64,000 bases of DNA from Ancylomarina subtilis (lineage in GTDB: Bacteria; Bacteroidota; Bacteroidia; Bacteroidales; Marinifilaceae). A program made the position numbers and the translations under genes. Below, piece after piece: positions 1-64,000 of this stretch; position 1 is the first letter of the stretch; every line of letters starts with the position of its first letter. The notes beneath the pieces were generated by a model. It worked only from the letters and a program-made list of their open reading frames with translations. It made no database searches and was not told the origin of the DNA. The DNA lies in the NCBI RefSeq assembly GCF_004217115.1, contig NZ_SHKN01000001.1:186001-250000 (forward strand), read 5' to 3'.

Positions 1-630
1 TTAGGACTCAAGACGGTAAATCTCCATGATGTCCTTTAATATTCTATTGAAATTTATTTTCATATCGATAATATGTCCTGTGTGGATATCGAAAACCCAA
101 CCATGAATAGTGATTTGACCATGGCGAAGAGCTTGTTGCACTTCGGCTGTTTTAATCAGATTTACGCATTGTTCCTGAACATTTAATTCAACCAAGCGGT
201 TGTACTTTTGTTCTTCATCATCAATAGCATTCAGCTCATCCTTGTGCAAACGATAAACGTCGCGAATGTTCCTTAACCAGGGATTTAAAATCCCCATGTC
301 TTTAGCCTGCATAGCGGCTTTTACACCACCACAATTGTAATGTCCACAGATCACCACATGTTTTACTTTAAGATAGCTAATGGCATAATTAATGACTGAC
401 ATCGCACTTAAATCGGTATTGGATACCATATTGGCAATATTTCGATGGACAAACATATCTCCGGGTTCAATACCCATTAAATCTCCGGTTGTAACACGGC
501 TATCAGAACAGCCGATATATAAAATTTCCGGGGTTTGTTCGCCAGCTAGTTTTTTGAAATATTCAGAGTCTTTACTGAGCTTTTCAGCAATCCATTCCCG
601 GTTATTATTAAAAATGTGCTTGATGTCCAC
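1..630 (-). CDS. can: Beta-class carbonic anhydrase
   Basis: Zinc enzyme that interconverts CO2 and bicarbonate in the cytoplasm, supplying bicarbonate for carboxylations and helping pH balance. The 209-residue protein has the usual length of the family. It shows the beta-class signature: Cys41-Ser-Asp43-Ser-Arg45 near the N terminus, and His97 with Cys100 in GHYNCGG. Cys41, His97 and Cys100 are the zinc ligands, and Asp43/Arg45 form the catalytic dyad. The stop codon occupies the first three bases of the window, so the gene is complete. It is followed upstream by about 270 bp without a gene and appears to be transcribed alone. No signal peptide is seen. Confidence 0.95.
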   Translation of the reverse strand: MDIKHIFNNNREWIAEKLSKDSEYFKKLAGEQTPEILYIGCSDSRVTTGDLMGIEPGDMFVHRNIANMVSNTDLSAMSVINYAISYLKVKHVVICGHYNCGGVKAAMQAKDMGILNPWLRNIRDVYRLHKDELNAIDDEEQKYNRLVELNVQEQCVNLIKTAEVQQALRHGQITIHGWVFDIHTGHIIDMKINFNRILKDIMEIYRLES

Positions 631-849
631 CTTATAGAATTTTGGTTAATCAATTTAATTTCAGAATGTTTATTTGCGTCATTACTAAATTTTAAATGCC
701 GACAAATTTGTGGTTTTCATTCTTGTGAGACTAAATATAGTAAAGTTCTTTTATTGTTAAGGTGAGTTAATCAGATAAAAAGATGAAAACCTCCGTTTAT
801 GTATTTATAATCAATAGAATCGTAAAAGAGGGAAGGAGGAGTATAAAAC

Positions 850-882
850 AAAAACCGCCTTGCATATGCAAAACGGTTTTGT
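850..882 (-). terminator. Intrinsic terminator after the ywbE-like gene
   Basis: Inverted repeat AAAACCG (851-857) / CGGTTTT (874-880), with a nested TTGCATATGCAA-type palindrome in the loop. Read on the minus strand it is followed by a T-rich tract. It lies just past the stop codon of the 901-1119 gene. Confidence 0.75.
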
Positions 883-900
883 TTGAATTTCATAATTCAT

Positions 901-1119
901 TTAATCTTCATCGTCGAGGATGTTTTTCACGCGTCCCACTTCACCCGTTTCAAGTTGAACCTTGATGCCGTGAGGATGATGGGGTGATTTAGTAAGGATG
1001 CGTTTCACAACACCTTCAGTTAAGTCGCCACTGCGCTGATCCTGTTTTTGAACAATCTCAACATATAAGCCTATTTTGATGTCTTTTCTGTTTTTACCAT
1101 CAGGGTGGAAATCTGCCAT
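901..1119 (-). CDS. YwbE family protein (DUF2196)
   Basis: Small conserved protein of 72 residues, the normal size of the YwbE/DUF2196 family. Family hallmarks visible are the N-terminal GKNRKDIKIGLYVEIVQKQDQ segment, with the conserved 'vdIvlKkDQrtG'-like run and the TEGVVKRILTKSPHHPHGIKV block, where the paired histidines are typical, followed by an acidic C terminus. The predicted fold is a compact beta-barrel. The biochemical function of the family is not known; nucleic acid binding has been a common guess. The start at 1119 gives the canonical N terminus. It is separated from the DUF1697 gene by 46 bp on the same strand, so co-transcription is possible. Confidence 0.85.
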   Translation of the reverse strand: MADFHPDGKNRKDIKIGLYVEIVQKQDQRSGDLTEGVVKRILTKSPHHPHGIKVQLETGEVGRVKNILDDED

Positions 1120-1165
1120 AATTCAGTTTTTTGTTTGGACCGGCAAGATAGCTTTTCTATTCTTT

Positions 1166-1711
1166 TTATTCTTCACCGAGTTCTGAAAGTTTCAAAACGG
1201 TTTTCCAATTTCGTGTTGTAGCCTGGCAAGCGAGTTTTTTTTCAAAGAGGGTATTTGTTAACTTTGAGTCACTGTATTTTCCTTCACAACAGATAAAGAT
1301 ATCTTGTCCGATATTGACAAATTTATCAGCTCCAAAACCTATCGTGTTTAGTTTTTTTATTTGCTCTTCTTCAGGATTTTTGTCTAGTAGAGTTAAATGT
1401 AGCCGATCTATGCTGATGTCACTATTTTTAAAAAAAGGATTTTTTTCAATGGTTTGCTTCCATTCATTGAGATTTCTGACCATTACGGGTACTTCAAATT
1501 GATAGTGATCAAATATTGCCTTTTGTATTGTTGCAGCTAGTTGTGAGTTCTCTTTTTTATCATTGCTATCAAAAATAATATTTCCACTTTGGATATACGT
1601 GATACAGTTTGAATAACCCAGGTTTGAGAAGAGTGTTTTCAAATCAGCCATAAGCACTTTGCGCTTGCCGCCCACATTTATACCTCTCAAAAGAGCAATG
1701 AATTTTGTCAT
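1166..1711 (-). CDS. DUF1697 domain protein
   Basis: Cytoplasmic protein of 181 residues matching the DUF1697 family over its full length. The N terminus has the family signature 'ALLRGINVGGKRKVLMADLK', followed by YIQSGNIIFDS and, near the C terminus, the TTRNWKTVLKL motif. The fold is ferredoxin-like and no reaction has been assigned to the family. It probably has its own promoter (see 1753-1782), and the downstream ywbE-like gene may be read from the same transcript. Confidence 0.88.
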   Translation of the reverse strand: MTKFIALLRGINVGGKRKVLMADLKTLFSNLGYSNCITYIQSGNIIFDSNDKKENSQLAATIQKAIFDHYQFEVPVMVRNLNEWKQTIEKNPFFKNSDISIDRLHLTLLDKNPEEEQIKKLNTIGFGADKFVNIGQDIFICCEGKYSDSKLTNTLFEKKLACQATTRNWKTVLKLSELGEE

Positions 1712-1752
1712 GATATTTTATTCAGAATTAAAAAAACAGGATTGGTGTTTCT

Positions 1753-1782
1753 CAAATTTATCAAATCTGAGTTATAAACAAA
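1753..1782 (-). promoter_or_regulatory. Bacteroidota-type promoter of the DUF1697 gene
   Basis: On the minus strand the sequence reads TTTG (1779-1782), an 18-base spacer, then TAAATTTG (1753-1760). This fits the TTTG-N19-TAnnTTTG consensus of Bacteroidota primary sigma promoters. It implies a 5' leader of roughly 35-40 bases before the start codon at 1711. Seen by pattern only. Confidence 0.6.
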
Positions 1783-1845
1783 ACAGAATATGTGTGTAAA
1801 TAGGATGGCTTTGTTAACAAGTTTGTATTTGAGTTGGATTTAGAA

Positions 1846-1871
1846 CAAAAAAAAAGGAAGCCGAAGCTCCC
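1846..1871 (-). terminator. Intrinsic terminator of the C69 peptidase gene
   Basis: On the minus strand, GGGAGC and GCTTCC pair around a TTCG tetraloop and are followed by a run of nine to ten T. It lies about 30 bp past the stop codon at 1902. Confidence 0.9.
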
Positions 1872-1901
1872 TTTCTTATATTTTAATAGGTTGAATCCCG
1901 A

Positions 1902-3614
1902 TTAATGAGAAGCCCCTTTTGTTTTTAGTTTGTCACCAGTGTCTTTTGCAACGGCTTTTTTCCATTTTTCGCTATAACCTGGTTGTGTCATTTTAGGATT
2001 TTGCTTGTTACCATCCTTGGTTTTGATGTTACCATCCATAAACTTAGCAAACAGATAACCATAGAAGTCTCTCCACTCATTTGTAAGGTTATCACCTTGG
2101 TTACATGAGAAGTCTGTTAAGAATTCGATAGCGGTAGCTTTGTCTGCTTTAAACATACCTTCAGCAGCCATATCGATAATCTTTGTGAAGTTTTGGTATT
2201 TAGCTTCAAGAGCGATTTGTTTTTCTCTGATTTCAGGATGAATCTCTGAGTAACGTGTGTAAGCCAAGTTAGATACCTGGTTGAATACCCAGAATGCAGA
2301 TTTGTTGGTGAAATCCATCATCTTACCATTACCAACAGCAAAGGTTTCAGGAACACGAGTTGCACCGCAATACATAGGGAAATAAACTGTAGAAGCAGCA
2401 TCATCTACACCAAACCAGTTGATTCCACCTACAGCATCAGGTAACCAGTTACGAGATTGAGCAATGAAAGAGAAACCTGTTTGTTGAGTTGCAGTTGCAC
2501 GCTCGTTGCAATAGGTTACGCCGTCAACTTTCCATGTTAATGGTCTCCAACGGTAAGGATTTCCGAAAGGACCAGCTCCCATATCTTTAGACATGTCTAA
2601 TTCTGTTCCTTCAAGGTGGTCTCTCATGGCATCCATCACTTCCGACAATTCCACTTTATGGTCAGGTTTAACCCAAAGAGGCATGCGATTGTTTGCATAA
2701 CCTTTTTTGTCAAATTTGATATTTCCTTTTGCGTAATCGAAATACTTGGCCATACCATCGTTTACACGGTTGAAGAAAGTCCAAACACGCATTTCGCAGT
2801 AACGAGCACCACCAAAATCAACGGGTGCATATGAATCTGAGAAACTAAAGTCTTTGTTTTTACCATCTTTAGGATAAAGACCTTTTTCTTTGGCGAAAGA
2901 GATCATATCCTTAGCATAAACATTAACGATTTCAGGATTGAAAATCTTATCCATTTTATCAGAAGAAATGGATGTTTTTCCTTCAAGAGGGAATTGAGTG
3001 ATACGTGCGTGATTAGCGTGTCCACTAACGTAACCGTCAGGAATCATACGAGCAGCCCAAACAGCACCTTTTTCGCCGTTGCCTTTACCAATCATCTCCA
3101 GAATCCAAACCTCATCTTTATCAGAAATAGAGAATGATTCACCTGAGCTGTAGTAGCCGTATGTTTCGACCAATTCGGTCATTACTTTAATTGCTTCACG
3201 AGCTGATTTAGCACGTTGAAGAGTTAAATATATCAAACTACCATAATCAATGATAGCACCTTCCTGAGAACCCAATTGTTCAACGCCACCATAGGTTGTT
3301 TCGCCAATAGCCAACTGAAATTCATTCATATTTCCCACTACTGAGTAAGTATGAGCGACCTGAGGAATTTGACCTAGGTATTTTCCCGTATCCCACTCGT
3401 ATACATCAACCATTGTACCTGGAGCCCAATCGGCAGCCGGACGGAAGTAAAGCTCACCATAAAGAACATGTGAGTCTGCAGCATAGGAAATCATGTTGGA
3501 GCCATCAGCACTGGCACCTCTGGTTACAAGGTAATTGGTACATGCACTGGCAGTTGAAGCTGTAAAAATAGCTAGCAACATGAACAGTGATGCGAAAATC
3601 GATAACTTTTTCAT
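1902..3614 (-). CDS. Secreted C69 family dipeptidase
   Basis: N-terminal-nucleophile peptidase of the PepD/U34 (MEROPS C69) family, expected to split dipeptides outside the cytoplasm. The 570-residue precursor has a clear signal peptide (hydrophobic residues 5-22, ending in TASA). Cys25 follows directly, in the sequence CTNYLVTRGASADGS. In this family the catalytic Cys becomes the new N terminus, so signal cleavage would also expose the nucleophile. Further family features are the SNMISYAADSH segment and GESFSISDKDEVWILE with its conserved glycines. The gene stands alone, with a strong terminator behind it and a TATTTTTG -7-like element upstream. Exact substrates cannot be read from sequence. 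Confidence 0.92.
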   Translation of the reverse strand: MKKLSIFASLFMLLAIFTASTASACTNYLVTRGASADGSNMISYAADSHVLYGELYFRPAADWAPGTMVDVYEWDTGKYLGQIPQVAHTYSVVGNMNEFQLAIGETTYGGVEQLGSQEGAIIDYGSLIYLTLQRAKSAREAIKVMTELVETYGYYSSGESFSISDKDEVWILEMIGKGNGEKGAVWAARMIPDGYVSGHANHARITQFPLEGKTSISSDKMDKIFNPEIVNVYAKDMISFAKEKGLYPKDGKNKDFSFSDSYAPVDFGGARYCEMRVWTFFNRVNDGMAKYFDYAKGNIKFDKKGYANNRMPLWVKPDHKVELSEVMDAMRDHLEGTELDMSKDMGAGPFGNPYRWRPLTWKVDGVTYCNERATATQQTGFSFIAQSRNWLPDAVGGINWFGVDDAASTVYFPMYCGATRVPETFAVGNGKMMDFTNKSAFWVFNQVSNLAYTRYSEIHPEIREKQIALEAKYQNFTKIIDMAAEGMFKADKATAIEFLTDFSCNQGDNLTNEWRDFYGYLFAKFMDGNIKTKDGNKQNPKMTQPGYSEKWKKAVAKDTGDKLKTKGASH

Positions 3615-3937
3615 TCTAATTGTTTTAGCTGGTCTAAAGACAGTTAATATTTGTTTTTTGTAATAATGTATTTGTTAATGGTCATCCGTATCGATTCTTA
3701 AAAATGAGACATCAGGACCGAATGAATTTGTACAAAAATAGCAAAAAATGGGAGACTAGAAAGTGATAAATGCCTTGTTGACATGTGTTGGATAATATGA
3801 TGTTGCTGACTTGGAGTATGAGGTTTTGGTGAGCTTCTGTGGGAAAAGGGCAAAAAAATAAGTGTATCTCTTATTGTTGAGGGATACACTTACTTAAATA
3901 TTGGTGTTTTATGCAAACACAGCAGGAATCAGAATCG
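3615..3937. other. Intergenic region with a -7 element and a terminator
   Basis: This 323-bp gap holds two signals. A TATTTTTG element on the minus strand (3733-3740) could start the C69 peptidase transcript, although no good TTTG lies at the right distance. A hairpin (3860-3868 AAGTGTATC with 3883-3891 GATACACTT), followed on the minus strand by seven T, ends the 3938-4348 transcript. I see no credible gene. Confidence 0.6.
3851..3891 (-). terminator. Intrinsic terminator of the 3938-4348 gene
   Basis: Nine-base arms AAGTGTATC/GATACACTT plus an inner CTC/GAG pairing form a hairpin. On the minus strand a T7 tract follows. It lies about 47 bp past the stop codon. Confidence 0.85.
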
Positions 3938-4348
3938 TTACTTTTTGAAGGCATAGCTTTTGGAGTTTTGGGTTCTATTCTCGGCTATTTGAACATTGTC
4001 TCCAGCAACAAAAAGCTTTTTTGATTCAACTAGAAATGTTTCTTCAACTCTTGAGTTTTCACTAACTAAAACCAAACTGTATTCACCATCTTCTAAATGT
4101 GACAGATCAAATAGTTTTTGTGAGTTAGATTCAGCTTCAACCACTTGGCTGTAGTAGATGTTACCCGCTTCATCGTATATTTTCAATCTCGCATCCGTTT
4201 CTGATGGGTTTAGTATTGACACGATAGAATAATCAGTGTTTAAATACGGGTTGATACGAAGGTGACCGCCTGCGAAAGCTGAACTCAGACTTAAAACAAA
4301 TAGGGCAACGAGTGCCAATCCTCTCAATTGTAATTTTAAATTTCTCAT
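3938..4348 (-). CDS. Small secreted beta-sandwich-like protein (DUF3244-like)
   Basis: Precursor of 136 residues with a signal peptide (residues 1-26, ending SAFA-G) and a short predicted all-beta domain. The mature part reads like the small 'DUF3244 / secretion-tail' fold common in Bacteroidota: a strand with ILNPSETDARLKIYDEAGNIYY, then DLSHLEDGEYSLVLVSENS with the typical G-x-Y-x-L turn. The family has no known reaction and is usually periplasmic or surface-exposed. The gene is monocistronic with its own terminator. Its 5' region is long (over 400 bp to the next gene) and contains two hairpins sharing a CAAAC/GTTTG stem. I cannot assign a function. The DUF3244 assignment is by general resemblance. 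Confidence 0.6.
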   Translation of the reverse strand: MRNLKLQLRGLALVALFVLSLSSAFAGGHLRINPYLNTDYSIVSILNPSETDARLKIYDEAGNIYYSQVVEAESNSQKLFDLSHLEDGEYSLVLVSENSRVEETFLVESKKLFVAGDNVQIAENRTQNSKSYAFKK

Positions 4349-4764
4349 TTTAATAAAAATTTTGGTTAATAATTAATTGTTTCGATCAAACGCTTTAAGT
4401 GGTTTCGTTTGACATTGTAAAGCTATGAACTATTCTTAGAATAGATCCAAATAAAATGGCGTATGAAGGGTGAAAATGCGAGTTTTTTCATTTCAAACGG
4501 TTTCGGCAAGCCCCGAAAATGTTTGCGTTCGAGAAGTTTATTAAAGAAAATTATCATTAATAGACTTGTTTTAGGCATTTCTCAATTATGATAACGTTTT
4601 CGTAAAATGAAGGGAAGAGGCTAAAACGTCGATTTAGGGAAAATATTAAGAGAAAAGGATATTTGGGATCTTAAAATAAAGGGAAAACCTGCGATGATTT
4701 GTGAAAGCATGAATTCTGATTCTGCAAATTAGTCGCAGGTTGTTATTCTAAATGTGGGTGTCAT
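4349..4764. other. Long 5' region with two hairpins, plus terminator of the LytTR operon
   Basis: No gene is apparent. Two inverted repeats lie upstream of the 4348 start. One is TCAAACG (4386-4392) / CGTTTGA (4406-4412). The other is a longer one at 4494-4524, with CAAAC + TTTCGG pairing CCGAAA + GTTTG around a CAAGCC loop. Both carry a CAAAC/GTTTG stem, which suggests a folded mRNA leader. At the right end sits the terminator of the LytTR gene (4686-4741). Confidence 0.5.
4686..4741 (-). terminator. Hairpin terminator of the LytS/LytTR operon
   Basis: AACCTGCGA (4686-4694) pairs with TCGCAGGTT (4733-4741), with an inner ATTTG/CAAAT pairing. On the minus strand the stem is followed by TTTTCCCTTTATTTT. 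It lies 24 bp after the lytTR stop codon. Confidence 0.7.
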
Positions 4765-5547
4765 TTAGTCTCTTTTATTGCCGCTAAACCAGTCTTTAAA
4801 ATCGTTGACTTTCTCGCGCGATACAATAAGGTCTTTATCTGAATTTTGGTTGAGTTTGACTTTTAGTCTTGAGTTGGAATGAATATTGACACCCGATATG
4901 GCATTGATGTTGACAATGAAGGAACGACCTATACGGAAAAACTCATTGGGGTTTAAAAGCTCTTGCAATTCTTCCATTTTATAATCAATAATATAGTGTT
5001 TACCATCTTTAAGCAGAATAAAAACATCACGCCCTTCACTATAGAAAAGATCGATTTCGTTGGCGGTGAAGGAGCGAAGCTTGTCTCCAACTTTTATCAT
5101 GAATCGAGTCTTGTAGTTTTTCTGAATTTTAGATAAAACCTGACTTAAATCTTCGAAATTACGAAGTTTTGACTCAGAGGTCAGTGATGCACGCATATTC
5201 TCCAGTTTTTTCATACTGGTGAACAAATCGTCAAAGCTTACGGGTTTCAGCAGATAGTCAATGCTATTAAGTTTAAAGGCATTTAGGGCATATTCATTAT
5301 AAGCCGTTGTAAAAATAATTGGGGTTTGGACTTGTACACGGTTGAAAATTTCAAAGCTTAGGCCATCAATTAAGTGGATGTCAAGAAAAATAAGATCGAT
5401 TTTATTGTCAGGATTTCCCAACCAGATACTGGATTCAGTTACCGAATCAAATCGCTCGACTATCTCAATGTTAGAGTCGTACTTCTTGATTAAGCGCTCA
5501 AGCTTTTCAGCGGCTAAAATTTCGTCTTCAATTATAATGACTTTCAT
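4765..5547 (-). CDS. LytTR family response regulator
   Basis: Two-component response regulator of 260 residues. An N-terminal receiver domain (about 1-120) carries the acidic pocket Glu7-Asp8, the phosphoacceptor Asp56 in LIFLDIHL, the TTAYNEYAL switch region and Lys in DYLLKPVSF. A C-terminal LytTR DNA-binding domain (about 155-258) follows, with the family markers 'SEGRDVFILLKDGKHYIIDYKMEEL' split by the usual turns and FFRIGRSFIVNINAI. It is the last gene of a three-gene set with a LytS kinase and a kinase-like paralogue, and is expected to be phosphorylated by the kinase at 6709-7806. Target genes are unknown; divergent or neighbouring secreted-protein genes are candidates only by position. 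Confidence 0.93.
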   Translation of the reverse strand: MKVIIIEDEILAAEKLERLIKKYDSNIEIVERFDSVTESSIWLGNPDNKIDLIFLDIHLIDGLSFEIFNRVQVQTPIIFTTAYNEYALNAFKLNSIDYLLKPVSFDDLFTSMKKLENMRASLTSESKLRNFEDLSQVLSKIQKNYKTRFMIKVGDKLRSFTANEIDLFYSEGRDVFILLKDGKHYIIDYKMEELQELLNPNEFFRIGRSFIVNINAISGVNIHSNSRLKVKLNQNSDKDLIVSREKVNDFKDWFSGNKRD

Positions 5548-5613
5548 GCTGCATTATGACTTTGTGCTTCTTTAAGCGAGAAGCATTGTTATTGTTTTTG
5601 ATATTGCTTTCTC

Positions 5614-6657
5614 TTAATGATTTTCCAATTCAATTTTTGGAATTTTCACCTTGCAGAGAGTATTGCCCTCCACACAACTTGCTTTCAGATTGCTATAAAA
5701 ATGGATACTGTGGTTAATGCTATCCAGTAATGTTTCCGGATTAACTGCACGTTTCAATCGAGCCGACGATTTATAGCTAAAACTAATATATTCTTTTTCC
5801 TCTTCAATTTTTATCTTTAGTTCGGTATTGGTATTCACGAGTTGTGTTTGTTCTATGAGGTTGATGGCTTGAAGAATTGTATTGGGAACAATCATAATTT
5901 GTTTTGCATCGTGCTCTAGTTGCCATTCGATATGCAGATTACCTGAATACAAGTAGTTTTGAATTTCCTGATAGTGTTCAACTTTTTTTATTTCATCTTC
6001 GAGGCTGATAATTTCAGAATATCGGTTGCCTAAAATCCTCCGGTAGAAAAGTGCCAGATAGTCGATGTGTTTCTCGGCCTGATCGATATGTTTTTTTCGA
6101 ATCAGGCTAATGATGCCTTCCAATGAACTATACAGGAAATCAGGATTGATTTTATTTCTAAAGACTTCAAGTTCGTATTTAATGTTTCTTCTGTTGACCT
6201 CTTCTTTTTGAAGCAGGAGTGAATTTTGTTTGTCCAGAAATGTGATACTGATATAGAAGAGGTGGAAAAGGATTCCGTCAAGAAGAAAAACAATAAGGAG
6301 AGATACCAGTTGAGAGCTGAAGCCACTCATTCCAATATAATAATTAAAATAGAGCCACAAACATATCGATACCTCTGAAAGGGTAATGATGAAACTACCC
6401 GAAAACATAAGACCTGTTTTTAACCAGGGTGTTGAGGTGAATCGCTTGTTTTTTTCAAACGTATTTATCCAAAATCGATAGCTTTCGAATAAAATATAGT
6501 TGACCAGAATCATGAATACCAATTCATCGGGTTGAAAATTATTGATGATTTCTGACAATCGGTCGAATACCAATAGAAGCAGCATGTATACAAAAAGTCC
6601 TGCGACAAGAGGTGCGAATATTCTGTATAGTGATTGATTTAGGTATTGGGTTTTCAT
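5614..6657 (-). CDS. Degenerate LytS-like membrane sensor (pseudo-histidine kinase)
   Basis: Membrane protein of 347 residues built like a LytS/YehU sensor kinase. Four or more hydrophobic segments fill residues 13-140, a coiled linker follows, then a His_kinase-like domain. The phosphoacceptor box reads INPDFLYSSLE where the neighbouring kinase reads LNPHFLFNSLN, so the histidine is replaced by Asp173. The N-box is also lost: the paralogue's SIQMLVENAIKHN corresponds here to ILQAINLIEQTQL, removing the Mg/ATP-binding Asn. Catalysis is therefore unlikely. It sits between the intact kinase and the response regulator (gaps of 51 and 66 bp). A role as regulatory partner, for instance a heterodimer that senses ligand or restrains the active kinase, is inferred from that position. 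Confidence 0.8.
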   Translation of the reverse strand: MKTQYLNQSLYRIFAPLVAGLFVYMLLLLVFDRLSEIINNFQPDELVFMILVNYILFESYRFWINTFEKNKRFTSTPWLKTGLMFSGSFIITLSEVSICLWLYFNYYIGMSGFSSQLVSLLIVFLLDGILFHLFYISITFLDKQNSLLLQKEEVNRRNIKYELEVFRNKINPDFLYSSLEGIISLIRKKHIDQAEKHIDYLALFYRRILGNRYSEIISLEDEIKKVEHYQEIQNYLYSGNLHIEWQLEHDAKQIMIVPNTILQAINLIEQTQLVNTNTELKIKIEEEKEYISFSYKSSARLKRAVNPETLLDSINHSIHFYSNLKASCVEGNTLCKVKIPKIELENH

Positions 6658-6708
6658 TGTATAGTCTTAGTGGCTGTTTTAAGTATTCAGTAAATTAAAA
6701 GTAATTTG

Positions 6709-7806
6709 TTAGTTCATGTTTTGATTGTTATTACTAATGAGCGGTAAGCTTACTGTAAAGAAATCTGTTTTCTCAAGCTTGATATTCTCATTGGTGAAAA
6801 ACGCGTAACGCTGTTTAATGTTTTCAATCCCAATTTGAAATGATTCTGCTTGTTTTCGTAATGGGTTGATATTATTGCTAACATGCAGGTAGTTGTTTTT
6901 GCACACTAATTTTACTTCTAGCGGAGAATTTGGGGAGATTAGGTTGTGCTTAATTGCATTCTCGACCAGCATCTGTATACTCAAGGGTGGTACAAGACTA
7001 CTCTGAACGACTTCTGGTAATTCAACACTTAGCTTGTATGAGTCTTGAAATCGCATTCTAAGAATGTAATTATAGGCTTCAACAAAGGCCAATTCTTTTT
7101 TTAGAGGGATTAGAGCTTTGTCGTTCTGATCCAGAATAAAACGGTAACTCTCAGCAAATTTTCGAATAAATTCTTCTGCTTTTTCAGCATCTTTATAGAG
7201 TAAGGATGAAATGGTATTGAGCGAGTTGAACAGGAAATGTGGGTTGAGCTGCGATTTTAGAGCTTTAAATTGCAAATTCATTTGATTGTTAATCATCTCT
7301 ACAGACTTAATCTCTTCTTTTTTAAGGGCATTAAAAGAAAAGATCATAAAATCGAGAATAGTATAAATAAACACGAAAATGAACAGAATCAGCAAGGCTT
7401 TTAGAAAATCATCTTTATGTTCCAGCCAAAACGTCTCGTAAGTCATACCCGTGTGTAAAATCATGTCGAAAAGCTCGAGATAGACTATGATGAGAATACA
7501 GCCAGCTATAAATAAACTGAGGCTTTGTGATAGAAAACGTAAACTGTGCTTTTTTTTCCAACTGACAACTTTATTAAGCAGTTTACCAATCCCAAATGCC
7601 GAAAAACCAGCTAATAAGCCAAAAATGGCAGAGATGAAAAATAAGAGAAATTCCTTTTGCAGAGAAGGTAAATCGCCTACCTGACTATAATGAATAAGCA
7701 TGTAGCTAAGTATTCCTATAACCGGACTAATGATGATAAAACGCCAATTTTTAGACATCGTATATAAAGTGTTTGGAATATCTGAAAGGTACAAATTGAG
7801 CAACAA
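6709..7806 (-). CDS. LytS-type sensor histidine kinase
   Basis: Inner-membrane sensor kinase of 365 residues. Hydrophobic segments around 21-40, 52-70, 92-112 and 135-158 form the membrane domain. The His_kinase domain has the phosphoacceptor His190 in LKSQLNPHFLFNSLN and an intact N-box, LVENAIKHN (Glu282, Asn283, His287). The following HATPase_c region is short, with a weak G-box (IGIENIKQRYAFF), as is normal for LytS relatives. It is the first gene of the kinase / pseudo-kinase / LytTR regulator set and probably phosphorylates the regulator at 4765-5547. The start could also be Met17 (7758), which gives a more typical N terminus. The signal sensed is unknown. Confidence 0.9.
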   Translation of the reverse strand: MLLNLYLSDIPNTLYTMSKNWRFIIISPVIGILSYMLIHYSQVGDLPSLQKEFLLFFISAIFGLLAGFSAFGIGKLLNKVVSWKKKHSLRFLSQSLSLFIAGCILIIVYLELFDMILHTGMTYETFWLEHKDDFLKALLILFIFVFIYTILDFMIFSFNALKKEEIKSVEMINNQMNLQFKALKSQLNPHFLFNSLNTISSLLYKDAEKAEEFIRKFAESYRFILDQNDKALIPLKKELAFVEAYNYILRMRFQDSYKLSVELPEVVQSSLVPPLSIQMLVENAIKHNLISPNSPLEVKLVCKNNYLHVSNNINPLRKQAESFQIGIENIKQRYAFFTNENIKLEKTDFFTVSLPLISNNNQNMN

Positions 7807-7829
7807 TAAATGAACTCAATTTTAAAATA

Positions 7830-7864
7830 ACTTCATGGCTACTTTAAATGTAGAGCCATGAAGT
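7830..7864 (-). terminator. Terminator after the helical-repeat protein gene
   Basis: Eleven-base perfect arms ACTTCATGGCT (7830-7840) and AGCCATGAAGT (7854-7864). On the minus strand they are followed by TATTTTAAAATT. The hairpin separates the repeat-protein gene from the sensor-kinase operon. Confidence 0.75.
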
Positions 7865-7895
7865 ATTACAAACTAGAAAACTTACTATGAAAATT

Positions 7896-9338
7896 TTAAT
7901 ATCGTTTGTGTGAATAAATGGCTTTCATAATTCTGCCATAATCATACTCAGAGTTTATTTCCTGAGTTGATTGTATCAAAGCATCTTGAATTTTTTCGTT
8001 ATCCAAGTCTAACTTATTTATTGCTTCCATGAGGAAAGATGCATGCTCGTAGTCCGATGAAATATTATTCGATTTTTCAATCAACTCGACCTGTTGTTTT
8101 GTGGTTAAGCCCTCTTTATTTAGCATCATTTTATAGAGTTGACTCAATTCGTATGAAGACGATATCTTCTCTGAAGCCTCCATCAAAAAGTCAAAACCTT
8201 CATCACCAAGCTTATCATACTCCATAAAGTTCATTAATATTTCTTTATAGGAGTAGTCTGATGAGATATCATCCATCATTTCTTTGAATTTGGCCTTATT
8301 TTGTGGGGTTATCATTTCATGTTTAATCATGTTTTTCATGATCTGAGTATTTTCATAATCCGATGATATGCCCTGGCTTATTTCTATAATCTTATCAATA
8401 TTGTCAAGATCAAATAACTTTTCATTAATAACCGTTTTGATAATAATGCCTTTTTCATAATCAGAATCAATGTCATCGATTTTGTTCAGAATAAGATCCA
8501 ATTTAAAGTTCGAGTTTTTACCCTCTGAAATAGCCAGCTTGATAAGATTCGACTTTTCGAAGTCCGAGTCGATATTATTCAATGCCGAGATAAATAACTC
8601 AAAACTGGTTTCGTTCAGTTTGTTGTTTTTGAATACCGCATTCAATATTTGTGATAATTCATAATCAGATGAAACTTTGTGCAGACTATTAAAGAATTCC
8701 TGTGAAAGCAAACTATCGTCAATAAAGGCCTCACTGTGATTTTTAAAGATTTGAGATAGTTCGTAATCAGAATCGATATATGCAGGGAATTTCTCCAGGA
8801 GTTCTTGCTTTTCCTTTTTATCCAGCTCATTATTATCGAGTAGATAGTTGACCATACGTGATTTGAAGTAGTCACTATCTGTTTCTTCCAATTCGGAAAG
8901 GAAAGCCACAATACCACCTTTTTGGTAAATTTTGTTGACACGGTTTTTTAGATCTAAACCTGAGTTTCGTACAACATGAGGAAGAACCTCTACCATCCAT
9001 TCACGTCCTTTGGGTTCGAAAGCAACTTGTTTGTTGCCTTCAAAATAGAGTCTGTCCAGTTTGTTATTGCTTGATCGAAAATAAAGTTTACGTTTCATGC
9101 CAAAACTGACCATGCTTATCTTAAGATAACCATCATCGCTAATACTGATCACATCAGTGTAGTCATCATTGAATTCGATTTCACCATGCGTTGCTACTTT
9201 GATGTTTTCAGCATTCCAACTTGATCTCACAGAGCTGGTTAAATCTTTATCCTTTATGGTTGGATTCGCAACTGCCTGAGTGATTGACACGATCAGAATC
9301 AGAGCAAACAGACTTGTGATTTTAAGGAGCGTTTTCAT
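7896..9338 (-). CDS. Secreted protein with about ten 'SDYE' helical repeats
   Basis: I do not recognise a named family. With the start at 9338 the precursor has 480 residues. It begins with a clean signal peptide (MKTLLKITSLFALILI...QAVA-N), then a beta-rich segment (about 45-110), then roughly ten tandem repeats of 30-40 residues to the end. Each repeat starts with I-[DS]-S-D-[YF]-E and continues with a helix such as LSQILNAVF or KGIIIKTVI. This predicts a right-handed alpha-solenoid of protein-interaction type. Similar SDYE repeats occur in Bacteroidota and proteobacterial proteins linked to M56/BlaR-type regulators, but no such peptidase is here. A longer reading frame to 9416 is disfavoured because a TATTTTTG promoter element (9359-9366) lies inside it. 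Confidence 0.8.
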   Translation of the reverse strand: MKTLLKITSLFALILIVSITQAVANPTIKDKDLTSSVRSSWNAENIKVATHGEIEFNDDYTDVISISDDGYLKISMVSFGMKRKLYFRSSNNKLDRLYFEGNKQVAFEPKGREWMVEVLPHVVRNSGLDLKNRVNKIYQKGGIVAFLSELEETDSDYFKSRMVNYLLDNNELDKKEKQELLEKFPAYIDSDYELSQIFKNHSEAFIDDSLLSQEFFNSLHKVSSDYELSQILNAVFKNNKLNETSFELFISALNNIDSDFEKSNLIKLAISEGKNSNFKLDLILNKIDDIDSDYEKGIIIKTVINEKLFDLDNIDKIIEISQGISSDYENTQIMKNMIKHEMITPQNKAKFKEMMDDISSDYSYKEILMNFMEYDKLGDEGFDFLMEASEKISSSYELSQLYKMMLNKEGLTTKQQVELIEKSNNISSDYEHASFLMEAINKLDLDNEKIQDALIQSTQEINSEYDYGRIMKAIYSHKRY

Positions 9339-9358
9339 ATGCAAGGGTTTAATTTTTA

Positions 9359-9366
9359 CAAAAATA
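9359..9366 (-). promoter_or_regulatory. -7 promoter element of the repeat-protein gene
   Basis: TATTTTTG on the minus strand fits the TAnnTTTG element. It places transcription start close to 9352, about 14 bases before the ATG at 9338. No good TTTG is present at the -33 position, so the call is tentative. Confidence 0.4.
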
Positions 9367-9544
9367 AACGAGTGAGCCACATGTGTTTTGAATTGTCTCA
9401 CATTTTCTAAGAACAATATTCAGGAAAAGTTCAGGAAATTAAAAGACAATTGACATCAATTGTTGAATATCTGTCATGAATTGTAAAGAATATGTAATTC
9501 TGAAGAAATTAGCCCTGAAAAATAAGGACGGGGGAGGGGAAAAT

Positions 9545-9577
9545 AAAAAACCACTCCCGGAAAAAGGAGTGGCTTTT
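9545..9577 (-). terminator. Terminator of the rpsF-rpsR-rplI operon
   Basis: CCACTCC (9551-9557) pairs with GGAGTGG (9566-9572). Read on the minus strand the hairpin is followed by TTTTTTATTTT. It lies about 65 bp past the rplI stop codon. Confidence 0.9.
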
Positions 9578-9637
9578 ATATGTTTGTTTGAAAAGATTTA
9601 AGTTGTGTCTTAACTTAAATTAATTGAGCTGTTCAGA

Positions 9638-10081
9638 TTATTCTGATACAACTTCGAAAGCGATATCTACTTTCACTTCTTTATGAAGTTTTACTGTAGC
9701 AGTATATTTACCGATTTCTTTAATAGCATCTTTGATTACGATAACTTTTCTGTCAATCTCAAATCCTTTAGCTTCTAAAGCTTCAGCAATTTGAATATTG
9801 TTTACAGAACCGAAAATCTTACCAGTAGTACTAGTTTTAGCACCTAAAGTTAAGGTTACAGCTTCAAGTTTTTTCGCAAGCTCAAGAGCTTCGTTTTTGA
9901 TTTTTTCCTGCTTATGAGCACTTTGTCTCATATTCTCAGCATGCATTTTTTTAGCAGACTCGGTTGCTAAAACTGCCATTCCTGTAGGAATCAAATAATT
10001 TCTTCCGTAACCATTCTTAACAGTTACGATATCGTTCTTATATCCTAAAGTATGGATATCTTGTTTTAAGATGACTTCCAT
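9638..10081 (-). CDS. rplI: 50S ribosomal protein L9
   Basis: Large-subunit protein bL9, which binds 23S rRNA at the base of the L1 stalk and helps maintain reading frame. The 147-residue length is standard. The N-terminal domain starts MEVILKQDIHTLGYKNDIVTVKNGYGRNYLIPTGMA, divided here by the conserved G-Y-G-R-N-Y-L signature. It is joined by a long helix (about 41-75) to the C-terminal domain, with TGKIFGSVNN. It is the third gene of the S6-S18-L9 operon, 24 bp after rpsR. Confidence 0.98.
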   Translation of the reverse strand: MEVILKQDIHTLGYKNDIVTVKNGYGRNYLIPTGMAVLATESAKKMHAENMRQSAHKQEKIKNEALELAKKLEAVTLTLGAKTSTTGKIFGSVNNIQIAEALEAKGFEIDRKVIVIKDAIKEIGKYTATVKLHKEVKVDIAFEVVSE

Positions 10082-10105
10082 TTCGTTTCCTCCTTCTTTA
10101 AAAGA

Positions 10106-10375
10106 TTATTTCATCATGTCAGTTACGTAAGGTAGAAGTGCTAAATGACGTGCACGCTTTACAGCTGTAGCTACCTTTCTTTGATATTTTAAAGAAGTAC
10201 CAGTGATACGACGTGGTAAAATCTTTCCTTGCTCGTTTAAGAATTTCTTAAGGAACTCAGGATCTTTATAATCAATAAATTTGATCTTGTTCTTCTTAAA
10301 ACGACAGTACTTTTTCTTTTTGATCTCAACAGTTGGTGGAGTCAAATATCTGATTTCTGATTGATTCTGTGCCAT
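10106..10375 (-). CDS. rpsR: 30S ribosomal protein S18
   Basis: Small-subunit protein bS18, which forms a heterodimer with S6 on the central domain of 16S rRNA. It has 89 residues, and the conserved core runs from [18 protein letters not shown] through [15 protein letters not shown] to the end. The ATG lies two bases after the rpsF stop codon, so translation of the two partners is tightly linked, which suits their 1:1 assembly. Confidence 0.98.
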
Positions 10376-10377
10376 GA

Positions 10378-10728
10378 CTATTTCTCCTCTTTAGATGCTT
10401 TAAGGTTTCCTTTTCTTTTAATTGAATACTCGTATGCGTATTTATCAAGTTTGAAAGTTAAGAAACGGATGATTTTCTCGTCACGTCTGTAGTTAAGTTC
10501 CAATTTCTCGATTAATTCACCTGGAGCTTCAAATTGTAGCAATTGGTAAAAACCAGTGCTTTTCTTTTGAATAGGATAAGCCAATTTGCGCAGTCCCCAA
10601 TTCTCCTCATTTGTAATCTTACCACCATTGTCAGTAATAAGAGCCTTGAATTTTTCTGCCGCTTCCTTTACCTGAGCTTCAGATAAAACGGGAGTTACAA
10701 TGAAAACGGTCTCGTAATGATTCAACAT
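10378..10728 (-). CDS. rpsF: 30S ribosomal protein S6
   Basis: Small-subunit protein bS6 of 116 residues, partner of S18 in the ribosome platform. It starts [17 protein letters not shown]. It shows the ferredoxin-like fold's conserved [21 protein letters not shown] segment and [14 protein letters not shown], and ends with the usual charged tail. It is the first gene of the rpsF-rpsR-rplI operon and has the best-matching promoter in the window (10781-10811). I looked for the known S6:S18 leader motif in the roughly 50-base leader and could not convince myself that it is present. Confidence 0.98.
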
Positions 10729-10780
10729 AATTTAAAAATGTTTAATTAATAAACTAATTATTAATAGTTTTACTAAGCCG

Positions 10781-10811
10781 CAAAAGTAGTTAATCTTTTT
10801 TAATATTCAAA
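10781..10811 (-). promoter_or_regulatory. Promoter of the rpsF operon
   Basis: Minus-strand TTTG (10808-10811), exactly 19 spacer bases, then TACTTTTG (10781-10788). This is a full match to the Bacteroidota TTTG-N19-TAnnTTTG promoter. Transcription should start near 10775, leaving a leader of about 45-50 bases. Confidence 0.85.
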
Positions 10812-11060
10812 TTCCCTTAGGCCATAAGTTTTTCTAGTTGATTTCTTCCTTTTCATCTCCCAAGGTTTTTTTTGAGTCTAGCTTATTTTTGATTAAATTG
10901 TATAATGAACTTAATGATAAGTGGACTGGCTGTTGTGTGCTCAATAACTATTGATTTTACAGCTAAATCTCACCGATTGTTAATTCACAGATTTGTTCCA
11001 TTATTTATTAGTCGTAATGGTAGACGTATTATAGTATAAACCATTTCTAAATCGACACGT
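10812..11060. other. Intergenic region, nothing recognised
   Basis: Together with the rpsF promoter this gap between divergent genes spans 332 bp. The part nearest the + strand stress-protein gene is AT-rich and contains no TAnnTTTG element that I would call, no clear hairpin and no reading frame with gene character. Confidence 0.5.
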
Positions 11061-12185
11061 ATGAAAGACAGGATTGTAACTTTAGCAACTTGCAGCTATA
11101 CTCGGGCAGAATTATTAAAGAGTTGTTTGGAATCAGAAGGGGTTGAGTGTTTCTTGAAAAACATCAACTTATTGCAGTCAGCAATAGGAAGTGGTGTTAA
11201 ACTCAGGATCCGTGAAGAGGATTTGATTAAGGCTTTACAAATTATCGAAGATTTTAAGTTGAGCTATGTTGAAAAAGATGAAGACACACTGGGCTTTGAT
11301 TCTCAAATAGTTTTAAATCGGATAATGGTTCCTGTTGATTTTTCCGACACAACACCACGCATCTGTGATTATGCTTATAATCTGGCTGTAAAATTTCAAG
11401 CTGATATTCTGTTGTTTCACACTTATTTTGCTTCCGCAATCGAAACGGTTCCTTTCTCCGACAGTTATACTTATAATGCCACTGTTGTTGAAGTTTTAGC
11501 TGAGGTTGAGAAGAATGCCACAAAGAAAATTCAGGAGTTAAAAGATTATTTAATTGCCAGAGTTAAAAAAGATAAGGTGGATGGGGTCGAGATCGATGTG
11601 GCTTTGTCAGGTGGTATTGCAAGTTCTGAGATTATAGGCATGACTAAAACATATAAGCCAGATCTTTTGGTTATGGGTAGTCGCGGAGAGACCGCTGGAA
11701 CATCCAATCTTCTTGGGTCTGTTGTTTCTTCAATCATTGATAATGTTAATGTGCCGATGTTGATTTTATCAGACAAAGGAGAAAATCCGGATTTAGATAA
11801 GATTAAAGAGGTGATGTATGCAACTAATTTTGATAGGGCTGATTTTAAGGCTATTGCAACACTTAAGTTTATTACTGCCCCTTTCTTAATGAATTTACAT
11901 TGTGTTCATTTTGAGGAGGATACTGAGAAGTATTCTCTGGAAGAGCATCGGATGGGAATGTTGCGAAAGTATCTGAAACGCACATTGGGGGATGATACCA
12001 TCCAATGTGAAGTCTTTAAAAATGAAGATAAAATGAAGGGGATTGAAGCCTATGTGCAAGATAATAATATTGGTCTGATTGCTATTATGGCTAGAAAACA
12101 CAATTTGCTTGAGCGACTATTTTTTGGTCAGATGTCGCGTAAGCTTTTTGTAAAAACACACATGCCAATTCTCATTTTTCATTAA
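11061..12185 (+). CDS. Tandem universal stress protein with DUF2007-like N-terminal domain
   Basis: Cytoplasmic stress-response protein of 374 residues. Residues 1-75 resemble the DUF2007 'putative signal-transducing' domain: RAELLKSCLESEGVECFLKN, then RIREEDLIKALQIIEDF. Two Usp domains follow. Domain 1 (about 92-240) has IMVPVDFSDTTPRICDYAYNLA at its start, divided by the usual Asp, and the nucleotide-binding loop MGSRGETAG..NLLGSVVSSI. Domain 2 (about 250-374) is more diverged: its loop reads MARKHNLLERLFFGQMSRKL, without the G-x2-G core, so it probably does not bind ATP. The combination of a ligand-sensing N-terminal domain with Usp repeats is unusual. Role inferred: stress or starvation response. 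Confidence 0.85.
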   Translation: MKDRIVTLATCSYTRAELLKSCLESEGVECFLKNINLLQSAIGSGVKLRIREEDLIKALQIIEDFKLSYVEKDEDTLGFDSQIVLNRIMVPVDFSDTTPRICDYAYNLAVKFQADILLFHTYFASAIETVPFSDSYTYNATVVEVLAEVEKNATKKIQELKDYLIARVKKDKVDGVEIDVALSGGIASSEIIGMTKTYKPDLLVMGSRGETAGTSNLLGSVVSSIIDNVNVPMLILSDKGENPDLDKIKEVMYATNFDRADFKAIATLKFITAPFLMNLHCVHFEEDTEKYSLEEHRMGMLRKYLKRTLGDDTIQCEVFKNEDKMKGIEAYVQDNNIGLIAIMARKHNLLERLFFGQMSRKLFVKTHMPILIFH

Positions 12186-12214
12186 ATAATACTGTCGTCT
12201 GATTTTTCGGTGTT

Positions 12215-12257
12215 GAAAAAAGGGGTATCGAAACTGTATTGTTTCGACACCCCTTTT
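12215..12257. terminator. Bidirectional terminator between the stress-protein gene and cysK
   Basis: AAAAAAGGGGT(A)TCGAAAC pairs with GTTTCGACACCCCTTTT around a TGTATT loop. It has A/T tracts on both flanks and can end the + strand gene at 12185 and the - strand cysK gene at 12268. Confidence 0.9.
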
Positions 12258-12267
12258 GTAATTCCGT

Positions 12268-13179
12268 TTAGAACAAGCCTTCTGTAGAAAGGTATCGCTC
12301 TCCCGTATCGTAGTTAAATGTTAAGATTCTGGCATTTGCTCCAAATTCCTCTTTTTTCTTATTTATAGCTGCTAAAGAGGCACCCGTTGAAATACCAGCC
12401 AGAATTCCTTCTTCTTTGGCTAGTTTTCTGACCATAGAGAAAGCTTCTTCTTGCGATACCTTTATAGCACCATCAAGGACGTTAAGATTTAAATTTGCAG
12501 GAATGAATCCAGCTCCAATTCCCTGTAGGGGGTGAGGTCCTGGAGCACCACCACTAATAACAGGGGAAGCTTCCGGTTCTACGGCAAATACTTTTAAGTT
12601 TGGAAATTTGGCTTTTAATATTTCGCCCACACCTGTGATGTGGCCTCCTGTTCCCACACCTGTAACAAGATAATCTATTCCGTCAGGAAAATCATTGATG
12701 ATTTCCTGAGCTGTTGTTTGTCTGTGGATTTCTACATTCGCTTCATTGTCGAATTGTGAAGGCATCCAGCTGTTTTCGTTGGCCTGAATCAATTCTTCAG
12801 CTTTAGCGATGGCACCTTTCATACCCAATTCGCGAGGGGTTAAAACAAATTCAGCCCCATAAGCAGACATCAGTTTTCTACGTTCAATCGACATGGAATC
12901 AGGCATAACAAGGATCAGTTTGTAGCCTTTAACCGCTGCAACCATAGCTAAGCCAACACCCGTATTCCCCGATGTTGGTTCAATAATAGTGGCGTCTTTT
13001 TTTAGTATGCCATCTTTCTCGGCCTGTTCGATCATCGAAAGGGCAATTCTATCTTTAATACTACCACCAGGATTGTTGCGTTCAAGCTTGATCCAGGCTT
13101 TTGTGTTTTGTCCCAGTACCTTGTTGATTTTTACAACAGGCGTTTTTCCGATATTCTCTAAAATAGTGTCTAATTTCAT
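12268..13179 (-). CDS. cysK: Cysteine synthase A (O-acetylserine sulfhydrylase)
   Basis: PLP enzyme that makes L-cysteine from O-acetylserine and sulfide. The 303-residue protein has the full family pattern. Lys42 in [10 protein letters not shown] forms the PLP Schiff base, [11 protein letters not shown] binds the substrate carboxylate, [10 protein letters not shown] binds the PLP phosphate, and [11 protein letters not shown] and GISTGAS complete the site. It lies 28 bp downstream of the serine acetyltransferase gene and shares its transcript, so both enzymes of the pathway come under the poly-Cys leader at 14151-14258. CysK and CysE commonly associate as a complex. Confidence 0.97.
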
Positions 13180-13207
13180 GATTGTTTATTTTTTTAGTTT
13201 GTGAATT

Positions 13208-14047
13208 TTAAATTTGAAAATCGATGATATTGCTTTCATCGATATTTGATCTGACCTTTATTTTATGTGTGTGATAAACCAATGAATTCGAATCAACACT
13301 TGATGTCAACCACACATTACCTCCAATGATGCTGTTTTTGCCAATGATGGTGTCTCCGCCGAGGATGGTTGCATTTGAATAAATGATAACATTGTCCTCA
13401 ACGGTAGGGTGACGTTTCTTTTTTGCCAGACTCTTTTTTACTTGCAAAGCACCAAGCGTAACCCCTTGATATATTTTAACATTGTTTTTTATTAGGGCAG
13501 TTTCACCAATAACAACGCCGGTACCGTGATCTATAAAAAAGGATTCTCCAATTTGCGCACCAGGATGAATGTCGATACCTGTTTTTGAATGAGCATATTC
13601 GCTCATTAGTCTCGGAATAATAGGAATTCCGGCTTTATGGAGTTCATGGCTGAGTCGGTACACCATAATGGCAAAAAAACCGGGATAGGAAACAATGACT
13701 TCGCCCAGCGTTCTTGCTGCAGGGTCGAAATCCTGAATGGCCTGAGCATCTAATAAGAGTTCTTTATAAACCTTAGGTAGAGTTATCATAAATTGTTTTG
13801 ATAAATCATCAATCGATTTATTGAGCTTTTCTTTGACGGGAAGAAGCAAGAGTTTTAAATGCGTTTCCAATTGTACCAAAAGAGCTTCCTGTGCGCAATG
13901 ACTCTTCGACCTTCGGGCACTGATTGGAAACAAGGTGTTCATGGCTTCTTCAACAAAATTTTGACTTAAATCTCTACTGGGAAGATCGAGTTCGTTAATT
14001 TCGCGTGAAGCTTGGAGCTCTTCCATAACTTTCGATAGATAGTTCAT
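13208..14047 (-). CDS. cysE: Serine O-acetyltransferase
   Basis: Transfers acetyl from acetyl-CoA to serine, the first committed step of cysteine synthesis. The 279-residue protein has a helical N-terminal half and a left-handed beta-helix of hexapeptide repeats (about 150-262), with IDIHPGAQIGESFFIDHGTG and VVIGETALI. The His in FIDHGTG is the conserved catalytic region. The C terminus ends in ESNIIDFQI; the terminal Ile is the type of residue that docks into the CysK active site. The N-terminal extension resembles the long SAT form of Bacteroidota. The gene is first in the cysE-cysK operon and follows a leader peptide with nine cysteines. Confidence 0.95.
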   Translation of the reverse strand: MNYLSKVMEELQASREINELDLPSRDLSQNFVEEAMNTLFPISARRSKSHCAQEALLVQLETHLKLLLLPVKEKLNKSIDDLSKQFMITLPKVYKELLLDAQAIQDFDPAARTLGEVIVSYPGFFAIMVYRLSHELHKAGIPIIPRLMSEYAHSKTGIDIHPGAQIGESFFIDHGTGVVIGETALIKNNVKIYQGVTLGALQVKKSLAKKKRHPTVEDNVIIYSNATILGGDTIIGKNSIIGGNVWLTSSVDSNSLVYHTHKIKVRSNIDESNIIDFQI

Positions 14048-14082
14048 TCTTATCTGATTATAATATGTAATTGTAAAAGGAG

Positions 14083-14113
14083 AATTTGGGGTGCAGAAAA
14101 ACTGCCCAATTTA
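14083..14113 (-). terminator. Candidate attenuator hairpin upstream of cysE
   Basis: On the minus strand, AATTGGGCAG and CTGCACCCCAAATT fold back around a TTTTT loop, with small bulges. TCTCCTTTTAC follows. The hairpin lies 37 bases after the stop of the poly-Cys leader and 36 bases before the cysE start, the position expected for an attenuator. The T-tract is short, so whether it terminates alone is uncertain. Confidence 0.45.
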
Positions 14114-14150
14114 AATTGAAAGTCTATAAAAAAGGATAAAACCTATAGAA

Positions 14151-14258
14151 CTAACAACAGGGGGTACAACAGCAGCAACAACAACAGTTTAAGTTGCTGG
14201 TCGAGAAAGATGTGTTTGAGTTGAAAGAGTTTAGTCGTGTAGACGCAAACAAATACAT
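14151..14258 (-). CDS. Poly-cysteine leader peptide upstream of cysE-cysK
   Basis: Short reading frame of 35 codons, ATG at 14258 and TAG at 14151-14153. The peptide begins MYLFASTRLNSF, continues as a Ser/Asn/Thr-rich stretch, and ends in seven consecutive Cys, Thr-Pro, and two final Cys: nine cysteines in its last eleven residues. It sits 103 bases before the serine acetyltransferase start on the same strand. Overlapping it, CAGCAAC (14193-14199) and GTTGCTG within the Cys codons form a perfect 7-base inverted repeat, and a second hairpin follows before cysE. This is the architecture of amino-acid attenuation: when Cys-tRNA is scarce, ribosomes would stall on the Cys codons and alter mRNA folding. 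Function is inferred, not shown. Poly-Cys leaders acting as cysteine attenuators are known in mycobacteria. Confidence 0.75.
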   Translation of the reverse strand: MYLFASTRLNSFNSNTSFSTSNLNCCCCCCCTPCC

Positions 14259-14334
14259 CTCAAAAACAGATTGAGATGTTGAATATGATGCGATATGACT
14301 ATTGTGTTCTCTCATTTGGAAATAAATTCTGAGA

Positions 14335-14342
14335 CAAATCTA
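14335..14342 (-). promoter_or_regulatory. -7 promoter element for the cysE-cysK transcript
   Basis: TAGATTTG on the minus strand fits TAnnTTTG. It would start transcription near 14329, leaving about 70 bases before the leader peptide. No clear TTTG lies 19 bases further upstream. The rest of the 380-bp gap (14048-14427) is occupied by the leader and attenuator. Confidence 0.4.
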
Positions 14343-14427
14343 AGGAATATTTTTCAATTTAATACTTCTTTGTCCGAATTGTTTTATGAAGTGTAATGAT
14401 ATGAACATAGTTTAAACGTTTTATCAT

Positions 14428-15516
14428 TTAAACATTCACTTTTAGTGCCATGGATTTAAATAAACACCAAACCTTCTCACCCTGAAAGAGTTTAAGTGAT
14501 TGACGCGATGTTTCGGTGATGGTTACTAATAATTTAAAGCCTACATCTACGAGACAATAGGTTTGATTTCCATGCTTGATAATTTGTAAAATAGTTCCCT
14601 CAAGTTGATTGCGAATGGAAACATTTTTTATCTGATTCAGGGCAATGGCAATATCTTCAGGACGAAGAGAAACATTGATTTCATCTCCTTTTTCAAAATG
14701 TTGCAATTGCTTATTTCGTTTGATCTTGATTATGCCCTTTGGGGTTGTTTTGCTTAATTCGAAGTAATCCGTATCAATGTGTTCAATTTTGAAAGGAATC
14801 ATGTTGTTTAATCCGGATTCTTCCATAATATCGATAAGCAAATCCTGTTCGATCAAATCGAGATAATTGCCTTGTGCTATAATTTGCCCATCTTTTACAA
14901 GGAGTAGTTTTTGACTTAGATTTAAAAGATCCGGTAAGTCATGACTAACCACCAGAATAGGCAGTTTCAGTTTCTGATTTATTTTAATGAGATAGGGGAT
15001 AATCTGCCGGCGTAATGATGCATCGAGGGCAGAAAAGGGTTCATCCATGAGTAAAAGTCGGGGTGAAGATAGCAGGCTGCGGCCAATGGCAACGCGTTGT
15101 TTTTCTCCACCAGATAGTTGTTTGGGGAATTTTGTGAGGAGAGTATCTATTTCCAGTAATTGAACAACCTCTTCGAGACTGATTTGTTGTTTGTCTTTTT
15201 TAATATATCGAGTGGCAAAAAGTAAATTTTGGTGCACATTCATGTGTGGGAATAAGCGCCCTTCTTGAAATACGTAACCTATTTTTCTCTTATGCGAAGG
15301 CGTGAATGTCTTTGTTTCACTATCGTCTAAAATATCATTGCCAATTGCGATCTGACCTTCGTCAAGTCTTTCTAATCCGGCAATCAGTTGTAAAAGACTC
15401 GATTTTCCAGCACCTGAAGCACCAAAAATCCCCGTAATGCCATCTGAAAAGTTGGCCTTCATATCTAAAGTGAAGTTGTCTTTAGACCATTTTATATTGA
15501 TAGAAAGTGTTGTCAT
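14428..15516 (-). CDS. modC: Molybdate ABC transporter ATP-binding protein
   Basis: ATPase subunit that powers molybdate import. The 362-residue protein has Walker A FGASGAGKSS (about 34-41), Q-loop VFQEGRLFPHM, signature LSGGEKQRVAIGRSLL, Walker B LLLMDEPFSALD and switch His in VVSHD. The C-terminal region (about 285-360) is a MOP/TOBE domain (LRPEDIAIA; GTILQIIKHG), which binds oxyanion and gives feedback control in ModC proteins. The start codon overlaps the modB stop by four bases, so the two are translationally coupled. Confidence 0.95.
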   Translation of the reverse strand: MTTLSINIKWSKDNFTLDMKANFSDGITGIFGASGAGKSSLLQLIAGLERLDEGQIAIGNDILDDSETKTFTPSHKRKIGYVFQEGRLFPHMNVHQNLLFATRYIKKDKQQISLEEVVQLLEIDTLLTKFPKQLSGGEKQRVAIGRSLLSSPRLLLMDEPFSALDASLRRQIIPYLIKINQKLKLPILVVSHDLPDLLNLSQKLLLVKDGQIIAQGNYLDLIEQDLLIDIMEESGLNNMIPFKIEHIDTDYFELSKTTPKGIIKIKRNKQLQHFEKGDEINVSLRPEDIAIALNQIKNVSIRNQLEGTILQIIKHGNQTYCLVDVGFKLLVTITETSRQSLKLFQGEKVWCLFKSMALKVNV

Positions 15517-16217
15517 GCCTTGTATTTGCGATGATGTAGTTTTTTTACGAGTAGTTCAGAGCCCGCTATTGCAATAAAAGAAAAGAGTACAGCAACAATG
15601 AGTAGGCGAAACGCACTTGTTTCCTGACCTGGAACCTGAATGGCAGAATACAAGGCTAAAGGTAAGGTTTGTGTTTCTCCAGCTATATTTCCTGCAAAAA
15701 TAATGGTTGCACCAAATTCACCCAATGAGCGAGCAAAAGCGAGTATAAAACCTGATATTAAACCCGGTAGGGCTAATGGTAAGGTGATTCTGAAAAAACT
15801 TTGCCAACGATTCGCACCCAGCGTTTTTGCGGCTTCTTCGTAAGCCGGATCGATCATCTCAATAGATAAACGCATACTGCGTACACTCAGAGGGAAAGCA
15901 ACAAACATTGATGCAATAACGGCAGCGTAATAGGAGAAGGCTATTCTAATTCCTAAAACCTCATTTAAGAATTGCCCGATAAGACCATTGCGCCCTAAAA
16001 GAAGCAGAAGAATAAAACCTGTCGCTACGGGAGGAAGGACTAAAGGTAGATTGACGAGACCTTCCAATAGAAATTTGGCTTTAAACTTACGCCTTGCAAG
16101 AAACCAACCTGTGAATATGGCAAATGGCAGACAAAGTAAGGCGCTCCAAAAAGCGACTTGTAGAGAGAGCGTGATAGCTTCCCACTCGGTATTTGTAAAT
16201 TCGAAATAATTAGTCAT
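15513..16217 (-). CDS. modB: Molybdate ABC transporter permease
   Basis: Inner-membrane channel subunit of the molybdate importer. Starting at 16217 (MTNYFEFTNTEW) the protein has 234 residues; an upstream Met at 16232 is possible. Five to six hydrophobic segments are visible, and the EAA loop EEAAKTLGANRWQSFFRITLPLALPG (split by its conserved Gly) contacts ModC. The gene overlaps the end of modA by 8 bp and the start of modC by 4 bp, a tightly coupled modA-modB-modC operon. Confidence 0.95.
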   Translation of the reverse strand: MTNYFEFTNTEWEAITLSLQVAFWSALLCLPFAIFTGWFLARRKFKAKFLLEGLVNLPLVLPPVATGFILLLLLGRNGLIGQFLNEVLGIRIAFSYYAAVIASMFVAFPLSVRSMRLSIEMIDPAYEEAAKTLGANRWQSFFRITLPLALPGLISGFILAFARSLGEFGATIIFAGNIAGETQTLPLALYSAIQVPGQETSAFRLLIVAVLFSFIAIAGSELLVKKLHHRKYKA

Positions 16218-16986
16218 TGATAATAAAAGCATAATCTTTCCAAATCTTTCTGGACTCAGCCTGTTTTAGAAAATTCTGGAATTTTAGAATTCTGGAGTCG
16301 GGGTTTGTGCGATGAGCTGAATAATAGAGAATAGGAGATGAACAGTCCTCCGAAAACTCATATAGGCAACGAACTTTGTTTGATTTTTTAGCATCCGAAA
16401 GATAAACAATTCCCATATCAACTTCACCCATCTCAACCATAAGTAAGGTCTCTCTTGCATTTTTGCAGGGTAATAGTCTTGATTTGAAAGTTTCCCAAAG
16501 TTTATAATGTGTCAGGATTTCTTTGGCATATTTCCCTGCCGGAACATGATCGGGATTTCCTATGGCTAAACGACCGCTGAATAAGGATAGCATTTGTTTG
16601 GGCGTAGCGTTTTCGAATGCGTCAATTTTACTTTCTTTAGGCACAATGATGGCCATCTTGTTTTTTGCTAAGTTTAATTTTGATTCAACTTGTAAGAGGT
16701 TTTTCTCTAAAAGGTAGTTGACCCAATTTTCGTTAGCAGAAAAAAAGAAGTCAAATTCAGCCCCTTGTTCTATCTGTCTTGCGAGAAGTCCCGAGGATGC
16801 AAAATTTAAACTCAATTCGACACCTGTTTTTTCATGGTACAGTTCTGACGTCTTATTTAAGACATCTTGCAGGCTGGCTGCGGCAAATATATTGAGCTTT
16901 TCTGCCTTTTTTTCAGAATTGCATGCTGTTGATATTAAGCCCGTAATCAGGCAAAAAAAGAGAATGTGGGTGCGGATTGTATTCAT
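16210..16986 (-). CDS. modA: Molybdate-binding lipoprotein
   Basis: Periplasmic substrate-binding component that captures molybdate or tungstate for ModBC. With the start at 16986 the protein has 258 residues, beginning with a lipoprotein-type signal peptide. Cys22 in GLISTACNSE would be the lipidation site. The mature part has the ModA pattern: LNIFAAASLQDVL, LNFASSGLLARQIEQGA, and the C-terminal region VDMGIVYLSDA. The 36-bp longer frame to 17022 would add a non-signal N terminus and is disfavoured. It is the first gene of modABC. I saw no molybdenum-cofactor riboswitch upstream. Confidence 0.92.
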   Translation of the reverse strand: MNTIRTHILFFCLITGLISTACNSEKKAEKLNIFAAASLQDVLNKTSELYHEKTGVELSLNFASSGLLARQIEQGAEFDFFFSANENWVNYLLEKNLLQVESKLNLAKNKMAIIVPKESKIDAFENATPKQMLSLFSGRLAIGNPDHVPAGKYAKEILTHYKLWETFKSRLLPCKNARETLLMVEMGEVDMGIVYLSDAKKSNKVRCLYEFSEDCSSPILYYSAHRTNPDSRILKFQNFLKQAESRKIWKDYAFIIND

Positions 16987-17539
16987 AGCTCTAATATAGT
17001 TTATAAAACAATACACACACATTTGTAGTCCCGATAATGTACACTTTGCTTGTGAATGAATATTGGTTTGTCGTATCTAAGCCATTTATTACTTTCAGCT
17101 GAGAACTTCTAATGAAAAAAAAATGAAATTTTATTATTGTTCAGAGCATTTTTCATTTTGACGAATGATTGATTTTTTATTAGATGTTGATTTCATTTGA
17201 AGCTGTGATTTGATATAAATTATTGATCACGGATTTTGGCATTCAGATGTGTTTGGGTTTTATCTTAAGTGACGTTTATAGTGTGTGATATTAATATGAT
17301 AGTGTTAATTATGTAGTTGATGTTGAATGTTTTATTGTTTGTTGTTGTTTCGCTATATTTTATTGATTAAGCGCTTCTCATAGAAAGGGATAAGAGATGT
17401 TAAATCTTTCTTTTGTATTTTATTTTGTATCTTAAAGGATATTTTTGGTTTTTGATGAAAAAAAGGTTTTTGATTACTTATAGAATCGATATATTTTTAT
17501 TTTCTTTGTGCATACAACTTTTCCAATTAATAATATCTG
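16987..17539. other. Gene-free AT-rich region of about 550 bp
   Basis: It lies between divergent modA and the 17540 gene. It is strongly AT-rich with many T runs on the + strand. I found no convincing gene, tRNA, strong hairpin or repeated motif. Reading frames that cross it are short and show no family features. Confidence 0.5.
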
Positions 17540-18199
17540 ATGAATACAACAAAAATTTTTTCGACTCTAATTCTATTTATTTTCTTATCATTTGCAGCTT
17601 TTGCCCAGACTAATGATACAGAGCAAACTCAAACGCAAAAGACTGAAAGTACACAATCTGCAGTTAAACCTCGTGCCTATATTAAAGATGCTTCCATTAA
17701 GGAGCAATTTGAATTTATGATGGATAAGTCATCCAGATGGAAGAGCTATAAGGTGATTGAAATTGCATGGTTGAATAAATTTGAGTCCGGTTTTGTCGAT
17801 TCATTAAATGCGATTAGAAATGATTATTTAAGTGCCAGAAAATTGGTAGCAGATAGAGATAAAACAATAAAATCGTTGGAGTTAGAATTGAAAGAGAAAA
17901 AAGATGCTTTAACGACTATTCAGAATGAAAAAGATAGCATGTCCTTATTGGGAATTCAGATGTCAAAGGCAAGCTACAATTTATTTATTTGGAGTTTGGT
18001 TGGAGGTTTGTTGGTGTTAACAGGTTTCTTCTTTTTACTTTTTAAAAGAAGCAATTCGGTCACCAAAGAAACCCACATTAGATTGGAAGAAGTGAGAGAA
18101 GAATTTGACACGCACAGAAAAAATGCACTTGTTCGTGAGCAAAAACTGGCTAGGAAACTACAGGATGAAATAAACAAGAATCGTAACTTAGGTATGTAA
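17540..18199 (+). CDS. Signal-peptide protein with coiled coil and membrane anchor
   Basis: No recognised enzymatic domain. The 219-residue protein has a signal peptide (1-22, ...SFAAFA-QTND). A Thr/Gln-rich linker follows, then AYIKDASIKEQFEFMMDKSSRWKSY, a motif typical of a Bacteroidota-specific family with 'qf.ymi.kSn.yqdyKvik' near the N terminus. A coiled coil spans about 85-132 (DKTIKSLELELKEKKDALTTI), one membrane segment about 148-172, and a basic cytoplasmic helical tail closes the protein. Homologues in flavobacteria have sometimes been labelled tRNA methyltransferase; nothing here supports that. The topology suggests a membrane-anchored scaffold. Confidence 0.75.
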   Translation: MNTTKIFSTLILFIFLSFAAFAQTNDTEQTQTQKTESTQSAVKPRAYIKDASIKEQFEFMMDKSSRWKSYKVIEIAWLNKFESGFVDSLNAIRNDYLSARKLVADRDKTIKSLELELKEKKDALTTIQNEKDSMSLLGIQMSKASYNLFIWSLVGGLLVLTGFFFLLFKRSNSVTKETHIRLEEVREEFDTHRKNALVREQKLARKLQDEINKNRNLGM

Positions 18200-18223
18200 T
18201 ATTACCTTCTTAGAAATATAATG

Positions 18224-18256
18224 GAGCTTCAATCTTTCGATTGAGGCTCTTTTTCT
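18224..18256 (+). terminator. Terminator after the 17540-18199 gene
   Basis: GAGCTTCAATC pairs with GATTGAGGCTC around a TTTC loop, then TTTTT. It lies 25 bp after the stop codon. Confidence 0.9.
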
Positions 18257-18378
18257 ATACCTACATTTAGGTATTTTTTTAAGCTATTGCGGTTAATAGG
18301 ACTTTTTTGTCTTTTTTTGTAATGGAGGACAGTTTTTTATTAGATCAGACTTTCCTTTAGGCCAAATTAATCACGCAT

Positions 18379-19023
18379 TTGATGTTTCTGAAAAAAAAAC
18401 TCATTGGTATATTGCCCATTCTACTTATTGCAGGATTTGTCTTATTGAAACTATTGCAGTTTGTTGAAATCGATTTCTCCCAACAGCGAGAGGGGCTGCT
18501 TCATTTTGTTGATGTGGAATTGACAGAAGATGAGGCTGATCGGCTTGATCGTGATTTTATTCCAGGTATTGAATACATTAGTAATCTGACGGGAACCTGG
18601 GCTGTTCGTTTCTTATTAGCAGCTTTTTTGATGTCGCCGGTAAGTCTTCTTATCGGTCGAAGTTTCCCATTGTATTTTCGCCAGTCTGTTGGGATTGCAA
18701 CAGGTGTGTTCACAATGCTTCATGTGTTTGTGTTTATTTATACTGAAAGTTTTTTGTCTGTTTTTTCCCGAGCTGAACTTATTTTAGGTTTTCTAGCTTT
18801 TCTGATTATTCTCAGTCTGACTCTGACTTCGAATAAAAAAGCGATGAAATTATTGAAGCGTCGGTGGAAGCGCCTTCACCGATGGGTGTATTTAGCCGTT
18901 TTATTGGTTATGCTACACCTCATTATTCTTGATCATTCGTGGTTGGTTTATGGAATTCTGTTTGCTTTCGGATTTGTTTTTAGAATAAAGTCGGTGAAGC
19001 GTTTTATAAAAACGAGATTGTAA
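18379..19023 (+). CDS. Ferric-reductase-like heme membrane protein (MsrQ/YedZ-like)
   Basis: Integral membrane protein of 214 residues with about six hydrophobic helices, belonging to the ferric-reductase-like transmembrane superfamily. Histidines that could bind heme lie in helix positions: His in GVFTMLHVFVFIY (about 114), then His in RRWKRLHRWVYLA and in LLVMLHLIILDHSW. These match the MsrQ/YedZ arrangement. MsrQ passes electrons to the periplasmic methionine sulfoxide reductase MsrP, but no msrP gene is in the window, so another partner is possible. It is not in an obvious operon. Family assignment is good; role is inferred. Confidence 0.8.
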   Translation: MMFLKKKLIGILPILLIAGFVLLKLLQFVEIDFSQQREGLLHFVDVELTEDEADRLDRDFIPGIEYISNLTGTWAVRFLLAAFLMSPVSLLIGRSFPLYFRQSVGIATGVFTMLHVFVFIYTESFLSVFSRAELILGFLAFLIILSLTLTSNKKAMKLLKRRWKRLHRWVYLAVLLVMLHLIILDHSWLVYGILFAFGFVFRIKSVKRFIKTRL

Positions 19024-19033
19024 AGTTTTCAAA

Positions 19034-19066
19034 TAAAAAAAAAGAGGTATTCCTTGGAACACCTCT
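19034..19066 (-). terminator. Terminator of the TonB-dependent receptor gene
   Basis: GAGGTATTCC (19044-19053) pairs with GGAACACCTC (19056-19065). On the minus strand a run of nine T follows. It lies 25 bp beyond the stop codon. Confidence 0.92.
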
Positions 19067-19090
19067 CTTATATTTTCGTTTGAATTGAAT

Positions 19091-21550
19091 CTACATTTCA
19101 AAATCTTCCATATCGCCATTTTCACCTCTGGCTCCGCGTTTCTTCTTGTAGTTGTTGATTTTGTAACTTAGGTTTAGTTTAATACTTGGCCATTGCATAT
19201 CAAATTTGCTGTAGTTATAAAAACCAGGACCTTCACTTATATTTTCGTGCTTAGCAGTGTTCAGTATATTTCGTAATTGAAGTGTTGCCGATAGCTTACG
19301 TTTCATGAAATCTTTTTTCAATCCAATATTGGCCATCACGAATCCCTTACGCTCACCTTGCGCTTTTTTACTTGCAGAATTGTATATCACATTCACTTGA
19401 AAACGGGTTGTTTTATTAAACATGATGGTTGAATTATTTCTCAAACTCCAATTGAAACTCTCGGTAGAGAAATCTTGCACAGTTGGTTCCTTTTCGCTAT
19501 TGTAAGTTGTGTAATCTCCCTCTTCTTTATAATGGTACACATTACCTATCAGGTCGTTTTTAAACCATTTGGCAAAGTTTAAATTCAGCATGGTTTCTAT
19601 ACCTAAAGAATAGTCCGTACCAACATTGTCAAAGCTTGATAACATCACATTATCCTGATAAACCGATCGGATGCGCTCCATGACATTATGAGTTACACGG
19701 TAATAGGTTTCGAATGAGATCGATTGTTCCCCAATTCGTTTCTGATAGCCCAATTCGTATGAGTCGATATATTCAGGTTTTAAATCCGGATTACCTTTTC
19801 GAACGTTATAGGCGTCGCTCCATGTAATGAAGGGTTCAAGGTTCCAGCCTCTGGGGCGCTGAATACGTCTGGTGTAACTGGCCATCAGTTGATTCCCCTC
19901 GCTTAAATCGATTTGTGTATGAATGGTTGGAAAGAAATCCCAACGATTGATTGTAAAGCTTTCAGTTTCTCCCTTATATTTTATCTCTCTATCGGTGTAT
20001 TCACTTCTCAAGCCTAATTGATAACCCAATATGCCTGTCTGATTAGCATAAAGGGCATAAATGCCGTGTACATCTTTTTTATAGTCAACTTCGTGACTGT
20101 ATTCAGGCTGTGGAATATATCTTGCATCTGTATAGTCGGACTGAGTGGTGATATCTTCACTTTGGCGAAGTTTGGCCTGATAACCAGCTTCGAATTTGCT
20201 CTTCCCACCCAATGGAAGCGTATAATCTGCGCGGATATCCAGATGAGATCCCGGCCCTTTTTCTGTGGATTCTTTACCATCTACAATAGCTCCATTCTGC
20301 TTGCGTTCTGTTTTCGATTTCTCGTCACCATCGCGATACGAATAGTTCACTTGAGTCAATAATTGATGGCCTTTACCTTTGAATTTGCGTAGATAACTGA
20401 AATTGGCATTGTAGAATTCCATATCGCGATTCCAATTGTCATAGCTTTTGTATTTTTCGACCGAACTTGTACTTCCATCAGAGAATTTTGAATATTCAGT
20501 ATAGTTAAGATCTGAGCCCATATCCATTTGTCTGCCACCATAACGCAAACCCAAAGTAACTGAATTCTTGTCGTTGATTTCGTAATCAAAACCGGTACGA
20601 ATGCCATAGCCTAAACGTTCTCTGTCTGACTCACCATCTGATAAGACATATATTGTAGAGTCCGTTTTAATTGTCCGATTCTCGCTTTCTCTGTCACCGG
20701 AGAAATTACGATTGCCATAATCCATTCCAAGGTGGAAATTGAATTTGTTCTTACGCAAATTGACTAAGAAATCAGCTCCGTGGTTATTAAAGGTTCCCAC
20801 ATTTAAATTGACAACACCTGACAGGCCTTTCAAATTTCCTTTTTTTGTGATGATGTTTATAATTCCTGATGAACCTTCCGGATCGTATTTGGCAGAAGGA
20901 TTGGTGATAATCTCGATATTTTCGATTACACTGGATGGCATTTGAGTCAGAATATCAGCTGCTTCCAAAATGGATGGACGCCCATCGACTAGAACGGTAA
21001 AGTTGCTGCTTCCTCTCAGGCTAACGTTACCTTCAATATCAACGTTGATTGAGGGGACACTCTCAAGCACATCAACGGCATTCCCACTGGCAGTTGTTAG
21101 TTGACGGCTTACGGGAACCACTTTTTTATCAATTTGATATTGTACGGGTAAACGTTCTGCATTTATGACAACTTCACCCAGGGCTTCGCTTGCCTGACTG
21201 ATGAGTACTTCTTTTAAATTGGCTACTCTATGGTCGCGATTGATAGGAATATTTCGAATGGTTTTTTTGTTGTATCCAATAAAAGAAACCTCAACATAGT
21301 ATAAGCCGGGTTTCAGTTGTTTCAATTCAAATTCACCCTTTGCATTGGTGATTGTTCCATTAATTAAAGTGGAATCAGCCATCGTAAATACTGAAACAGT
21401 GGCGTATTCTACGGTCGTTTTTAAGTCTTTATCTTTCACAATACCTTTAATTGTACCACCCATTGCCCCTTTTGAGTTTGGTACTGGCTGCATAGCCTGA
21501 CTCAGGCTGACTAGCATTGTAAAAACAAATAGTAATAGAGATTTCTTCAT
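19091..21550 (-). CDS. TonB-dependent outer-membrane receptor (carboxypeptidase-like domain type)
   Basis: Outer-membrane protein of 819 residues with a signal peptide (1-19). An N-terminal carboxypeptidase-regulatory-like domain (about 30-115: GTIKGIVKDKDLKTTVEYATVSV; KLKPGLYYVEVSFIGY) is followed by a plug (about 130-235: VSRQLTTASGNAVDVLESVPSI; VSLRGSSNFTVLVDGRPS; IEIITNPSAKYDPEGSSGIINI, each with family turns) and a beta-barrel to the end, finishing in an aromatic-poor EDFEM tail. It belongs to the 'outer membrane beta-barrel family' rather than the SusC group, and no susD gene is adjacent. The substrate is unknown. A perfect 22-bp palindrome lies 22 bp before the start and is a likely operator. 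Confidence 0.92.
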   Translation of the reverse strand: MKKSLLLFVFTMLVSLSQAMQPVPNSKGAMGGTIKGIVKDKDLKTTVEYATVSVFTMADSTLINGTITNAKGEFELKQLKPGLYYVEVSFIGYNKKTIRNIPINRDHRVANLKEVLISQASEALGEVVINAERLPVQYQIDKKVVPVSRQLTTASGNAVDVLESVPSINVDIEGNVSLRGSSNFTVLVDGRPSILEAADILTQMPSSVIENIEIITNPSAKYDPEGSSGIINIITKKGNLKGLSGVVNLNVGTFNNHGADFLVNLRKNKFNFHLGMDYGNRNFSGDRESENRTIKTDSTIYVLSDGESDRERLGYGIRTGFDYEINDKNSVTLGLRYGGRQMDMGSDLNYTEYSKFSDGSTSSVEKYKSYDNWNRDMEFYNANFSYLRKFKGKGHQLLTQVNYSYRDGDEKSKTERKQNGAIVDGKESTEKGPGSHLDIRADYTLPLGGKSKFEAGYQAKLRQSEDITTQSDYTDARYIPQPEYSHEVDYKKDVHGIYALYANQTGILGYQLGLRSEYTDREIKYKGETESFTINRWDFFPTIHTQIDLSEGNQLMASYTRRIQRPRGWNLEPFITWSDAYNVRKGNPDLKPEYIDSYELGYQKRIGEQSISFETYYRVTHNVMERIRSVYQDNVMLSSFDNVGTDYSLGIETMLNLNFAKWFKNDLIGNVYHYKEEGDYTTYNSEKEPTVQDFSTESFNWSLRNNSTIMFNKTTRFQVNVIYNSASKKAQGERKGFVMANIGLKKDFMKRKLSATLQLRNILNTAKHENISEGPGFYNYSKFDMQWPSIKLNLSYKINNYKKKRGARGENGDMEDFEM

Positions 21551-21572
21551 GTTCTAAGTTCTTGTTTTAAGA

Positions 21573-21594
21573 TGAACTGTATACAGTTCATCGG
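21573..21594. promoter_or_regulatory. Perfect 22-bp palindrome, candidate operator
   Basis: Each half reads GATGAACTGTA towards the centre, and the two halves are exact reverse complements with no spacer (centre GTATAC). It lies 22 bp before the TonB-receptor start codon. Perfect dyads of this length usually bind a dimeric repressor. The regulator is not identified in the window. Confidence 0.65.
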
Positions 21595-21810
21595 TTGTCG
21601 AATTCGTTAGTAGGTTGTGTTTTTATCTGAAAAAAGATCCACAAACTGGACTTTTTGATAGTAACATGTGTTTAGACAGAGAAAAATGCAAAAGGTTTAG
21701 TCACATTTTCACTTTCGAATTCAAAATTATCATATTATATGAATGCCTCTTCGCAGAACTGATCTTTTAATAGGTTTTAACAATTATTTAACGAATTGCC
21801 TTCTGTTCTG

Positions 21811-21831
21811 ATCTGTTAGCTTTTAACAGAT
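21811..21831. promoter_or_regulatory. Inverted repeat upstream of ovoA
   Basis: ATCTGTTA and TAACAGAT separated by five bases, about 100 bp before the ovoA start. It could be an operator or a weak hairpin. Low specificity. Confidence 0.3.
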
Positions 21832-21928
21832 TTGATTGTTTACAAATCATAAGGCTTACTGGTTGGCTTTCAATAAAATTCTTAACTTCATTATCTTAAG
21901 AAATTAAAGTGAATTAAAAGCGATTATA

Positions 21929-24064
21929 ATGAAGAATACAACTGACTCAAAATCCAATCAAGATATACGTGTTACCAAAACACCTATTTTAAACGAAGGC
22001 AGTCCTGAAGCTAAAAGAAAAGAGATACTAGAATACTTTCAGAAGAGTTGGGAGCTTGATGATCGTTTGTATGAGTCATTGAAAGGGGAGGAAGCGTTTT
22101 ATTTGCGAGCCGATCCTTTGCGTCACCCTCTTATTTTTTATATCGGGCATACGGCAACTTTTTTTATCAATAAGTTGATATTAGCTGGTGTCATCACCGA
22201 AAGAATAAATCCAAGATTCGAATCGATATTTGCAGTGGGCGTAGATGAGATGTCGTGGGACGATTTGAATGAGGCGCATTACGATTGGCCTACTGTTCGG
22301 GAAGTTCGCAATTACCGAAAGCAGGTGAAAGCAATGATGGAAGAATTGATTCTTGAGCTTCCTTTAGTTATGCCCATCAATTGGGAAAACCCATTCTGGG
22401 TGATTCTAATGGGTATTGAACATCAGCGTATTCATATTGAAACGTCCTCGGTTTTGATTCGCCAATTGCCTGTTGACCGGGTGAAGGATAATCCACTTTT
22501 TTCAATCTGCGAAAAGGCTGGGAGCGCTCCTGAAAATGAATTGGTAAGGGTGAAATCGGCTAAAGTGTCTTTAGGTAAAAAACGGGATGATGCTTTGTAT
22601 GGCTGGGATAATGAATTTGGAACGTTTGAGATAGATGTCAATGCGTTTTCTGTATCAAAATTTTTGGTTTCAAACCAGGAATTTAAGGCTTTTGTAGAAG
22701 ATGATGGCTATAAAACGCAGCAGTGGTGGACTGGGGAGGGCTGGAGCTGGGTTCAGTTTAAGTCTTGTGAATATCCGGTTTTTTGGATAAAGGATGGCAA
22801 AAATTGGAAGTTGCGTTGCATGTTGCAAGAGATTGCTATGCCCTGGAATTGGCCGGTAGAGGTCAATTATTTGGAGGCAAAGGCATTTTGCAACTGGAAG
22901 TCTCATCAAACGGGTAAGAGTTTGAGAATGCCAACTGAGGCTGAATATTATGCCCTTCGAAACAGTTTTAATATTCCCGATCAACCCTATTGGGAAAAGG
23001 CTCCGGGGAATATAAATTTGGAGTATTACGCTTCATCTTGTCCAGTTGATGCCTTTGATTTTGGAGGGATATTCGATGTGATTGGTAATGTGTGGCAATG
23101 GACTGAGATGCCGATTTCAGCTCTGGATGGTTTTGAGATCCATCCTTTTTATGATGATTTCTCCACACCAACATTCGATGCCAGACACAATTTGATAAAA
23201 GGCGGTTCGTGGATTTCAACCGGGAACTTAGCCATTAAAGATTCACGTTACGCATTCCGCCGTCATTTCTTTCAGCATGCGGGTTTTCGATACATTGAAT
23301 CGGAAGAAGAGCTTATTATTAAGGATGATTATTACGAGAGTGATGAATTGGTGTCGCAATATTGTGAGTTTCAGTATGGGCAGACTTATTTTGGAGTAGA
23401 AAACTATTCTGTAGCTTGTCTCAAGCTATTGCAGGAACATCTGAAAACGATCAATAAGGGGGCTGCTCTGGATTTAGGTTGTGCCACAGGACGAACCAGC
23501 TTTGAGCTGGCCAGGTATTTCGATAAGGTTACAGGTTTGGATTTTTCTGCACGTTTTATTCGTATTGGTACGCAGTTGAAGGAAAGTGGCAAATTGAATT
23601 ATAGTCGAATAGAAGAAGGTAAACTGGATACTTTTCAGGAGATAAAGTTGGCAGATTATGGTTTGGCTAATTTAAGCGAAAAGGTTGAATTCTTTCAAGG
23701 GGATGCTTGCAATCTGAAACCTTTCTTTACGGCTTACGATTTGGTTATTGCCAGTAATCTCATCGATAGACTTTATAATCCGATTAAGTTTCTACAAGAT
23801 ATCCAAACCCGAATTAATACGGGGGGATTACTCGTTTTAACCTCTCCATACACCTGGTTGGAAGAATTTACGGATGCGGAGAATTGGGTAGGAGGCTACC
23901 GAAAAAATGGAGAGCCTTATACTACGCTCGATGGATTGAAAGAGCAACTGTCTGATTGTTTTGATTTGGCTGAAGAGCCTCAGGATGTGCCTTTTGTTAT
24001 TCGAGAAACAGCTCGCAAATATCAACATACGATAGCTCAAATGAGCATTTGGCGTAGAAAGTAA
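21929..24064 (+). CDS. ovoA: Ovothiol biosynthesis enzyme OvoA (5-histidylcysteine sulfoxide synthase / methyltransferase)
   Basis: Non-heme iron enzyme that joins cysteine to C5 of histidine using O2, the first step to the antioxidant thiol ovothiol. The fused methyltransferase domain methylates the imidazole N. The 711-residue length fits full OvoA. An N-terminal DinB-like domain has His74 (IGHTATFF) and the iron motif H165-x3-H169-x-E171 (EHQRIHIE). A central FGE-sulfatase-like domain has RMPTEAEYYALR, FDVIGNVWQWTE and KGGSWISTGN. A C-terminal class I SAM domain starts about residue 511 (ALDLGCATGRTS). No PLP lyase (OvoB) gene is adjacent, so the C-S cleavage enzyme must lie elsewhere. The gene stands alone between intergenic gaps and has its own terminator. 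Confidence 0.92.
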   Translation: MKNTTDSKSNQDIRVTKTPILNEGSPEAKRKEILEYFQKSWELDDRLYESLKGEEAFYLRADPLRHPLIFYIGHTATFFINKLILAGVITERINPRFESIFAVGVDEMSWDDLNEAHYDWPTVREVRNYRKQVKAMMEELILELPLVMPINWENPFWVILMGIEHQRIHIETSSVLIRQLPVDRVKDNPLFSICEKAGSAPENELVRVKSAKVSLGKKRDDALYGWDNEFGTFEIDVNAFSVSKFLVSNQEFKAFVEDDGYKTQQWWTGEGWSWVQFKSCEYPVFWIKDGKNWKLRCMLQEIAMPWNWPVEVNYLEAKAFCNWKSHQTGKSLRMPTEAEYYALRNSFNIPDQPYWEKAPGNINLEYYASSCPVDAFDFGGIFDVIGNVWQWTEMPISALDGFEIHPFYDDFSTPTFDARHNLIKGGSWISTGNLAIKDSRYAFRRHFFQHAGFRYIESEEELIIKDDYYESDELVSQYCEFQYGQTYFGVENYSVACLKLLQEHLKTINKGAALDLGCATGRTSFELARYFDKVTGLDFSARFIRIGTQLKESGKLNYSRIEEGKLDTFQEIKLADYGLANLSEKVEFFQGDACNLKPFFTAYDLVIASNLIDRLYNPIKFLQDIQTRINTGGLLVLTSPYTWLEEFTDAENWVGGYRKNGEPYTTLDGLKEQLSDCFDLAEEPQDVPFVIRETARKYQHTIAQMSIWRRK

Positions 24065-24083
24065 TCGTTTAGATATATAAAAT

Positions 24084-24111
24084 GGGCTTCTCATTGTGGG
24101 AAGCCTTTTTT
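24084..24111 (+). terminator. Terminator of ovoA
   Basis: GGCTTCTC and GGGAAGCC pair around ATTGT and are followed by TTTTTT. It lies 20 bp after the stop codon. Confidence 0.88.
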
Positions 24112-24235
24112 ATTAGAAGCAGACTTAAAATGATCCTATATGATTTTTTTGCATAAAGAAATATAAGGCTAGAAAATCAGATTAGATCATATTTTATCCG
24201 CGTCAAAACCTATGGCTTAAATCAATTAAGAAAAC

Positions 24236-24243
24236 TATATTTG
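24236..24243 (+). promoter_or_regulatory. -7 promoter element of the GtrA-family gene
   Basis: TATATTTG matches TAnnTTTG and lies 18 bases before the ATG at 24261. A clear TTTG at -33 is lacking. Confidence 0.4.
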
Positions 24244-24260
24244 TCATCTAAATTATAGAG

Positions 24261-24758
24261 ATGAAGCTATTTTATGCATTAATAAGATTGATAGAGAAAA
24301 TTATTCTTTGGTTTTATCCGCCTTTCAAGAAGTTTATGCCGGAGCAAACATTTAAGTATGCAGCAACCGGAGGAGCAAATACGGCTTTGGATATATTCCT
24401 GTATTTTATTTTTTATCATTTTGTTCTCAATAAAGAGATCGTTGATCTGGGCTTTTATGCCATCTCACCTCATATTGCAGCATTTATTATGTCATTTACG
24501 ATAACCTTTCCTATTGGTTTTGTATTGGCAAAATACATCAGTTTCCCGGGTTCATTTCTCCGAAAACGCGTTCAGTTTTTTCGCTATGGCTTAAGTGTTA
24601 TGGGAAGTGTGCTTCTGAACTATATTTTTCTGAAACTTTTTGTAGAACACTTTGGCTGGTACCCAACGCCGTCTAAAATGCTGACTACCCTAATTGCCAT
24701 TCTATTCAGTTATACGGCTCAGAAATACTTCACCTTTAAGGTTGAAATCAAAAAGTAA
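24261..24758 (+). CDS. GtrA family membrane protein
   Basis: Small integral membrane protein of 165 residues with four predicted helices, matching the GtrA family. Characteristic pieces are FKYAATGGANTALDIFLYFIFYHF near the first helix (with the family's Gly-rich turn), FPIGFVLAKYISF and FRYGLSVMGSVLLNYIFLKLFVE. GtrA proteins move lipid-linked sugars across the inner membrane or serve glycan modification. Here no glycosyltransferase is adjacent, so the substrate is open. The acidic-rich FxFK C terminus (KYFTFK) is typical. Confidence 0.85.
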   Translation: MKLFYALIRLIEKIILWFYPPFKKFMPEQTFKYAATGGANTALDIFLYFIFYHFVLNKEIVDLGFYAISPHIAAFIMSFTITFPIGFVLAKYISFPGSFLRKRVQFFRYGLSVMGSVLLNYIFLKLFVEHFGWYPTPSKMLTTLIAILFSYTAQKYFTFKVEIKK

Positions 24759-24929
24759 AACGTGTTTAAACATTTTTTATTTGGGTTATTAAGGGTTGTT
24801 GTTGCTATTAGTCAGTAAACTATTCTGTTAAAGAAATAATTTTTTACTCTCTTGATATTTCGGATCTTTATTAGTGGAACTTAAGATTGATCTTATTCCC
24901 ATTTATTCTTTCGTTTAACATCATTTTCT

Positions 24930-26081
24930 ATGAGTAATATTATTGTATTAGGAGCAGGTATGGTGGGCGGTGCCATGGCAATTGATATGGCAAAACACCA
25001 TAATGTAACACTTGCGGATATCAGCCAATCGGTATTGAATGATATCAAAAGCAGACAGGTAAACCTGAAAATTCAGCAGCTTGATGTGTGCAATAAAGCA
25101 GACTTGCAAACTCTTGTGAGGAAATATGATTTGGTTATATGCGCGGTACCGGGTTTTTTAGGCTTTGAGACCTTAAAAGCTATTATTGAAGCAGAGGTTA
25201 ATGTTGTTGATATTTCATTTTTCTCTGAAAATGCTTTTGACCTGGATGCCTTAGCTAAGGCAAAAAATGTAACGGCAATTGTCGATTGCGGTGTGGCACC
25301 CGGAATGGGGAATCTTATTCTGGGTCGATACAACGAGATCATGAAGTTAAGTGATTTTGAATGTTGGGTTGGCGGATTACCCAAAGAAAAAAAATGGCCT
25401 TTTTGTTATAAGGCACCCTTTTCGCCTATTGATGTGATTGAGGAGTATACTCGACCAGCAAGGTATGTTGAACATGGAAAACTTGTTGTTCGTGAAGCTT
25501 TATCCGATTGTGAATATGTGGAATTTGATCGTATTGGGACTCTGGAAGCTTTTAATACCGATGGTTTAAGATCTTTAATTTACACCATGTCGCATATTCC
25601 GAATATGAAAGAAAAAACCTTGCGTTATCCCGGACATGTGGAATATGTGAAGGTTTTAAAAGCCAGTGGCTTTTTCGATAAGGAAAAGATAGAGATGAAT
25701 GGCATTTTGATTGCTCCTTTAGATTTTACCAGTAATATTCTTATCAAGGAATGGAAATTGGGAGAAAAGGAAGAAGAGTTCACTGTGATGCGAGTGAGAC
25801 TAAAAGGGGAAAATTCTAAAGGAAAAAGAGAGGAGATTGTTTATAATTTGTATGATGAATATTACACGCTCACACAAACATCGTCTATGGCCAGAACAAC
25901 AGGTTATACGGCTACTGCGGCTGCCAATCTGTTTTTAGAAGGTTTGTTTACCGAAAAAGGGATTATACCACCCGAGTTGATAGGTAGATATGAAAGTTGT
26001 TTTGATTATATTTTAAAGTATCTCGAAGAAAGAGATATTCATTATAAAAAAAGCTCACGCCCGATACGGAGCCATTCTTGA
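24930..26081 (+). CDS. Saccharopine dehydrogenase family protein
   Basis: NAD(P)-dependent oxidoreductase of 383 residues in the saccharopine dehydrogenase superfamily. The N-terminal Rossmann fold opens with IVLGAGMVGGAMA, the acidic Asp in VTLADIS at the end of strand 2 favours NAD(H), and CGVAPGMGNL marks the second part of the fold. The C-terminal half carries the substrate-binding segment YTRPARYVEHGKLVVREAL and TSSMARTTGYTATAAA. Relatives act in lysine degradation, in alpha-aminoadipate routes or in carboxynorspermidine formation; the neighbours (GtrA, a small lipoprotein) do not settle which. Confident in family, not in substrate. Confidence 0.8.
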   Translation: MSNIIVLGAGMVGGAMAIDMAKHHNVTLADISQSVLNDIKSRQVNLKIQQLDVCNKADLQTLVRKYDLVICAVPGFLGFETLKAIIEAEVNVVDISFFSENAFDLDALAKAKNVTAIVDCGVAPGMGNLILGRYNEIMKLSDFECWVGGLPKEKKWPFCYKAPFSPIDVIEEYTRPARYVEHGKLVVREALSDCEYVEFDRIGTLEAFNTDGLRSLIYTMSHIPNMKEKTLRYPGHVEYVKVLKASGFFDKEKIEMNGILIAPLDFTSNILIKEWKLGEKEEEFTVMRVRLKGENSKGKREEIVYNLYDEYYTLTQTSSMARTTGYTATAAANLFLEGLFTEKGIIPPELIGRYESCFDYILKYLEERDIHYKKSSRPIRSHS

Positions 26082-26141
26082 TAAGAATATGTTTTTAGCT
26101 TAAAGTTAATTGTAAGGAGTTCGTTTTTTTGTCCAAATTAC

Positions 26142-26513
26142 CTATTGGGTGATGATACAAATTCTCGTTGTGTCGTTTATGCCTTGACTTGTACCATCAG
26201 AACCTCGATTCAGAATCAATCCAACACGGTCTCTCCCTTTGAAATTATCCAAAGGAGAGTATTTATAGACTATTGAACTGCTTGATAGTTTGCGATATAT
26301 CTTGCTTAATTTGGCAAAGTGGGGGGCTTCAAAAATCCAGGCTCCTTCCTCGTCTCCGAAGTTGCCTAAATCGATTCTAAGTGTGTCTCCCTCACTAATT
26401 TGAAATTCTTGTACAATCGTTGCCTCTACGATTCCTGCATTGCTGACATCTTCTTTCTCTGAACAAGAAACAAGTAATAAAAGACTGATGAGAAATATTA
26501 CATTAATCTTCAT
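26142..26513 (-). CDS. Small hypothetical lipoprotein
   Basis: Precursor of 123 residues with a lipoprotein signal peptide: hydrophobic residues 5-15 and Cys17 in LLLVSCSEKED. The remainder is predicted beta-rich, with FQISEGDTLRIDLGNF and KGRDRVGLILNRG, reminiscent of a Bacteroidota surface Ig-like fold. No family is recognised. It is convergent with the dehydrogenase gene, with 60 bp between the stop codons, and is not in an operon. Confidence 0.65.
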   Translation of the reverse strand: MKINVIFLISLLLLVSCSEKEDVSNAGIVEATIVQEFQISEGDTLRIDLGNFGDEEGAWIFEAPHFAKLSKIYRKLSSSSIVYKYSPLDNFKGRDRVGLILNRGSDGTSQGINDTTRICIITQ

Positions 26514-26647
26514 TGGTTTATTTTTTGATTTATATCTAGTTAGACGAATAATATAGAAAAGGGTTGCGTAATAATATTCAGCTTCAAGTTTTCTATCATA
26601 TTTATAATAATGAGATTATGTCTGTTCAAGTTGGTGTTGGATACAAA

Positions 26648-26676
26648 AAAAAGGACCACCTCAGGGCAGTCCTTTT
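26648..26676 (-). terminator. Terminator of the CoA-disulfide reductase gene
   Basis: GGAC-CA-CC and GG-CA-GTCC pair around a TCAG loop. On the minus strand TTTTTTTTG follows. It lies about 30 bp past the stop at 26704. Confidence 0.82.
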
Positions 26677-26703
26677 TAAGATTATGGTGTTACTGTTTTA
26701 GTC

Positions 26704-29178
26704 TTAAATAAACAAGTTGACGTTTGATTGTTCGGCTTCTTCAAGATAAGTAGCAACGCCACCAATTTGAACCCCATCCAACAATTCAGCCTGATCAACA
26801 CCCATCACGTCCATCGACATTTGGCAGGCGATCATTTCAACCCCATTGTCCATAGCCGTTTGCAATAAATCTTCCAATGAATCTACTTTCTTCGAAAGCA
26901 TTCTTTTTTTCATCATCTTCGATCCCATACCCATCATGTTCATTTTCGAAAGTTTCAGATCATTGGCACTGCTGGCCATCATTTTGCCAAACATCTTACC
27001 CATCATGTCTTTCTGAACCTTAGGCTTATCGGTCTTTTTAATGATATTTAATCCCCAGAAGGTGAAAAACAGGGTTACCTTGCTTCCTGTGGCAGCTGCA
27101 CCATTGGCAATCACAAGTGAGGCTAAGGCACGATCCATATCATCGGAGAAGACCACCATAGTTTTGTTTTTTGGCAGGATAACATCTGAACTGAGAGATG
27201 CTCCGTTCTTTTTTTGTTTTTCAATAACCGCTGAGATAAACCCTTTTTCAGACTCACAAGAAATCAGCTTATTACCTGTCATCTTACACCATGAAGCCAC
27301 ATCTTTTACAAATCCGGCATCGGTCACTTTCTGACGAAGGCGTTGTCCATCTTCAAGTTTGTCAATTTCTTTTTTTAGTTTGATAATGGGGCCAGGGCAC
27401 TGTAATCCACAGGCATCAATATCGATGGTTTTGATCTCTTTTGCCCCGGCATCTTTATCTTTCCCACGATAGATGTGACCATCTTTAGCGATATAACTAG
27501 ATCCGAAGATATCTTCGTTACTCTGCTTACAGGTAGCGTGCTCGTAGGTTTTGTATCCACCACTTAGGTTGACCACATCTTTAAAGCCTTTTTGCATTAG
27601 GATTCGTGCGGCAAAATAACCACGCAAGCCAACGCCACAATAAATGATAATTTTCTTATCCTTTGGAATCTCATCAATACGCTCACGTATTTTATCCACT
27701 TCAATGTTAACAGCACCTTCAATTTGTCCCAATTCGAATTCATCTGGTGTTCTCACATCCAAAATAAAGTTATCCGAAGCATTCATCTGGTGCAATTCAT
27801 CCCAATGGATGATCTTCACCAAACCATCGATGATGTTTCCTGCTGTAAAACCAGCTTGGTTAACCGGATCTTTTGCAGATGAAAAAGGTGGGGCATAGGC
27901 ATGCTCAATCTCCTGAAGATCGTAAATGCTTCCGTTGTTTTTTAGAACAGTCGCAATCATGTCTATGCGCTTGTCAACCCCTACGTAACCAATGATCTGT
28001 CCACCAAACAATTTTCCTGTTTCAGGATCGAACATGATTTTAATGGTGGTTGGCATAGCTCCCGGATAGTAACCTGCATTGGATGCACCGTGAGTAATAT
28101 TTGAAATATACTTAATGCCTTCTTTCTTCAACACTTTTTCAGCTAATCCCGTAGAAGCAACTGTAATATCGAATACTTTAGCAATAGCTGTTGCAATTGC
28201 CCCCTTATATTTTTTAGTATGCCCATTAACCAGGTTATCGGCAAGCATACGGGCTTGTTTATTCGCTGGTCCAGCAAGGTAAGCGTTGGTATATTTTCCT
28301 GTAATTGGGTGTGGGAAAGCCATGGCATCGCCTAAGGCATAAACGTGTTCATTATTGGTTTGTAAGTATTCGTTTACCTTAATCCCTCCGTTTGGAGCTA
28401 GTTCAATTCCAGCCTCTTTAACCAATTTGGTTTCAGGACGGACACCAATAGATAGTATAACCATATCGGCATCTATTTTTCTGCCCGATTGCAGGTGGAT
28501 GTTTAGTTTATCCCCTTCGCGCTTGAATTCAGAAACGCCATCCTTTAGGTAAAACTCAACATTTTTGGTTTTTAGGTGCATGTGTACTTCTGCAGCCATT
28601 TCATAGTCAAGAGGTGTCATTACCTGATCGGCCATCTCAACAATGGTAACCATCATTCCCATATGATGTAAGTTCTCGGCCATTTCAAGACCAATGAACC
28701 CTGCACCTACAACAACCGCTTTCTTTGGCTTTTTTTCATCGTAGAATGATTTGATCTTATCGGTATCTCTAACATTACGAACCGTGAAAATCGCCTCGTC
28801 CTTAATACCTGGAATAGGTGGTTTGATAGGTTCTGCTCCTGGCGAAACGATTAGCTTATCGTAGCTTTCATTATAAGAGCTATTGTTGGTTAAATCTTTG
28901 ACTTCAACTGATTTATTCGCGGTGTCAATCGCAATCACTTCATTCTGGACACGAACTTCAACATTCAATCGAGCCTTAAAACTCTCAGGTGTTTGAAGTA
29001 AAAGTTTTTCTCTTTCGGCTATTACACCACCCACATAATAAGGTAAACCACAGTTGGCGTAAGAAATATGTTCGCCTCTTTCGAACATGATGATTTCAGC
29101 TGATTCGTCGATTCTTCTCAGGCGGGCAGCGGTTGTTGCTCCACCCGCTACACCTCCAACAATTAAATATTTTGTCAT
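26704..29178 (-). CDS. CoA-disulfide reductase / rhodanese / TusA / DsrE four-domain protein
   Basis: Flavoprotein of 824 residues that joins sulfur-handling modules. Residues 1-445 form a pyridine-nucleotide-disulfide oxidoreductase of the CoA-disulfide reductase/NADH oxidase type: FAD motif VGGVAGGATTAARL, single redox Cys43 in SYANCGLPYYVGG, NADH motif VVVGAGFIGLEMAE and C-terminal PPFSSAKDPVNQAG. A rhodanese domain (about 455-545) has its persulfide Cys near 512 in IIYCGVGLRG. A TusA-like domain (about 583-655) has Cys-Pro-Gly-Pro in CGLQCPGPIIKLKK. A DsrE-like domain (about 675-824) has a Cys near 783 in MIACQMSMDVMG. The set suggests reduction of CoA persulfide or polysulfide and sulfur relay. 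The exact substrate is inferred. Confidence 0.92.
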   Translation of the reverse strand: MTKYLIVGGVAGGATTAARLRRIDESAEIIMFERGEHISYANCGLPYYVGGVIAEREKLLLQTPESFKARLNVEVRVQNEVIAIDTANKSVEVKDLTNNSSYNESYDKLIVSPGAEPIKPPIPGIKDEAIFTVRNVRDTDKIKSFYDEKKPKKAVVVGAGFIGLEMAENLHHMGMMVTIVEMADQVMTPLDYEMAAEVHMHLKTKNVEFYLKDGVSEFKREGDKLNIHLQSGRKIDADMVILSIGVRPETKLVKEAGIELAPNGGIKVNEYLQTNNEHVYALGDAMAFPHPITGKYTNAYLAGPANKQARMLADNLVNGHTKKYKGAIATAIAKVFDITVASTGLAEKVLKKEGIKYISNITHGASNAGYYPGAMPTTIKIMFDPETGKLFGGQIIGYVGVDKRIDMIATVLKNNGSIYDLQEIEHAYAPPFSSAKDPVNQAGFTAGNIIDGLVKIIHWDELHQMNASDNFILDVRTPDEFELGQIEGAVNIEVDKIRERIDEIPKDKKIIIYCGVGLRGYFAARILMQKGFKDVVNLSGGYKTYEHATCKQSNEDIFGSSYIAKDGHIYRGKDKDAGAKEIKTIDIDACGLQCPGPIIKLKKEIDKLEDGQRLRQKVTDAGFVKDVASWCKMTGNKLISCESEKGFISAVIEKQKKNGASLSSDVILPKNKTMVVFSDDMDRALASLVIANGAAATGSKVTLFFTFWGLNIIKKTDKPKVQKDMMGKMFGKMMASSANDLKLSKMNMMGMGSKMMKKRMLSKKVDSLEDLLQTAMDNGVEMIACQMSMDVMGVDQAELLDGVQIGGVATYLEEAEQSNVNLFI

Positions 29179-29516
29179 GTTATTCTATTTTATCTCAGTG
29201 TTTTTATCTTTATATGTAGATATCCATATATATTGGGTGCAAATATAATATATCCTCTGACTTCAATACTACAAAACGGCAATTTTGTGATATGTTCTAG
29301 AATATGTTTCTGAACATATGTTCATATTTTAGAATTTTGGTTCTATTATGAAATTCAGTTGGTGGTTAATTATTTTTGAGTATGAAGAAACTTATTTTAG
29401 GTGTTTATAAACTCATAGTTTATTATAATCTGCTTATAATAAATGCATTGATGTTTTGGTATGATGTATTGTGGATGTTGCACTTATACGAGTTAATAGA
29501 AAAAAAGTCTTTGGTA
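29179..29516. other. Control region of the CoA-disulfide reductase gene
   Basis: This 338-bp gap contains a minus-strand -7 element, TATATTTG (29240-29247). It also contains an imperfect palindrome with TATATG/CATATA arms (29211-29230) just downstream of the expected transcription start, and a perfect 14-bp palindrome, TGAACATATGTTCA (29311-29324). An upstream ATATGTTC half-site copy lies at 29290-29297. No gene is seen. AT-rich dyads over the start site would suit an ArsR-type repressor, which often controls CoA-disulfide reductase genes; that link is inference. Confidence 0.45.
29311..29324. promoter_or_regulatory. Perfect 14-bp palindrome
   Basis: TGAACATATGTTCA is exactly self-complementary. 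It lies 133 bp upstream of the CoA-disulfide reductase start, with a half-site copy 14 bp away. Candidate operator, regulator unknown. Confidence 0.4.
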
Positions 29517-29948
29517 TTAAGTGAGTGCAGGATTTAAACTTGGTTTGAAATTAGCTTGAAGTTTTTTTGCAATGAAGTCGGGGACTATTTTAGGACTTCT
29601 GGATATTTTATCCACAAAAACAACTGTTGAGTTGGCTTTGCTTAGTATGTGACCTTCTTCATTAGTAATTAGAAATTCAAAGTAGAACCGGGTTTTGGGT
29701 ATTTCTTTTACTCTTGTTGTGATACTAATGAGTTCATCGTAATGAGCTGGTTTTTTGTATTCAATATTAAAAGTTATCACTGGCATCATGATCTGCATAT
29801 CTTCAAGATATTTGTCATTTAACTCAAACTTTCTTAACAGTTCAGTTCTGGCTTGATGACAGTAAGTTACATAGTTAGCATGATAGACATAACCCATCTG
29901 GTCAACCTCACTGTATCGGGGTCTTAGTTGTATTTTATCTTGTATCAT
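29517..29948 (-). CDS. Acyl-CoA thioesterase (4-hydroxybenzoyl-CoA thioesterase fold)
   Basis: Hot-dog-fold thioesterase of 143 residues, YbgC/FadM type. The conserved N-terminal segment YSEVDQMGYVYHANYVTYCHQAR carries the catalytic Asp (in the EVDQMGYVYH motif), and YKKPAHYDELISITTRV and STVVFVDK follow. It would hydrolyse short or medium acyl-CoA. The start codon overlaps the stop of the upstream ferredoxin-ATPase gene by four bases (ATGA), so it is translationally coupled to that operon. Why a thioesterase belongs there is not obvious. Confidence 0.85.
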   Translation of the reverse strand: MIQDKIQLRPRYSEVDQMGYVYHANYVTYCHQARTELLRKFELNDKYLEDMQIMMPVITFNIEYKKPAHYDELISITTRVKEIPKTRFYFEFLITNEEGHILSKANSTVVFVDKISRSPKIVPDFIAKKLQANFKPSLNPALT

Positions 29949-30844
29949 ATGGTTGGGTGTAAATCGATTGTATGTGTACTTAATTGTATTTTATGCCAAA
30001 GTTTCTTTATTTCTTTAGAAATATTGGAGTTTGGTTGATATTCCACAATGGTTTGTTTGTTGATCATGGCGTGAACCATGGCTTTGTCAAATGGAATTTT
30101 AGCCACTAAAGGGATATTCTTTGTTTTTAGGTAATTTGCTATAGATTGACTTAGTTCAAGGTTTAAATCAAATTTGTTGATAAGAGCAAATACAGGAATT
30201 TTAAACGATTCGATCAGCTTAATAAGACGATCAGCATCGTGTAAGCTTGATTTGCTAGGTTCAATTACAATTAAAGCTAAGTCGGTTCCTGTTAATGAGG
30301 CGATAGCTGCACATCCTATACCTGGAGGTCCATCGTTAATGATCCATTCTTTTTGATTCGTGAGTGCAATTTCTTTGGCTTTTTTACGAACCTGAGTGAC
30401 TAGTTTGCCGGAGTTTTCTTCACCGGGACCCATTTTAGCATGCACTAAAGTACCAAAGCGCGTATTTGAAACGTACCAGTAATTGTTAGTGTATTGTTCG
30501 GATCGAATAGCTTGCTCAGGACAAATGCGTTCGCACAATCGACAACCTTCGCACTGAAAAGGATTAATAACGAGTTTTTCAGCCGCATTAGTGTGTATCG
30601 CGTCGAATCTGCAATGGCTTAGGCAAATATCACAACGTTTACATTTTGAAGTATCTATTTCAGCTTTCCAACCACTTGCGAAGGCATGTTCTTCTATAAT
30701 ATCAGGATGTAGTATCAAATGTAGATCGGCAGCATCAACATCATTGTCACATAAAACGGCCGATTGTACTAAGCCCGATAAGGCTGCAGTGATAGAGGTT
30801 TTACCTGTTCCTCCTTTTCCACTTAAAATCGTCATTTCCATCAT
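29945..30844 (-). CDS. MinD/Mrp-like ATPase with two 4Fe-4S motifs (copy B)
   Basis: P-loop ATPase of 299 residues from the MinD/ParA superfamily with an inserted bacterial-type ferredoxin. The deviant Walker A is SGKGGTGKTS (about 8-17). The ferredoxin insert has CKRCDICLSHC (about 68-78) and CEGCRLCERIC (about 98-108), enough for two 4Fe-4S clusters. The nucleotide-binding region GPPGIGCAAIA follows, then VIEPSKSSLHDADRL. Homologues are found next to NifX-like and DUF134 genes in anaerobes and are thought to act in iron-sulfur or related cofactor handling; no reaction has been assigned. It overlaps copy A upstream by four bases and the thioesterase downstream by four bases. Confidence 0.9.
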   Translation of the reverse strand: MMEMTILSGKGGTGKTSITAALSGLVQSAVLCDNDVDAADLHLILHPDIIEEHAFASGWKAEIDTSKCKRCDICLSHCRFDAIHTNAAEKLVINPFQCEGCRLCERICPEQAIRSEQYTNNYWYVSNTRFGTLVHAKMGPGEENSGKLVTQVRKKAKEIALTNQKEWIINDGPPGIGCAAIASLTGTDLALIVIEPSKSSLHDADRLIKLIESFKIPVFALINKFDLNLELSQSIANYLKTKNIPLVAKIPFDKAMVHAMINKQTIVEYQPNSNISKEIKKLWHKIQLSTHTIDLHPTI

Positions 30845-31713
30845 GCGTATACCCTTTTTATTAGTTTATCTGTTATGATCTCAAATTCCTTTGATATTTT
30901 TTGAGGTATTGTTTTCAACAAACTGCCATTGGCATAATTGGTCGCATACTCTTGGTCAAAAGGAATTTCACCCAATATCTCTATCTGTTCTTGTTTTAAA
31001 TATGTGTAGATATCCCGATTACCAATTCCGGCCTTGTTTATAATAACACTGTAGGGTTTTTGTAATTCTTTGAGTAATTCTACCATCAATTTTAAATCGT
31101 GTAAACCAAATGGAGTTGGCTCTGATACGAGAATGATGAAATCTACATCACTGATAGTTTCAACTACAGGGCATGATGTTCCCGGAGGTGCATCGTAGAG
31201 AATAATTTGACTTTGTTTAGACGCTTGTTTTTTGACCTCTTTTATCACAAGTGTTTGCATGGCGGAACCTATCTTCAATTCCCCTTCAATTAAATTGATA
31301 TGATTTTTTTCATGATAAAAGTTCATTAGACCTATGGGCTGTTCAGTTTCTTTTATAGCAGACTGCTCACAGGCGACCAAGCATGCACCACAAGAGTGGC
31401 AGAGGCTTGAGTTTACTTTAGCCATTTTAATTGATGGAATGATACTGATGGCATTAAATTCGCAATAATCAGCACATTTTTTGCAGAAGTTACATTGGTT
31501 TTTGTCTATTTTGGGAACCCGTTGAGTGATTATTTTTGAGTTTTTCTTTTTTGCATTGGGAAAGAAAAGAATATCATTGGGTTCCTCTACATCGCAATCG
31601 ATGAGCTGAACCTGATTTGTAAATTGTTTTCTGATAAAGTGTTGCATGCTGACTGAAACGCTTGTTTTACCAGTACCACCTTTTCCACTTGCGATGGCAA
31701 TTTTGTATGGCAT
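30841..31713 (-). CDS. MinD/Mrp-like ATPase with two 4Fe-4S motifs (copy A)
   Basis: Paralogue of the neighbouring ATPase, 290 residues. Deviant Walker A ASGKGGTGKTSVSVS at the N terminus, ferredoxin insert CNFCKKCADYC (about 72-82) and CHSCGACLVAC (about 103-113), then YDAPPGTSCPVVE and VSEPTPFGLHDLKL. The two paralogues are coupled by a 4-base overlap, suggesting that they form a heterodimer, as Nbp35/Cfd1-like scaffold ATPases do. That comparison is inference. The gene follows a NifX-like gene after a 64-bp gap with a hairpin. Confidence 0.9.
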   Translation of the reverse strand: MPYKIAIASGKGGTGKTSVSVSMQHFIRKQFTNQVQLIDCDVEEPNDILFFPNAKKKNSKIITQRVPKIDKNQCNFCKKCADYCEFNAISIIPSIKMAKVNSSLCHSCGACLVACEQSAIKETEQPIGLMNFYHEKNHINLIEGELKIGSAMQTLVIKEVKKQASKQSQIILYDAPPGTSCPVVETISDVDFIILVSEPTPFGLHDLKLMVELLKELQKPYSVIINKAGIGNRDIYTYLKQEQIEILGEIPFDQEYATNYANGSLLKTIPQKISKEFEIITDKLIKRVYA

Positions 31714-31736
31714 TGTATATGGGTATTAAATGTATA

Positions 31737-31762
31737 ATCGGTGCAGTACGTTTACACCGATT
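31737..31762. repeat. Hairpin between ATPase A and the NifX-like gene
   Basis: Perfect eight-base arms AATCGGTG (31737-31744) and CACCGATT (31755-31762) with a 10-base loop, lying inside the operon. No T-run follows on the minus strand, so it is more likely an mRNA-processing or stability element than a terminator. Confidence 0.6.
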
Positions 31763-31777
31763 ATTTGAATTGAGTGA

Positions 31778-32119
31778 TTAATGATCACAGTAATTCGCTG
31801 TAAAAGTCAAGTTGTTATTTAGATAGGCATCAATCAATTCTGTTGCAGATAGTTTTGGAGCTCCCACAAAAACATTAACGCCGTTTTGGTTGAAAATCTG
31901 AATGGCTTTTTGCCCCATTCCACCAGCTATTATGTCGCTAATACCTCTTTCTGCTAACCACATAGGTAGTAATCCTGGCTCGTGTGGAGGAGGAGTTAAT
32001 CTTTCTTCAGAAACCAGATTTCCATCCTCAATATTAAGAATAGCAAAATAGCTACAATGTCCAAAGTGGGCATCTAGAATATTTTCGTTGTTAACAGGTA
32101 TCGCAATTTTTTTATTCAT
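31778..32119 (-). CDS. NifX/NifB-type iron-molybdenum cofactor-binding protein (copy 2)
   Basis: Single-domain protein of 113 residues of the dinitrogenase iron-molybdenum cofactor family (NifX/NafY/MTH1175-like). It starts MNKKIAIPVNNENILDAHFGHCSYFAILN, where the D-x-H-F-G-H-C segment is the family signature; GISDIIAGGMGQKAIQIF and VFVGAPKLSATELIDAYL complete the fold. The His/Cys residues could bind a metal cluster. Nitrogenase genes are absent, as for most MTH1175-like proteins, so a role in another Fe-S or mixed-metal cofactor is likely. The C terminus ends YCDH. Confidence 0.88.
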   Translation of the reverse strand: MNKKIAIPVNNENILDAHFGHCSYFAILNIEDGNLVSEERLTPPPHEPGLLPMWLAERGISDIIAGGMGQKAIQIFNQNGVNVFVGAPKLSATELIDAYLNNNLTFTANYCDH

Positions 32120-32170
32120 CTGTTTATTATTTATTGGGTTAATATTTTGTTATTGTATAGTGAGTTAAAT

Positions 32171-32300
32171 AAAAGAGAATGTCCAAAATATTTAGATTCT
32201 TAATTTTAATAACACGGATATGACTTTTTTCCAAACCTAATTTTTTGTGTCTTTTAAGAATCCTTAGTTGTCTTAATACAAGTTTTGGACAAACTCTTTT
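32171..32300. repeat. Bipartite long inverted repeat inside the NifX/MinD operon
   Basis: Outer arms of 18 bases (32171-32188 AAAAGAGAATGTCCAAAA and 32283-32300) match in 16 positions. Inner arms of nine bases (32195-32203 GATTCTTAA and 32254-32262 TTAAGAATC) match perfectly. The roughly 50-base centre is T-rich. It fills most of the 201-bp gap between the DUF5320 and NifX-like genes. It could be a folded RNA element or the remains of a small terminal-inverted-repeat element. Confidence 0.55.
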
Positions 32301-32320
32301 TTCCAATCCTGAGAAATTAA

Positions 32321-32503
32321 TTAATTAGCTTTCCCTCGTCTCTGATTTCTTCGGCTTCTACCCAGGCCTAAATTGTTAGTTTCCTTAGGGTTCTCGTCGT
32401 CTGTGTGTTCAGCCATACGTTTTTTATTGGCATTACATTTTCCCAGACCTCGACCGCTTTGGGGACCTTTCCCCTCAGGGCCCATTCCATCAAATCTTGG
32501 CAT
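32321..32503 (-). CDS. DUF5320 family small protein
   Basis: Short protein of 60 residues when started at 32503 (MPRFDGMGPEGKGPQSGRGLGKC), the normal DUF5320 N terminus with its G-x-G-P-x-G-R-G-x-G-x-C pattern. An upstream Met at 32530 would add nine atypical residues. The C terminus is basic (GRSRRNQRRGKAN). The function is unknown; the family is repeatedly found with NifX-like and MinD-like genes. It is the third gene of the operon, 20 bp after the first NifX-like gene. Confidence 0.82.
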   Translation of the reverse strand: MPRFDGMGPEGKGPQSGRGLGKCNANKKRMAEHTDDENPKETNNLGLGRSRRNQRRGKAN

Positions 32504-32522
32504 AACTCCTCCTTTTTTACGA

Positions 32523-32840
32523 TTAAACAATAATCCTCTTAATAATTTCTTGTATGCTTGTAGAATCTTGAATAATGACCATTTGTATATTCAGTTCTTC
32601 CAGTAGTTCTTTTGCCTTAGGGCCAAAATCGCCAGATATAATTTTATCAACCTTTAACTCGATCATTAACTCGGCTGCTTTTGTTCCGGCACCATGATTA
32701 GAATTGATAAACTCATTTTTAATAAATCGGCTTTCTTTAGTTTTACTATCTAATAGACAAAACCATTCAGCTCTACCGAAGCGTTTGTCAAACTGTGACG
32801 TTAATTCATTTCCTGAAGATGTGATAACGATATTACTCAT
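32523..32840 (-). CDS. NifX/NifB-type cofactor-binding protein (copy 1)
   Basis: Second member of the dinitrogenase iron-molybdenum cofactor family in the operon, 105 residues. Family pieces are ITSSGNELTSQFDKRFGRAEWFCLLD, NSNHGAGTKAAELMIELKVDKIISGDFGPKA (split by the conserved glycines) and NIQMVIIQDS. In place of the D-x-H-F-G-H-C motif of copy 2 it has FDKRFGRAEWF, the common variant of this subgroup. The ATG lies five bases after the DUF134 regulator stop codon, so the two are translated together. Confidence 0.88.
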   Translation of the reverse strand: MSNIVITSSGNELTSQFDKRFGRAEWFCLLDSKTKESRFIKNEFINSNHGAGTKAAELMIELKVDKIISGDFGPKAKELLEELNIQMVIIQDSTSIQEIIKRIIV

Positions 32841-32845
32841 GAGCT

Positions 32846-33256
32846 TTATTTTTGATTGTTTAATGATTCAATTTCTTTTGATGAACAAATAGGACAGATA
32901 TTCTGTTTTAAGTTATTAGGTATAGTAAACCTTGCATGACAGGCATTGCATAGAAACCAATTGTTATCCATTTGTGTGTTACCGTAAACGGCTCTAATCT
33001 CCTTTATTTCTACGAATGCCATTGCTATTTTTCGTCTTGCACTTTCATATATCCTCGCAAAGGTCGGTCTTGAGACTCCCATGAGCTCAGATGCTTCTTT
33101 GTGATTCATTAAATCGTAATCTGCTAACTTAATCGCTTCATATTCTTCGTAAAGTAATTCTATATGTTCTTTGCAACTGTTGTGTGTTCCGTATGGTTTG
33201 TAGCCTTTAAACTCTGGTGGAGCTACTACTTTTCTAAGTCTCGTTCTTCTGGGCAT
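32846..33256 (-). CDS. DUF134 family helix-turn-helix regulator with zinc ribbon
   Basis: Predicted DNA-binding protein of 136 residues. The DUF134 part (1-95) starts MPRRTRLRKVVAPPEFKGYKP, and its sigma-70-region-4-like helix-turn-helix has LMNHKEASELMGVSRPTFARIYESARRKIA (with recognition helix around RPTFARIY). A C-terminal zinc ribbon adds CNACHARF..CPIC (two Cys-x2-Cys pairs near 104-107 and 121-124), not present in the shortest family members. It is the first gene of the NifX/MinD operon. It is preceded by two identical palindromes around the promoter and is therefore a natural candidate for autoregulation, possibly responding to metal or cluster status. That is inference. Confidence 0.88.
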   Translation of the reverse strand: MPRRTRLRKVVAPPEFKGYKPYGTHNSCKEHIELLYEEYEAIKLADYDLMNHKEASELMGVSRPTFARIYESARRKIAMAFVEIKEIRAVYGNTQMDNNWFLCNACHARFTIPNNLKQNICPICSSKEIESLNNQK

Positions 33257-33276
33257 AAGGCATTTAATATTTATAT

Positions 33277-33325
33277 TGAGAATATTCTCACTACAAATAT
33301 ATTGAGAATATTCTCATTTCGCAAA
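33277..33325 (-). promoter_or_regulatory. Promoter with double palindromic operator for the DUF134 operon
   Basis: On the minus strand: TTTG (33322-33325), 20-base spacer, TATATTTG (33294-33301), a good Bacteroidota promoter. Two identical perfect 14-bp palindromes, TGAGAATATTCTCA, flank the -7 element. One is at 33303-33316, inside the spacer; the other is at 33277-33290, over the expected start of transcription. Their centres are 26 bp apart. Binding at both would block RNA polymerase, so repression is the likely mode. Confidence 0.85.
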
Positions 33326-33533
33326 AACAAGTTTGCTTTTTTTCTATTTGGAAGAATAAATTATACGATATTATTTAAGTCAGGATTTGTGATTAATTCT
33401 ATTTTTTTCGACTAAATGTTCATTTGTCCTTTTATTATTGCCGAATTGCTCTATTTTTGCAGAAAATATATGGGCTTGATTCTATGGATGGTTACATGTA
33501 TGAATTTGAAATAGAATTACAGAAGGTTAAGAG

Positions 33534-34223
33534 ATGATTGATTTGATTGCATTTGATGCAGACGATACATTATGGGGTAATGAAAACTATTTTTATCAAA
33601 CCCAAAATGAATATGCTCAAATATTAAGTGATTATGGGTGTAAGGAAGCGGTTTTAGAGCGTTTGCATTCTACTGAGATTAAAAATCTGAAGTTGTATGG
33701 CTACGGTGTGAAGTCTTATACGCTTTCGATGATAGAGGCAGCACTGAGTCTATCTTTTAGAGAAATTCCAGGCGAATTAATTGCTAAGATTTTGGCTCTT
33801 GGAGCTAAAATGTTGACTGAACCTGTGCAGCCCATGAATCAAGTTCAGGATGTGCTTGAGAAATTGTCTCACAATCACGATCTGATTACAATCACTAAAG
33901 GGGATCTGCTGGATCAGAACAGAAAGATGAAGAAATCTGGTTTGGAAAAGTATTTTTCTGATGTGATTGTTGTGAGTGAAAAGAATGATGAAGCTTATCA
34001 GCAAATAATTGATAGGAAAAAGATTCAGCCTGAAAACTTTCTGATGGTTGGTAACTCGATGAAATCGGACATTTTGCCAGTTCTTAATATCGGTGGCTAT
34101 GGTGCTTATGTGCCTTATCAGTACACCTGGGATCACGAGCAGTTGGCTGAACCTGTACAGCACGACAAGCTATTCGAATTGAAAGATATGAAAGAGATTC
34201 TGGACTTGAAATTCTTTAATTAG
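33534..34223 (+). CDS. HAD family hydrolase
   Basis: Cytoplasmic phosphatase-like enzyme of 229 residues. HAD motif I is FDADDTLWGNE (nucleophile Asp8, acid/base Asp10), motif II is TITKGD, and the motif III/IV region is RKKIQPENFLMVGNSMKSDILPVLNIGG, which is split by its conserved Gly-Asn-Ser and Asp. It resembles the YjjG/phosphoglycolate phosphatase-like C1-cap group. The substrate is not predictable. A TATTTTTG element (33452-33459) lies 75 bp upstream and may be its -7 box. A strong terminator follows. Confidence 0.88.
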   Translation: MIDLIAFDADDTLWGNENYFYQTQNEYAQILSDYGCKEAVLERLHSTEIKNLKLYGYGVKSYTLSMIEAALSLSFREIPGELIAKILALGAKMLTEPVQPMNQVQDVLEKLSHNHDLITITKGDLLDQNRKMKKSGLEKYFSDVIVVSEKNDEAYQQIIDRKKIQPENFLMVGNSMKSDILPVLNIGGYGAYVPYQYTWDHEQLAEPVQHDKLFELKDMKEILDLKFFN

Positions 34224-34245
34224 AATAGTCTAAATGAGATATATA

Positions 34246-34280
34246 AAATCCCTGTTTCTGTTGAAGCAGGGATTTTTTTT
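34246..34280 (+). terminator. Terminator of the HAD hydrolase gene
   Basis: AAATCCCTGTTTC pairs with GAAGCAGGGATTT around TGTT and runs into eight T. Because the GlcD/GlcF gene ends convergently at 34297, the hairpin can serve both strands. Confidence 0.92.
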
Positions 34281-34296
34281 GCCTTTAATCATTTAA

Positions 34297-37233
34297 TCAA
34301 ATCAAGGCATCAAATAAGACCTCTACAGGATGCATTGCATCACGTTGGCTGCCATCCTTAATCTGATGACGACAAGAAGTGCCCGAAGCTGCCAAGAGAG
34401 TTGTGGGTTTTGTGTTTCGAACGGCGGGAAGGAGTTTGAGTTCGGCAATTTGCATGCTTAGCTGATAGTGTTCAGCTTCGAAGCCAAAGGAACCCGCCAT
34501 GCCACAACAACCGGAATCAATTTCACTTGCAGAATAGTTCACAGGGAAGGATAAGATTTCCTTAACAGGCAGGGTAGAGGCCAGTGATTTCTGGTAGCAA
34601 TGCCCATGGAAACTCACTTCTTTAGTTTCATCAGTAAACTGTTCTTTTTTAATTCGTCTGGCTTGCATTTCTTGCCAAAGAAACTCTTCAATCATTAGGC
34701 AATTCTCAGAAAGTTGAATCGCTGATGTTTTCAGTTCTTGATTTGCGAGATTTTTATATTCATCCCTAAAGGTCAGAATAGCTGATGGTTCAATTCCAAC
34801 GAGGGGCGTTTCTTTGCTGATAATACCTTTTAGGAGCCTGATGTTTTTATTGGCAATCGTCTGTGCCTGTTTGACCAAACCTTTTGACAGATAAGTTCTA
34901 CCACTTTCCAAATGTTTGGGGATGATGACCTCGTAGCCCAGTTTTTCCAATAATTGAATGGCTTTTATACCGATTTCTGTGTCATTAAAATTGGTGAATT
35001 CATCGGCAAAGAAGTAAACCTTTTTTTGTTTTCCATTATTCGAATGATTATGCTTTTTTGCCCAGGACTTTAATGTTGTTTGATGCAGTTTGGGAATGCT
35101 CCTTTCTTTGGCAAAACCGAGTTGTGTTTTTATAAAGCTTCCAAATTTGGGGTGTTGATTCACGTAATTATATAGCTTAGGTGCTACACTTCCCAGTTGA
35201 TTGATCTTGTTAATATTGGCAATTAATCTGGTTCTTAATGGTACGCCCTTGCTTTGGTAATAATGCTGCAAAAATTCAGCCTTAAGCCTAGCCATGTCCA
35301 CATTCGAGGGGCATTCCGATTTGCAGGCCTTACAAGAGAGGCACAAGTCCAGAACGTCGTAAAGTTCTTTGCTGTTGAATGGGTTTTTAGCTTCAGAATA
35401 CGATAAAAATTCTCTTAAGAGATTAGCACGGGCACGAGTTGTACTTTTTTCATCCAAACTGGCCTGATAGCTGGGACACATGGTTCTCCCCGTTTTGTGT
35501 GTGTTTCGACAATCGCCCGAACCATTGCAACGCTCAGCAGCACGAATGATCCCCCCATCTTCGGAGAAGTCGAAATAGGTTTTCAGTTCTTTTGTTTTCT
35601 GATTGTTATTGTACCGCAAATGGGTATTCATTTTAGGTGTGTTTACAATTTTATCAGGATTGAAAATATGATGAGGATCCCAAACGTCTTTAATCTCTTT
35701 AAAAACCTGATAAATGGTATCACCTACCATTAAGGGAATAAACTCCCCACGTAAACGACCATCGCCATGCTCACCACTGAGCGATCCCTTATATTTTTTT
35801 ACCAGTTTGGCTGTATCTAAAGCAATACTGTGGAACTTTTCTCTATCAGTTTCTTGTTTTAGGTTCAGAATAGGGCGCAGGTGGATTTCACCAGAACCAA
35901 TATGAGCGTGAAAGACACAGGAAAGCCCGTGTTTACTTAAAAGCTTTTTGAACTCAGCAATATATTCAGGGAGCACTTCAGGTAAAACAGAAGTGTCTTC
36001 AATCACGGAAACAGGCTTGGCATCGCCGTGTAGATTAGAAAGGACACCTAAGGCTGATTTTCTCAGATCCCATACACGCTTGATATTTTCTTTTCCTCTG
36101 ACTATGGGAAAGTGGTAGCCAAGTTGATTCTCTTTGAAATCAGCTTCCATGGCTTGAGCAATTTCATCGATTTCATCCTGACTTTCTCGGGCAAATTCAA
36201 TGATCAGCAAAGCTCCGGGTTGATCTTTAATAAAGAACCGGTTTTTAGCTTGAAGCATATTGCCTTCGGAAAGTTTCAGTATGGTTGCATCCATTAGTTC
36301 GACTGCACCAGGTTTGTATTTCAAAGCAATTAAATTGCCTTGCATAGCCTCTTCAAGAGAGGTAAAATGGGCACATATTAAAGCTTGCTCTTCAGGAGGG
36401 GCGGGTACCAGATTGAGTTTAATCTCAGTGGTGAAAGCCAAGGTTCCTTCAGAACCAGCTAGTAGTTTGCAAAAGTTAAAAGCCTTGTAGTTTGAATCGA
36501 ACGCTTGTGAGTCAAGTAGTAAATCCAGAGCATATCCCGTGTTGCGTCGGTGATTTTTAGTATCCGGGAATTCTTGTCGTATAGCTTTCTGTATTTCTGG
36601 ATTTTCAAGTTTTTCACGGATATGTTGATAGATTTTTGTTTCCAAGCTGGCTTTGACTCCTTTGTTCTTGCACTTCGCATGAAATTCTTCATCGCTTAAA
36701 GTGGAAAAACTGGCTTCTGATCCATCGCTCAGCAGGGTTTTTACCTCTAAAGTATGATCGCGAGTACTTCCATAAATTAAGGAGTGTGAGCCGCAAGAAT
36801 TATTGCCTAACATGCCCCCAATCATACAACGAGACGAGGTAGAGGTTTCGGGACCAAAAAATAAGCCATAGTCTTTTAAGTAAAGATTAAGTTCATCGAG
36901 GATAACTCCAGGTTGAACGCGAACCCATCTTTCTTCTTTATTTAATTCCAAAATTTGAGTAAAATGCCGGGAGATATCTACCACAATACCATCACCAACG
37001 ACCTGACCTGCCAATGATGTGCCGGCTGCTCGTGGTATGAGAGATAAAGCTTCTTTGCGGGCAAATAAAATGAGCTTTTTTAGATCTGATTCGTTTTTAG
37101 GATAGGCAACGGCCAGAGGTAATACTTTGTATGCTGATGCATCGGTAGCGTAGATTAAACGTGTACTTTGATCTCTATGAAATTCACCTTCGAATGTTGC
37201 TGAAAAGCTTTGGAATTTATCTGTTGTTTGCAT
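34297..37233 (-). CDS. FAD-linked oxidase / iron-sulfur fusion (GlcD-GlcF type, D-lactate dehydrogenase-like)
   Basis: Large respiratory-type 2-hydroxyacid dehydrogenase of 978 residues. Residues about 30-215 form the FAD-binding PCMH domain (LIPRAAGTSLAGQVVGDGIVVDIS; GGMLGNNSCGSHSLIYGSTRDH, each with the family Gly turns). Residues 240-500 form the FAD-oxidase C domain, with GEIHLRPIL and GSLSGEHGDGRLRGEF. Residues 550-978 form a GlcF-like half, with ferredoxin motifs CNGSGDC..TMCPSY (about 571) and CLSCKACKSECP (about 634), then CCG-type motifs CHGHCYQ and DSGCCGMAGSFGFE. It probably oxidises D-lactate or glycolate and passes electrons to quinone. The substrate is uncertain. Confidence 0.9.
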   Translation of the reverse strand: MQTTDKFQSFSATFEGEFHRDQSTRLIYATDASAYKVLPLAVAYPKNESDLKKLILFARKEALSLIPRAAGTSLAGQVVGDGIVVDISRHFTQILELNKEERWVRVQPGVILDELNLYLKDYGLFFGPETSTSSRCMIGGMLGNNSCGSHSLIYGSTRDHTLEVKTLLSDGSEASFSTLSDEEFHAKCKNKGVKASLETKIYQHIREKLENPEIQKAIRQEFPDTKNHRRNTGYALDLLLDSQAFDSNYKAFNFCKLLAGSEGTLAFTTEIKLNLVPAPPEEQALICAHFTSLEEAMQGNLIALKYKPGAVELMDATILKLSEGNMLQAKNRFFIKDQPGALLIIEFARESQDEIDEIAQAMEADFKENQLGYHFPIVRGKENIKRVWDLRKSALGVLSNLHGDAKPVSVIEDTSVLPEVLPEYIAEFKKLLSKHGLSCVFHAHIGSGEIHLRPILNLKQETDREKFHSIALDTAKLVKKYKGSLSGEHGDGRLRGEFIPLMVGDTIYQVFKEIKDVWDPHHIFNPDKIVNTPKMNTHLRYNNNQKTKELKTYFDFSEDGGIIRAAERCNGSGDCRNTHKTGRTMCPSYQASLDEKSTTRARANLLREFLSYSEAKNPFNSKELYDVLDLCLSCKACKSECPSNVDMARLKAEFLQHYYQSKGVPLRTRLIANINKINQLGSVAPKLYNYVNQHPKFGSFIKTQLGFAKERSIPKLHQTTLKSWAKKHNHSNNGKQKKVYFFADEFTNFNDTEIGIKAIQLLEKLGYEVIIPKHLESGRTYLSKGLVKQAQTIANKNIRLLKGIISKETPLVGIEPSAILTFRDEYKNLANQELKTSAIQLSENCLMIEEFLWQEMQARRIKKEQFTDETKEVSFHGHCYQKSLASTLPVKEILSFPVNYSASEIDSGCCGMAGSFGFEAEHYQLSMQIAELKLLPAVRNTKPTTLLAASGTSCRHQIKDGSQRDAMHPVEVLFDALI

Positions 37234-37485
37234 GAATCTATTTCAAGTTTATAAGATACTGATATCTTTTAAAGGCTTTGTTTTATTCGATAGCTAAAGG
37301 AACACTTAACGGTATAGATATTCTAGCTAAATTCCCTCTAAGATATTAAAAAATCTTCTTATCAAGAATGAATATTAATACACTTTAAAATGTGTTAAAA
37401 TGGACGCTTTCCAAATGCATTTTGGGCATTTATATCTAATTTCGCAATGTCGAGATTACAAAAACACATAAATTACTGACTCACA

Positions 37486-38487
37486 ATGGACTTATTGCAA
37501 AAGATTAAGGAGAATGCAAAGCTGCATGGTAAAAAGATTGTTCTTCCTGAAGGAACTGAAGAAAGAACTTTGCAAGCTGCAGATATCCTTTTGAAAGAAA
37601 AAATTGCACAGATTATTTTGATTGGAAATCCTGAAACAATCAAATCTGAAGCTAGCAGAATGAATTTAGAGAACATCTGCAATGCGATTATCATCGATCC
37701 TGAAAATCATGATAAGATGGAAGCATACGCTGAGATTTTGTTTGAACTTCGTAAGAAGAAGGGGATGACTATGGAGCAAGCTATGGGGCTTGTTAAAGAT
37801 CCGCTTTACCTGGCAACACTAATGATTAAAGCAGGTGATGCTGATGGTGAAGTTGCCGGAGCTTTAAATGCGACAGGTGACGTTTTACGTCCGGCATTTC
37901 AGATTGTGAAAACAATGCCAGGTTGTTCAGTTGTTTCAGGTGCTTTTATCCTGATCTTAAAAGATAAAACATTTGGTGATAATGGTATGTTGGTTGTTGC
38001 TGACTGTGCTGTTCATCCCAATCCTACAGCAAGTGAATTGGCTGAGATTGCTGTTGCAACAGCAAAAACAACAAAAGCGATTGCGAATATGGAACCTCGT
38101 GTAGCAATGTTGAGCTTCTCTACTATGGGATCGGCTAAGCACGAAATGGTTGATAAGGTTGTTGAAGCAACTCGTTTGGCTAAAGAAATGGCTCCGGAAT
38201 TCTTAATTGATGGTGAAATGCAAGCTGATGCTGCTATTGTTGAGGCGATTGGTGCGAGCAAGGCTCCAAATTCTGAAGTTGCTGGTAGAGCCAATGTATT
38301 GGTATTCCCAACACTTGAAGTTGGTAATATTGCTTACAAACTGGTACAGCGTTTAGCGGGTGCAGAAGCAGTAGGTCCGGTATTGCAAGGTATGGCTGCT
38401 CCTATCAACGATCTTTCAAGAGGTTGTTCAGTTAGCGATATTGTAAACTTGGTTGCTATTACAGCAAATCAGGCTGCAGGCATGTAA
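37486..38487 (+). CDS. pta: Phosphate acetyltransferase
   Basis: Converts acetyl-CoA and phosphate to acetyl phosphate and CoA. The protein is of the short form (333 residues), lacking the N-terminal regulatory domain of the enterobacterial enzyme. Family motifs include KIVLPEGTEERTLQAADILL, KDPLYLATLMIKAGDADGEVAGA, VVADCAVHPNPTASELAEIAV and FSTMGSAKHEMVDKV, each with the usual conserved residues. The gene is followed 52 bp later by acetate kinase. Together they form the acetate pathway that yields ATP in fermentation or assimilates acetate. Confidence 0.97.
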   Translation: MDLLQKIKENAKLHGKKIVLPEGTEERTLQAADILLKEKIAQIILIGNPETIKSEASRMNLENICNAIIIDPENHDKMEAYAEILFELRKKKGMTMEQAMGLVKDPLYLATLMIKAGDADGEVAGALNATGDVLRPAFQIVKTMPGCSVVSGAFILILKDKTFGDNGMLVVADCAVHPNPTASELAEIAVATAKTTKAIANMEPRVAMLSFSTMGSAKHEMVDKVVEATRLAKEMAPEFLIDGEMQADAAIVEAIGASKAPNSEVAGRANVLVFPTLEVGNIAYKLVQRLAGAEAVGPVLQGMAAPINDLSRGCSVSDIVNLVAITANQAAGM

Positions 38488-38539
38488 GTTGAGAAATCAG
38501 AAATAGAATCTTAATCAAACAAATAATAAACAAAATCTA

Positions 38540-39745
38540 ATGAACGTTTTAGTTTTAAATTGCGGAAGTTCTTCATTAAAGTATCAAATTTTGAACATGG
38601 GCGAAGAGGCAACTCTTTTAGCTTCTGGTCTGGTTGAACGTATTGGTCTTGACAATGGTGTATTAACTCACAAGCCTGAGGGGAAAGATAAGTTCAAAAC
38701 AGTTCAGGATATTCCTAACCATTCTGTTGGTATTAACTTAGTCCTTGCTGCTTTAGTTGATGCTGATCATGGTGTAATCTCTGACATTAAAGAAATTAAC
38801 GCTGCGGGTCATCGTGTGGCTCACGGTGGTGAATATTTCCAGGATTCTGCTTTTGTTACTGAAGAAGCGAAAGCCAATATTAAGGCTTGTTGCGAGTTGG
38901 CTCCACTTCATAACCCAGCTAACCTTGAAGGTATTTTAGCAATTGAAAAATTATTGCCAGGTTTGCCACAAGTAGCTGTTTTTGATACTTCATTCCACCA
39001 AACTCTTCCAAAAGAAGCTTTCATGTATGGCCTACCATACGAATGCTACGAAGATTTGAAGGTTCGTAAGTATGGTTTCCACGGAACATCTCATAAATTT
39101 GTTGCAAACAAAGCTTGTGAAATCTTAGGTTGGAATATTGAAGATAAAAAAATCGTTTCTTGCCACTTAGGTAATGGTGCTTCTGTTTGTGCTATTGATG
39201 GTGGTAAATCTATTGAAACTTCAATGGGATTCACGCCTAATGAAGGTCTTTTGATGGGAACTCGTACTGGTAATCTTGACCTTGGTGCGTTATTATATAT
39301 TGCTGAGAAGAAGGATTTATCGATTCAGGAAACCAATAACTTGATCAATAAAGAGTCAGGTTTGGCAGGTGTTTCAGGTATTTCTTCAGATATGAGAGAT
39401 CTTGAAAATGCGGCTGCTGAAGGAAACGAAAGAGCCCAATTGGCTTTGGATATGTTCGCGTACCGAGTGAAGCGTTTTGTAGGTTCTTATACCGCTTCTA
39501 TGGGTGGTGTTGACTTGATTCTTTTCACTGGTGGTATTGGTGAGAATGATGCTGTAACTCGTGAAAAAGTTGCTGGTAAATTCGATTATTTAGGAATGAA
39601 CTTCGATTTCGAGAAGAATAAAGGTCTTCGTGGAAAAGATGCGATCATTTCTACTGAAGATTCTAAAGTGAAGTGTATGGTTGTAACAACCAATGAAGAG
39701 TTGGTTATTGCTAAGGATACACAACGTATTGTTTCTGCACTTTAA
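38540..39745 (+). CDS. ackA: Acetate kinase
   Basis: Makes ATP and acetate from acetyl phosphate and ADP. The 401-residue protein has the ASKHA-fold pattern: VLNCGSSSLKYQIL at the start, AHRVAHGGE, FDTSFHQTLP, YGFHGTSHKFVA, SCHLGNGASVCAIDGGKS and FTGGIGENDAVTREKV. The conserved catalytic Arg lies in HRVAHGG and His in FHGTSH. It is the second gene of pta-ackA, followed by a strong terminator. Confidence 0.98.
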   Translation: MNVLVLNCGSSSLKYQILNMGEEATLLASGLVERIGLDNGVLTHKPEGKDKFKTVQDIPNHSVGINLVLAALVDADHGVISDIKEINAAGHRVAHGGEYFQDSAFVTEEAKANIKACCELAPLHNPANLEGILAIEKLLPGLPQVAVFDTSFHQTLPKEAFMYGLPYECYEDLKVRKYGFHGTSHKFVANKACEILGWNIEDKKIVSCHLGNGASVCAIDGGKSIETSMGFTPNEGLLMGTRTGNLDLGALLYIAEKKDLSIQETNNLINKESGLAGVSGISSDMRDLENAAAEGNERAQLALDMFAYRVKRFVGSYTASMGGVDLILFTGGIGENDAVTREKVAGKFDYLGMNFDFEKNKGLRGKDAIISTEDSKVKCMVVTTNEELVIAKDTQRIVSAL

Positions 39746-39767
39746 TTGGCTTAAACATATTTTCAGG

Positions 39768-39799
39768 AAAGACTACCTTTAAAGAGGTGGTCTTTTTTT
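39768..39799 (+). terminator. Terminator of pta-ackA
   Basis: AAGACTACCT pairs with AGGTGGTCTT (one mismatch) around a short loop, followed by seven T. It lies 22 bp after the ackA stop codon. Confidence 0.88.
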
Positions 39800-39869
39800 G
39801 TTTTCTTTCAGCTGGGTTTTGTTTAACAATGTTGTATATTAGATTGTTATTAACCGTAAAAATTGACTC

Positions 39870-40322
39870 ATGAAAAAAATATGCTTTTTAGTCGTAATGC
39901 TTTTTGTTATAAATATGGTTTCCGCCCAGGATCTTGAAGTTGAGAAGCAAGCCATAAAAAAAGTAATTCAGACCTCGTATGTTGAAGGCTTGCAGAATGA
40001 GGGTGATCTTACTAAAATAGATCAAGGGATTCATCCGGGCTTTGTTCTTTTGGGAATAGGTGAGGAGGAAGAAATGTGGAAACTGCCTATTGGTAAATGG
40101 AAAGAGAAAACTGAAATGAAATTGAAAGAGGGGAAACTACCCAGAAAGGAGAATCCTGTATCCATTAAATTTTTGTCCATAGACATAACCGGGACGGCAG
40201 CTGTAGCTAAAATTGAATTTTACGTGGGAGAGAAGCTAACCTATATCGATTATATTTCTTTATATAAATTTAAGGGAAACTGGAAAATGGTGAACAAGAT
40301 CTTTTATAAACTACCATCATAG
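39870..40322 (+). CDS. Secreted NTF2-like protein (lumazine-binding-like)
   Basis: Protein of 150 residues with a signal peptide (1-19, ...NMVSA-QDLE) and a small NTF2-like domain. It opens with EKQAIKKVIQTSYVEGLQNEGDL, which is the usual first helix of the 'nuclear transport factor 2 / putative lumazine-binding' family, and ends with VGEKLTYIDYISLYKFKGNWKMVNKIFY. The pocket of this fold binds varied small ligands, and no catalytic residues can be named. It is a single gene ending at a bidirectional terminator. Confidence 0.78.
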   Translation: MKKICFLVVMLFVINMVSAQDLEVEKQAIKKVIQTSYVEGLQNEGDLTKIDQGIHPGFVLLGIGEEEEMWKLPIGKWKEKTEMKLKEGKLPRKENPVSIKFLSIDITGTAAVAKIEFYVGEKLTYIDYISLYKFKGNWKMVNKIFYKLPS

Positions 40323-40341
40323 ATCTGTAATTTTGAATAAG

Positions 40342-40381
40342 AAAAAGGCGATTAGGATTCTGAATTTTAATCGCCTTTTTG
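40342..40381. terminator. Bidirectional terminator
   Basis: AAAAAGGCGATT (40342-40353) pairs with AATCGCCTTTTT (40369-40380). It has A/T tracts on both sides and lies between the convergent NTF2-like and acyltransferase genes. Confidence 0.92.
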
Positions 40382-40384
40382 TTT

Positions 40385-41266
40385 TTAATGTAGTGTTTCA
40401 TTAGGATCCCTTTTGAGTTTCCAGCGCTTATGTGTCCATAACCAATAAGCAGGATCGCGTCTGATCTGTTCTTCGAGTAGTTGCGTGTGTTTTTTACTGA
40501 TTTCACCGTAGCTCGTCGAACAAGGATTTTCTTCAATAATTTGTAAATCAATCTCGTAGTAGCCGCGTTTAACTCGGGTCATATTCATGAAAATAACAGC
40601 ATAATTAAACTCAATCGCATATTTCTCTGTTCCAAACATGATAGCCGTATCCTGATTTAAAAATCGTGTCCAAAATAAATTGTTTTTTGACTTCTTAGGG
40701 CACTGGTCACAACCAAAACCAATGATTAGATTTCGATCAGTATTATTCTTAAGATAATCTTTCCCTTCTTTCTTTGGGATCAGTTCGATTCCGAATTTCG
40801 ATCTGGATTCGATGAATTTTTTGTTGAAGAATTTGTTGCTTAAGGGTTTATAAAGGGCAGCCGCCTGATGCTTGAGAGAAAGGTTTAAACAAGCAGCTGC
40901 CATTTCCCAGTTGTTGTAATGACCTGAGGCCAATACAATACTCTTATTATTTCTGTAAAGATTATCCAGGATTTCTGGATTTGTAATTTTACAACGATCT
41001 AAAGCCTGCTTTTCGCTGATACTAAAACATTTGAGGCTTTCAACGATGAAATCACAGAAGAAATGATAAAACTTTCTCGTAATTTGTTTAATCTCAGTTT
41101 TGTTTTTTTCCGGAAAAGAAGCCTTTAAGTTTGATACGACTATAGACTTTCTGTACGATAATAAATAATAGCAGACTAGAAATAAAAGATTCGATATCAG
41201 ATATAATAATCTAAGTGGAAGTAGAGAAAGCGGTTTTATTATCAGATAATATAAGATTCGTGTCAT
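40385..41266 (-). CDS. Lipid A acyltransferase (LpxL/HtrB family)
   Basis: Inner-membrane enzyme of the LpxL/HtrB/LpxM family that adds secondary acyl chains to lipid A. The 293-residue protein has an N-terminal hydrophobic anchor (about 8-35). The acyltransferase box is ASGHYNNWEMAA, His followed four residues later by Glu instead of the more common Asp. It also has AALYKPLSNKFFNKKFIESRSKFG and the C-terminal RRDPAYWLWTHKRWK, diagnostic of the family. It is a single gene with a promoter at 41292-41322. Confidence 0.92.
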   Translation of the reverse strand: MTRILYYLIIKPLSLLPLRLLYLISNLLFLVCYYLLSYRKSIVVSNLKASFPEKNKTEIKQITRKFYHFFCDFIVESLKCFSISEKQALDRCKITNPEILDNLYRNNKSIVLASGHYNNWEMAAACLNLSLKHQAAALYKPLSNKFFNKKFIESRSKFGIELIPKKEGKDYLKNNTDRNLIIGFGCDQCPKKSKNNLFWTRFLNQDTAIMFGTEKYAIEFNYAVIFMNMTRVKRGYYEIDLQIIEENPCSTSYGEISKKHTQLLEEQIRRDPAYWLWTHKRWKLKRDPNETLH

Positions 41267-41291
41267 TTTACATTATTGTGTTAGGGGGCGG

Positions 41292-41322
41292 CAAATATAG
41301 ATAAGAGAATCTCATAAACGAA
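41292..41322 (-). promoter_or_regulatory. Promoter of the lipid A acyltransferase gene
   Basis: Minus strand: TATATTTG (41292-41299) preceded, 19 bases upstream, by TTCG (41319-41322), a one-base variant of TTTG. The leader would be about 20 bases. Confidence 0.55.
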
Positions 41323-41452
41323 AAAAAAAGGCTTAGAACCATTAGAAATAGTGGCATTACATCATAATTTAAATAATTGATAAGCGATTTAAAAGTTGGG
41401 GCAAATCATTAAATTAATAGACGAAAATGACAATGGAAGTTTTATAAAAATA

Positions 41453-41460
41453 TATCTTTG
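41453..41460 (+). promoter_or_regulatory. -7 promoter element of the SEC-C protein gene
   Basis: TATCTTTG matches TAnnTTTG and lies 16 bases before the ATG at 41477. It argues against a longer reading frame that begins with a TTG at 41396. Confidence 0.5.
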
Positions 41461-41476
41461 TGGCAAATTGAGAATT

Positions 41477-42298
41477 ATGATTAGATCTACAGAACAAGCA
41501 TTTAAAACGATTGATACAAAGGCTCAGGGAATTCCTTATGAGGCGATTGATTATTTAAGAAATTTGGATTCAGATGAGGCACTAATCAAGAAGTTGAAAT
41601 ATGCCTTTGAGAATGCTTACAACGGTAAAGTGTACTATTCTGATGATTTGAGAATTATGCTACCCGCACCTTTGTGGTATGCTGTTGTGGCGGAAAAACA
41701 CTTGCATTTGGACTATGCTGATGATTTATTAAATTTATTCAGTGTTGAGGAAGATTGGGATTTAATGAATGAGCAAGCCGTTTATTTAGTGGGGCAGATG
41801 GCGAAACAATTTCCCAATGAGTTTGTAGATAAAGTTTTGGAATACATCGAAGGAAATATCGATAAGGAAAGCAAAACGCCATATATTTTTAGTTTCGAAG
41901 CTTTGTATTACGCGACTGATAAGCAGTTCGATCGCATATTTGCGATTCTTGATTTGGAAAACTTTCAGTGGTTGGATCATTATATCAGAATTCTTGGAGA
42001 TATTCAACACCCGGGAACATTAGATAAGTTTAAAGCCATGTTGCCAAAATTTGAAGGAAAACACACGGCTGTGGAATTGCAGTTCTATATCGATGTGATG
42101 GAAGGGCGAGTAACTGATTTTGTAAAAGGACTTGCTTTTTGTGAAATGCGCGATACAGAATGGAAAAACCATTATCAACAAATGGAAGCTATCTTTTCAC
42201 AATCTGAGGCTCCAATCCAAACCAACAAAAAAATAGGGCGTAATGACCCTTGTATCTGTGGGTCAGGTAAGAAATTCAAGCAGTGTTGTATGAATTAA
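41477..42298 (+). CDS. SEC-C motif protein with helical N-terminal region
   Basis: Protein of 273 residues when started at 41477. The main part is alpha-helical, like HEAT-type repeats (AIDYLRNLDSDEALIKKLKYAF; DYADDLLNLFSVEEDWDLMNEQA), and resembles the DUF1186 group. The last 22 residues are a SEC-C zinc motif, IGRNDPCICGSGKKFKQCC, with Cys-x-Cys and Cys-Cys ligands as in the C terminus of SecA. SEC-C modules usually bind zinc and contact ribosomes or SecB. The role here is unknown. A TAnnTTTG element just upstream supports the chosen start. Confidence 0.85.
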   Translation: MIRSTEQAFKTIDTKAQGIPYEAIDYLRNLDSDEALIKKLKYAFENAYNGKVYYSDDLRIMLPAPLWYAVVAEKHLHLDYADDLLNLFSVEEDWDLMNEQAVYLVGQMAKQFPNEFVDKVLEYIEGNIDKESKTPYIFSFEALYYATDKQFDRIFAILDLENFQWLDHYIRILGDIQHPGTLDKFKAMLPKFEGKHTAVELQFYIDVMEGRVTDFVKGLAFCEMRDTEWKNHYQQMEAIFSQSEAPIQTNKKIGRNDPCICGSGKKFKQCCMN

Positions 42299-42344
42299 AT
42301 GCATATCGATTAATGATCTGTGATTTCAGATTTTAATAATATAA

Positions 42345-42383
42345 GAAAAGAGGATGTCAAAATGGTTTTGGCATCCTCTTTTC
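42345..42383. terminator. Bidirectional terminator between the SEC-C gene and aroC
   Basis: GAAAAGAGGATGTCAAAA pairs with TTTTGGCATCCTCTTTTC around TGG, with one G-T pair. A/T tracts on both flanks serve both convergent genes. Confidence 0.93.
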
Positions 42384-42445
42384 AATTGATATTCGGTATG
42401 ATCTATAAAGATTGAATCAGACGTCTTTTACGTCAATATCTTTGC

Positions 42446-43426
42446 TTATCGTCTGGCTTTGTCGAGCAGTTTAAGATCGGCAAGTGCAATAGCCGTAACC
42501 GCTTCAATAATCACAGGTACTCGAATTGCAATACAGGCATCATGTCTTCCTTCAATCAGCAAGTCTTCCATTTCTGATTTGGAAATGTTCATGGTTCGCT
42601 GACTCACACCTATTGATGAAGTTGGCTTGATGGCAACTCTAAAAACAATTTCATTACCATTGGTAATCCCACCATTGATACCCGCAGCATGATTGGTTTC
42701 AGTTTTTCCTTCAGGACTTATGATATTGTCATTATGCTCCGATCCGGTCATTCTTGCAGCTTCGAAACCTGAGCCAAACTCAATCCCTTTGGTTGCAGGG
42801 ATAGCAAAAACAAGATGGGAAATCATCGATTCTACAGAATCAAAGAAGGGTTCACCCCATCCAATTGGTAAATTATTGGCTCTACACTCAACAATTCCAC
42901 CAATAGAATCATGGTTCTTGATTGCCTTATCCAAAGCGGCATCGAAATCGGTTGATCCACCAATTTCTGTCAGATTGGCTTCGATATTAACATCACCAAG
43001 AATCTTTTTGGCAACTGTTCCGGCAACAACTAAGCCTAAGGTGATTCTTCCGGAGAAATGACCACCACCCGTGTAATCATTGTTTTTGCCAAATTTGTGT
43101 TGTGCTACAAAATCGGCATGACCTGGACGAGGTGTATCAAGTAAATTGCTGTAATCCTTCGATTGTGTATTTGTATTTTGGAATAAAATAATGAGCGGTG
43201 CACCTGTGGTTTTGCCTTTAAAAGTACCACTGAGAATGCTTGGTAAATCTTTTTCGATACGTGGTGTTGTGCCTTTAGCGCCTGATTTACGACGACTCAA
43301 ATCAGGGAGTAAATCATCTTCGGTCATCGAAATGCCTGATGGACAGCCATCAATCGTAATACCGACACCTTTGCCGTGAGATTCTCCGAATATGCTGATT
43401 TTGAAAATTCTTCCGAATGTATTCAT
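42446..43426 (-). CDS. aroC: Chorismate synthase
   Basis: Last step of the shikimate pathway, turning 5-enolpyruvylshikimate-3-phosphate into chorismate with reduced FMN. Motifs: FGESHGKGVGITIDGCPSG at the start (split by conserved Gly), RRKSGAKGTTPRIEKD, DTPRPGHADFVAQHKFG, GGGHFSGRITLGLVVAG, and GISVSQRTMN-like SSIGVSQRTMN near the end. At 326 residues it is shorter than the roughly 350-360 of many bacteria, a trimmed form, but the signature blocks and histidines are present. It is a single gene whose leader has a CTGGAT/ATCCAG inverted repeat (43448-43462). Confidence 0.95.
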   Translation of the reverse strand: MNTFGRIFKISIFGESHGKGVGITIDGCPSGISMTEDDLLPDLSRRKSGAKGTTPRIEKDLPSILSGTFKGKTTGAPLIILFQNTNTQSKDYSNLLDTPRPGHADFVAQHKFGKNNDYTGGGHFSGRITLGLVVAGTVAKKILGDVNIEANLTEIGGSTDFDAALDKAIKNHDSIGGIVECRANNLPIGWGEPFFDSVESMISHLVFAIPATKGIEFGSGFEAARMTGSEHNDNIISPEGKTETNHAAGINGGITNGNEIVFRVAIKPTSSIGVSQRTMNISKSEMEDLLIEGRHDACIAIRVPVIIEAVTAIALADLKLLDKARR

Positions 43427-43493
43427 AGGGATAATCGTTTGTATAGGCTGGATAGAATCCAGTTGTGGTTTAATAATTTGGTAATAGTGAAAA

Positions 43494-43501
43494 CAAAGAT
43501 A
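43494..43501 (-). promoter_or_regulatory. -7 promoter element of aroC
   Basis: TATCTTTG on the minus strand, with ATTG 17 bases upstream (43519-43522). It predicts a leader of about 60 bases. Confidence 0.45.
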
Positions 43502-43701
43502 GCAATTTTGTGAATGAGCAATGTGCTATTGGGCTAAATTGGTGTTTCATAAATTTGGATTATACATTTTTGATATTATTGTATTTGTTTAGTCAAAATC
43601 TAACATGTTTAGGAAATTGAGCTTTGTCATGGTTTACTATAGCCTTTTTAGTATTTTAGCCAACTAGAAAAGAACTATTACTAACATAAAACAAACACAA
43701 G

Positions 43702-45822
43702 GTGAAAAGAACATTTCTTTCATTATTTGCAGCGAGTGTTTTATTAAGCTCATGCAATTGCGACAAGTGTGATAAAACTGAGGCAAATGGGAATCCATTT
43801 TTCTCAGAATATAACACACCACATCAAACAGCTCCGTTTGATCAGATTAAATTTGAACATTATAAGCCAGCTTTTCTTGAAGGAATGAAGCAAGAGCAAG
43901 CTGAGGTTTTAGCCATTGCAAACAGCAAAGAGGAGCCTACTTTTGCAAACACAATTGAAGCTTTCGAAAAGACAGGTGAATTATTGTCTAAAGTGAGCAA
44001 TGTTTTTTATGCACAAAAAGGTTTTAACAACAACGATTCCATTGCAAAGTTGGCAAAAGAAATGTCTCCATTGTTGACTAAGCATGGTGCTGATATTAGC
44101 CTTAACGAAAACCTATTCAAGAGAATTAAAACGGTTTACGATAAGAAAGATGATTTAAAGCTTTCTGTTGAGCAAAATACGTTGCTTGAGAAAATGTACC
44201 AAGGATTTGTACGTAGTGGTGCTAATCTTGACGCAGATAAGAAAGCAAAACTTCGTGAGATCGATGAAAAGTTGTCATTGCTTACGATGCAGTATGGCGA
44301 TAATGTATTGGCTGAAACCAATGCTTTCGAATTGGTTATTGACAATAAAGAAGACCTTGCTGGTTTACCTGAGTCAGTTATTGGCGCTGCTGCTGAAAAA
44401 GCAACTGCTGCTGGTAAAGAAGGTAAATGGATGTTTGGTTTGGATAAGCCATCAATGCTTCCTTTTTTACAGTACTCTGACAAGCGTGACTTGAGAGAGA
44501 AATTGTATATGGGATACGTAAACCGTGGTAACAATAACAATGAGTTCGATAACAAGAAGAATGCTCAGGAGATTGCCAACCTAAGAATCGAGAGAGCTAA
44601 GTTGTTCGGATTTAAAAACCATGCTGCTTATGTTCTTGACAGAAATATGGCTAAGACTCCAGAGAAAGCGATGGAGTTATTGAACAAACTTTGGGATGCT
44701 GCTTTGCCAAATGCAAAAAAAGAAGCTGTTGAGTTACAGAAAATGATTGACAAAGAAGGCGGCAAATTTAAGTTGGCTTCTTGGGACTGGTGGTACTATT
44801 CAGACAAAGTGAAGAAAGCGAAGTATGCTTTGGATGAAGAAGAATTGCGTCCTTACTTTGAGATCAACAACGTACGTGATGGTGCTTTTGCTTTGGCAAC
44901 AAAGCTTTATGGTATCAAGTTCGTTGAGCGTAACGATATTGCTAAATTCCACGAAGAGTGTCAAACTTGGGAGCTTCAGGAAGCTGATGGAACCCATATT
45001 GGTATCTTCTATTTGGATTATCACCCACGTGCTTCTAAGCGTGGTGGTGCTTGGATGGATTCATTCCGTAAGCAATCAGGTTTAGGTACTGACAAGGAGA
45101 TTACTCCAATTATCATGAATATTTGTAACTTCACCAAGCCAGTAGGCGACGGACCAGCATTGCTTAGTCCTGATGAAGTTGAGACTTTATTCCACGAGTT
45201 TGGTCACGCACTTCACGGATTCCTATCTAAGTGTCGTTACAACACATTGTCTGGTACTTCTGTATCACGTGATTTTGTTGAACTTCCATCTCAGGTAATG
45301 GAAAACTGGGCTTTTGAACCAGAGATGTTGGCATTATATGCTAAGCATTACAAGACAGGTGAGGTGATTCCAGCTGAATTGGTTGAGAAGATTCAGGCTG
45401 CAGGTAAATTCAATCAAGGATTTGCTACGGTTGAATATCTTGCTGCTTCATTGTTAGATATGAAGTACCACACTTTAACTGAGCCATTGACTGAAGATGT
45501 CATGACTTTTGAAAAGAACTACCTTGAAGGAATCGGATTAATTCCTGAGATCTATTCAAGATACCGTTCTACTTATTTCAATCATATTTTTGCTGGAGGA
45601 TACTCTGCAGGTTACTATGCTTACATTTGGGCTGGTGTACTTGATTCTGATGCATTCCAGGCATTTAAGGAAACTTCATTATTCGACCAGGCTACTGCAA
45701 AAGCATTCCGCGAAAATGTATTGTCCAGAGGTGGAACAGAAGATCCAATGGTACTTTACAAGCGCTTTAGAGGTGCTGAACCAAGTATCGAGCCTTTATT
45801 AAAGAAGAGAGGTTTGAAATAA
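43702..45822 (+). CDS. M3 family peptidyl-dipeptidase lipoprotein (Dcp-like)
   Basis: Zinc metallopeptidase of the M3 family, 706 residues, starting with GTG at 43702. The lipoprotein signal ends at Cys18 (VLLSSCNCDKCDK), so the enzyme is membrane-anchored outside the cytoplasm. The long helical N-terminal domain has NPFFSEYNTPHQTAPFDQIKFEHY, typical of Dcp (split by conserved Pro). The zinc site is HEFGH (His498, Glu499, His502) with the third ligand Glu about 25 residues later (ELPSQVMENW). It releases dipeptides from the C terminus of peptides. GTG is chosen because it gives a proper signal peptide. Confidence 0.93.
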   Translation: MKRTFLSLFAASVLLSSCNCDKCDKTEANGNPFFSEYNTPHQTAPFDQIKFEHYKPAFLEGMKQEQAEVLAIANSKEEPTFANTIEAFEKTGELLSKVSNVFYAQKGFNNNDSIAKLAKEMSPLLTKHGADISLNENLFKRIKTVYDKKDDLKLSVEQNTLLEKMYQGFVRSGANLDADKKAKLREIDEKLSLLTMQYGDNVLAETNAFELVIDNKEDLAGLPESVIGAAAEKATAAGKEGKWMFGLDKPSMLPFLQYSDKRDLREKLYMGYVNRGNNNNEFDNKKNAQEIANLRIERAKLFGFKNHAAYVLDRNMAKTPEKAMELLNKLWDAALPNAKKEAVELQKMIDKEGGKFKLASWDWWYYSDKVKKAKYALDEEELRPYFEINNVRDGAFALATKLYGIKFVERNDIAKFHEECQTWELQEADGTHIGIFYLDYHPRASKRGGAWMDSFRKQSGLGTDKEITPIIMNICNFTKPVGDGPALLSPDEVETLFHEFGHALHGFLSKCRYNTLSGTSVSRDFVELPSQVMENWAFEPEMLALYAKHYKTGEVIPAELVEKIQAAGKFNQGFATVEYLAASLLDMKYHTLTEPLTEDVMTFEKNYLEGIGLIPEIYSRYRSTYFNHIFAGGYSAGYYAYIWAGVLDSDAFQAFKETSLFDQATAKAFRENVLSRGGTEDPMVLYKRFRGAEPSIEPLLKKRGLK

Positions 45823-45843
45823 ACCCATCTAAATAAATATGAG

Positions 45844-45880
45844 AAATCCGATTCACGAAAGTGGGTCGGATTTTTTTTGT
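45844..45880 (+). terminator. Terminator of the M3 peptidase gene
   Basis: AAATCCGA-TTCAC pairs with GTGGG-TCGGATTT around a GAAA loop, then eight T. It lies 22 bp after the stop codon. Confidence 0.93.
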
Positions 45881-46412
45881 ATCCATTCATCTTCAATTAC
45901 TATATTTATATGAACAGTGAGTTAAAGATTTTATATTGGTTATAATCATACGGTTTGATCAGATAGTTACACTCTATATTTTTTTAAGGCTATCAACAAA
46001 AGTATTTCATATTTGTTTAGACTTACTCATTGATAAAGTCCATTGTCCGCAATACTTCATTTTAATCATTTTAAATTGACTTTTAAATTATTTAGATCCT
46101 TTATGTCAGATTTGAAATTTTGTTTTTGATATAAAAGGTGAAATAATATGAATTTGAAACAGGTTTTTACTTTATGAAGATCTGTTTTGTAAAATATATT
46201 AGAGCTTATATTTCTCAGATTAAAAGTTATTGTCTTTGGGGAGATGTTTTTACTTAATAGTTTGCGTGGAACTGTACTTTTTTTTTATTCTCAAAATTGC
46301 AAGTTGAAAGCTTCTATCTTCGTTTAAGGAAAGCTATCTTTGGAAGTTGAAAACCAATTAGTCTTGATGAGTTGATGACTTGTTGTGGAACTATTTCTAA
46401 AAAACAAACAAG
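45881..46412. other. Gene-free AT-rich region of about 530 bp
   Basis: It lies before the surface-glycan block. I see no gene, tRNA or strong hairpin. The only signal is TATCTTTG (46335-46342), a possible -7 element for the gene at 46413, which would give a leader of about 65 bases. The lower gene density here may mark a boundary of the glycan locus. Confidence 0.5.
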
Positions 46413-47480
46413 ATGAAGATCTTTTTCGATGTCCTAAATATCTATTACTTGCCCCAATATCTTCCTGTATTTGAAGAACTCAATAAGCGAGGGCACAGCT
46501 GTCGTTTCATTGTTTATTCCAAAAAGAATGATGAAGCTAAGATGACAGAATTGTTGGAAAGTATGGGGATTGAGTATACTTGGGTTTACGACTACAACGT
46601 GGCTAAGGATGTGTATTTAAAAGATCAACCCGATTGGATCTTCTTCGGGAATGAGTTTCCTTATTTGGATGAGATTCATAAAGTATCGAGAACCGTGCAA
46701 ATGGGGCATGGTATAGGCCCAAAGCCAAGTTATTATTTAAAGTCGAAGACACCAATGACCGTCCGTTTTATCGAAGGAGATTTGCGTTTAGATAAAATTA
46801 TGCAAATGTTTCCTGATGATAATTTTCAGCAAGTTGGTTTTTCTAAACTCGACCCCATTTTTAATAAAACAGAGAAGGGCATCGATTGGGGAAAGGTGAA
46901 TTTGGACCCGAATAAGCCAACTTTGTTATATGCACCAACATTTAACCCAAGCTCACTGGGATGTTTCCCAAGGAATTGGCCTAAGGAATTTCAAGCTTAC
47001 AATATCTTGATTAAGGTTCACGCTTTAACCTTATCGAGAGATCGTTATAAAAAGGAGCAGAAGCTAATTAAACAATGGGCGAGCTATCCGAATGTTTATG
47101 TGGCTGAGATTGATGAATTCTCATTAGTCCCTTTTTTGGTTTCAGCAGACTTGCTTATTAGTGAGGCATCTTCAACTTTATTTGAATTTGCTGCCTTAAA
47201 TAAACCTGTTGTTATTTGTGACTTTTACGATCTAAAATGGTCTTATAAAGGCATATTTAAGTATCGATTTGATGCACGTTTTGGTAAGGATTCAGTAATC
47301 TATAATGACTTGGGAGCTCATGCAAAGAGTTATAAGCATTTGAAAAAGAAAGTTGAAGAGGAGTTAAGTCAGCCTAAAAATTTTGAAGCGAACAGAAAAG
47401 CTTACACTCGTGACCATGTGGGGCCTACAGACGGGAAAGCATCAGCTCGAATAGCCGATTATATAGAGGCGAATAAGTAG
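46413..47480 (+). CDS. CDP-glycerol glycerophosphotransferase-like protein (copy 1)
   Basis: Cytoplasmic or membrane-associated GT-B-like transferase of 355 residues from the CDP-glycerol:poly(glycerophosphate) glycerophosphotransferase family. Family segments are VQMGHGIGPKPSYYLKSK, KPTLLYAPTFNPSSLG (the start of the second Rossmann domain) and the donor-site motif LLISEASSTLFEFAALNKPVVICDF (divided by S-S-T), plus the C-terminal DHVGPTDGKASARIADYI. It would transfer glycerol phosphate or a related alditol phosphate onto a glycan. It runs opposite to the cytidylyltransferase fusion beside it, with a terminator between them. Confidence 0.82.
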   Translation: MKIFFDVLNIYYLPQYLPVFEELNKRGHSCRFIVYSKKNDEAKMTELLESMGIEYTWVYDYNVAKDVYLKDQPDWIFFGNEFPYLDEIHKVSRTVQMGHGIGPKPSYYLKSKTPMTVRFIEGDLRLDKIMQMFPDDNFQQVGFSKLDPIFNKTEKGIDWGKVNLDPNKPTLLYAPTFNPSSLGCFPRNWPKEFQAYNILIKVHALTLSRDRYKKEQKLIKQWASYPNVYVAEIDEFSLVPFLVSADLLISEASSTLFEFAALNKPVVICDFYDLKWSYKGIFKYRFDARFGKDSVIYNDLGAHAKSYKHLKKKVEEELSQPKNFEANRKAYTRDHVGPTDGKASARIADYIEANK

Positions 47481-47492
47481 AGAATAAAGAGA

Positions 47493-47525
47493 GGCTTAAG
47501 TTCAAAAAAACTTAAGCCTTTTATA
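47493..47525 (+). terminator. Terminator after the first CDP-glycerol transferase-like gene
   Basis: AGGCTTAAGTT (47493-47503) pairs perfectly with AACTTAAGCCT (47510-47520), then TTT. It may also serve the convergent gene at 47530. Confidence 0.9.
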
Positions 47526-47529
47526 TGGT

Positions 47530-48375
47530 TTATTTATTGTCGATTAATTTAAGTGTGTTTTTCAGGATTGTAGAACTCACACTTTTAGTATATGAGAAGT
47601 AGACCATCTCGCATGTTACTGGTGGATATTTTCCTTTCCAGTCATCACCAACCGAGATCGCATCGATGCCATATTTATCAACGACTTTTTGTTTATCCTT
47701 ATCTTCTTGTGGGATTACTTCATCAACATATTTAATGGATGAAACCATTCTAGCTCTTTCCTCAAAAGGAATAACCGGCTTTTTACCTTTGGTTTTTAAA
47801 ATGAGTTCATCCGTTGAAACACCTACAATCAAATGATCACAAAGTTCTTTCGACTGCTTAAAAATATTTAAGTGTCCGAAGTGTAATAAATCGTAGCAGC
47901 CAGATGTGTACATTTTACCATATTTCTTTTCCGAATTTGAATTTGGTAAATTGTCTTGAATAGCTATTTTGATTTCTTCCAGTTGTTCCTGGCTAATGGT
48001 GTTATGATTTTGAGTGAAATTAACAGGTTTAGGCCAATCTATATCAACAAAATCATTCGACTTGAAACTGCTGTTTTTACTATAACGAGGAATCACATGA
48101 AAGTGCACCTCGGGGTCAACCATCATCAACATATTATAGTTGATTTTATCGTATTTGAATATTTTTTGTGTGCTCAACTCAATGTCCTTGGTCACGGTCG
48201 ATAGTTCACTTGTTGCCTCCGAACTAATTTCATGAAAGTTGTGTTTTTCTTCTCTACATATCAGAATCATTGAGCCTAATGTCAGTTGTTGTTCTCTAAC
48301 TAACAATAGCCAATGTTTGTATTCCTTAATAAGTGTGCGAGGGTAACCGAATTTCTTTAAAGTATCTTTAAGCAT
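47530..48375 (-). CDS. HIT-like domain fused to a glycerol-3-phosphate cytidylyltransferase-like domain
   Basis: Two-domain protein of 281 residues. Residues 1-115 are HIT-like: GSMILICREEKHNF, then VDPEVHFHVIPRY, where His91 and His93 of the HIT triad are kept but the third position is Ile95. Residues 152-280 form a TagD/GCT nucleotidyltransferase: MYTSGCYDLLHFGHLNIF with the H-x-G-H site (165-168), KGKKPVIPFEERARMV, and the C-terminal TKSVSSTILKN in the place of the R-x-x-x-S-T-T block. The second domain would make a CDP-alditol, most likely CDP-glycerol, for the two transferases nearby. The N-terminal domain could hydrolyse or bind nucleotide; its role is inferred. Confidence 0.85.
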   Translation of the reverse strand: MLKDTLKKFGYPRTLIKEYKHWLLLVREQQLTLGSMILICREEKHNFHEISSEATSELSTVTKDIELSTQKIFKYDKINYNMLMMVDPEVHFHVIPRYSKNSSFKSNDFVDIDWPKPVNFTQNHNTISQEQLEEIKIAIQDNLPNSNSEKKYGKMYTSGCYDLLHFGHLNIFKQSKELCDHLIVGVSTDELILKTKGKKPVIPFEERARMVSSIKYVDEVIPQEDKDKQKVVDKYGIDAISVGDDWKGKYPPVTCEMVYFSYTKSVSSTILKNTLKLIDNK

Positions 48376-48454
48376 ATATTTTGTATCACATGATTAGCAA
48401 ACTAAGATCAAGGCCATGCAGGTGTAGATATCCACCCGTTCTGTTTGATGAGTA

Positions 48455-48486
48455 CAAAACTAAGCAAACATCCATTTGAATGCAAA
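48455..48486 (-). promoter_or_regulatory. Promoter of the HIT-cytidylyltransferase gene
   Basis: Minus strand: TTTG (48483-48486), 20-base spacer, TAGTTTTG (48455-48462). It gives a leader of about 75 bases to the start at 48375. Confidence 0.6.
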
Positions 48487-48531
48487 AAAGACCTTTGAAA
48501 TTATAGGTTTGATATAAATAGAAATGTCAGA

Positions 48532-49476
48532 TTAAGATTTTCGAATCAAGTCTTCGAAATACTGAATGGTTTTAATCAGGCCTTCTTCCAACTGGATTTT
48601 AGGTTCCCAGTTATTTAATTTTTCTTTTGCCAGGCTAATATCCGGTTGTCGCTGCATTGGATCGTCCATAGGTAATTCTCTATGGATTATCTTCGATTTA
48701 GATTGAGTGAGCTCAATTACCTTTTGAGCTAATGCGAGAATGGTAAATTCATTGGGATTGCCGATGTTTACTGGTCCAATGAAATCACATGGTGAATTCA
48801 TCATTCTAATGGCTCCTTCAACCAAATCGTCAACATATTGAAAACTTCTGCTTTGTGAACCATCACCATAAATGGTGATATCTTCACCTTTTAAAGCCTG
48901 AATGATGAAGTTTGAAACCACACGCCCATCATTAGGATGCATATTAGGCCCATAGGTATTGAAAATACGCATGATTTTAATATCCACCTGATTTTGTTTG
49001 TGGTAATCCATAAACAGGGTTTCAGCACAACGCTTGCCTTCGTCGTAACAAGAGCGAACACCAATAGGGTTCACATTTCCCCAGTAATCCTCGGTCTGTG
49101 GATGGATCTCAGGATCGCCATACACCTCACTTGTTGATGCTTGCAGGACACGAGCTTTAATGCGTTTGGCTAATCCAAGCATATTAATAGCACCCATAAC
49201 CGAAGTCTTGGTCGTTTTTATGGGATTGTATTGGTAGTGAACTGGCGAAGCAGGGCAGGCCAGATTGTATATTTGATCGACCTCAGCGAAGTAAGGTTGA
49301 ATTACATCGTGACGTACCAACTCAAAATAAGGATGAGATATAAGATGTTCAATATTTCGCTTGTTACCTGTGAAATAATTGTCGAGACAAATAACATCAT
49401 TGCCTTCTTTTATTAGACGATCGCATAGGTGAGATCCAATAAATCCAGCTCCTCCAGTAACAAGTATACGTTTCAT
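48532..49476 (-). CDS. UDP-glucuronate decarboxylase (UDP-xylose synthase)
   Basis: Short-chain dehydrogenase/reductase of 314 residues that converts UDP-glucuronate to UDP-xylose. NAD motif [10 protein letters not shown] at the N terminus, then [16 protein letters not shown], the conserved [13 protein letters not shown], and the active-site region [14 protein letters not shown] with the Tyr-x3-Lys pair. All are diagnostic of UXS as opposed to epimerases; GV replaces the more usual GP before [11 protein letters not shown]-xylose would feed a surface glycan together with the flanking CDP-glycerol genes. It probably shares a transcript with the genes upstream on the same strand. Confidence 0.93.
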
Positions 49477-49539
49477 GATTATCTTATTTTATTATCCTTT
49501 ATATATATTCTGATTACTAATATCTGAAATAAAGTTCTA

Positions 49540-50610
49540 TCATTTTTTGATTTTCCCATATTTTTTCGACATTTCCCATCTCCGTAGTATTGATAGTTTT
49601 CTTTTCTCTGGAACAGTATTGTTCTTTAGCCAGTTCTTAACTGCTTCAATCATCCTTTTTGCAGATTTCCCATCACTTAAAGGGTGGTAATTATCGATAA
49701 TCCATTGTCTGTTTTTCTGGTTGATATCAGATTTCAAAACTGATTCGACTGAACTTATAAGTAATTCTGGTTTATCAACATTTGTCCATTTGATGTTTCC
49801 TGATGATGTTTTAAATGTAACAACGGGTTTATCTAGCAATAAAAATTCATAGACAACCGATGATGTGTCGCTTATCATTAAGTCAGAAATAATCAGATAT
49901 TTAATGATATTGGGATCATCTACGATTACAAGATTTTTTAGAGTTTGGGCAGCTTGTTTATATTTTGCTTTCACCTCCTTATTCATTTTATCATGAAACT
50001 TAATCAAAACCAGATGATTTGGATTTTTAGATAAAGTTATGATCTCATTAAATATAGCTTCTGCCGATGTTAAGCTAGGCGAGAAAGTGGGAGCAAAGAG
50101 AAGAATCTTTTGCGCTTGATGTTTCTCAAGTAAGGCTTGTTTTTCTTCTTTAAAATCGTTTTTCTGAATGAATAGAGCATCTAGTTTGCACCAACCTGTT
50201 TCAATAACCTCGAAATCACCATGTTTTTTTGCTAGTTGATTAAATCGTTTTGTGAAGAAAGCTCCGGATGTTAAGTATAAATCATAGTAATTACGGATTC
50301 TAAAATGACCTTTCTTTCTCTTTTTAAAAAGACCTTTCTCTCCCCCAGCTAATCCATGGAAAACTTGAACTTTTACACCTCTTAAAAAATGAGGGACATT
50401 GTTTCCTGGTGCAAAAATGGCATCAGCTTTAAAATCTACAATGGCTTGTATTGAACTAGTTATAGTAGAGTCAGCCTTATACGGAAAGATACTGGTAATA
50501 TCAGAATCAATATACCATATTACTTCATCTCCAGCTTGTTCTGCTTCCATTTGAAGGGGGCGAAGAATACCAAAAGAATAAGGTTTTTTACAAAATAAAA
50601 CGACTTTCAT
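49540..50610 (-). CDS. CDP-glycerol glycerophosphotransferase-like protein (copy 2)
   Basis: Second transferase of this family, 356 residues. It has VQVFHGLAGGEKGLFKKRKKGHFRIRNYYDLYLTSG (with the family H-G near the start), QKILLFAPTFSPSLTSAE, the donor motif LMISDTSSVVYEFLLLDKPVVTF, and the C-terminal YHPLSDGKSAKRMIEAV. It differs strongly from copy 1 in sequence, so it is not a recent duplicate; the two may act on different acceptors, as primer and polymerase do in teichoic acid synthesis. It lies 18 bp after the kinase-like gene and 63 bp before the UXS gene, in one probable operon. Confidence 0.84.
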   Translation of the reverse strand: MKVVLFCKKPYSFGILRPLQMEAEQAGDEVIWYIDSDITSIFPYKADSTITSSIQAIVDFKADAIFAPGNNVPHFLRGVKVQVFHGLAGGEKGLFKKRKKGHFRIRNYYDLYLTSGAFFTKRFNQLAKKHGDFEVIETGWCKLDALFIQKNDFKEEKQALLEKHQAQKILLFAPTFSPSLTSAEAIFNEIITLSKNPNHLVLIKFHDKMNKEVKAKYKQAAQTLKNLVIVDDPNIIKYLIISDLMISDTSSVVYEFLLLDKPVVTFKTSSGNIKWTNVDKPELLISSVESVLKSDINQKNRQWIIDNYHPLSDGKSAKRMIEAVKNWLKNNTVPEKRKLSILRRWEMSKKYGKIKK

Positions 50611-50628
50611 ATAGCTGTAGTATTATAC

Positions 50629-51384
50629 TTATTTGGATGATTTTAAACGTTTTTTGAATTTCTTTTTACGTTCAATATTTTCTTTGTGTTTTTTGTCAAA
50701 TTCAATTAAAAGACGGGTAGCTTCTTCTTCATTTCTATTGTTTATTTTTGCATATTCACGAGCGATAATTTCTAGTTCATTATCTGAAGCCCAAATTTGA
50801 GCAAAATTTCTCAATCCCTTAATATAATCCATTTTCTCGAATCTCATTCGGTTTATATCTACAATACTAAAATCATATTGTTGGTTTTCAAGTCGAGTGA
50901 TGAGAATGTTGCCACGAGAATAATCGAGGTGATGGATGTTGTTTTTATGAAGCTTTTCGTAGGTAAATACGGCAAATTGTCTCAATATATTTTCTTTATC
51001 AGGAAAATCAAAGCCAATTAAATCACGAATAGTAAAATCGTAATCTTGATGTATAGAGATATAGTAGCTACGATTAAATAAGCCATTTTTAAAAATCTCG
51101 ATATTGGCAATGGGTTCAGGGGTTTCAGCTCCACAAGCTCTTATTTTCATGGCATATTCAAAAGAATGCTTTGCCTTTGATCCTCTCAGGTATGCGTAAG
51201 CAATTTTATTTATTAGATGAGGTATTTTGAAAGACTTAACATTCAGCTTTAGTCCTTTGTATTCAAACACACGAATTTCATTTCGCCCTTTGTAGATTGA
51301 CTTTCCTTCCTTGTCGAAATTTTGATGAAGATTTTCGAGAAAGGGCTTCAGTTGTGAATATTTAGGATTGACTTTAATTCGCAT
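50629..51384 (-). CDS. Lipopolysaccharide kinase (InaA/Kdo-kinase-like)
   Basis: Protein-kinase-fold enzyme of 251 residues from the lipopolysaccharide kinase InaA family (KdkA, RfaP). The catalytic loop is NNIHHLDYSRGNILI (about 152-166), with the His-x-Asp-x4-Asn-like residues, and the metal-binding motif is VDINRMRF. The N-terminal part has the Lys-bearing strand region GLKLNVKSFKIPHLINKIAYAYLRGSKAKHSFEYA (divided). It would phosphorylate a core sugar of lipopolysaccharide, such as Kdo or heptose, fitting with the neighbouring glycan genes. The C-terminal tail is very basic. Confidence 0.85.
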   Translation of the reverse strand: MRIKVNPKYSQLKPFLENLHQNFDKEGKSIYKGRNEIRVFEYKGLKLNVKSFKIPHLINKIAYAYLRGSKAKHSFEYAMKIRACGAETPEPIANIEIFKNGLFNRSYYISIHQDYDFTIRDLIGFDFPDKENILRQFAVFTYEKLHKNNIHHLDYSRGNILITRLENQQYDFSIVDINRMRFEKMDYIKGLRNFAQIWASDNELEIIAREYAKINNRNEEEATRLLIEFDKKHKENIERKKKFKKRLKSSK

Positions 51385-51409
51385 AGATTAATAGAATGAA
51401 TGGATAAAA

Positions 51410-51940
51410 TTATCCTAGTTTTTGTACAAAAGCTTTTGTTATTCTCTTTATCGACTCACCACCAATTCTGTTGTAGGGGATCAAATCAGGGGCAATAAAT
51501 TCGTAATCTGAGATATCGTCTTTTGCGTGTATATGGTTAAATGAATTTAGTTCACAAATATAAGCTAAATCCAGTGTAAATACAGATAATCCACCGAAAA
51601 CATATTCGTTTGGTGATGATATAAAGTATCTGTATTTATCAATGTCGAGATTCAGTTCTTCTTTTATTTCTCTAACTAAAGCCTGTTCAGCTGTTTCCAT
51701 GATGTCAACAAAACCTCCTGGCAAATCGAGCATGCCTTTGTGAGGATTAATGGCACGTTTAGTAAAAAGAATTTCCCCCTTATTGTTGATAATTAAAGCA
51801 GCGACCGCAGCAGCTGAGTTAATGTATAAATGAAATTGGCATTTCTTGCATAAGAAGGATTGATCTTCTCTAAAAGAAAATTCACTACTGCCACACTTAG
51901 GGCAATAGTGAATGGTGTTTTTGGGTCGTGTCGACATCAT
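51410..51940 (-). CDS. Nudix hydrolase with N-terminal zinc ribbon
   Basis: Pyrophosphohydrolase of 176 residues. An N-terminal zinc ribbon uses Cys13-x2-Cys16 and Cys31-x2-Cys34, like NudC (NAD diphosphatase). The Nudix box is GGFVDIMETAEQALVREIKEEL, here split as GGFVDIMETAEQ and ALVREIKEEL, with all metal-binding Glu residues present. The full NudC SQPWPFPxS specificity motif is not seen, so the substrate may be another nucleoside diphosphate derivative. It lies 25 bp upstream of the kinase-like gene on the same strand and may be part of the glycan operon. Confidence 0.88.
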   Translation of the reverse strand: MMSTRPKNTIHYCPKCGSSEFSFREDQSFLCKKCQFHLYINSAAAVAALIINNKGEILFTKRAINPHKGMLDLPGGFVDIMETAEQALVREIKEELNLDIDKYRYFISSPNEYVFGGLSVFTLDLAYICELNSFNHIHAKDDISDYEFIAPDLIPYNRIGGESIKRITKAFVQKLG

Positions 51941-51999
51941 GCCGTTTATTATTGATTTATATTTGTGTCTGAATCAAAAATGCAGATGAATGGAACTTA

Positions 52000-52470
52000 T
52001 TAAAGTTCAATAACCATCTTTAGAATTTTCTCTAATTCTTCTGCATCAACTTCATTGAATGAGTTGAATTCACGAGAGTCAACATCAAATACGCCAATGA
52101 TATTGCCGGATTTGTCTTTTAAGGGAAGGACAATTTCAGAATTTGTTGCTGAATCGCAGGCAATATGGCCAGGAAAGTCGTGTACGTCGGGGACAACAAT
52201 TGTCTCCTTTTGATTGATTGCAGCCCAACAAACACCTTTGTCCTTGGCTAACTTTTGACAAGCTACAGGACCTTGGTACGAATGAACCAATAGTTCTCCA
52301 TCAACAAGAAGGTAGATGCCTGTCCACGAATAATATTTGATTTTATGATGCAGAATGGCTTCTACGGTTGCCAGTCTTGACATCATATTTTCAGTCGATT
52401 TGAATAAGCCCCTTAATTGCTCGTTTAATCTTTGATAGCGTGCTCTTTTGCTTTTATTTATTTTGTCCAT
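52000..52470 (-). CDS. msrC: Free methionine-(R)-sulfoxide reductase (GAF type)
   Basis: Reduces free methionine-R-sulfoxide, an antioxidant and methionine-salvage reaction. Started at 52470 (MDKINKSKRARYQ) the protein has 156 residues and a single GAF domain. The three redox cysteines, Cys71, Cys81 and Cys105, have the same spacing (10 and 24) as Cys84, Cys94 and Cys118 in E. coli fRMsr, within GPVACQKL, KGVCWAA and FPGHIACDSATNSEIVLPL. An upstream Met at 52524 adds an atypical tail. It lies 62 bp after the COG3014-like lipoprotein gene on the same strand. Confidence 0.92.
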   Translation of the reverse strand: MDKINKSKRARYQRLNEQLRGLFKSTENMMSRLATVEAILHHKIKYYSWTGIYLLVDGELLVHSYQGPVACQKLAKDKGVCWAAINQKETIVVPDVHDFPGHIACDSATNSEIVLPLKDKSGNIIGVFDVDSREFNSFNEVDAEELEKILKMVIEL

Positions 52471-52532
52471 ATGACTTTTTTTAATTGAATATGCGAATCT
52501 AAACAATGATCCCATTAAACACAACTCGAAAG

Positions 52533-53942
52533 TTATCGAGTTTCTAAATTTTGGAAGGTGAAAAATTGAGTTTCACCCGCTTTTACCGTGAAATTTAATT
52601 CCTGGCTGGTGTGCCCATTGATCCCACTGTTAAGATTTAATTTCAGTTTGTACTTACCTGGTTTTAATTTGATTCGGGTGTAATAGATGCTGTGAGGAAG
52701 TGTCTGCCAGTTTCGGGTGTCAGCTTTCTCTGTTAGGGCGTTAGCAATACTGAGTAGGGTTCCCATTGTTTTGTCCTGGCTACGTGTGTATTCCTCAAGT
52801 GCCTTTTTGGTTGCTAGTCTTATAATTGAATTCGCCAATTCTCTTACCATGCGATCTTTGAGGCATTTGAAGGCAATCGCATTGATGTCTTCTGCTTTTT
52901 CCAGGTTAAAATGAGTTAGACTGTCGAGTTCGATAGATGCTTGATTGAATAAAGGCATACGTTCTCTGTATTTGGGGAACGCAATTCTGATGAAATCGAG
53001 ATTGTTTAATGCGGAGCGCTCATTGCTATTGAAATTGCTCGTGTTGAAAGGGAAGCTGACTCCTTCTTCACTGTTGGCAAGTGTAAGTATACCGCCAGCG
53101 CCTCTATTGGCCGCAAAATTGATACTCCACTCATCCTTAACAGGGCCTAATCCGTTCATCCAAATAAAGATTATTTCACCTTCAATTTTTCTATCAGAAC
53201 TATCAATCATGCCAAACTCCTTGCTGTAGAAATTATATTCTTGATCGAAACCGATTCGTTTTGCTGTTCTTAAAATGTCTTTTTTTAATTGTTCTGGAGG
53301 AGTGGTTCCAAAGTTTTCAGTATAGTTTTCTTTGTATATATTGTAGGCATTTCGATAGGCAATAAAGGCATTGTTGTAGTCTTTTGATGCCTCATAAATC
53401 ATTCCCATGAGGTTATGAGCAAAGGCATCATCGCTGTATCTGTTTTTATGGTTTTTTGGGTATTTGTCGTTAAGGGTATAAAGCTTTTCATTGACACGGC
53501 GACATTCAATAAGCGCTTCTTCTTTTTTTCCCTGCTCAAGATACCCAATGGCTTTATAATAGTTAATCAGAACATTTTCAAAGTCCTCAGGTATATAGGG
53601 TTTCACACTGGGATTGGTGAGGTATGCCAAAGCTTCTGAACCCAGATTTTTTCTCTGATCTTCAATAAACAAATCAGCTTCGTTGAAGAACTTATTTGCC
53701 AATACGTAGTCTTGCTGCATCCAGGCTAAAGTTCCTTTGTTTACAAGGTACAGGACCCGGTTTCGATTGGCTTGTAATTTTTTGTTCGCATCCAAATGCT
53801 TATTCGCGCTTTGCATATCACCACTTGCAAAACTTTTATTGAAGGCTTCGTTTTGTTGATAATATGTCGCACAAGCAGACAATAGAAGTGGAGCTAGTAC
53901 AATGAGAAAAAATCGAAATAGTTTTTGTTTTGGGAGCATCAT
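52533..53942 (-). CDS. COG3014-like lipoprotein with TPR-type repeats
   Basis: Cell-envelope lipoprotein of 469 residues: signal peptide with lipidation Cys24 in LLLSACATYYQ. The helical repeat region (about 30-210: RNRVLYLVNKGTLAWMQQDYVLANKFFNEADLF; DDAFAHNLMGMIYEASKDYNNAFIAYRNAYNIY, each a TPR-like pair) is followed by a beta-rich C-terminal half. It matches the COG3014 group often found next to LpoB-like and YcfL-like lipoproteins. The LpoB-like gene at 54098 lies just upstream, so a joint role in control of peptidoglycan synthesis is possible but unproven. Confidence 0.78.
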   Translation of the reverse strand: MMLPKQKLFRFFLIVLAPLLLSACATYYQQNEAFNKSFASGDMQSANKHLDANKKLQANRNRVLYLVNKGTLAWMQQDYVLANKFFNEADLFIEDQRKNLGSEALAYLTNPSVKPYIPEDFENVLINYYKAIGYLEQGKKEEALIECRRVNEKLYTLNDKYPKNHKNRYSDDAFAHNLMGMIYEASKDYNNAFIAYRNAYNIYKENYTENFGTTPPEQLKKDILRTAKRIGFDQEYNFYSKEFGMIDSSDRKIEGEIIFIWMNGLGPVKDEWSINFAANRGAGGILTLANSEEGVSFPFNTSNFNSNERSALNNLDFIRIAFPKYRERMPLFNQASIELDSLTHFNLEKAEDINAIAFKCLKDRMVRELANSIIRLATKKALEEYTRSQDKTMGTLLSIANALTEKADTRNWQTLPHSIYYTRIKLKPGKYKLKLNLNSGINGHTSQELNFTVKAGETQFFTFQNLETR

Positions 53943-54000
53943 ACTAAGAGGATGGTTGAATGTTTGACTTAGGAATTACAGTCAAGAAGTTAAATACTTA

Positions 54001-54017
54001 CAGGACAAATTGTCCTG
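54001..54017. repeat. Short perfect inverted repeat
   Basis: CAGGACA and TGTCCTG separated by AAT, in the 155-bp gap between the two lipoprotein genes. It may be an operator or a small hairpin. There is no T-run, so it is not a terminator. Confidence 0.45.
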
Positions 54018-54097
54018 CAAGCATTCCTATTTAGTTTTCAGTTGACCCGTTTAATTTGTAGAATAAATTCAAAATCAACTGATGTTTAAACCTCAAT

Positions 54098-54682
54098 TTA
54101 TCGGTTTACATATTTCTTGATTTTTTTATCGCCCATCCAAACAAGCTCGCTAGTCTCAATGTTTGTTAATTCCAGGTTCAACTGGTAATAACGTACTTTT
54201 TCTCTCTTGTGACTATCGATAATCGAATTGATATCACCTTGAAGAATAAAGTCAGCACCCAGTTCTTGTCCCCATTTTTTTATGGTTTCTTTTGAGGCGA
54301 AATCTTGTTGATCAGCTCTTTCCTGACGGAGATCTTCACGTTTAGAACCTGCTTGAACCAATCGCACTCTGCCATCGTTTAGAATCGATTTCTCAATATC
54401 TTTGATATAGGTATCTGCTTCAATGTGTTCTGAACTTTTATTATAGATCAATCCTACAATTACAACGGGCTTTCGGTTGAATTCCTTCTCGAAATCCGCA
54501 ATCCAATTCTGACTCAAAACCTGTTGGGTAAGAGCCTGTGCAGCCAGCTGAGAATCGGTATCATTCCAACGGCCACTTAAGTCAATTTGTTGATCAGGTG
54601 AAACTCTTGAAATTTGACGTGAACAAGATGAACTGGCAACTAAGACCAATGCAAAAACTAATAAACGAAATGAATGATTCAT
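54098..54682 (-). CDS. LpoB-like penicillin-binding protein activator lipoprotein
   Basis: Outer-membrane lipoprotein of 194 residues resembling LpoB, which activates the peptidoglycan synthase PBP1B. The signal peptide ends at Cys20 (VASSSCSRQ). The mature domain has ISRVSPDQQIDLSGRWNDTDS, KPVVIVGLIYNKSSEHIEADTYIKDIEKSIL (divided by N-K-S-S) and GADFILQGDINSI, the LpoB/CsgG-like fold pattern, ending LTNIETSELVWMGDKKIKKY. In Bacteroidota the partner synthase is not established, so 'activator' is by family only. Confidence 0.88.
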   Translation of the reverse strand: MNHSFRLLVFALVLVASSSCSRQISRVSPDQQIDLSGRWNDTDSQLAAQALTQQVLSQNWIADFEKEFNRKPVVIVGLIYNKSSEHIEADTYIKDIEKSILNDGRVRLVQAGSKREDLRQERADQQDFASKETIKKWGQELGADFILQGDINSIIDSHKREKVRYYQLNLELTNIETSELVWMGDKKIKKYVNR

Positions 54683-54799
54683 AATGTGTGTTTTAATTTT
54701 CTCTAATAGATTGTTATTTTCAATATACTCATATTTAATGAGGACTCGGTAAATTACAGGATGTAATCTTTATGATGACAATCAATTTGTGTGCCACAC

Positions 54800-55684
54800 T
54801 TACTTGACCTGACGAACTAATTTTTCAAGTTTTGCGTAATGTTTATCACTCACTGCAGTCATCGGTAATCTAAAGTTGTTTTCAATCAGTTTGTTAATGT
54901 TTAATATGGCTTTGATGCCTGCCGGATTTCCCTCTGCAAATAAGTTTTGAATAATTTCGAAAAGCTTAAAGTGTAACGTTTTAGCATTTTCAATTTCACA
55001 ATTTAGGGCAGCATTCACCATATCACTAAATTCTTTTGGGAATGCATTTGCAACAACAGATATAACCCCTTCAGCTCCCAAACAAATCATGGGGAAAGTT
55101 AGAGCATCGTCTCCGGAAATAACAGCGAAGTCACTGGGCTTATTATTGATGATTGCCATAATTTGCTCCATATTACCGGAAGCTTCTTTTATAGCGACGA
55201 TATTTTTAAAATCATTCGCCAAACGAAGCGTTGTTTCTGCTGAGATATTAATGGATGTTCGACCAGGAACATTGTATAAGATCACTGGAACAGGACTTGC
55301 TTCTGCAATCATTTTATAGTGCTGGTAAAGGCCTTCCTGACTGGGTTTGTTATAATAAGGCGCAACAGATAGGATACCTGCGATCTCTTTATAGGCATGA
55401 AAGTTTTTAATGTTTTCGACAACTTCAAGGGTGTTGTTGCCACCAATACCAATAACAAGAGGGACTCTTTTGTTGTTGATTTTAATAATGTGATCAATTA
55501 CAGCCTTTTTCTCATCTTTATTAAGAGTTGCGGCCTCACCAGTTGTTCCCATAACAACAAGGTAGTTTATTCCATTGTCAATTTGGAAATCGACTAAGTT
55601 TGTAAGAGAGTTAAAATCGATATTTCCGTTTGTGGAGAAAGGAGTGATGATGGCAACTCCTGTTCCTGTAAATTGATGTGACAT
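54800..55684 (-). CDS. dapA: 4-hydroxy-tetrahydrodipicolinate synthase
   Basis: Condenses pyruvate with aspartate semialdehyde, the first step of the lysine and diaminopimelate branch. The TIM-barrel protein has 294 residues: GTGVAIITPF at the start, VVMGTTGEAATL (substrate Thr pair), Tyr137 in VILYNVPGRTS, and Lys166 in VAIKEASGN, which forms the Schiff base with pyruvate. The gene follows the DUF6913 gene by six bases, an arrangement frequent in Bacteroidota. Confidence 0.97.
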   Translation of the reverse strand: MSHQFTGTGVAIITPFSTNGNIDFNSLTNLVDFQIDNGINYLVVMGTTGEAATLNKDEKKAVIDHIIKINNKRVPLVIGIGGNNTLEVVENIKNFHAYKEIAGILSVAPYYNKPSQEGLYQHYKMIAEASPVPVILYNVPGRTSINISAETTLRLANDFKNIVAIKEASGNMEQIMAIINNKPSDFAVISGDDALTFPMICLGAEGVISVVANAFPKEFSDMVNAALNCEIENAKTLHFKLFEIIQNLFAEGNPAGIKAILNINKLIENNFRLPMTAVSDKHYAKLEKLVRQVK

Positions 55685-55690
55685 ATTATT

Positions 55691-56236
55691 TTAGTTTTTC
55701 TTAATTTCTGAAAGGTAATTGATACTGTCTTGAATTAGGTTTTGTATGCTTGATTGCTCTTTGAGTTCAATCATAAAGTCCAAATGTTCTTTATTATTTG
55801 CATTTGCCCCAACCTTAAATGCGGATTTCGATAGTGATACGATGTATTGAACAGGCAACTCTTCTGATTGGGTCAGAACAAATAAAATATCGAATTTTTG
55901 TTTAAAGAATTCAGATATTTCATGCGTTTGAGGAATGCCTTTCCAATTGCTATCCTGATCGGAGAAATAAATGAAGTCTAAGGTGTTTAGTGGTCTTTGA
56001 GGTATGTCCTCACCTGTATACCAACCTGCAGCATTTACTTTATACCCCTGGCTTTTTAAATCTTTATAAAAATCACTGACAATTTTATTATTCCCTTTTT
56101 GATTTGTATCGAAAAGAATACCAATATGGCGTGCACTGTTCATGTTGTGAAATTCTACACGTCTTTGTTGTTTTTTTAACTGATTGTTTAGAATTTTTCG
56201 GGCAATATTTTCAGCTGTTTTTTTGAAAATGCTCAT
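55691..56236 (-). CDS. DUF6913 family protein
   Basis: Conserved protein of 181 residues of unknown function, recurrently found immediately upstream of dapA in Bacteroidota. The N terminus is basic and helical (ARKILNNQLKKQQRRV). The middle has HIGILFDTNQKGNNKIVSDFYKDLKSQGY and FIYFSDQDSNWKGIP, an alpha/beta pattern, and the C terminus has FDILFVLTQSEELPVQYIVSLSKSAFKVG. No catalytic motif is obvious. The six-base gap to dapA suggests co-translation. Confidence 0.75.
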   Translation of the reverse strand: MSIFKKTAENIARKILNNQLKKQQRRVEFHNMNSARHIGILFDTNQKGNNKIVSDFYKDLKSQGYKVNAAGWYTGEDIPQRPLNTLDFIYFSDQDSNWKGIPQTHEISEFFKQKFDILFVLTQSEELPVQYIVSLSKSAFKVGANANNKEHLDFMIELKEQSSIQNLIQDSINYLSEIKKN

Positions 56237-56353
56237 ATCTAGTTAAGTAATCTTTATTAAAATAAATATAATCTGTTAGATTTTAAACTTAAAAGAAAGT
56301 CTATTTGTATGAAAATCAGGCACAATATAATGATTTTTTCGGGCTTGAAGGAG

Positions 56354-56386
56354 CAAAAAAAAGCCTTTGTTAAAGGCTTTTTTTAG
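56354..56386 (-). terminator. Terminator of the DUF2461-pdxH group
   Basis: AAAGCCTTT and AAAGGCTTT pair around GTT. On the minus strand a T8 tract follows. It lies directly behind the pdxH stop codon. Confidence 0.92.
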
Positions 56387-56398
56387 TTCAATTGTAAA

Positions 56399-57037
56399 TC
56401 AGGGAGCTAAGCGATGAAATTTCCATTTTTTGTCTTCCAGGAAATATTCAATCCTATCGTTTAAGCGGCTTTCGCGTCCTTGCCAAAATTCAAATTTTTC
56501 AGGAATAAGTTGATAGCCTCCCCAAAAAGCCGGACGCTGAAAATCATCTCCAAATTTTGTTTTGAAATCTTCTATGGCTGTTTCTAACTCAGCTCGGTTT
56601 TTTAATATGCTTGACTGGGGAGAAACAGCTGCAGCCCGACGACTTCCTACAGGGCGTTCCATAAAATACCGGTCGGAATGTTCGGGCGATAATTGTTGAA
56701 TATGACCTTCTATTCGAATCTGTTTTTCTAATTGTGGCCAAAAAAACACCATTGCGGCATTCGGATTTTGTTTTAACTCTTTCCCTTTTCTGCTATCGTA
56801 GTTTGTGAAAAAACAGTAGCCTTCTTCTGAATAATCCTTAAGTAAAAGGATTCTAGCGCTTGGTTTCCCTTCTGAGTTAACAGTAGCCAGAGTCATAGCA
56901 TTGGCATCGGGGAGGTTGGCATTAAGAGCCATTTTAAACCAGGCGTCAAATTGGTCAAAGGGATTGGGTTTTACATCCTCTTCGTTGAGTTGGTTCAGGG
57001 AATACTCATGTCTTTTTTTCTGAATATCTTCTTGCAT
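56399..57037 (-). CDS. pdxH: Pyridoxamine 5'-phosphate oxidase
   Basis: FMN enzyme that makes pyridoxal 5'-phosphate from pyridoxine or pyridoxamine phosphate. The 212-residue length is standard. Motifs: NAMTLATVNSEGKPSARILLLKDYSEEGYCFFTNYDSRKGKEL (in family order), PNAAMVFFWPQLEKQIRIEGHI, and the C-terminal FWQGRESRLNDRIEY, which is the PNPOx signature. It lies 12 bp downstream of the 57050 gene on the same strand. PLP would serve the CysK enzyme elsewhere in the window. Confidence 0.97.
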   Translation of the reverse strand: MQEDIQKKRHEYSLNQLNEEDVKPNPFDQFDAWFKMALNANLPDANAMTLATVNSEGKPSARILLLKDYSEEGYCFFTNYDSRKGKELKQNPNAAMVFFWPQLEKQIRIEGHIQQLSPEHSDRYFMERPVGSRRAAAVSPQSSILKNRAELETAIEDFKTKFGDDFQRPAFWGGYQLIPEKFEFWQGRESRLNDRIEYFLEDKKWKFHRLAP

Positions 57038-57049
57038 GGATTGGTGTTT

Positions 57050-57445
57050 CTAGGGCTGCATAAGTATATTGGGCTCGATGCTCAAACCCGTGTAGTTGAT
57101 GTAGTATTGACCATCCTTTTCGGGGAAAGCCATTTCAGCTTCATTCTTAGTATTGGCATTGGCTACACCAACATGAGCAAACAGGATTTTAGCTTGATGC
57201 GTGTCAGCATGTTTAATGATCTCCTCGGCTGCCATTGGGCTTAGTGAGCCCAAATCAGGATAGGTACTTGTTTTCACAACGATAAAATACATATTATCAT
57301 CTTTTCGGGCGATAATTTGTGGATTCTTTTCAAATTCGATGTTTACAGAAAGGACTTCGAATTCATCTTTAATATGTTTATACACCCATTTGATGCCTAA
57401 CTCGTGCAGTTCTTCTCCACTAAGTCTTTTCCCTTTTTGGCTCAT
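57050..57445 (-). CDS. Conserved hypothetical protein, possibly restriction-endonuclease-like fold
   Basis: Protein of 131 residues found beside pdxH. The N-terminal part reads LHELGIKWVYKHIKDEFEVLSVNIEFEKNPQIIARKDDNMYFIVVKT, with a hydrophobic-strand pattern and Asp followed by a [V]-V-K ending that recalls the PD-(D/E)XK fold of YraN-like proteins. The acidic residue expected before the Lys is Val here, so it would not be a functional nuclease. Some databases label relatives as a Na-translocating NADH-quinone reductase subunit F, which the sequence does not support. Function unknown. Confidence 0.6.
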   Translation of the reverse strand: MSQKGKRLSGEELHELGIKWVYKHIKDEFEVLSVNIEFEKNPQIIARKDDNMYFIVVKTSTYPDLGSLSPMAAEEIIKHADTHQAKILFAHVGVANANTKNEAEMAFPEKDGQYYINYTGLSIEPNILMQP

Positions 57446-57516
57446 AATTAAATTTTGATTTTATTCTGCGAATATCTCTTTTATCGATACTAATTCCAAA
57501 TAGCTGGGGAATAAAA

Positions 57517-58179
57517 CTACAAATCTTTCACGATATCATTCAAAAATCGGTTGAGAGGATACAGGGCTTCAAAAGCGTCTTGTATGGCAAGTGGAAATTT
57601 ATCGGAGTTTACAACTTCATCAGATATCGATTTACTGACAGCATAATGTTTGTAATTCAAAAGGTCAATGTGTGCGAAATCTTTGGGATAACCACGAGGA
57701 GCAGTTTTTAGTTTTTCGCCATACAGTTCAGGGTAGTGGCTTACGAACTTCGGATTTTCAACAATGGCTTTAAATTCCTGAGGATGATGATAAATTTCTT
57801 CGCGAATGGCTTTTAATGTTTTTGATTCGGGCATATAGCAGCCTCCTCCCAAAAAACATTGTTCGGGTTCTATATGGATATAATAACCTCCGTATCTTGA
57901 TTTGCGTCCACTTGGGGCTATAAATGCACCAAAGTTGGTTTTGTAAGGTCGTTTATCATTTGAGAACCGAACATCGCGAAAGATTCTGAAAATACAGTCT
58001 TTTGCATTGAGTCCTGCCACAGAGGGGTCTATGCTTTTAATTTGCTGAATACTAAGCTCAGTGAAAAGTTCAAAATCTTTTTTTGCCTGATTATATTGTG
58101 CTTTATTGGCATGAAACCAATCACGATTATTATTTTCTCTTAAATCAAGAAGGTATTGATAAATGGAATTGGGAAGCAT
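57517..58179 (-). CDS. DUF2461 domain protein
   Basis: Conserved protein of 220 residues matching DUF2461 (TIGR02453) over its length: FLLDLRENNNRDWFHANKAQYNQAKKDFE-type start (LLDLRENNNRDWFHANKAQY), CIFRIFRDVRFSNDKRPYKTNFGAFI, YYIHIEPEQCFLGGGCYMPESKTLKAIREEI, and DEVVNSDKFPLAIQDAFEALYPLNRFL. The family is widespread in bacteria and fungi without a known reaction. It is the first of three same-strand genes ending in pdxH. Confidence 0.88.
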   Translation of the reverse strand: MLPNSIYQYLLDLRENNNRDWFHANKAQYNQAKKDFELFTELSIQQIKSIDPSVAGLNAKDCIFRIFRDVRFSNDKRPYKTNFGAFIAPSGRKSRYGGYYIHIEPEQCFLGGGCYMPESKTLKAIREEIYHHPQEFKAIVENPKFVSHYPELYGEKLKTAPRGYPKDFAHIDLLNYKHYAVSKSISDEVVNSDKFPLAIQDAFEALYPLNRFLNDIVKDL

Positions 58180-58334
58180 GGGCAGTTTTATCTTTTAAAG
58201 ATTATTTTTAATTGAGTTTCAAAATACGATTATTGCTGAAGATAATCAAAGATTGCTCAGGAATATTGGATGAGAAGGAGAACAGAGATTGCATTATTTT
58301 TTGATAAGGAATTTAGGAAACCCGTTTCCTTTGT

Positions 58335-58342
58335 TAATTTTG
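58335..58342 (+). promoter_or_regulatory. -7 promoter element of mtnN-luxS
   Basis: TAATTTTG matches TAnnTTTG; TTTA lies 19 bases upstream (58312-58315). It predicts a leader of about 70 bases to the mtnN ATG at 58421. Confidence 0.45.
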
Positions 58343-58420
58343 CAAGACTTTAATGATTTTGAATCAGTAAGTGGCTGAGTTGAGATGATTTTATACAGAC
58401 GAATAAAACAAACAAAAAAT

Positions 58421-59122
58421 ATGATTATAGGTATTATAGGGGCCATGGAAATTGAGGTGACCAGGCTACGCGATGAATTGAATAACAGAGAAGAAATTAG
58501 CAAAGCGGGTTTTACTTTTTATAAAGGTCAGATTCATGGCGTTGACATTGTTCTGCTGCAATCCGGAATTGGGAAGGTGAATGCCGGAATCGGGGCTGCG
58601 GTTTTGATTGATAATTTCGCACCTGATTTTATAATCAATACGGGTTGTGCTGGTGGCTTTATTTCTGATTTGAAAGTGGGGGATATCGTTATTTCCAAAG
58701 AAGCGATTCATCACGATTTTGATTGTACAGTTTTTGGTTACAAACACGGACAGGTTCCGGGCATGCCTCCAAGTTTTATTGCCGATAGTCAGTTGATTGA
58801 ACTGGCCGACAAATCGATTCATAAATTAACCGACTTGACAACGAAGTGTGGTACCATTGTAACGGGGGATCAGTTTATGAATAACCCTGATGCAACAAAA
58901 AGAATCAAAGAGCTTATTCCGGAAGCTGATGCTGTTGAAATGGAGGGGGCTGCAATTGCTCAGGCGTGTTATCGTTTTAGTGTTCCATTTGTTGTTATCC
59001 GTTCTATTTCGGATATTGCAGGTCAGGAGAATGCTGTTCAGTACGAAGAATTTGTTGAAACAGCTGCAGTAAATTCCGGTAATATGGTTATGGAAATGAT
59101 CCAGGAGTTGGGGCAGGCCTAA
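58421..59122 (+). CDS. mtnN: 5'-methylthioadenosine/S-adenosylhomocysteine nucleosidase
   Basis: Splits adenine from methylthioadenosine and S-adenosylhomocysteine, in recycling of methyl donors. Started at 58421 (MIIGIIGAMEIEV) the protein has 233 residues. Motifs: GIIGAMEIEV with the acid Glu, LLQSGIGKVNAGIGAA, FIINTGCAGGF, IVTGDQFMNN, VEMEGAAIAQ (substrate Glu) and RSISDIAG (catalytic Asp). A 12-residue upstream extension is rejected since it lacks homology. The product S-ribosylhomocysteine is used by LuxS, encoded 61 bp further on. Confidence 0.95.
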   Translation: MIIGIIGAMEIEVTRLRDELNNREEISKAGFTFYKGQIHGVDIVLLQSGIGKVNAGIGAAVLIDNFAPDFIINTGCAGGFISDLKVGDIVISKEAIHHDFDCTVFGYKHGQVPGMPPSFIADSQLIELADKSIHKLTDLTTKCGTIVTGDQFMNNPDATKRIKELIPEADAVEMEGAAIAQACYRFSVPFVVIRSISDIAGQENAVQYEEFVETAAVNSGNMVMEMIQELGQA

Positions 59123-59183
59123 GCAGATTAAAAGTTATTGGGATTCATTACGATATGTTGATGCTACTTAAAAATTGAATAAA

Positions 59184-59663
59184 ATGAAAAAGATAGACAG
59201 TTTTGCAGTTGATCATGACAGATTAAAACGAGGCATTTATGTCTCTCGAAAAGACAAGGTAGGCAATGAAGTGCTAACCAGTTTTGATATCCGAACAAAG
59301 TTGCCAAATCAGGAGCCGGCAATGGAGATTGAGGCCATGCACACGATGGAGCACTTGTGTGCAACATTCTTAAGAAACCATGATGCTTGGGCTAAAAAAA
59401 CCATTTATTTCGGACCGATGGGATGTCGTACAGGTTTTTATATGATATTCCATGGCGATTTGATTTCGGAGGATGTGGTTGATGTGATTAAAGAGATGTT
59501 TCAATTTATGTCCGATTTTAATGAAAAAATTCCAGGGGCTGATAAAATTGAATGTGGAAATTATAAAAGTCACGATTTAGAAGGGGCGAGAGAAGAAGCA
59601 AAGAAATTCAATGATGAAGTTTTAGATCATCTCACGGAGGAAAATTTAAATTACCCTCAATAA
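59184..59663 (+). CDS. luxS: S-ribosylhomocysteine lyase LuxS
   Basis: Cleaves S-ribosylhomocysteine to homocysteine and DPD, the precursor of the AI-2 signal. The 159-residue enzyme has metal ligands His53 and His57 in HTMEH, Cys124 in IECGNY, and the catalytic Cys81 in GPMGCRTGFY. All key residues are present, so the enzyme should be active. A TTG nine bases upstream is a possible alternative start, but the ATG at 59184 matches the family. With mtnN it forms the two-step Pfs-LuxS branch of the activated methyl cycle. AI-2 release could be metabolic rather than signalling. Confidence 0.97.
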   Translation: MKKIDSFAVDHDRLKRGIYVSRKDKVGNEVLTSFDIRTKLPNQEPAMEIEAMHTMEHLCATFLRNHDAWAKKTIYFGPMGCRTGFYMIFHGDLISEDVVDVIKEMFQFMSDFNEKIPGADKIECGNYKSHDLEGAREEAKKFNDEVLDHLTEENLNYPQ

Positions 59664-59694
59664 AAAAAAGCTACCATTTAGGTAGCTTTTTTTG
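59664..59694 (+). terminator. Terminator of mtnN-luxS
   Basis: AAAAGCTACC pairs with GGTAGCTTTT around ATTTA and runs into seven T. It lies immediately behind the luxS stop and may also serve the convergent gene ending at 59712. Confidence 0.92.
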
Positions 59695-59711
59695 TTAAGG
59701 TGCTTTTTAGC

Positions 59712-61676
59712 CTATTGATTCATCATCTCATTAGGAAGTTCAATATTTTGATGCGCCCTTATAATGGGCTCAAACTTGTGTGATTTAATCTTAAAATCAG
59801 GTGCGTAATTGATAACGTGAAGTCCTTTGTTTTCGAAACCTCCCCAAGCATTCACACTTTTAATAGAATAGTTTGATTGTATCAATTCAATGTCTTTTAT
59901 TTCATTCAGGTGATCGAAAAATCGATGTCCGAATCGTTTTATAGCCGTTGAGAAGTACAGAGTGAAATCATATGCTCTGAAAGAATAATCATTGGGTTCA
60001 CAGCTGAACTCATATCTGAAACGATCGATAAAATTGTTGACTTTCTCCGATTCATAATCAATGAAGTAGGGGGAAAGGATCAGTGTGTTAAGTTCGAACA
60101 GATTGCTTGGATCCATACTGCTGTAGCGTTGCCACGATGGGAAACCGATCAGTTGAATTGGATATGATTTGCCAAGAATTTTCAAATTGGTCAAGAAACT
60201 TTCAACTACAGCAGGTTTGGATGAAGGGATAACAATAATGTTTTCCTGGGTTTTACTCAAAAGATGTTCCAAGCCTAAATTACCGTAGTCTTCAAACGAA
60301 AGTTTACTGTAAGTCAGGTTTGTGTATTGCCAGTATTTTCCGTTTTCAAACAATTGCTGTTCAATATCTCGAACCAATTTGTACTCTTCCAGTTCTTTGT
60401 AGTTTTTACTGTGGACAATTACAATGTTTTTATTTTCCTTATCTGCCATCAGGTGATTGAAGATGTTATCACATAACGATTCTGTAGATGTGTTCAATTG
60501 AAATACAAAAGGATTGTTGTGCAATTGCGCATTTCTTGATGAAAGAGGTGAAATAATCGGAATCTGATTTTCCTGAGCGTATTCCGCTACAAGATCAAAT
60601 GTATGTGAATATACAGGGCCTAAAATCAGATCGAGTTTTAAAGGGCCTAAGTTATTCAGCGTTTGACGAACCGTTGATTGTTTTTTCTCTGTGTCAAATA
60701 CATGCAGATTGATTTCCAAGCCTTGTTTCTTTAAGTCTTCAACTGCTAATAAAACACCTTGATACAGGCGGATAAAATCTCGTGATTTAGGATAAACCGT
60801 TTCGGGTTCCTTGCGAGTCATTATCTTTAGGGTATCCTGATATGAAATTTCCCAGTTTAACGAATCGTTAAGAGCAGCATAAAGAGGAAGAAACAGAGCG
60901 ATATCAATTTTAGACTGAACTGTCGTGTCTATCGAATATTCCTTGAATATTTGGTTGTAGTCTGTTGCCTGTCTGATTCCGTCTGTTGTTGCAACTTCAA
61001 CCTCTTCAACAGGGGTAATCTGTTTGGCATTTTTGGGCAGATTCACGATAGTACCCGAAGCAATATTTCTGAATGACCGGATATGAGGATTTAACCTGCG
61101 AAAGGCTCTTTTCTTTATATCGAATTTTAGAAGAATATCTGCTTCAGAGTCACTTGCTTTTACCTTGTATGTGTTTTTCTTTTTCTCAGTAACCTGAGTG
61201 TTGGCCTGCTTTTTAACTTTAAGGATAGTGCCAACAGCTAGCTTATTATTTATACCAATTTCAGGATTGTCAGCTTTTAGATTCTCGACAGTCTGATTGA
61301 ATTTTTTTGATAAGGAATAGAGTGTGTCTCCTTTTTGAATAACGTAGTAAAAATATTTAGGTTGCTCTTTTTTTTGTGGCTTGTCCGCTTTTATTAAACT
61401 GTCAGATTGAACAAAAGGAATTCGGAGGATTTCATTTAAATCCAGGTTGTGATTTTTCTTTCGATTGATTTCCATGACATCCTTCATGCTAACCCCATAG
61501 GCTTTACAGATAGAAAACAGGGTTTGTTTTTCGCGTACGATGTGCAGGTAATAGAATTTACCTGCCACTACGACTTTTTCGTTAGAACGAACAATGTCGT
61601 TTGATTGTGAATAAGCATCGAAAGTAGCTCCGGAAAGGAGTAAAAGAATGATGAGTTTTTGGATGAAATATCTCAT
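59712..61676 (-). CDS. LysM repeat protein fused to a periplasmic-binding-protein-like domain
   Basis: Envelope protein of 654 residues with a signal peptide (1-23, ...FDAYS-QSN). Three LysM-like modules follow: about 35-82 (HIVREKQTLFSICKAYGVS), 110-155 (YVIQKGDTLYSLSKKFNQT, the best match) and 168-214 (YKVKASDSEADILLKFDIK, weaker). They should bind peptidoglycan. From about 258 to the end is a type I substrate-binding-like domain: IALFLPLYAALNDSL, LILGPVYSHTFDLVAEYAQENQIPIISPLSS and VIVHSKNYKELEEY. No transporter genes are adjacent. It could be a wall-anchored sensor or an LpoA-like scaffold; this is inferred from the domains. Such LysM/receptor fusions are common in Bacteroidota. Confidence 0.85.
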   Translation of the reverse strand: MRYFIQKLIILLLLSGATFDAYSQSNDIVRSNEKVVVAGKFYYLHIVREKQTLFSICKAYGVSMKDVMEINRKKNHNLDLNEILRIPFVQSDSLIKADKPQKKEQPKYFYYVIQKGDTLYSLSKKFNQTVENLKADNPEIGINNKLAVGTILKVKKQANTQVTEKKKNTYKVKASDSEADILLKFDIKKRAFRRLNPHIRSFRNIASGTIVNLPKNAKQITPVEEVEVATTDGIRQATDYNQIFKEYSIDTTVQSKIDIALFLPLYAALNDSLNWEISYQDTLKIMTRKEPETVYPKSRDFIRLYQGVLLAVEDLKKQGLEINLHVFDTEKKQSTVRQTLNNLGPLKLDLILGPVYSHTFDLVAEYAQENQIPIISPLSSRNAQLHNNPFVFQLNTSTESLCDNIFNHLMADKENKNIVIVHSKNYKELEEYKLVRDIEQQLFENGKYWQYTNLTYSKLSFEDYGNLGLEHLLSKTQENIIVIPSSKPAVVESFLTNLKILGKSYPIQLIGFPSWQRYSSMDPSNLFELNTLILSPYFIDYESEKVNNFIDRFRYEFSCEPNDYSFRAYDFTLYFSTAIKRFGHRFFDHLNEIKDIELIQSNYSIKSVNAWGGFENKGLHVINYAPDFKIKSHKFEPIIRAHQNIELPNEMMNQ

Positions 61677-61897
61677 TAACTAATTATTTTTCAGGGTTTT
61701 GATGTTTGATAAGAACATTAACAAAAATAAGAAACAAAGTTTATAAAACAATCATGTGATTCACATTAGCTAAGGGAATTTAGTTTATTTTAAGATTTGT
61801 GTTTTCAATCTGTTAGAAATGAAATTATTAGCAAGATCATTTCGTCTGTGGAATTCGTCATAATTTTTTTGAAGATCTTGGTAGAGAAGAATAAGAC

Positions 61898-61930
61898 ATA
61901 AGAAAAGCGATGAGAAAACTCATCGCTTTA
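61898..61930 (-). terminator. Terminator of the M13 peptidase gene
   Basis: AAAGCGATGAG and CTCATCGCTTT, perfect 11-base arms around AAAA; the minus-strand exit reads TTCTTATG. It lies 26 bp past the stop codon at 61956. Confidence 0.88.
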
Positions 61931-61955
61931 TGATATACTCACATTATGTGATTTA

Positions 61956-64000
61956 TTACCAAATTTTGGCTCTTTGCTCTTCGTTGCGATACAAAGGATC
62001 GTTTTCGTTGATTTCAAAAGCGGTATAGAATTCAGGAATATTGAACAAGCCTCCGTTTACGCGGTAACGTCCTGGTGAGTGAACATCTTCTTGAATCAAT
62101 TTTCTCAAATATTTGTCTCTAACGTTACCTCTCCAAACTTTAGAGTATGAAAGGAAGAAGCGCTGCATGTTGTTGAAACCGTCAATGTCTGCTGGTTGTT
62201 TGTCTTTTAAAGTCATTTTGTAGGCTTCCAAAGCAACAGTTAATCCACCGTAATCAGCAATGTTTTCTCCCAGAGTTAATTTTCCATTCACACTTAAGTC
62301 ATCAAAAGCTTTAAATCCATTGAACTGATCAACCAATTTTTGAGCTCTGGCATTGAATTTCTCAGTATCTTCCGGAGTCCACCAGTCTTTCATATTACCT
62401 TCTTTGTCGAAACGACGACCCGAATCATCAAATCCGTGAGTCATTTCGTGACCAATAACAACACCAATAGCACCATAGTTAACAGCATCATCACCGTTCA
62501 TATAGAAAAATGGAGGCTGAAGGATTGCTGCAGGGAAAACCACTTCGTTTAGCATTGGGTGGTAGTATGCATTCACAGTTTGTGGTGTCATACCCCATTT
62601 TTTAGTATCGATAGGCTCGCCCAATTTGGCAATATTCTTAGCCACTTCAAAACGAGCAGCACGCCATGCGTTTTGAATATATGAGTCAGTACCTACTTCT
62701 AATTTTGAGTAATCTTCCCATTTTTCAGGATAACCAATCTTCACACCGAAAGCATCAAGTTTAGCCAATGCTTCTTTTCTGGTTTCATCACTCATCCACT
62801 CCAATTTCTCAATTCTTCCGCGTAAAGCAATCTTCAGGTTGTTTACCAACTCGTCCATTCTAACTTTAGCTTCAGGTGGGAAATACTTTTCTACGTAAAG
62901 TTGACCAACGGCTTCACCCAGAACAGAACCTGTTGCATTTGACATACGTCTCCAGCGTGGTTGTTGCTCAGTAGCACCAGTTAATGTTGTGCCATAGAAA
63001 GCAAACTGTACTTTTTCAAGCTCAGTTGACACTTTTGAAGCAGAGCCATTCAATACTTTCCACTTTAGGTATAATTTGATGTCTTCCATTTTCTCATCCT
63101 TCAACATTTGGTTAAGTTCCTTCATGTATCGAGGGTGAGTGGTGATAACATATTCCTTGATATCTGCGCCCATATCTTTGAAGTAGGTTGCCCAATCGAA
63201 GTTAGGATACTCACTCATTAAGGTTGCAACAGATTTAGGATTATACATTGCTGGATAATTTCTGTTCTCTAAACGCGTGTTGAACTTTTCAGCCATACGT
63301 GTTTCAAATCTCATGATTGTTTCTGCATTTTTCTTCGCAAGAGCAGCATCCTCACCAATCATTTCAAACATTTTTGTCATGTACTTTACAAACTCAACAC
63401 GAATGTTTGCGCTGGTTTCATTGTCAGCGGTGTAATAGTCACGATCTGACAGGGATAGACCATCTTCAGAAAGGTACATTCTGTTTACAGTCGTGTTTTT
63501 CATATCCTGATCAACACCAGCACCAAATAGTGCGCTAACACCCATTTTGTGAAGGTGAATCAACTCGTTGCGCAGGTCTGTTGCGTTTTTTACTGCAGCA
63601 ATTTTTTCGAATTCAGGAAATAAAGGCTTTAATCCTACTTCATTGATTTTTACAGTATCCATGGCAGTTGCATAGAAATCCTGAATTTTCTTTAAATTAC
63701 TTCCTTCAGGAGCATTTTCAGTTTTTGCAGCTTCTTCCATTAAGTTATGAACCGCTTCGTTAGCACTTTCTCCTAAGATATCGAAAGCACCATAACGGCT
63801 TTTATCTGCAGGAATTGGCGTATTTTTCATCCATGTTCCGTTTGCATATTCGAAGAAATCGACACCTGGTTTCACCGCCAGGTTCATATCTTCTTTCTTT
63901 AGAATACCATGACCTATGGTTTCCTTTTGTGCACAGCCAGATAAAACGCTGATTGCTAAGCTTAAGCCAAGAATGGTTTGGCTTGTTTTGTTTAAGTTCA
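61956..64000 (-). CDS. M13 family zinc metallopeptidase lipoprotein (PepO/neprilysin-like), start just outside the window
   Basis: Neprilysin-type endopeptidase. The frame stays open to the right edge. The last complete codons encode NLNKTSQTILGLSLAISVLSGC-AQKE, a lipoprotein signal with its Cys in LSGC, and the two outermost bases read TG on the minus strand, so a start codon ATG missing only its first base is likely. The mature protein has VDFFEYANGTWMKNTPIP, NAYYHPMLNEVVFPAAILQPPFF, zinc motif HEMTH (in GHEMTHGFDDSGRRFD), third ligand in GENIADYGGL, and the C-terminal VNGGLFNIPEFYTAFEI. It would cut short peptides in the periplasm. Complete length is about 682 residues. Confidence 0.93.
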   Translation of the reverse strand, partial: NLNKTSQTILGLSLAISVLSGCAQKETIGHGILKKEDMNLAVKPGVDFFEYANGTWMKNTPIPADKSRYGAFDILGESANEAVHNLMEEAAKTENAPEGSNLKKIQDFYATAMDTVKINEVGLKPLFPEFEKIAAVKNATDLRNELIHLHKMGVSALFGAGVDQDMKNTTVNRMYLSEDGLSLSDRDYYTADNETSANIRVEFVKYMTKMFEMIGEDAALAKKNAETIMRFETRMAEKFNTRLENRNYPAMYNPKSVATLMSEYPNFDWATYFKDMGADIKEYVITTHPRYMKELNQMLKDEKMEDIKLYLKWKVLNGSASKVSTELEKVQFAFYGTTLTGATEQQPRWRRMSNATGSVLGEAVGQLYVEKYFPPEAKVRMDELVNNLKIALRGRIEKLEWMSDETRKEALAKLDAFGVKIGYPEKWEDYSKLEVGTDSYIQNAWRAARFEVAKNIAKLGEPIDTKKWGMTPQTVNAYYHPMLNEVVFPAAILQPPFFYMNGDDAVNYGAIGVVIGHEMTHGFDDSGRRFDKEGNMKDWWTPEDTEKFNARAQKLVDQFNGFKAFDDLSVNGKLTLGENIADYGGLTVALEAYKMTLKDKQPADIDGFNNMQRFFLSYSKVWRGNVRDKYLRKLIQEDVHSPGRYRVNGGLFNIPEFYTAFEINENDPLYRNEEQRAKIW

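Follow-up and report, generated by a model that had tools for sequence, protein, structure and literature searches.

Short open reading frames (ORFs) with runs of cysteine codons near their stop codons are found before actinobacterial cys operons, in Mycobacterium and P. acnes, and before cbs of B. longum (Seliverstov 2005, PMC1262725). No terminators were found in these leaders, and Rho was considered as one possibility (PMC1262725). Later work on the mycobacterial poly-Cys leaders, as cited in PMC9031893 and PMC13236596, describes cysteine-responsive control; the study of actinobacterial poly-Cys leaders by Canestrari (2020) enters here through the papers that cite it. The uORFC-8-2 motif before cysS of Rhodobacterales combines two Cys codons with an intrinsic terminator (PMC8632094). 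For Bacteroidota there are general hints of leader-peptide attenuation (PMC9723704, PMC7366714). A cysteine attenuator in this phylum was not found described in the literature that could be searched, in agreement with the original prediction, which knew of no such example. Control of biosynthesis by amino acids is poorly described in Bacteroidota, and a cysteine regulon comprising cysE-cysK and a cbs-like gene is now directly testable.

The DNA analysed here (the window) is a stretch of 64 kb from Ancylomarina subtilis, in which a leader ORF lies on the minus strand between modC (14428-15516) and cysE, 103 nt before the latter. The features of this locus are as follows.

13208..14047, minus strand: cysE, serine O-acetyltransferase, 279 aa, first gene under the proposed control; NCBIfam EpsC NF041874, over cut-off
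12268..13179, minus strand: cysK, cysteine synthase A, 303 aa, second gene; TIGR01139, over cut-off
14151..14315, minus strand: leader ORF of 54 codons, MREHNSHIASYSTSQSVFEMYLFASTRLNSFNSNTSFSTSNLNCCCCCCCTPCC; in 21 loci of Marinifilaceae the start, the frame and the terminal Cys run are all retained
14154..14186, minus strand: run of seven Cys codons, followed by Thr-Pro, two further Cys codons and TAG; synonymous TGT/TGC variation and whole-codon length changes in relatives
14335..14342, minus strand: promoter element TAGATTTG for the leader transcript, of the -7 type of Bacteroidota; TAnnTTTG in 20 of 21 orthologous leaders

Against the TIGR01172 cysE model the cysE product gives an E value of 1.8e-48, yet stays under that model's cut-off. 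A strong intrinsic terminator is located 3' of cysK. We put at about 0.86 the probability that the leader is a cysteine attenuator, in which charged Cys-tRNA would be sensed by the stalling of ribosomes on the Cys run. A cysteine-sensing leader before cysE-cysK, as the original prediction had proposed, is strongly supported because the leader is conserved in three genera, because a second leader precedes a cbs-like gene, and because 13 relatives carry complete attenuators at the same gene.

Comparison with described leaders

The window's leader shares with the actinobacterial leaders a Cys run near the stop codon, a short ORF placed before cysteine genes including cbs, and the absence of a terminator; the predicted position of the ORF, close to or directly at the RNA's 5' end, is similar. 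It differs in belonging to another phylum, in its longer ORF with a covarying internal hairpin, in a predicted 5' leader of about 12 nt where the actinobacterial ones are leaderless, and in the cysE-cysK operon that follows. Ancylomarina differs further by tandem uORFs before its cbs-like gene. The resemblance of the ORFs to the actinobacterial ones concerns the Cys run. By analogy, the window leader would work in the manner of these actinobacterial leaders; we do not assign it to their kind, since the start is probably not leaderless and the read-out is a prediction.

Likeness to other attenuators is more partial. uORFC-8-2 likewise has neighbouring Cys codons in a leader ORF and has been interpreted as ribosome-mediated attenuation of a cysteine-related gene, but it has an intrinsic terminator and only two Cys codons, is alphaproteobacterial, and controls a tRNA synthetase. 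The trp, his and thr attenuators also place consecutive end-product codons in a leader peptide before the genes that make this product; in the window's leader, in contrast, a terminator/antiterminator pair is missing and the codon run extends to the stop, although 13 Bacteroidales relatives match the full anatomy. With tnaC of E. coli the window's leader may share a ribosome stalled at the end of the leader that could block Rho, the role of Rho in the window being predicted. Nevertheless, tnaC responds to free tryptophan by means of a specific arrest peptide, whereas the window's leader would sense codon identity and tRNA charging.

The leader ORF and its conservation

The 3' end of the leader ORF reads TGT TGT TGT TGC TGC TGT TGT ACC CCC TGT TGT TAG (14186-14151), so that Cys is the final codon before the stop. 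This ORF, on the strand of cysE-cysK and ending in seven Cys, Thr-Pro and two Cys, is present as originally described, and so is the promoter element upstream of it, TAnnTTTG, at 14342-14335. The length of 35 codons first given to the ORF has to be revised, since relatives keep the ATG equivalent to 14315, which makes 54 codons, and the ATG at 14258 is internal. The N-terminal codons and the predicted short 5' leader of about 12 nt are retained in relatives. In 20 of 21 leaders TAnnTTTG occurs 17-20 nt 5' of the uORF ATG, and it is absent elsewhere in the 330 nt before cysE. From the position of this -7 element a 5' leader of about 12 nt is predicted, and the start is probably not leaderless.

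Orthologous leaders were traced via cysE in 21 loci from the Ancylomarina, Marinifilum and Labilibaculum groups, referred to below as window-type leaders; they are related and hence not independent. A sense-strand leader ORF with an ATG and an in-frame Cys run was found at all 21 cysE loci, at 92-104 nt from cysE. That the Cys frame is kept in 21 of 21 orthologous loci is beyond chance, and codon-level conservation of this frame, suggested as a check by the original prediction, is thereby borne out with the ATG kept throughout. The run varies only by TGT/TGC exchange and by insertion or deletion of whole codons. Cys codons reach the stop in the 21 loci, with some Labilibaculum adding a Trp after the last Cys, and the most divergent Ancylomarina leader retains CCCWCCCIPHC. 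Outside the Cys run the genera share almost no peptide sequence, and the count of Cys covers a wide range; because the rest of the peptide diverges in this way, the comparison speaks for codon content over a functional peptide. No match was returned by a Pfam search of the leader peptides. The leader is missing from the more distant Marinifilaceae cysE (L049) and from many other Bacteroidales cysE loci.

The part of the uORF 3' of its internal hairpin H1 (14151-14255) is rich in Ser, Thr, Asn, Phe and Gln, whose codons contain little G. The three genera agree in this despite their differing sequence; the composition looks as if G were avoided at the RNA level. A block 5' of the promoter, which looks conserved by eye, reads AAACAATTCGGACAAAGAAGTATT in the window (14361-14384) and has equivalents in L037-L048, with AACAGAAATATTCGGAC or AACAGAAAAATTAAGAC in the other genera; it is perhaps an operator or an activator site.

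Hairpins of the leader RNA

Hairpins were recognised in the leader of the window at the following positions.

14255..14279, minus strand: hairpin H1 (ACATCT...AGATGT), inside the uORF, +37 to +61 from the ATG; similar position in 21 loci
14173..14199, minus strand: hairpin H2, a dyad in which CAGCAAC (14199-14193) pairs with the Cys codons GTTGCTG (14179-14173)
14086..14109, minus strand: hairpin H3, GGGCAG-TTTTT-CTGCACCC, between uORF and cysE, with no U-run after it; kept in six Ancylomarina leaders

H1 spans about +36 to +62 relative to the ATG in 21 of 21 loci, with differing sequences. In the 15 sequences from Marinifilum and Labilibaculum it consists of seven pairs, with 98% of cells paired and four of the seven pairs changed on both sides. 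Its covariation score in these two genera, obtained for two helices tested jointly, was 0.348 and exceeded all shuffles, for which the value was 0.172; slid controls gave 0.03-0.08. In Ancylomarina H1 has one compensated position. The dyad over the Cys codons and the second hairpin between ORF and cysE had both been named in the original prediction, and both are present. Pairing like that of H2, between codons before the Cys run and the first Cys codons, recurs in the other genera with varying strength and register. The stem of H3, positioned at 14107-14088, shows some compensatory change in the most divergent Ancylomarina leader and is kept only in that genus, being not conserved in Marinifilum or Labilibaculum. 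No match to the leader was found in Rfam 15 up to an E value of 1.

Proposed mechanism and read-out

In the proposed mechanism, the leader ORF begins shortly after the start of the cysE-cysK transcript and presents 7+2 Cys codons at its stop. When charged tRNA-Cys is plentiful, ribosomes would complete the ORF and depart, and expression of cysE-cysK would be kept low; when it is scarce, ribosomes would stall on the Cys run and cysE-cysK would be expressed. Sequence comparison supports the leader ORF, the Cys run, the spacing and the link to cysteine genes. Translation of the window leader, stalling on it and the direction of control we infer, the stalling sensor because established attenuation biology and the comparative data both point to it.

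It had also been proposed that stalling changes the folding of the leader. This step is not supported for window-type leaders, in which neither an intrinsic terminator nor an antiterminator was found, nor, in the part of 18 folded orthologues considered, any masking of the cysE start that depends on stalling. Within the attenuator explanation, Rho-dependent early termination is the favoured read-out, at slightly less than an even chance. The stalled ribosome would block Rho by its place between a C-rich, G-poor segment of the uORF and the polymerase, or by masking the RNA around the stop codon. The candidate loading site is the following.

14187..14252, minus strand: C-rich, G-poor part of the uORF that separates H1 from the Cys run, a candidate site for the loading of Rho; 66 nt with 20 C and 6 G

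Rho is favoured because the protein is present (a rho gene is encoded; TIGR00767, 644 bits, over cut-off), because of these C-rich and G-poor 66 nt, because C exceeds G before cysE, and because no terminator is conserved. The skew of the segment is in the top 0.9% of 66-nt windows in the 64 kb, and ranges from 0.9 to 18% across 18 orthologues, which is suggestive. The skew before cysE is moderate, with C exceeding G in the preceding 92 nt at 21 of 21 window-type loci, which are related, versus 20 of 33 cysE loci that lack such a leader. Against the Rho view, a stalled ribosome does not obviously mask the whole 100 nt leader. The covarying H1 may pause the polymerase and thereby give the first ribosome time to draw level, a role for this hairpin that is a guess.

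A translational read-out of the same sensor, in which with cysteine available a fold would mask the cysE start and stalling on the Cys run would free it, is clearly less probable. The closest described leaders, those of Mycobacterium, are reported as acting on downstream translation (PMC9031893, PMC13236596), and the lack of a terminator in window-type leaders would fit. However, when leaders of 18 orthologues were folded under constraint with the ribosome free, stalled or terminated, the predicted accessibility of the cysE start was about the same in the three states (0.44-0.64, in part of the 18), and no pairing between uORF and cysE start conserved across genera was found. Moreover, Bacteroidota are not reliant on Shine-Dalgarno sites.

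Leaders before other Bacteroidales cysE genes

A sample of 295 Bacteroidales genomes contains 52 with this cysE at an E value of 1e-60 or better, and 49 loci besides the one in the window were tested for an upstream uORF, defined by an ATG start, at least 4 Cys within six codons, and a position no more than 500 nt upstream of cysE. Such a Cys-rich uORF was found at 16 of the 49 loci, with none on the antisense strand and a mean of 0.09 (maximum 1) in dinucleotide shuffles; 33 of the 49 sampled loci have none by this four-in-six test. The search for Cys-run ORFs before cysE in other Bacteroidia, which had been recommended with the original prediction, thus gives 16 of 49 other Bacteroidales loci besides the 21 of 21 window-type ones.

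Thirteen of the 16 (L177, L184, L189, L190, L192, L205, L206, L207, L208, L211, L212, L213 and L215) have an intrinsic terminator, consisting of a GC-rich stem of 10-12 bp and a U-run, which follows closely on the uORF and lies right in front of cysE. Complementarity exists between the uORF end and the first arm of this terminator, with a mean z of -2.6 against shuffled segments. Judged by these elements, the 13 relatives, from other Bacteroidales families, have the anatomy of a textbook trp-type attenuator, here for cysteine. Their Cys run is followed by 6-18 codons, whereas it abuts the stop in window-type leaders, L175 and L203 and is one codon away from it in L022; no comparably strong terminator was found in window-type leaders or in L175, L203 and L022. 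The position of the codon run, in mid-ORF or at the stop, is therefore tied to the presence or absence of the terminator, and two read-out designs are encountered on one gene within one order.

Classical attenuation through an intrinsic terminator, as in trp and his and in the 13 relatives, is an unlikely reading of the window's leader itself. Exactly this anatomy is present before cysE in relatives of the same order, and H3 and a hairpin that covers the stop codon may be decayed terminators; but a strong stem with a U-run at a conserved place is absent from the 21 window-type leaders, although the same scan finds it, with stems of 10-12 bp, in 13 of 13 relatives, and also after cysK. Nor was antiterminator pairing found in window-type leaders, where there is no terminator to compete with.

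On the cysE tree, which has long branches and on which the labels of L185, L193 and L209 were assigned by eye as these fail the four-in-six test, no fewer than 5 changes are needed for the terminator kind, and no fewer than 5 for the terminator-free kind. Because of these numbers, both leader kinds appear to have been gained or lost repeatedly. Rather doubtfully, Bacteroidales may have switched repeatedly between a terminator kind with the Cys run in mid-ORF and a terminator-free, Rho-read kind with the run at the stop, independently of the actinobacterial design and with the addition of a selected in-ORF hairpin and a three-uORF version before the cbs-like gene. How terminator-free poly-Cys leaders work, asked for Actinobacteria in 2005, becomes approachable by the comparison of such neighbours.

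Poly-Cys peptides can bind metals, and the frame is conserved, as it would be if the ORF product were a functional Cys-rich small protein, of metal or redox binding, merely co-transcribed with cysE. This explanation is nonetheless very improbable, given a body that diverges between genera, a varying number of Cys, the absence of a Pfam match, and the presence of unrelated Cys-run peptides at the same place together with terminators.

A third kind of short ORF before cysE ends in SNGGVCMCC (or GGVCMC, GGVDMC) and forms one clade on the cysE tree (L054, L055 at 3817-3909, L056 and L059/L183), with no terminator seen at these leaders. The conserved residues other than Cys make nascent-peptide arrest possible for them. 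The GGVCMC leader pattern has 3 matches in 395 genomes of the phylum, none of them leader-like.

Cysteine-codon runs elsewhere and the cbs-like gene

A class-wide DNA search for six Cys codons matched 228 of 395 genomes and was dropped as non-diagnostic; a Cys run in DNA is not diagnostic alone because most of the inspected matches are (YTG)n repeats that span long frames in a different register. Poly-Cys can accordingly be read at many places in these genomes, but a chance trinucleotide repeat without function is refuted for the window's run by the conservation tests, since background runs lie mostly within long genes and out of frame whereas the window run is intergenic, started by an ATG and in frame at 21 loci, and the wider Bacteroidales set gave 0 antisense and 0.09 shuffled equivalents.

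In the genome of A. subtilis (4.0 Mb), a pattern of four Cys codons has 59 occurrences in about 40 separate runs, most of them within or overlapping longer frames and not in frame with a start. Three runs reach at least 6 Cys codons, two of them with an in-frame ATG in a short ORF outside long genes. Both of these ATG-framed runs precede cysteine-synthesis genes, a property that was not built into the search. A row of twelve TGT codons at G000:C1:115233-115268 (L112), between two genes and without an in-frame ATG, is probably a plain repeat.

The second ATG-framed run, MNKMNSIENIFSATHTCCCCCCC-stop at G000:C1:871136, is located about 490 nt before a gene for a PLP enzyme of 331 aa, whose best NCBIfam match is cystathionine beta-synthase, below the full-length cut-off of that model. 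Two further short ORFs, ending in VCCCSC-stop and TVCCG-stop, are found between this ORF and the cbs-like gene, so that the gene is preceded by the tandem uORFs MNKMNSIENIFSATHTCCCCCCC, MSISNQTGMPHFSRFVCCCSC and MKFLQIKPYHLRISTTVCCG (L131, reverse complement, 1444-1824). Only two species, closely related to each other, yielded this leader: A. salipaludis keeps all three uORFs, the last almost unchanged, and this conservation is modest evidence because A. salipaludis is the closest relative. Pairing like that of H2 also occurs in the cbs leader, as GCAACAC/GTGTTGC.
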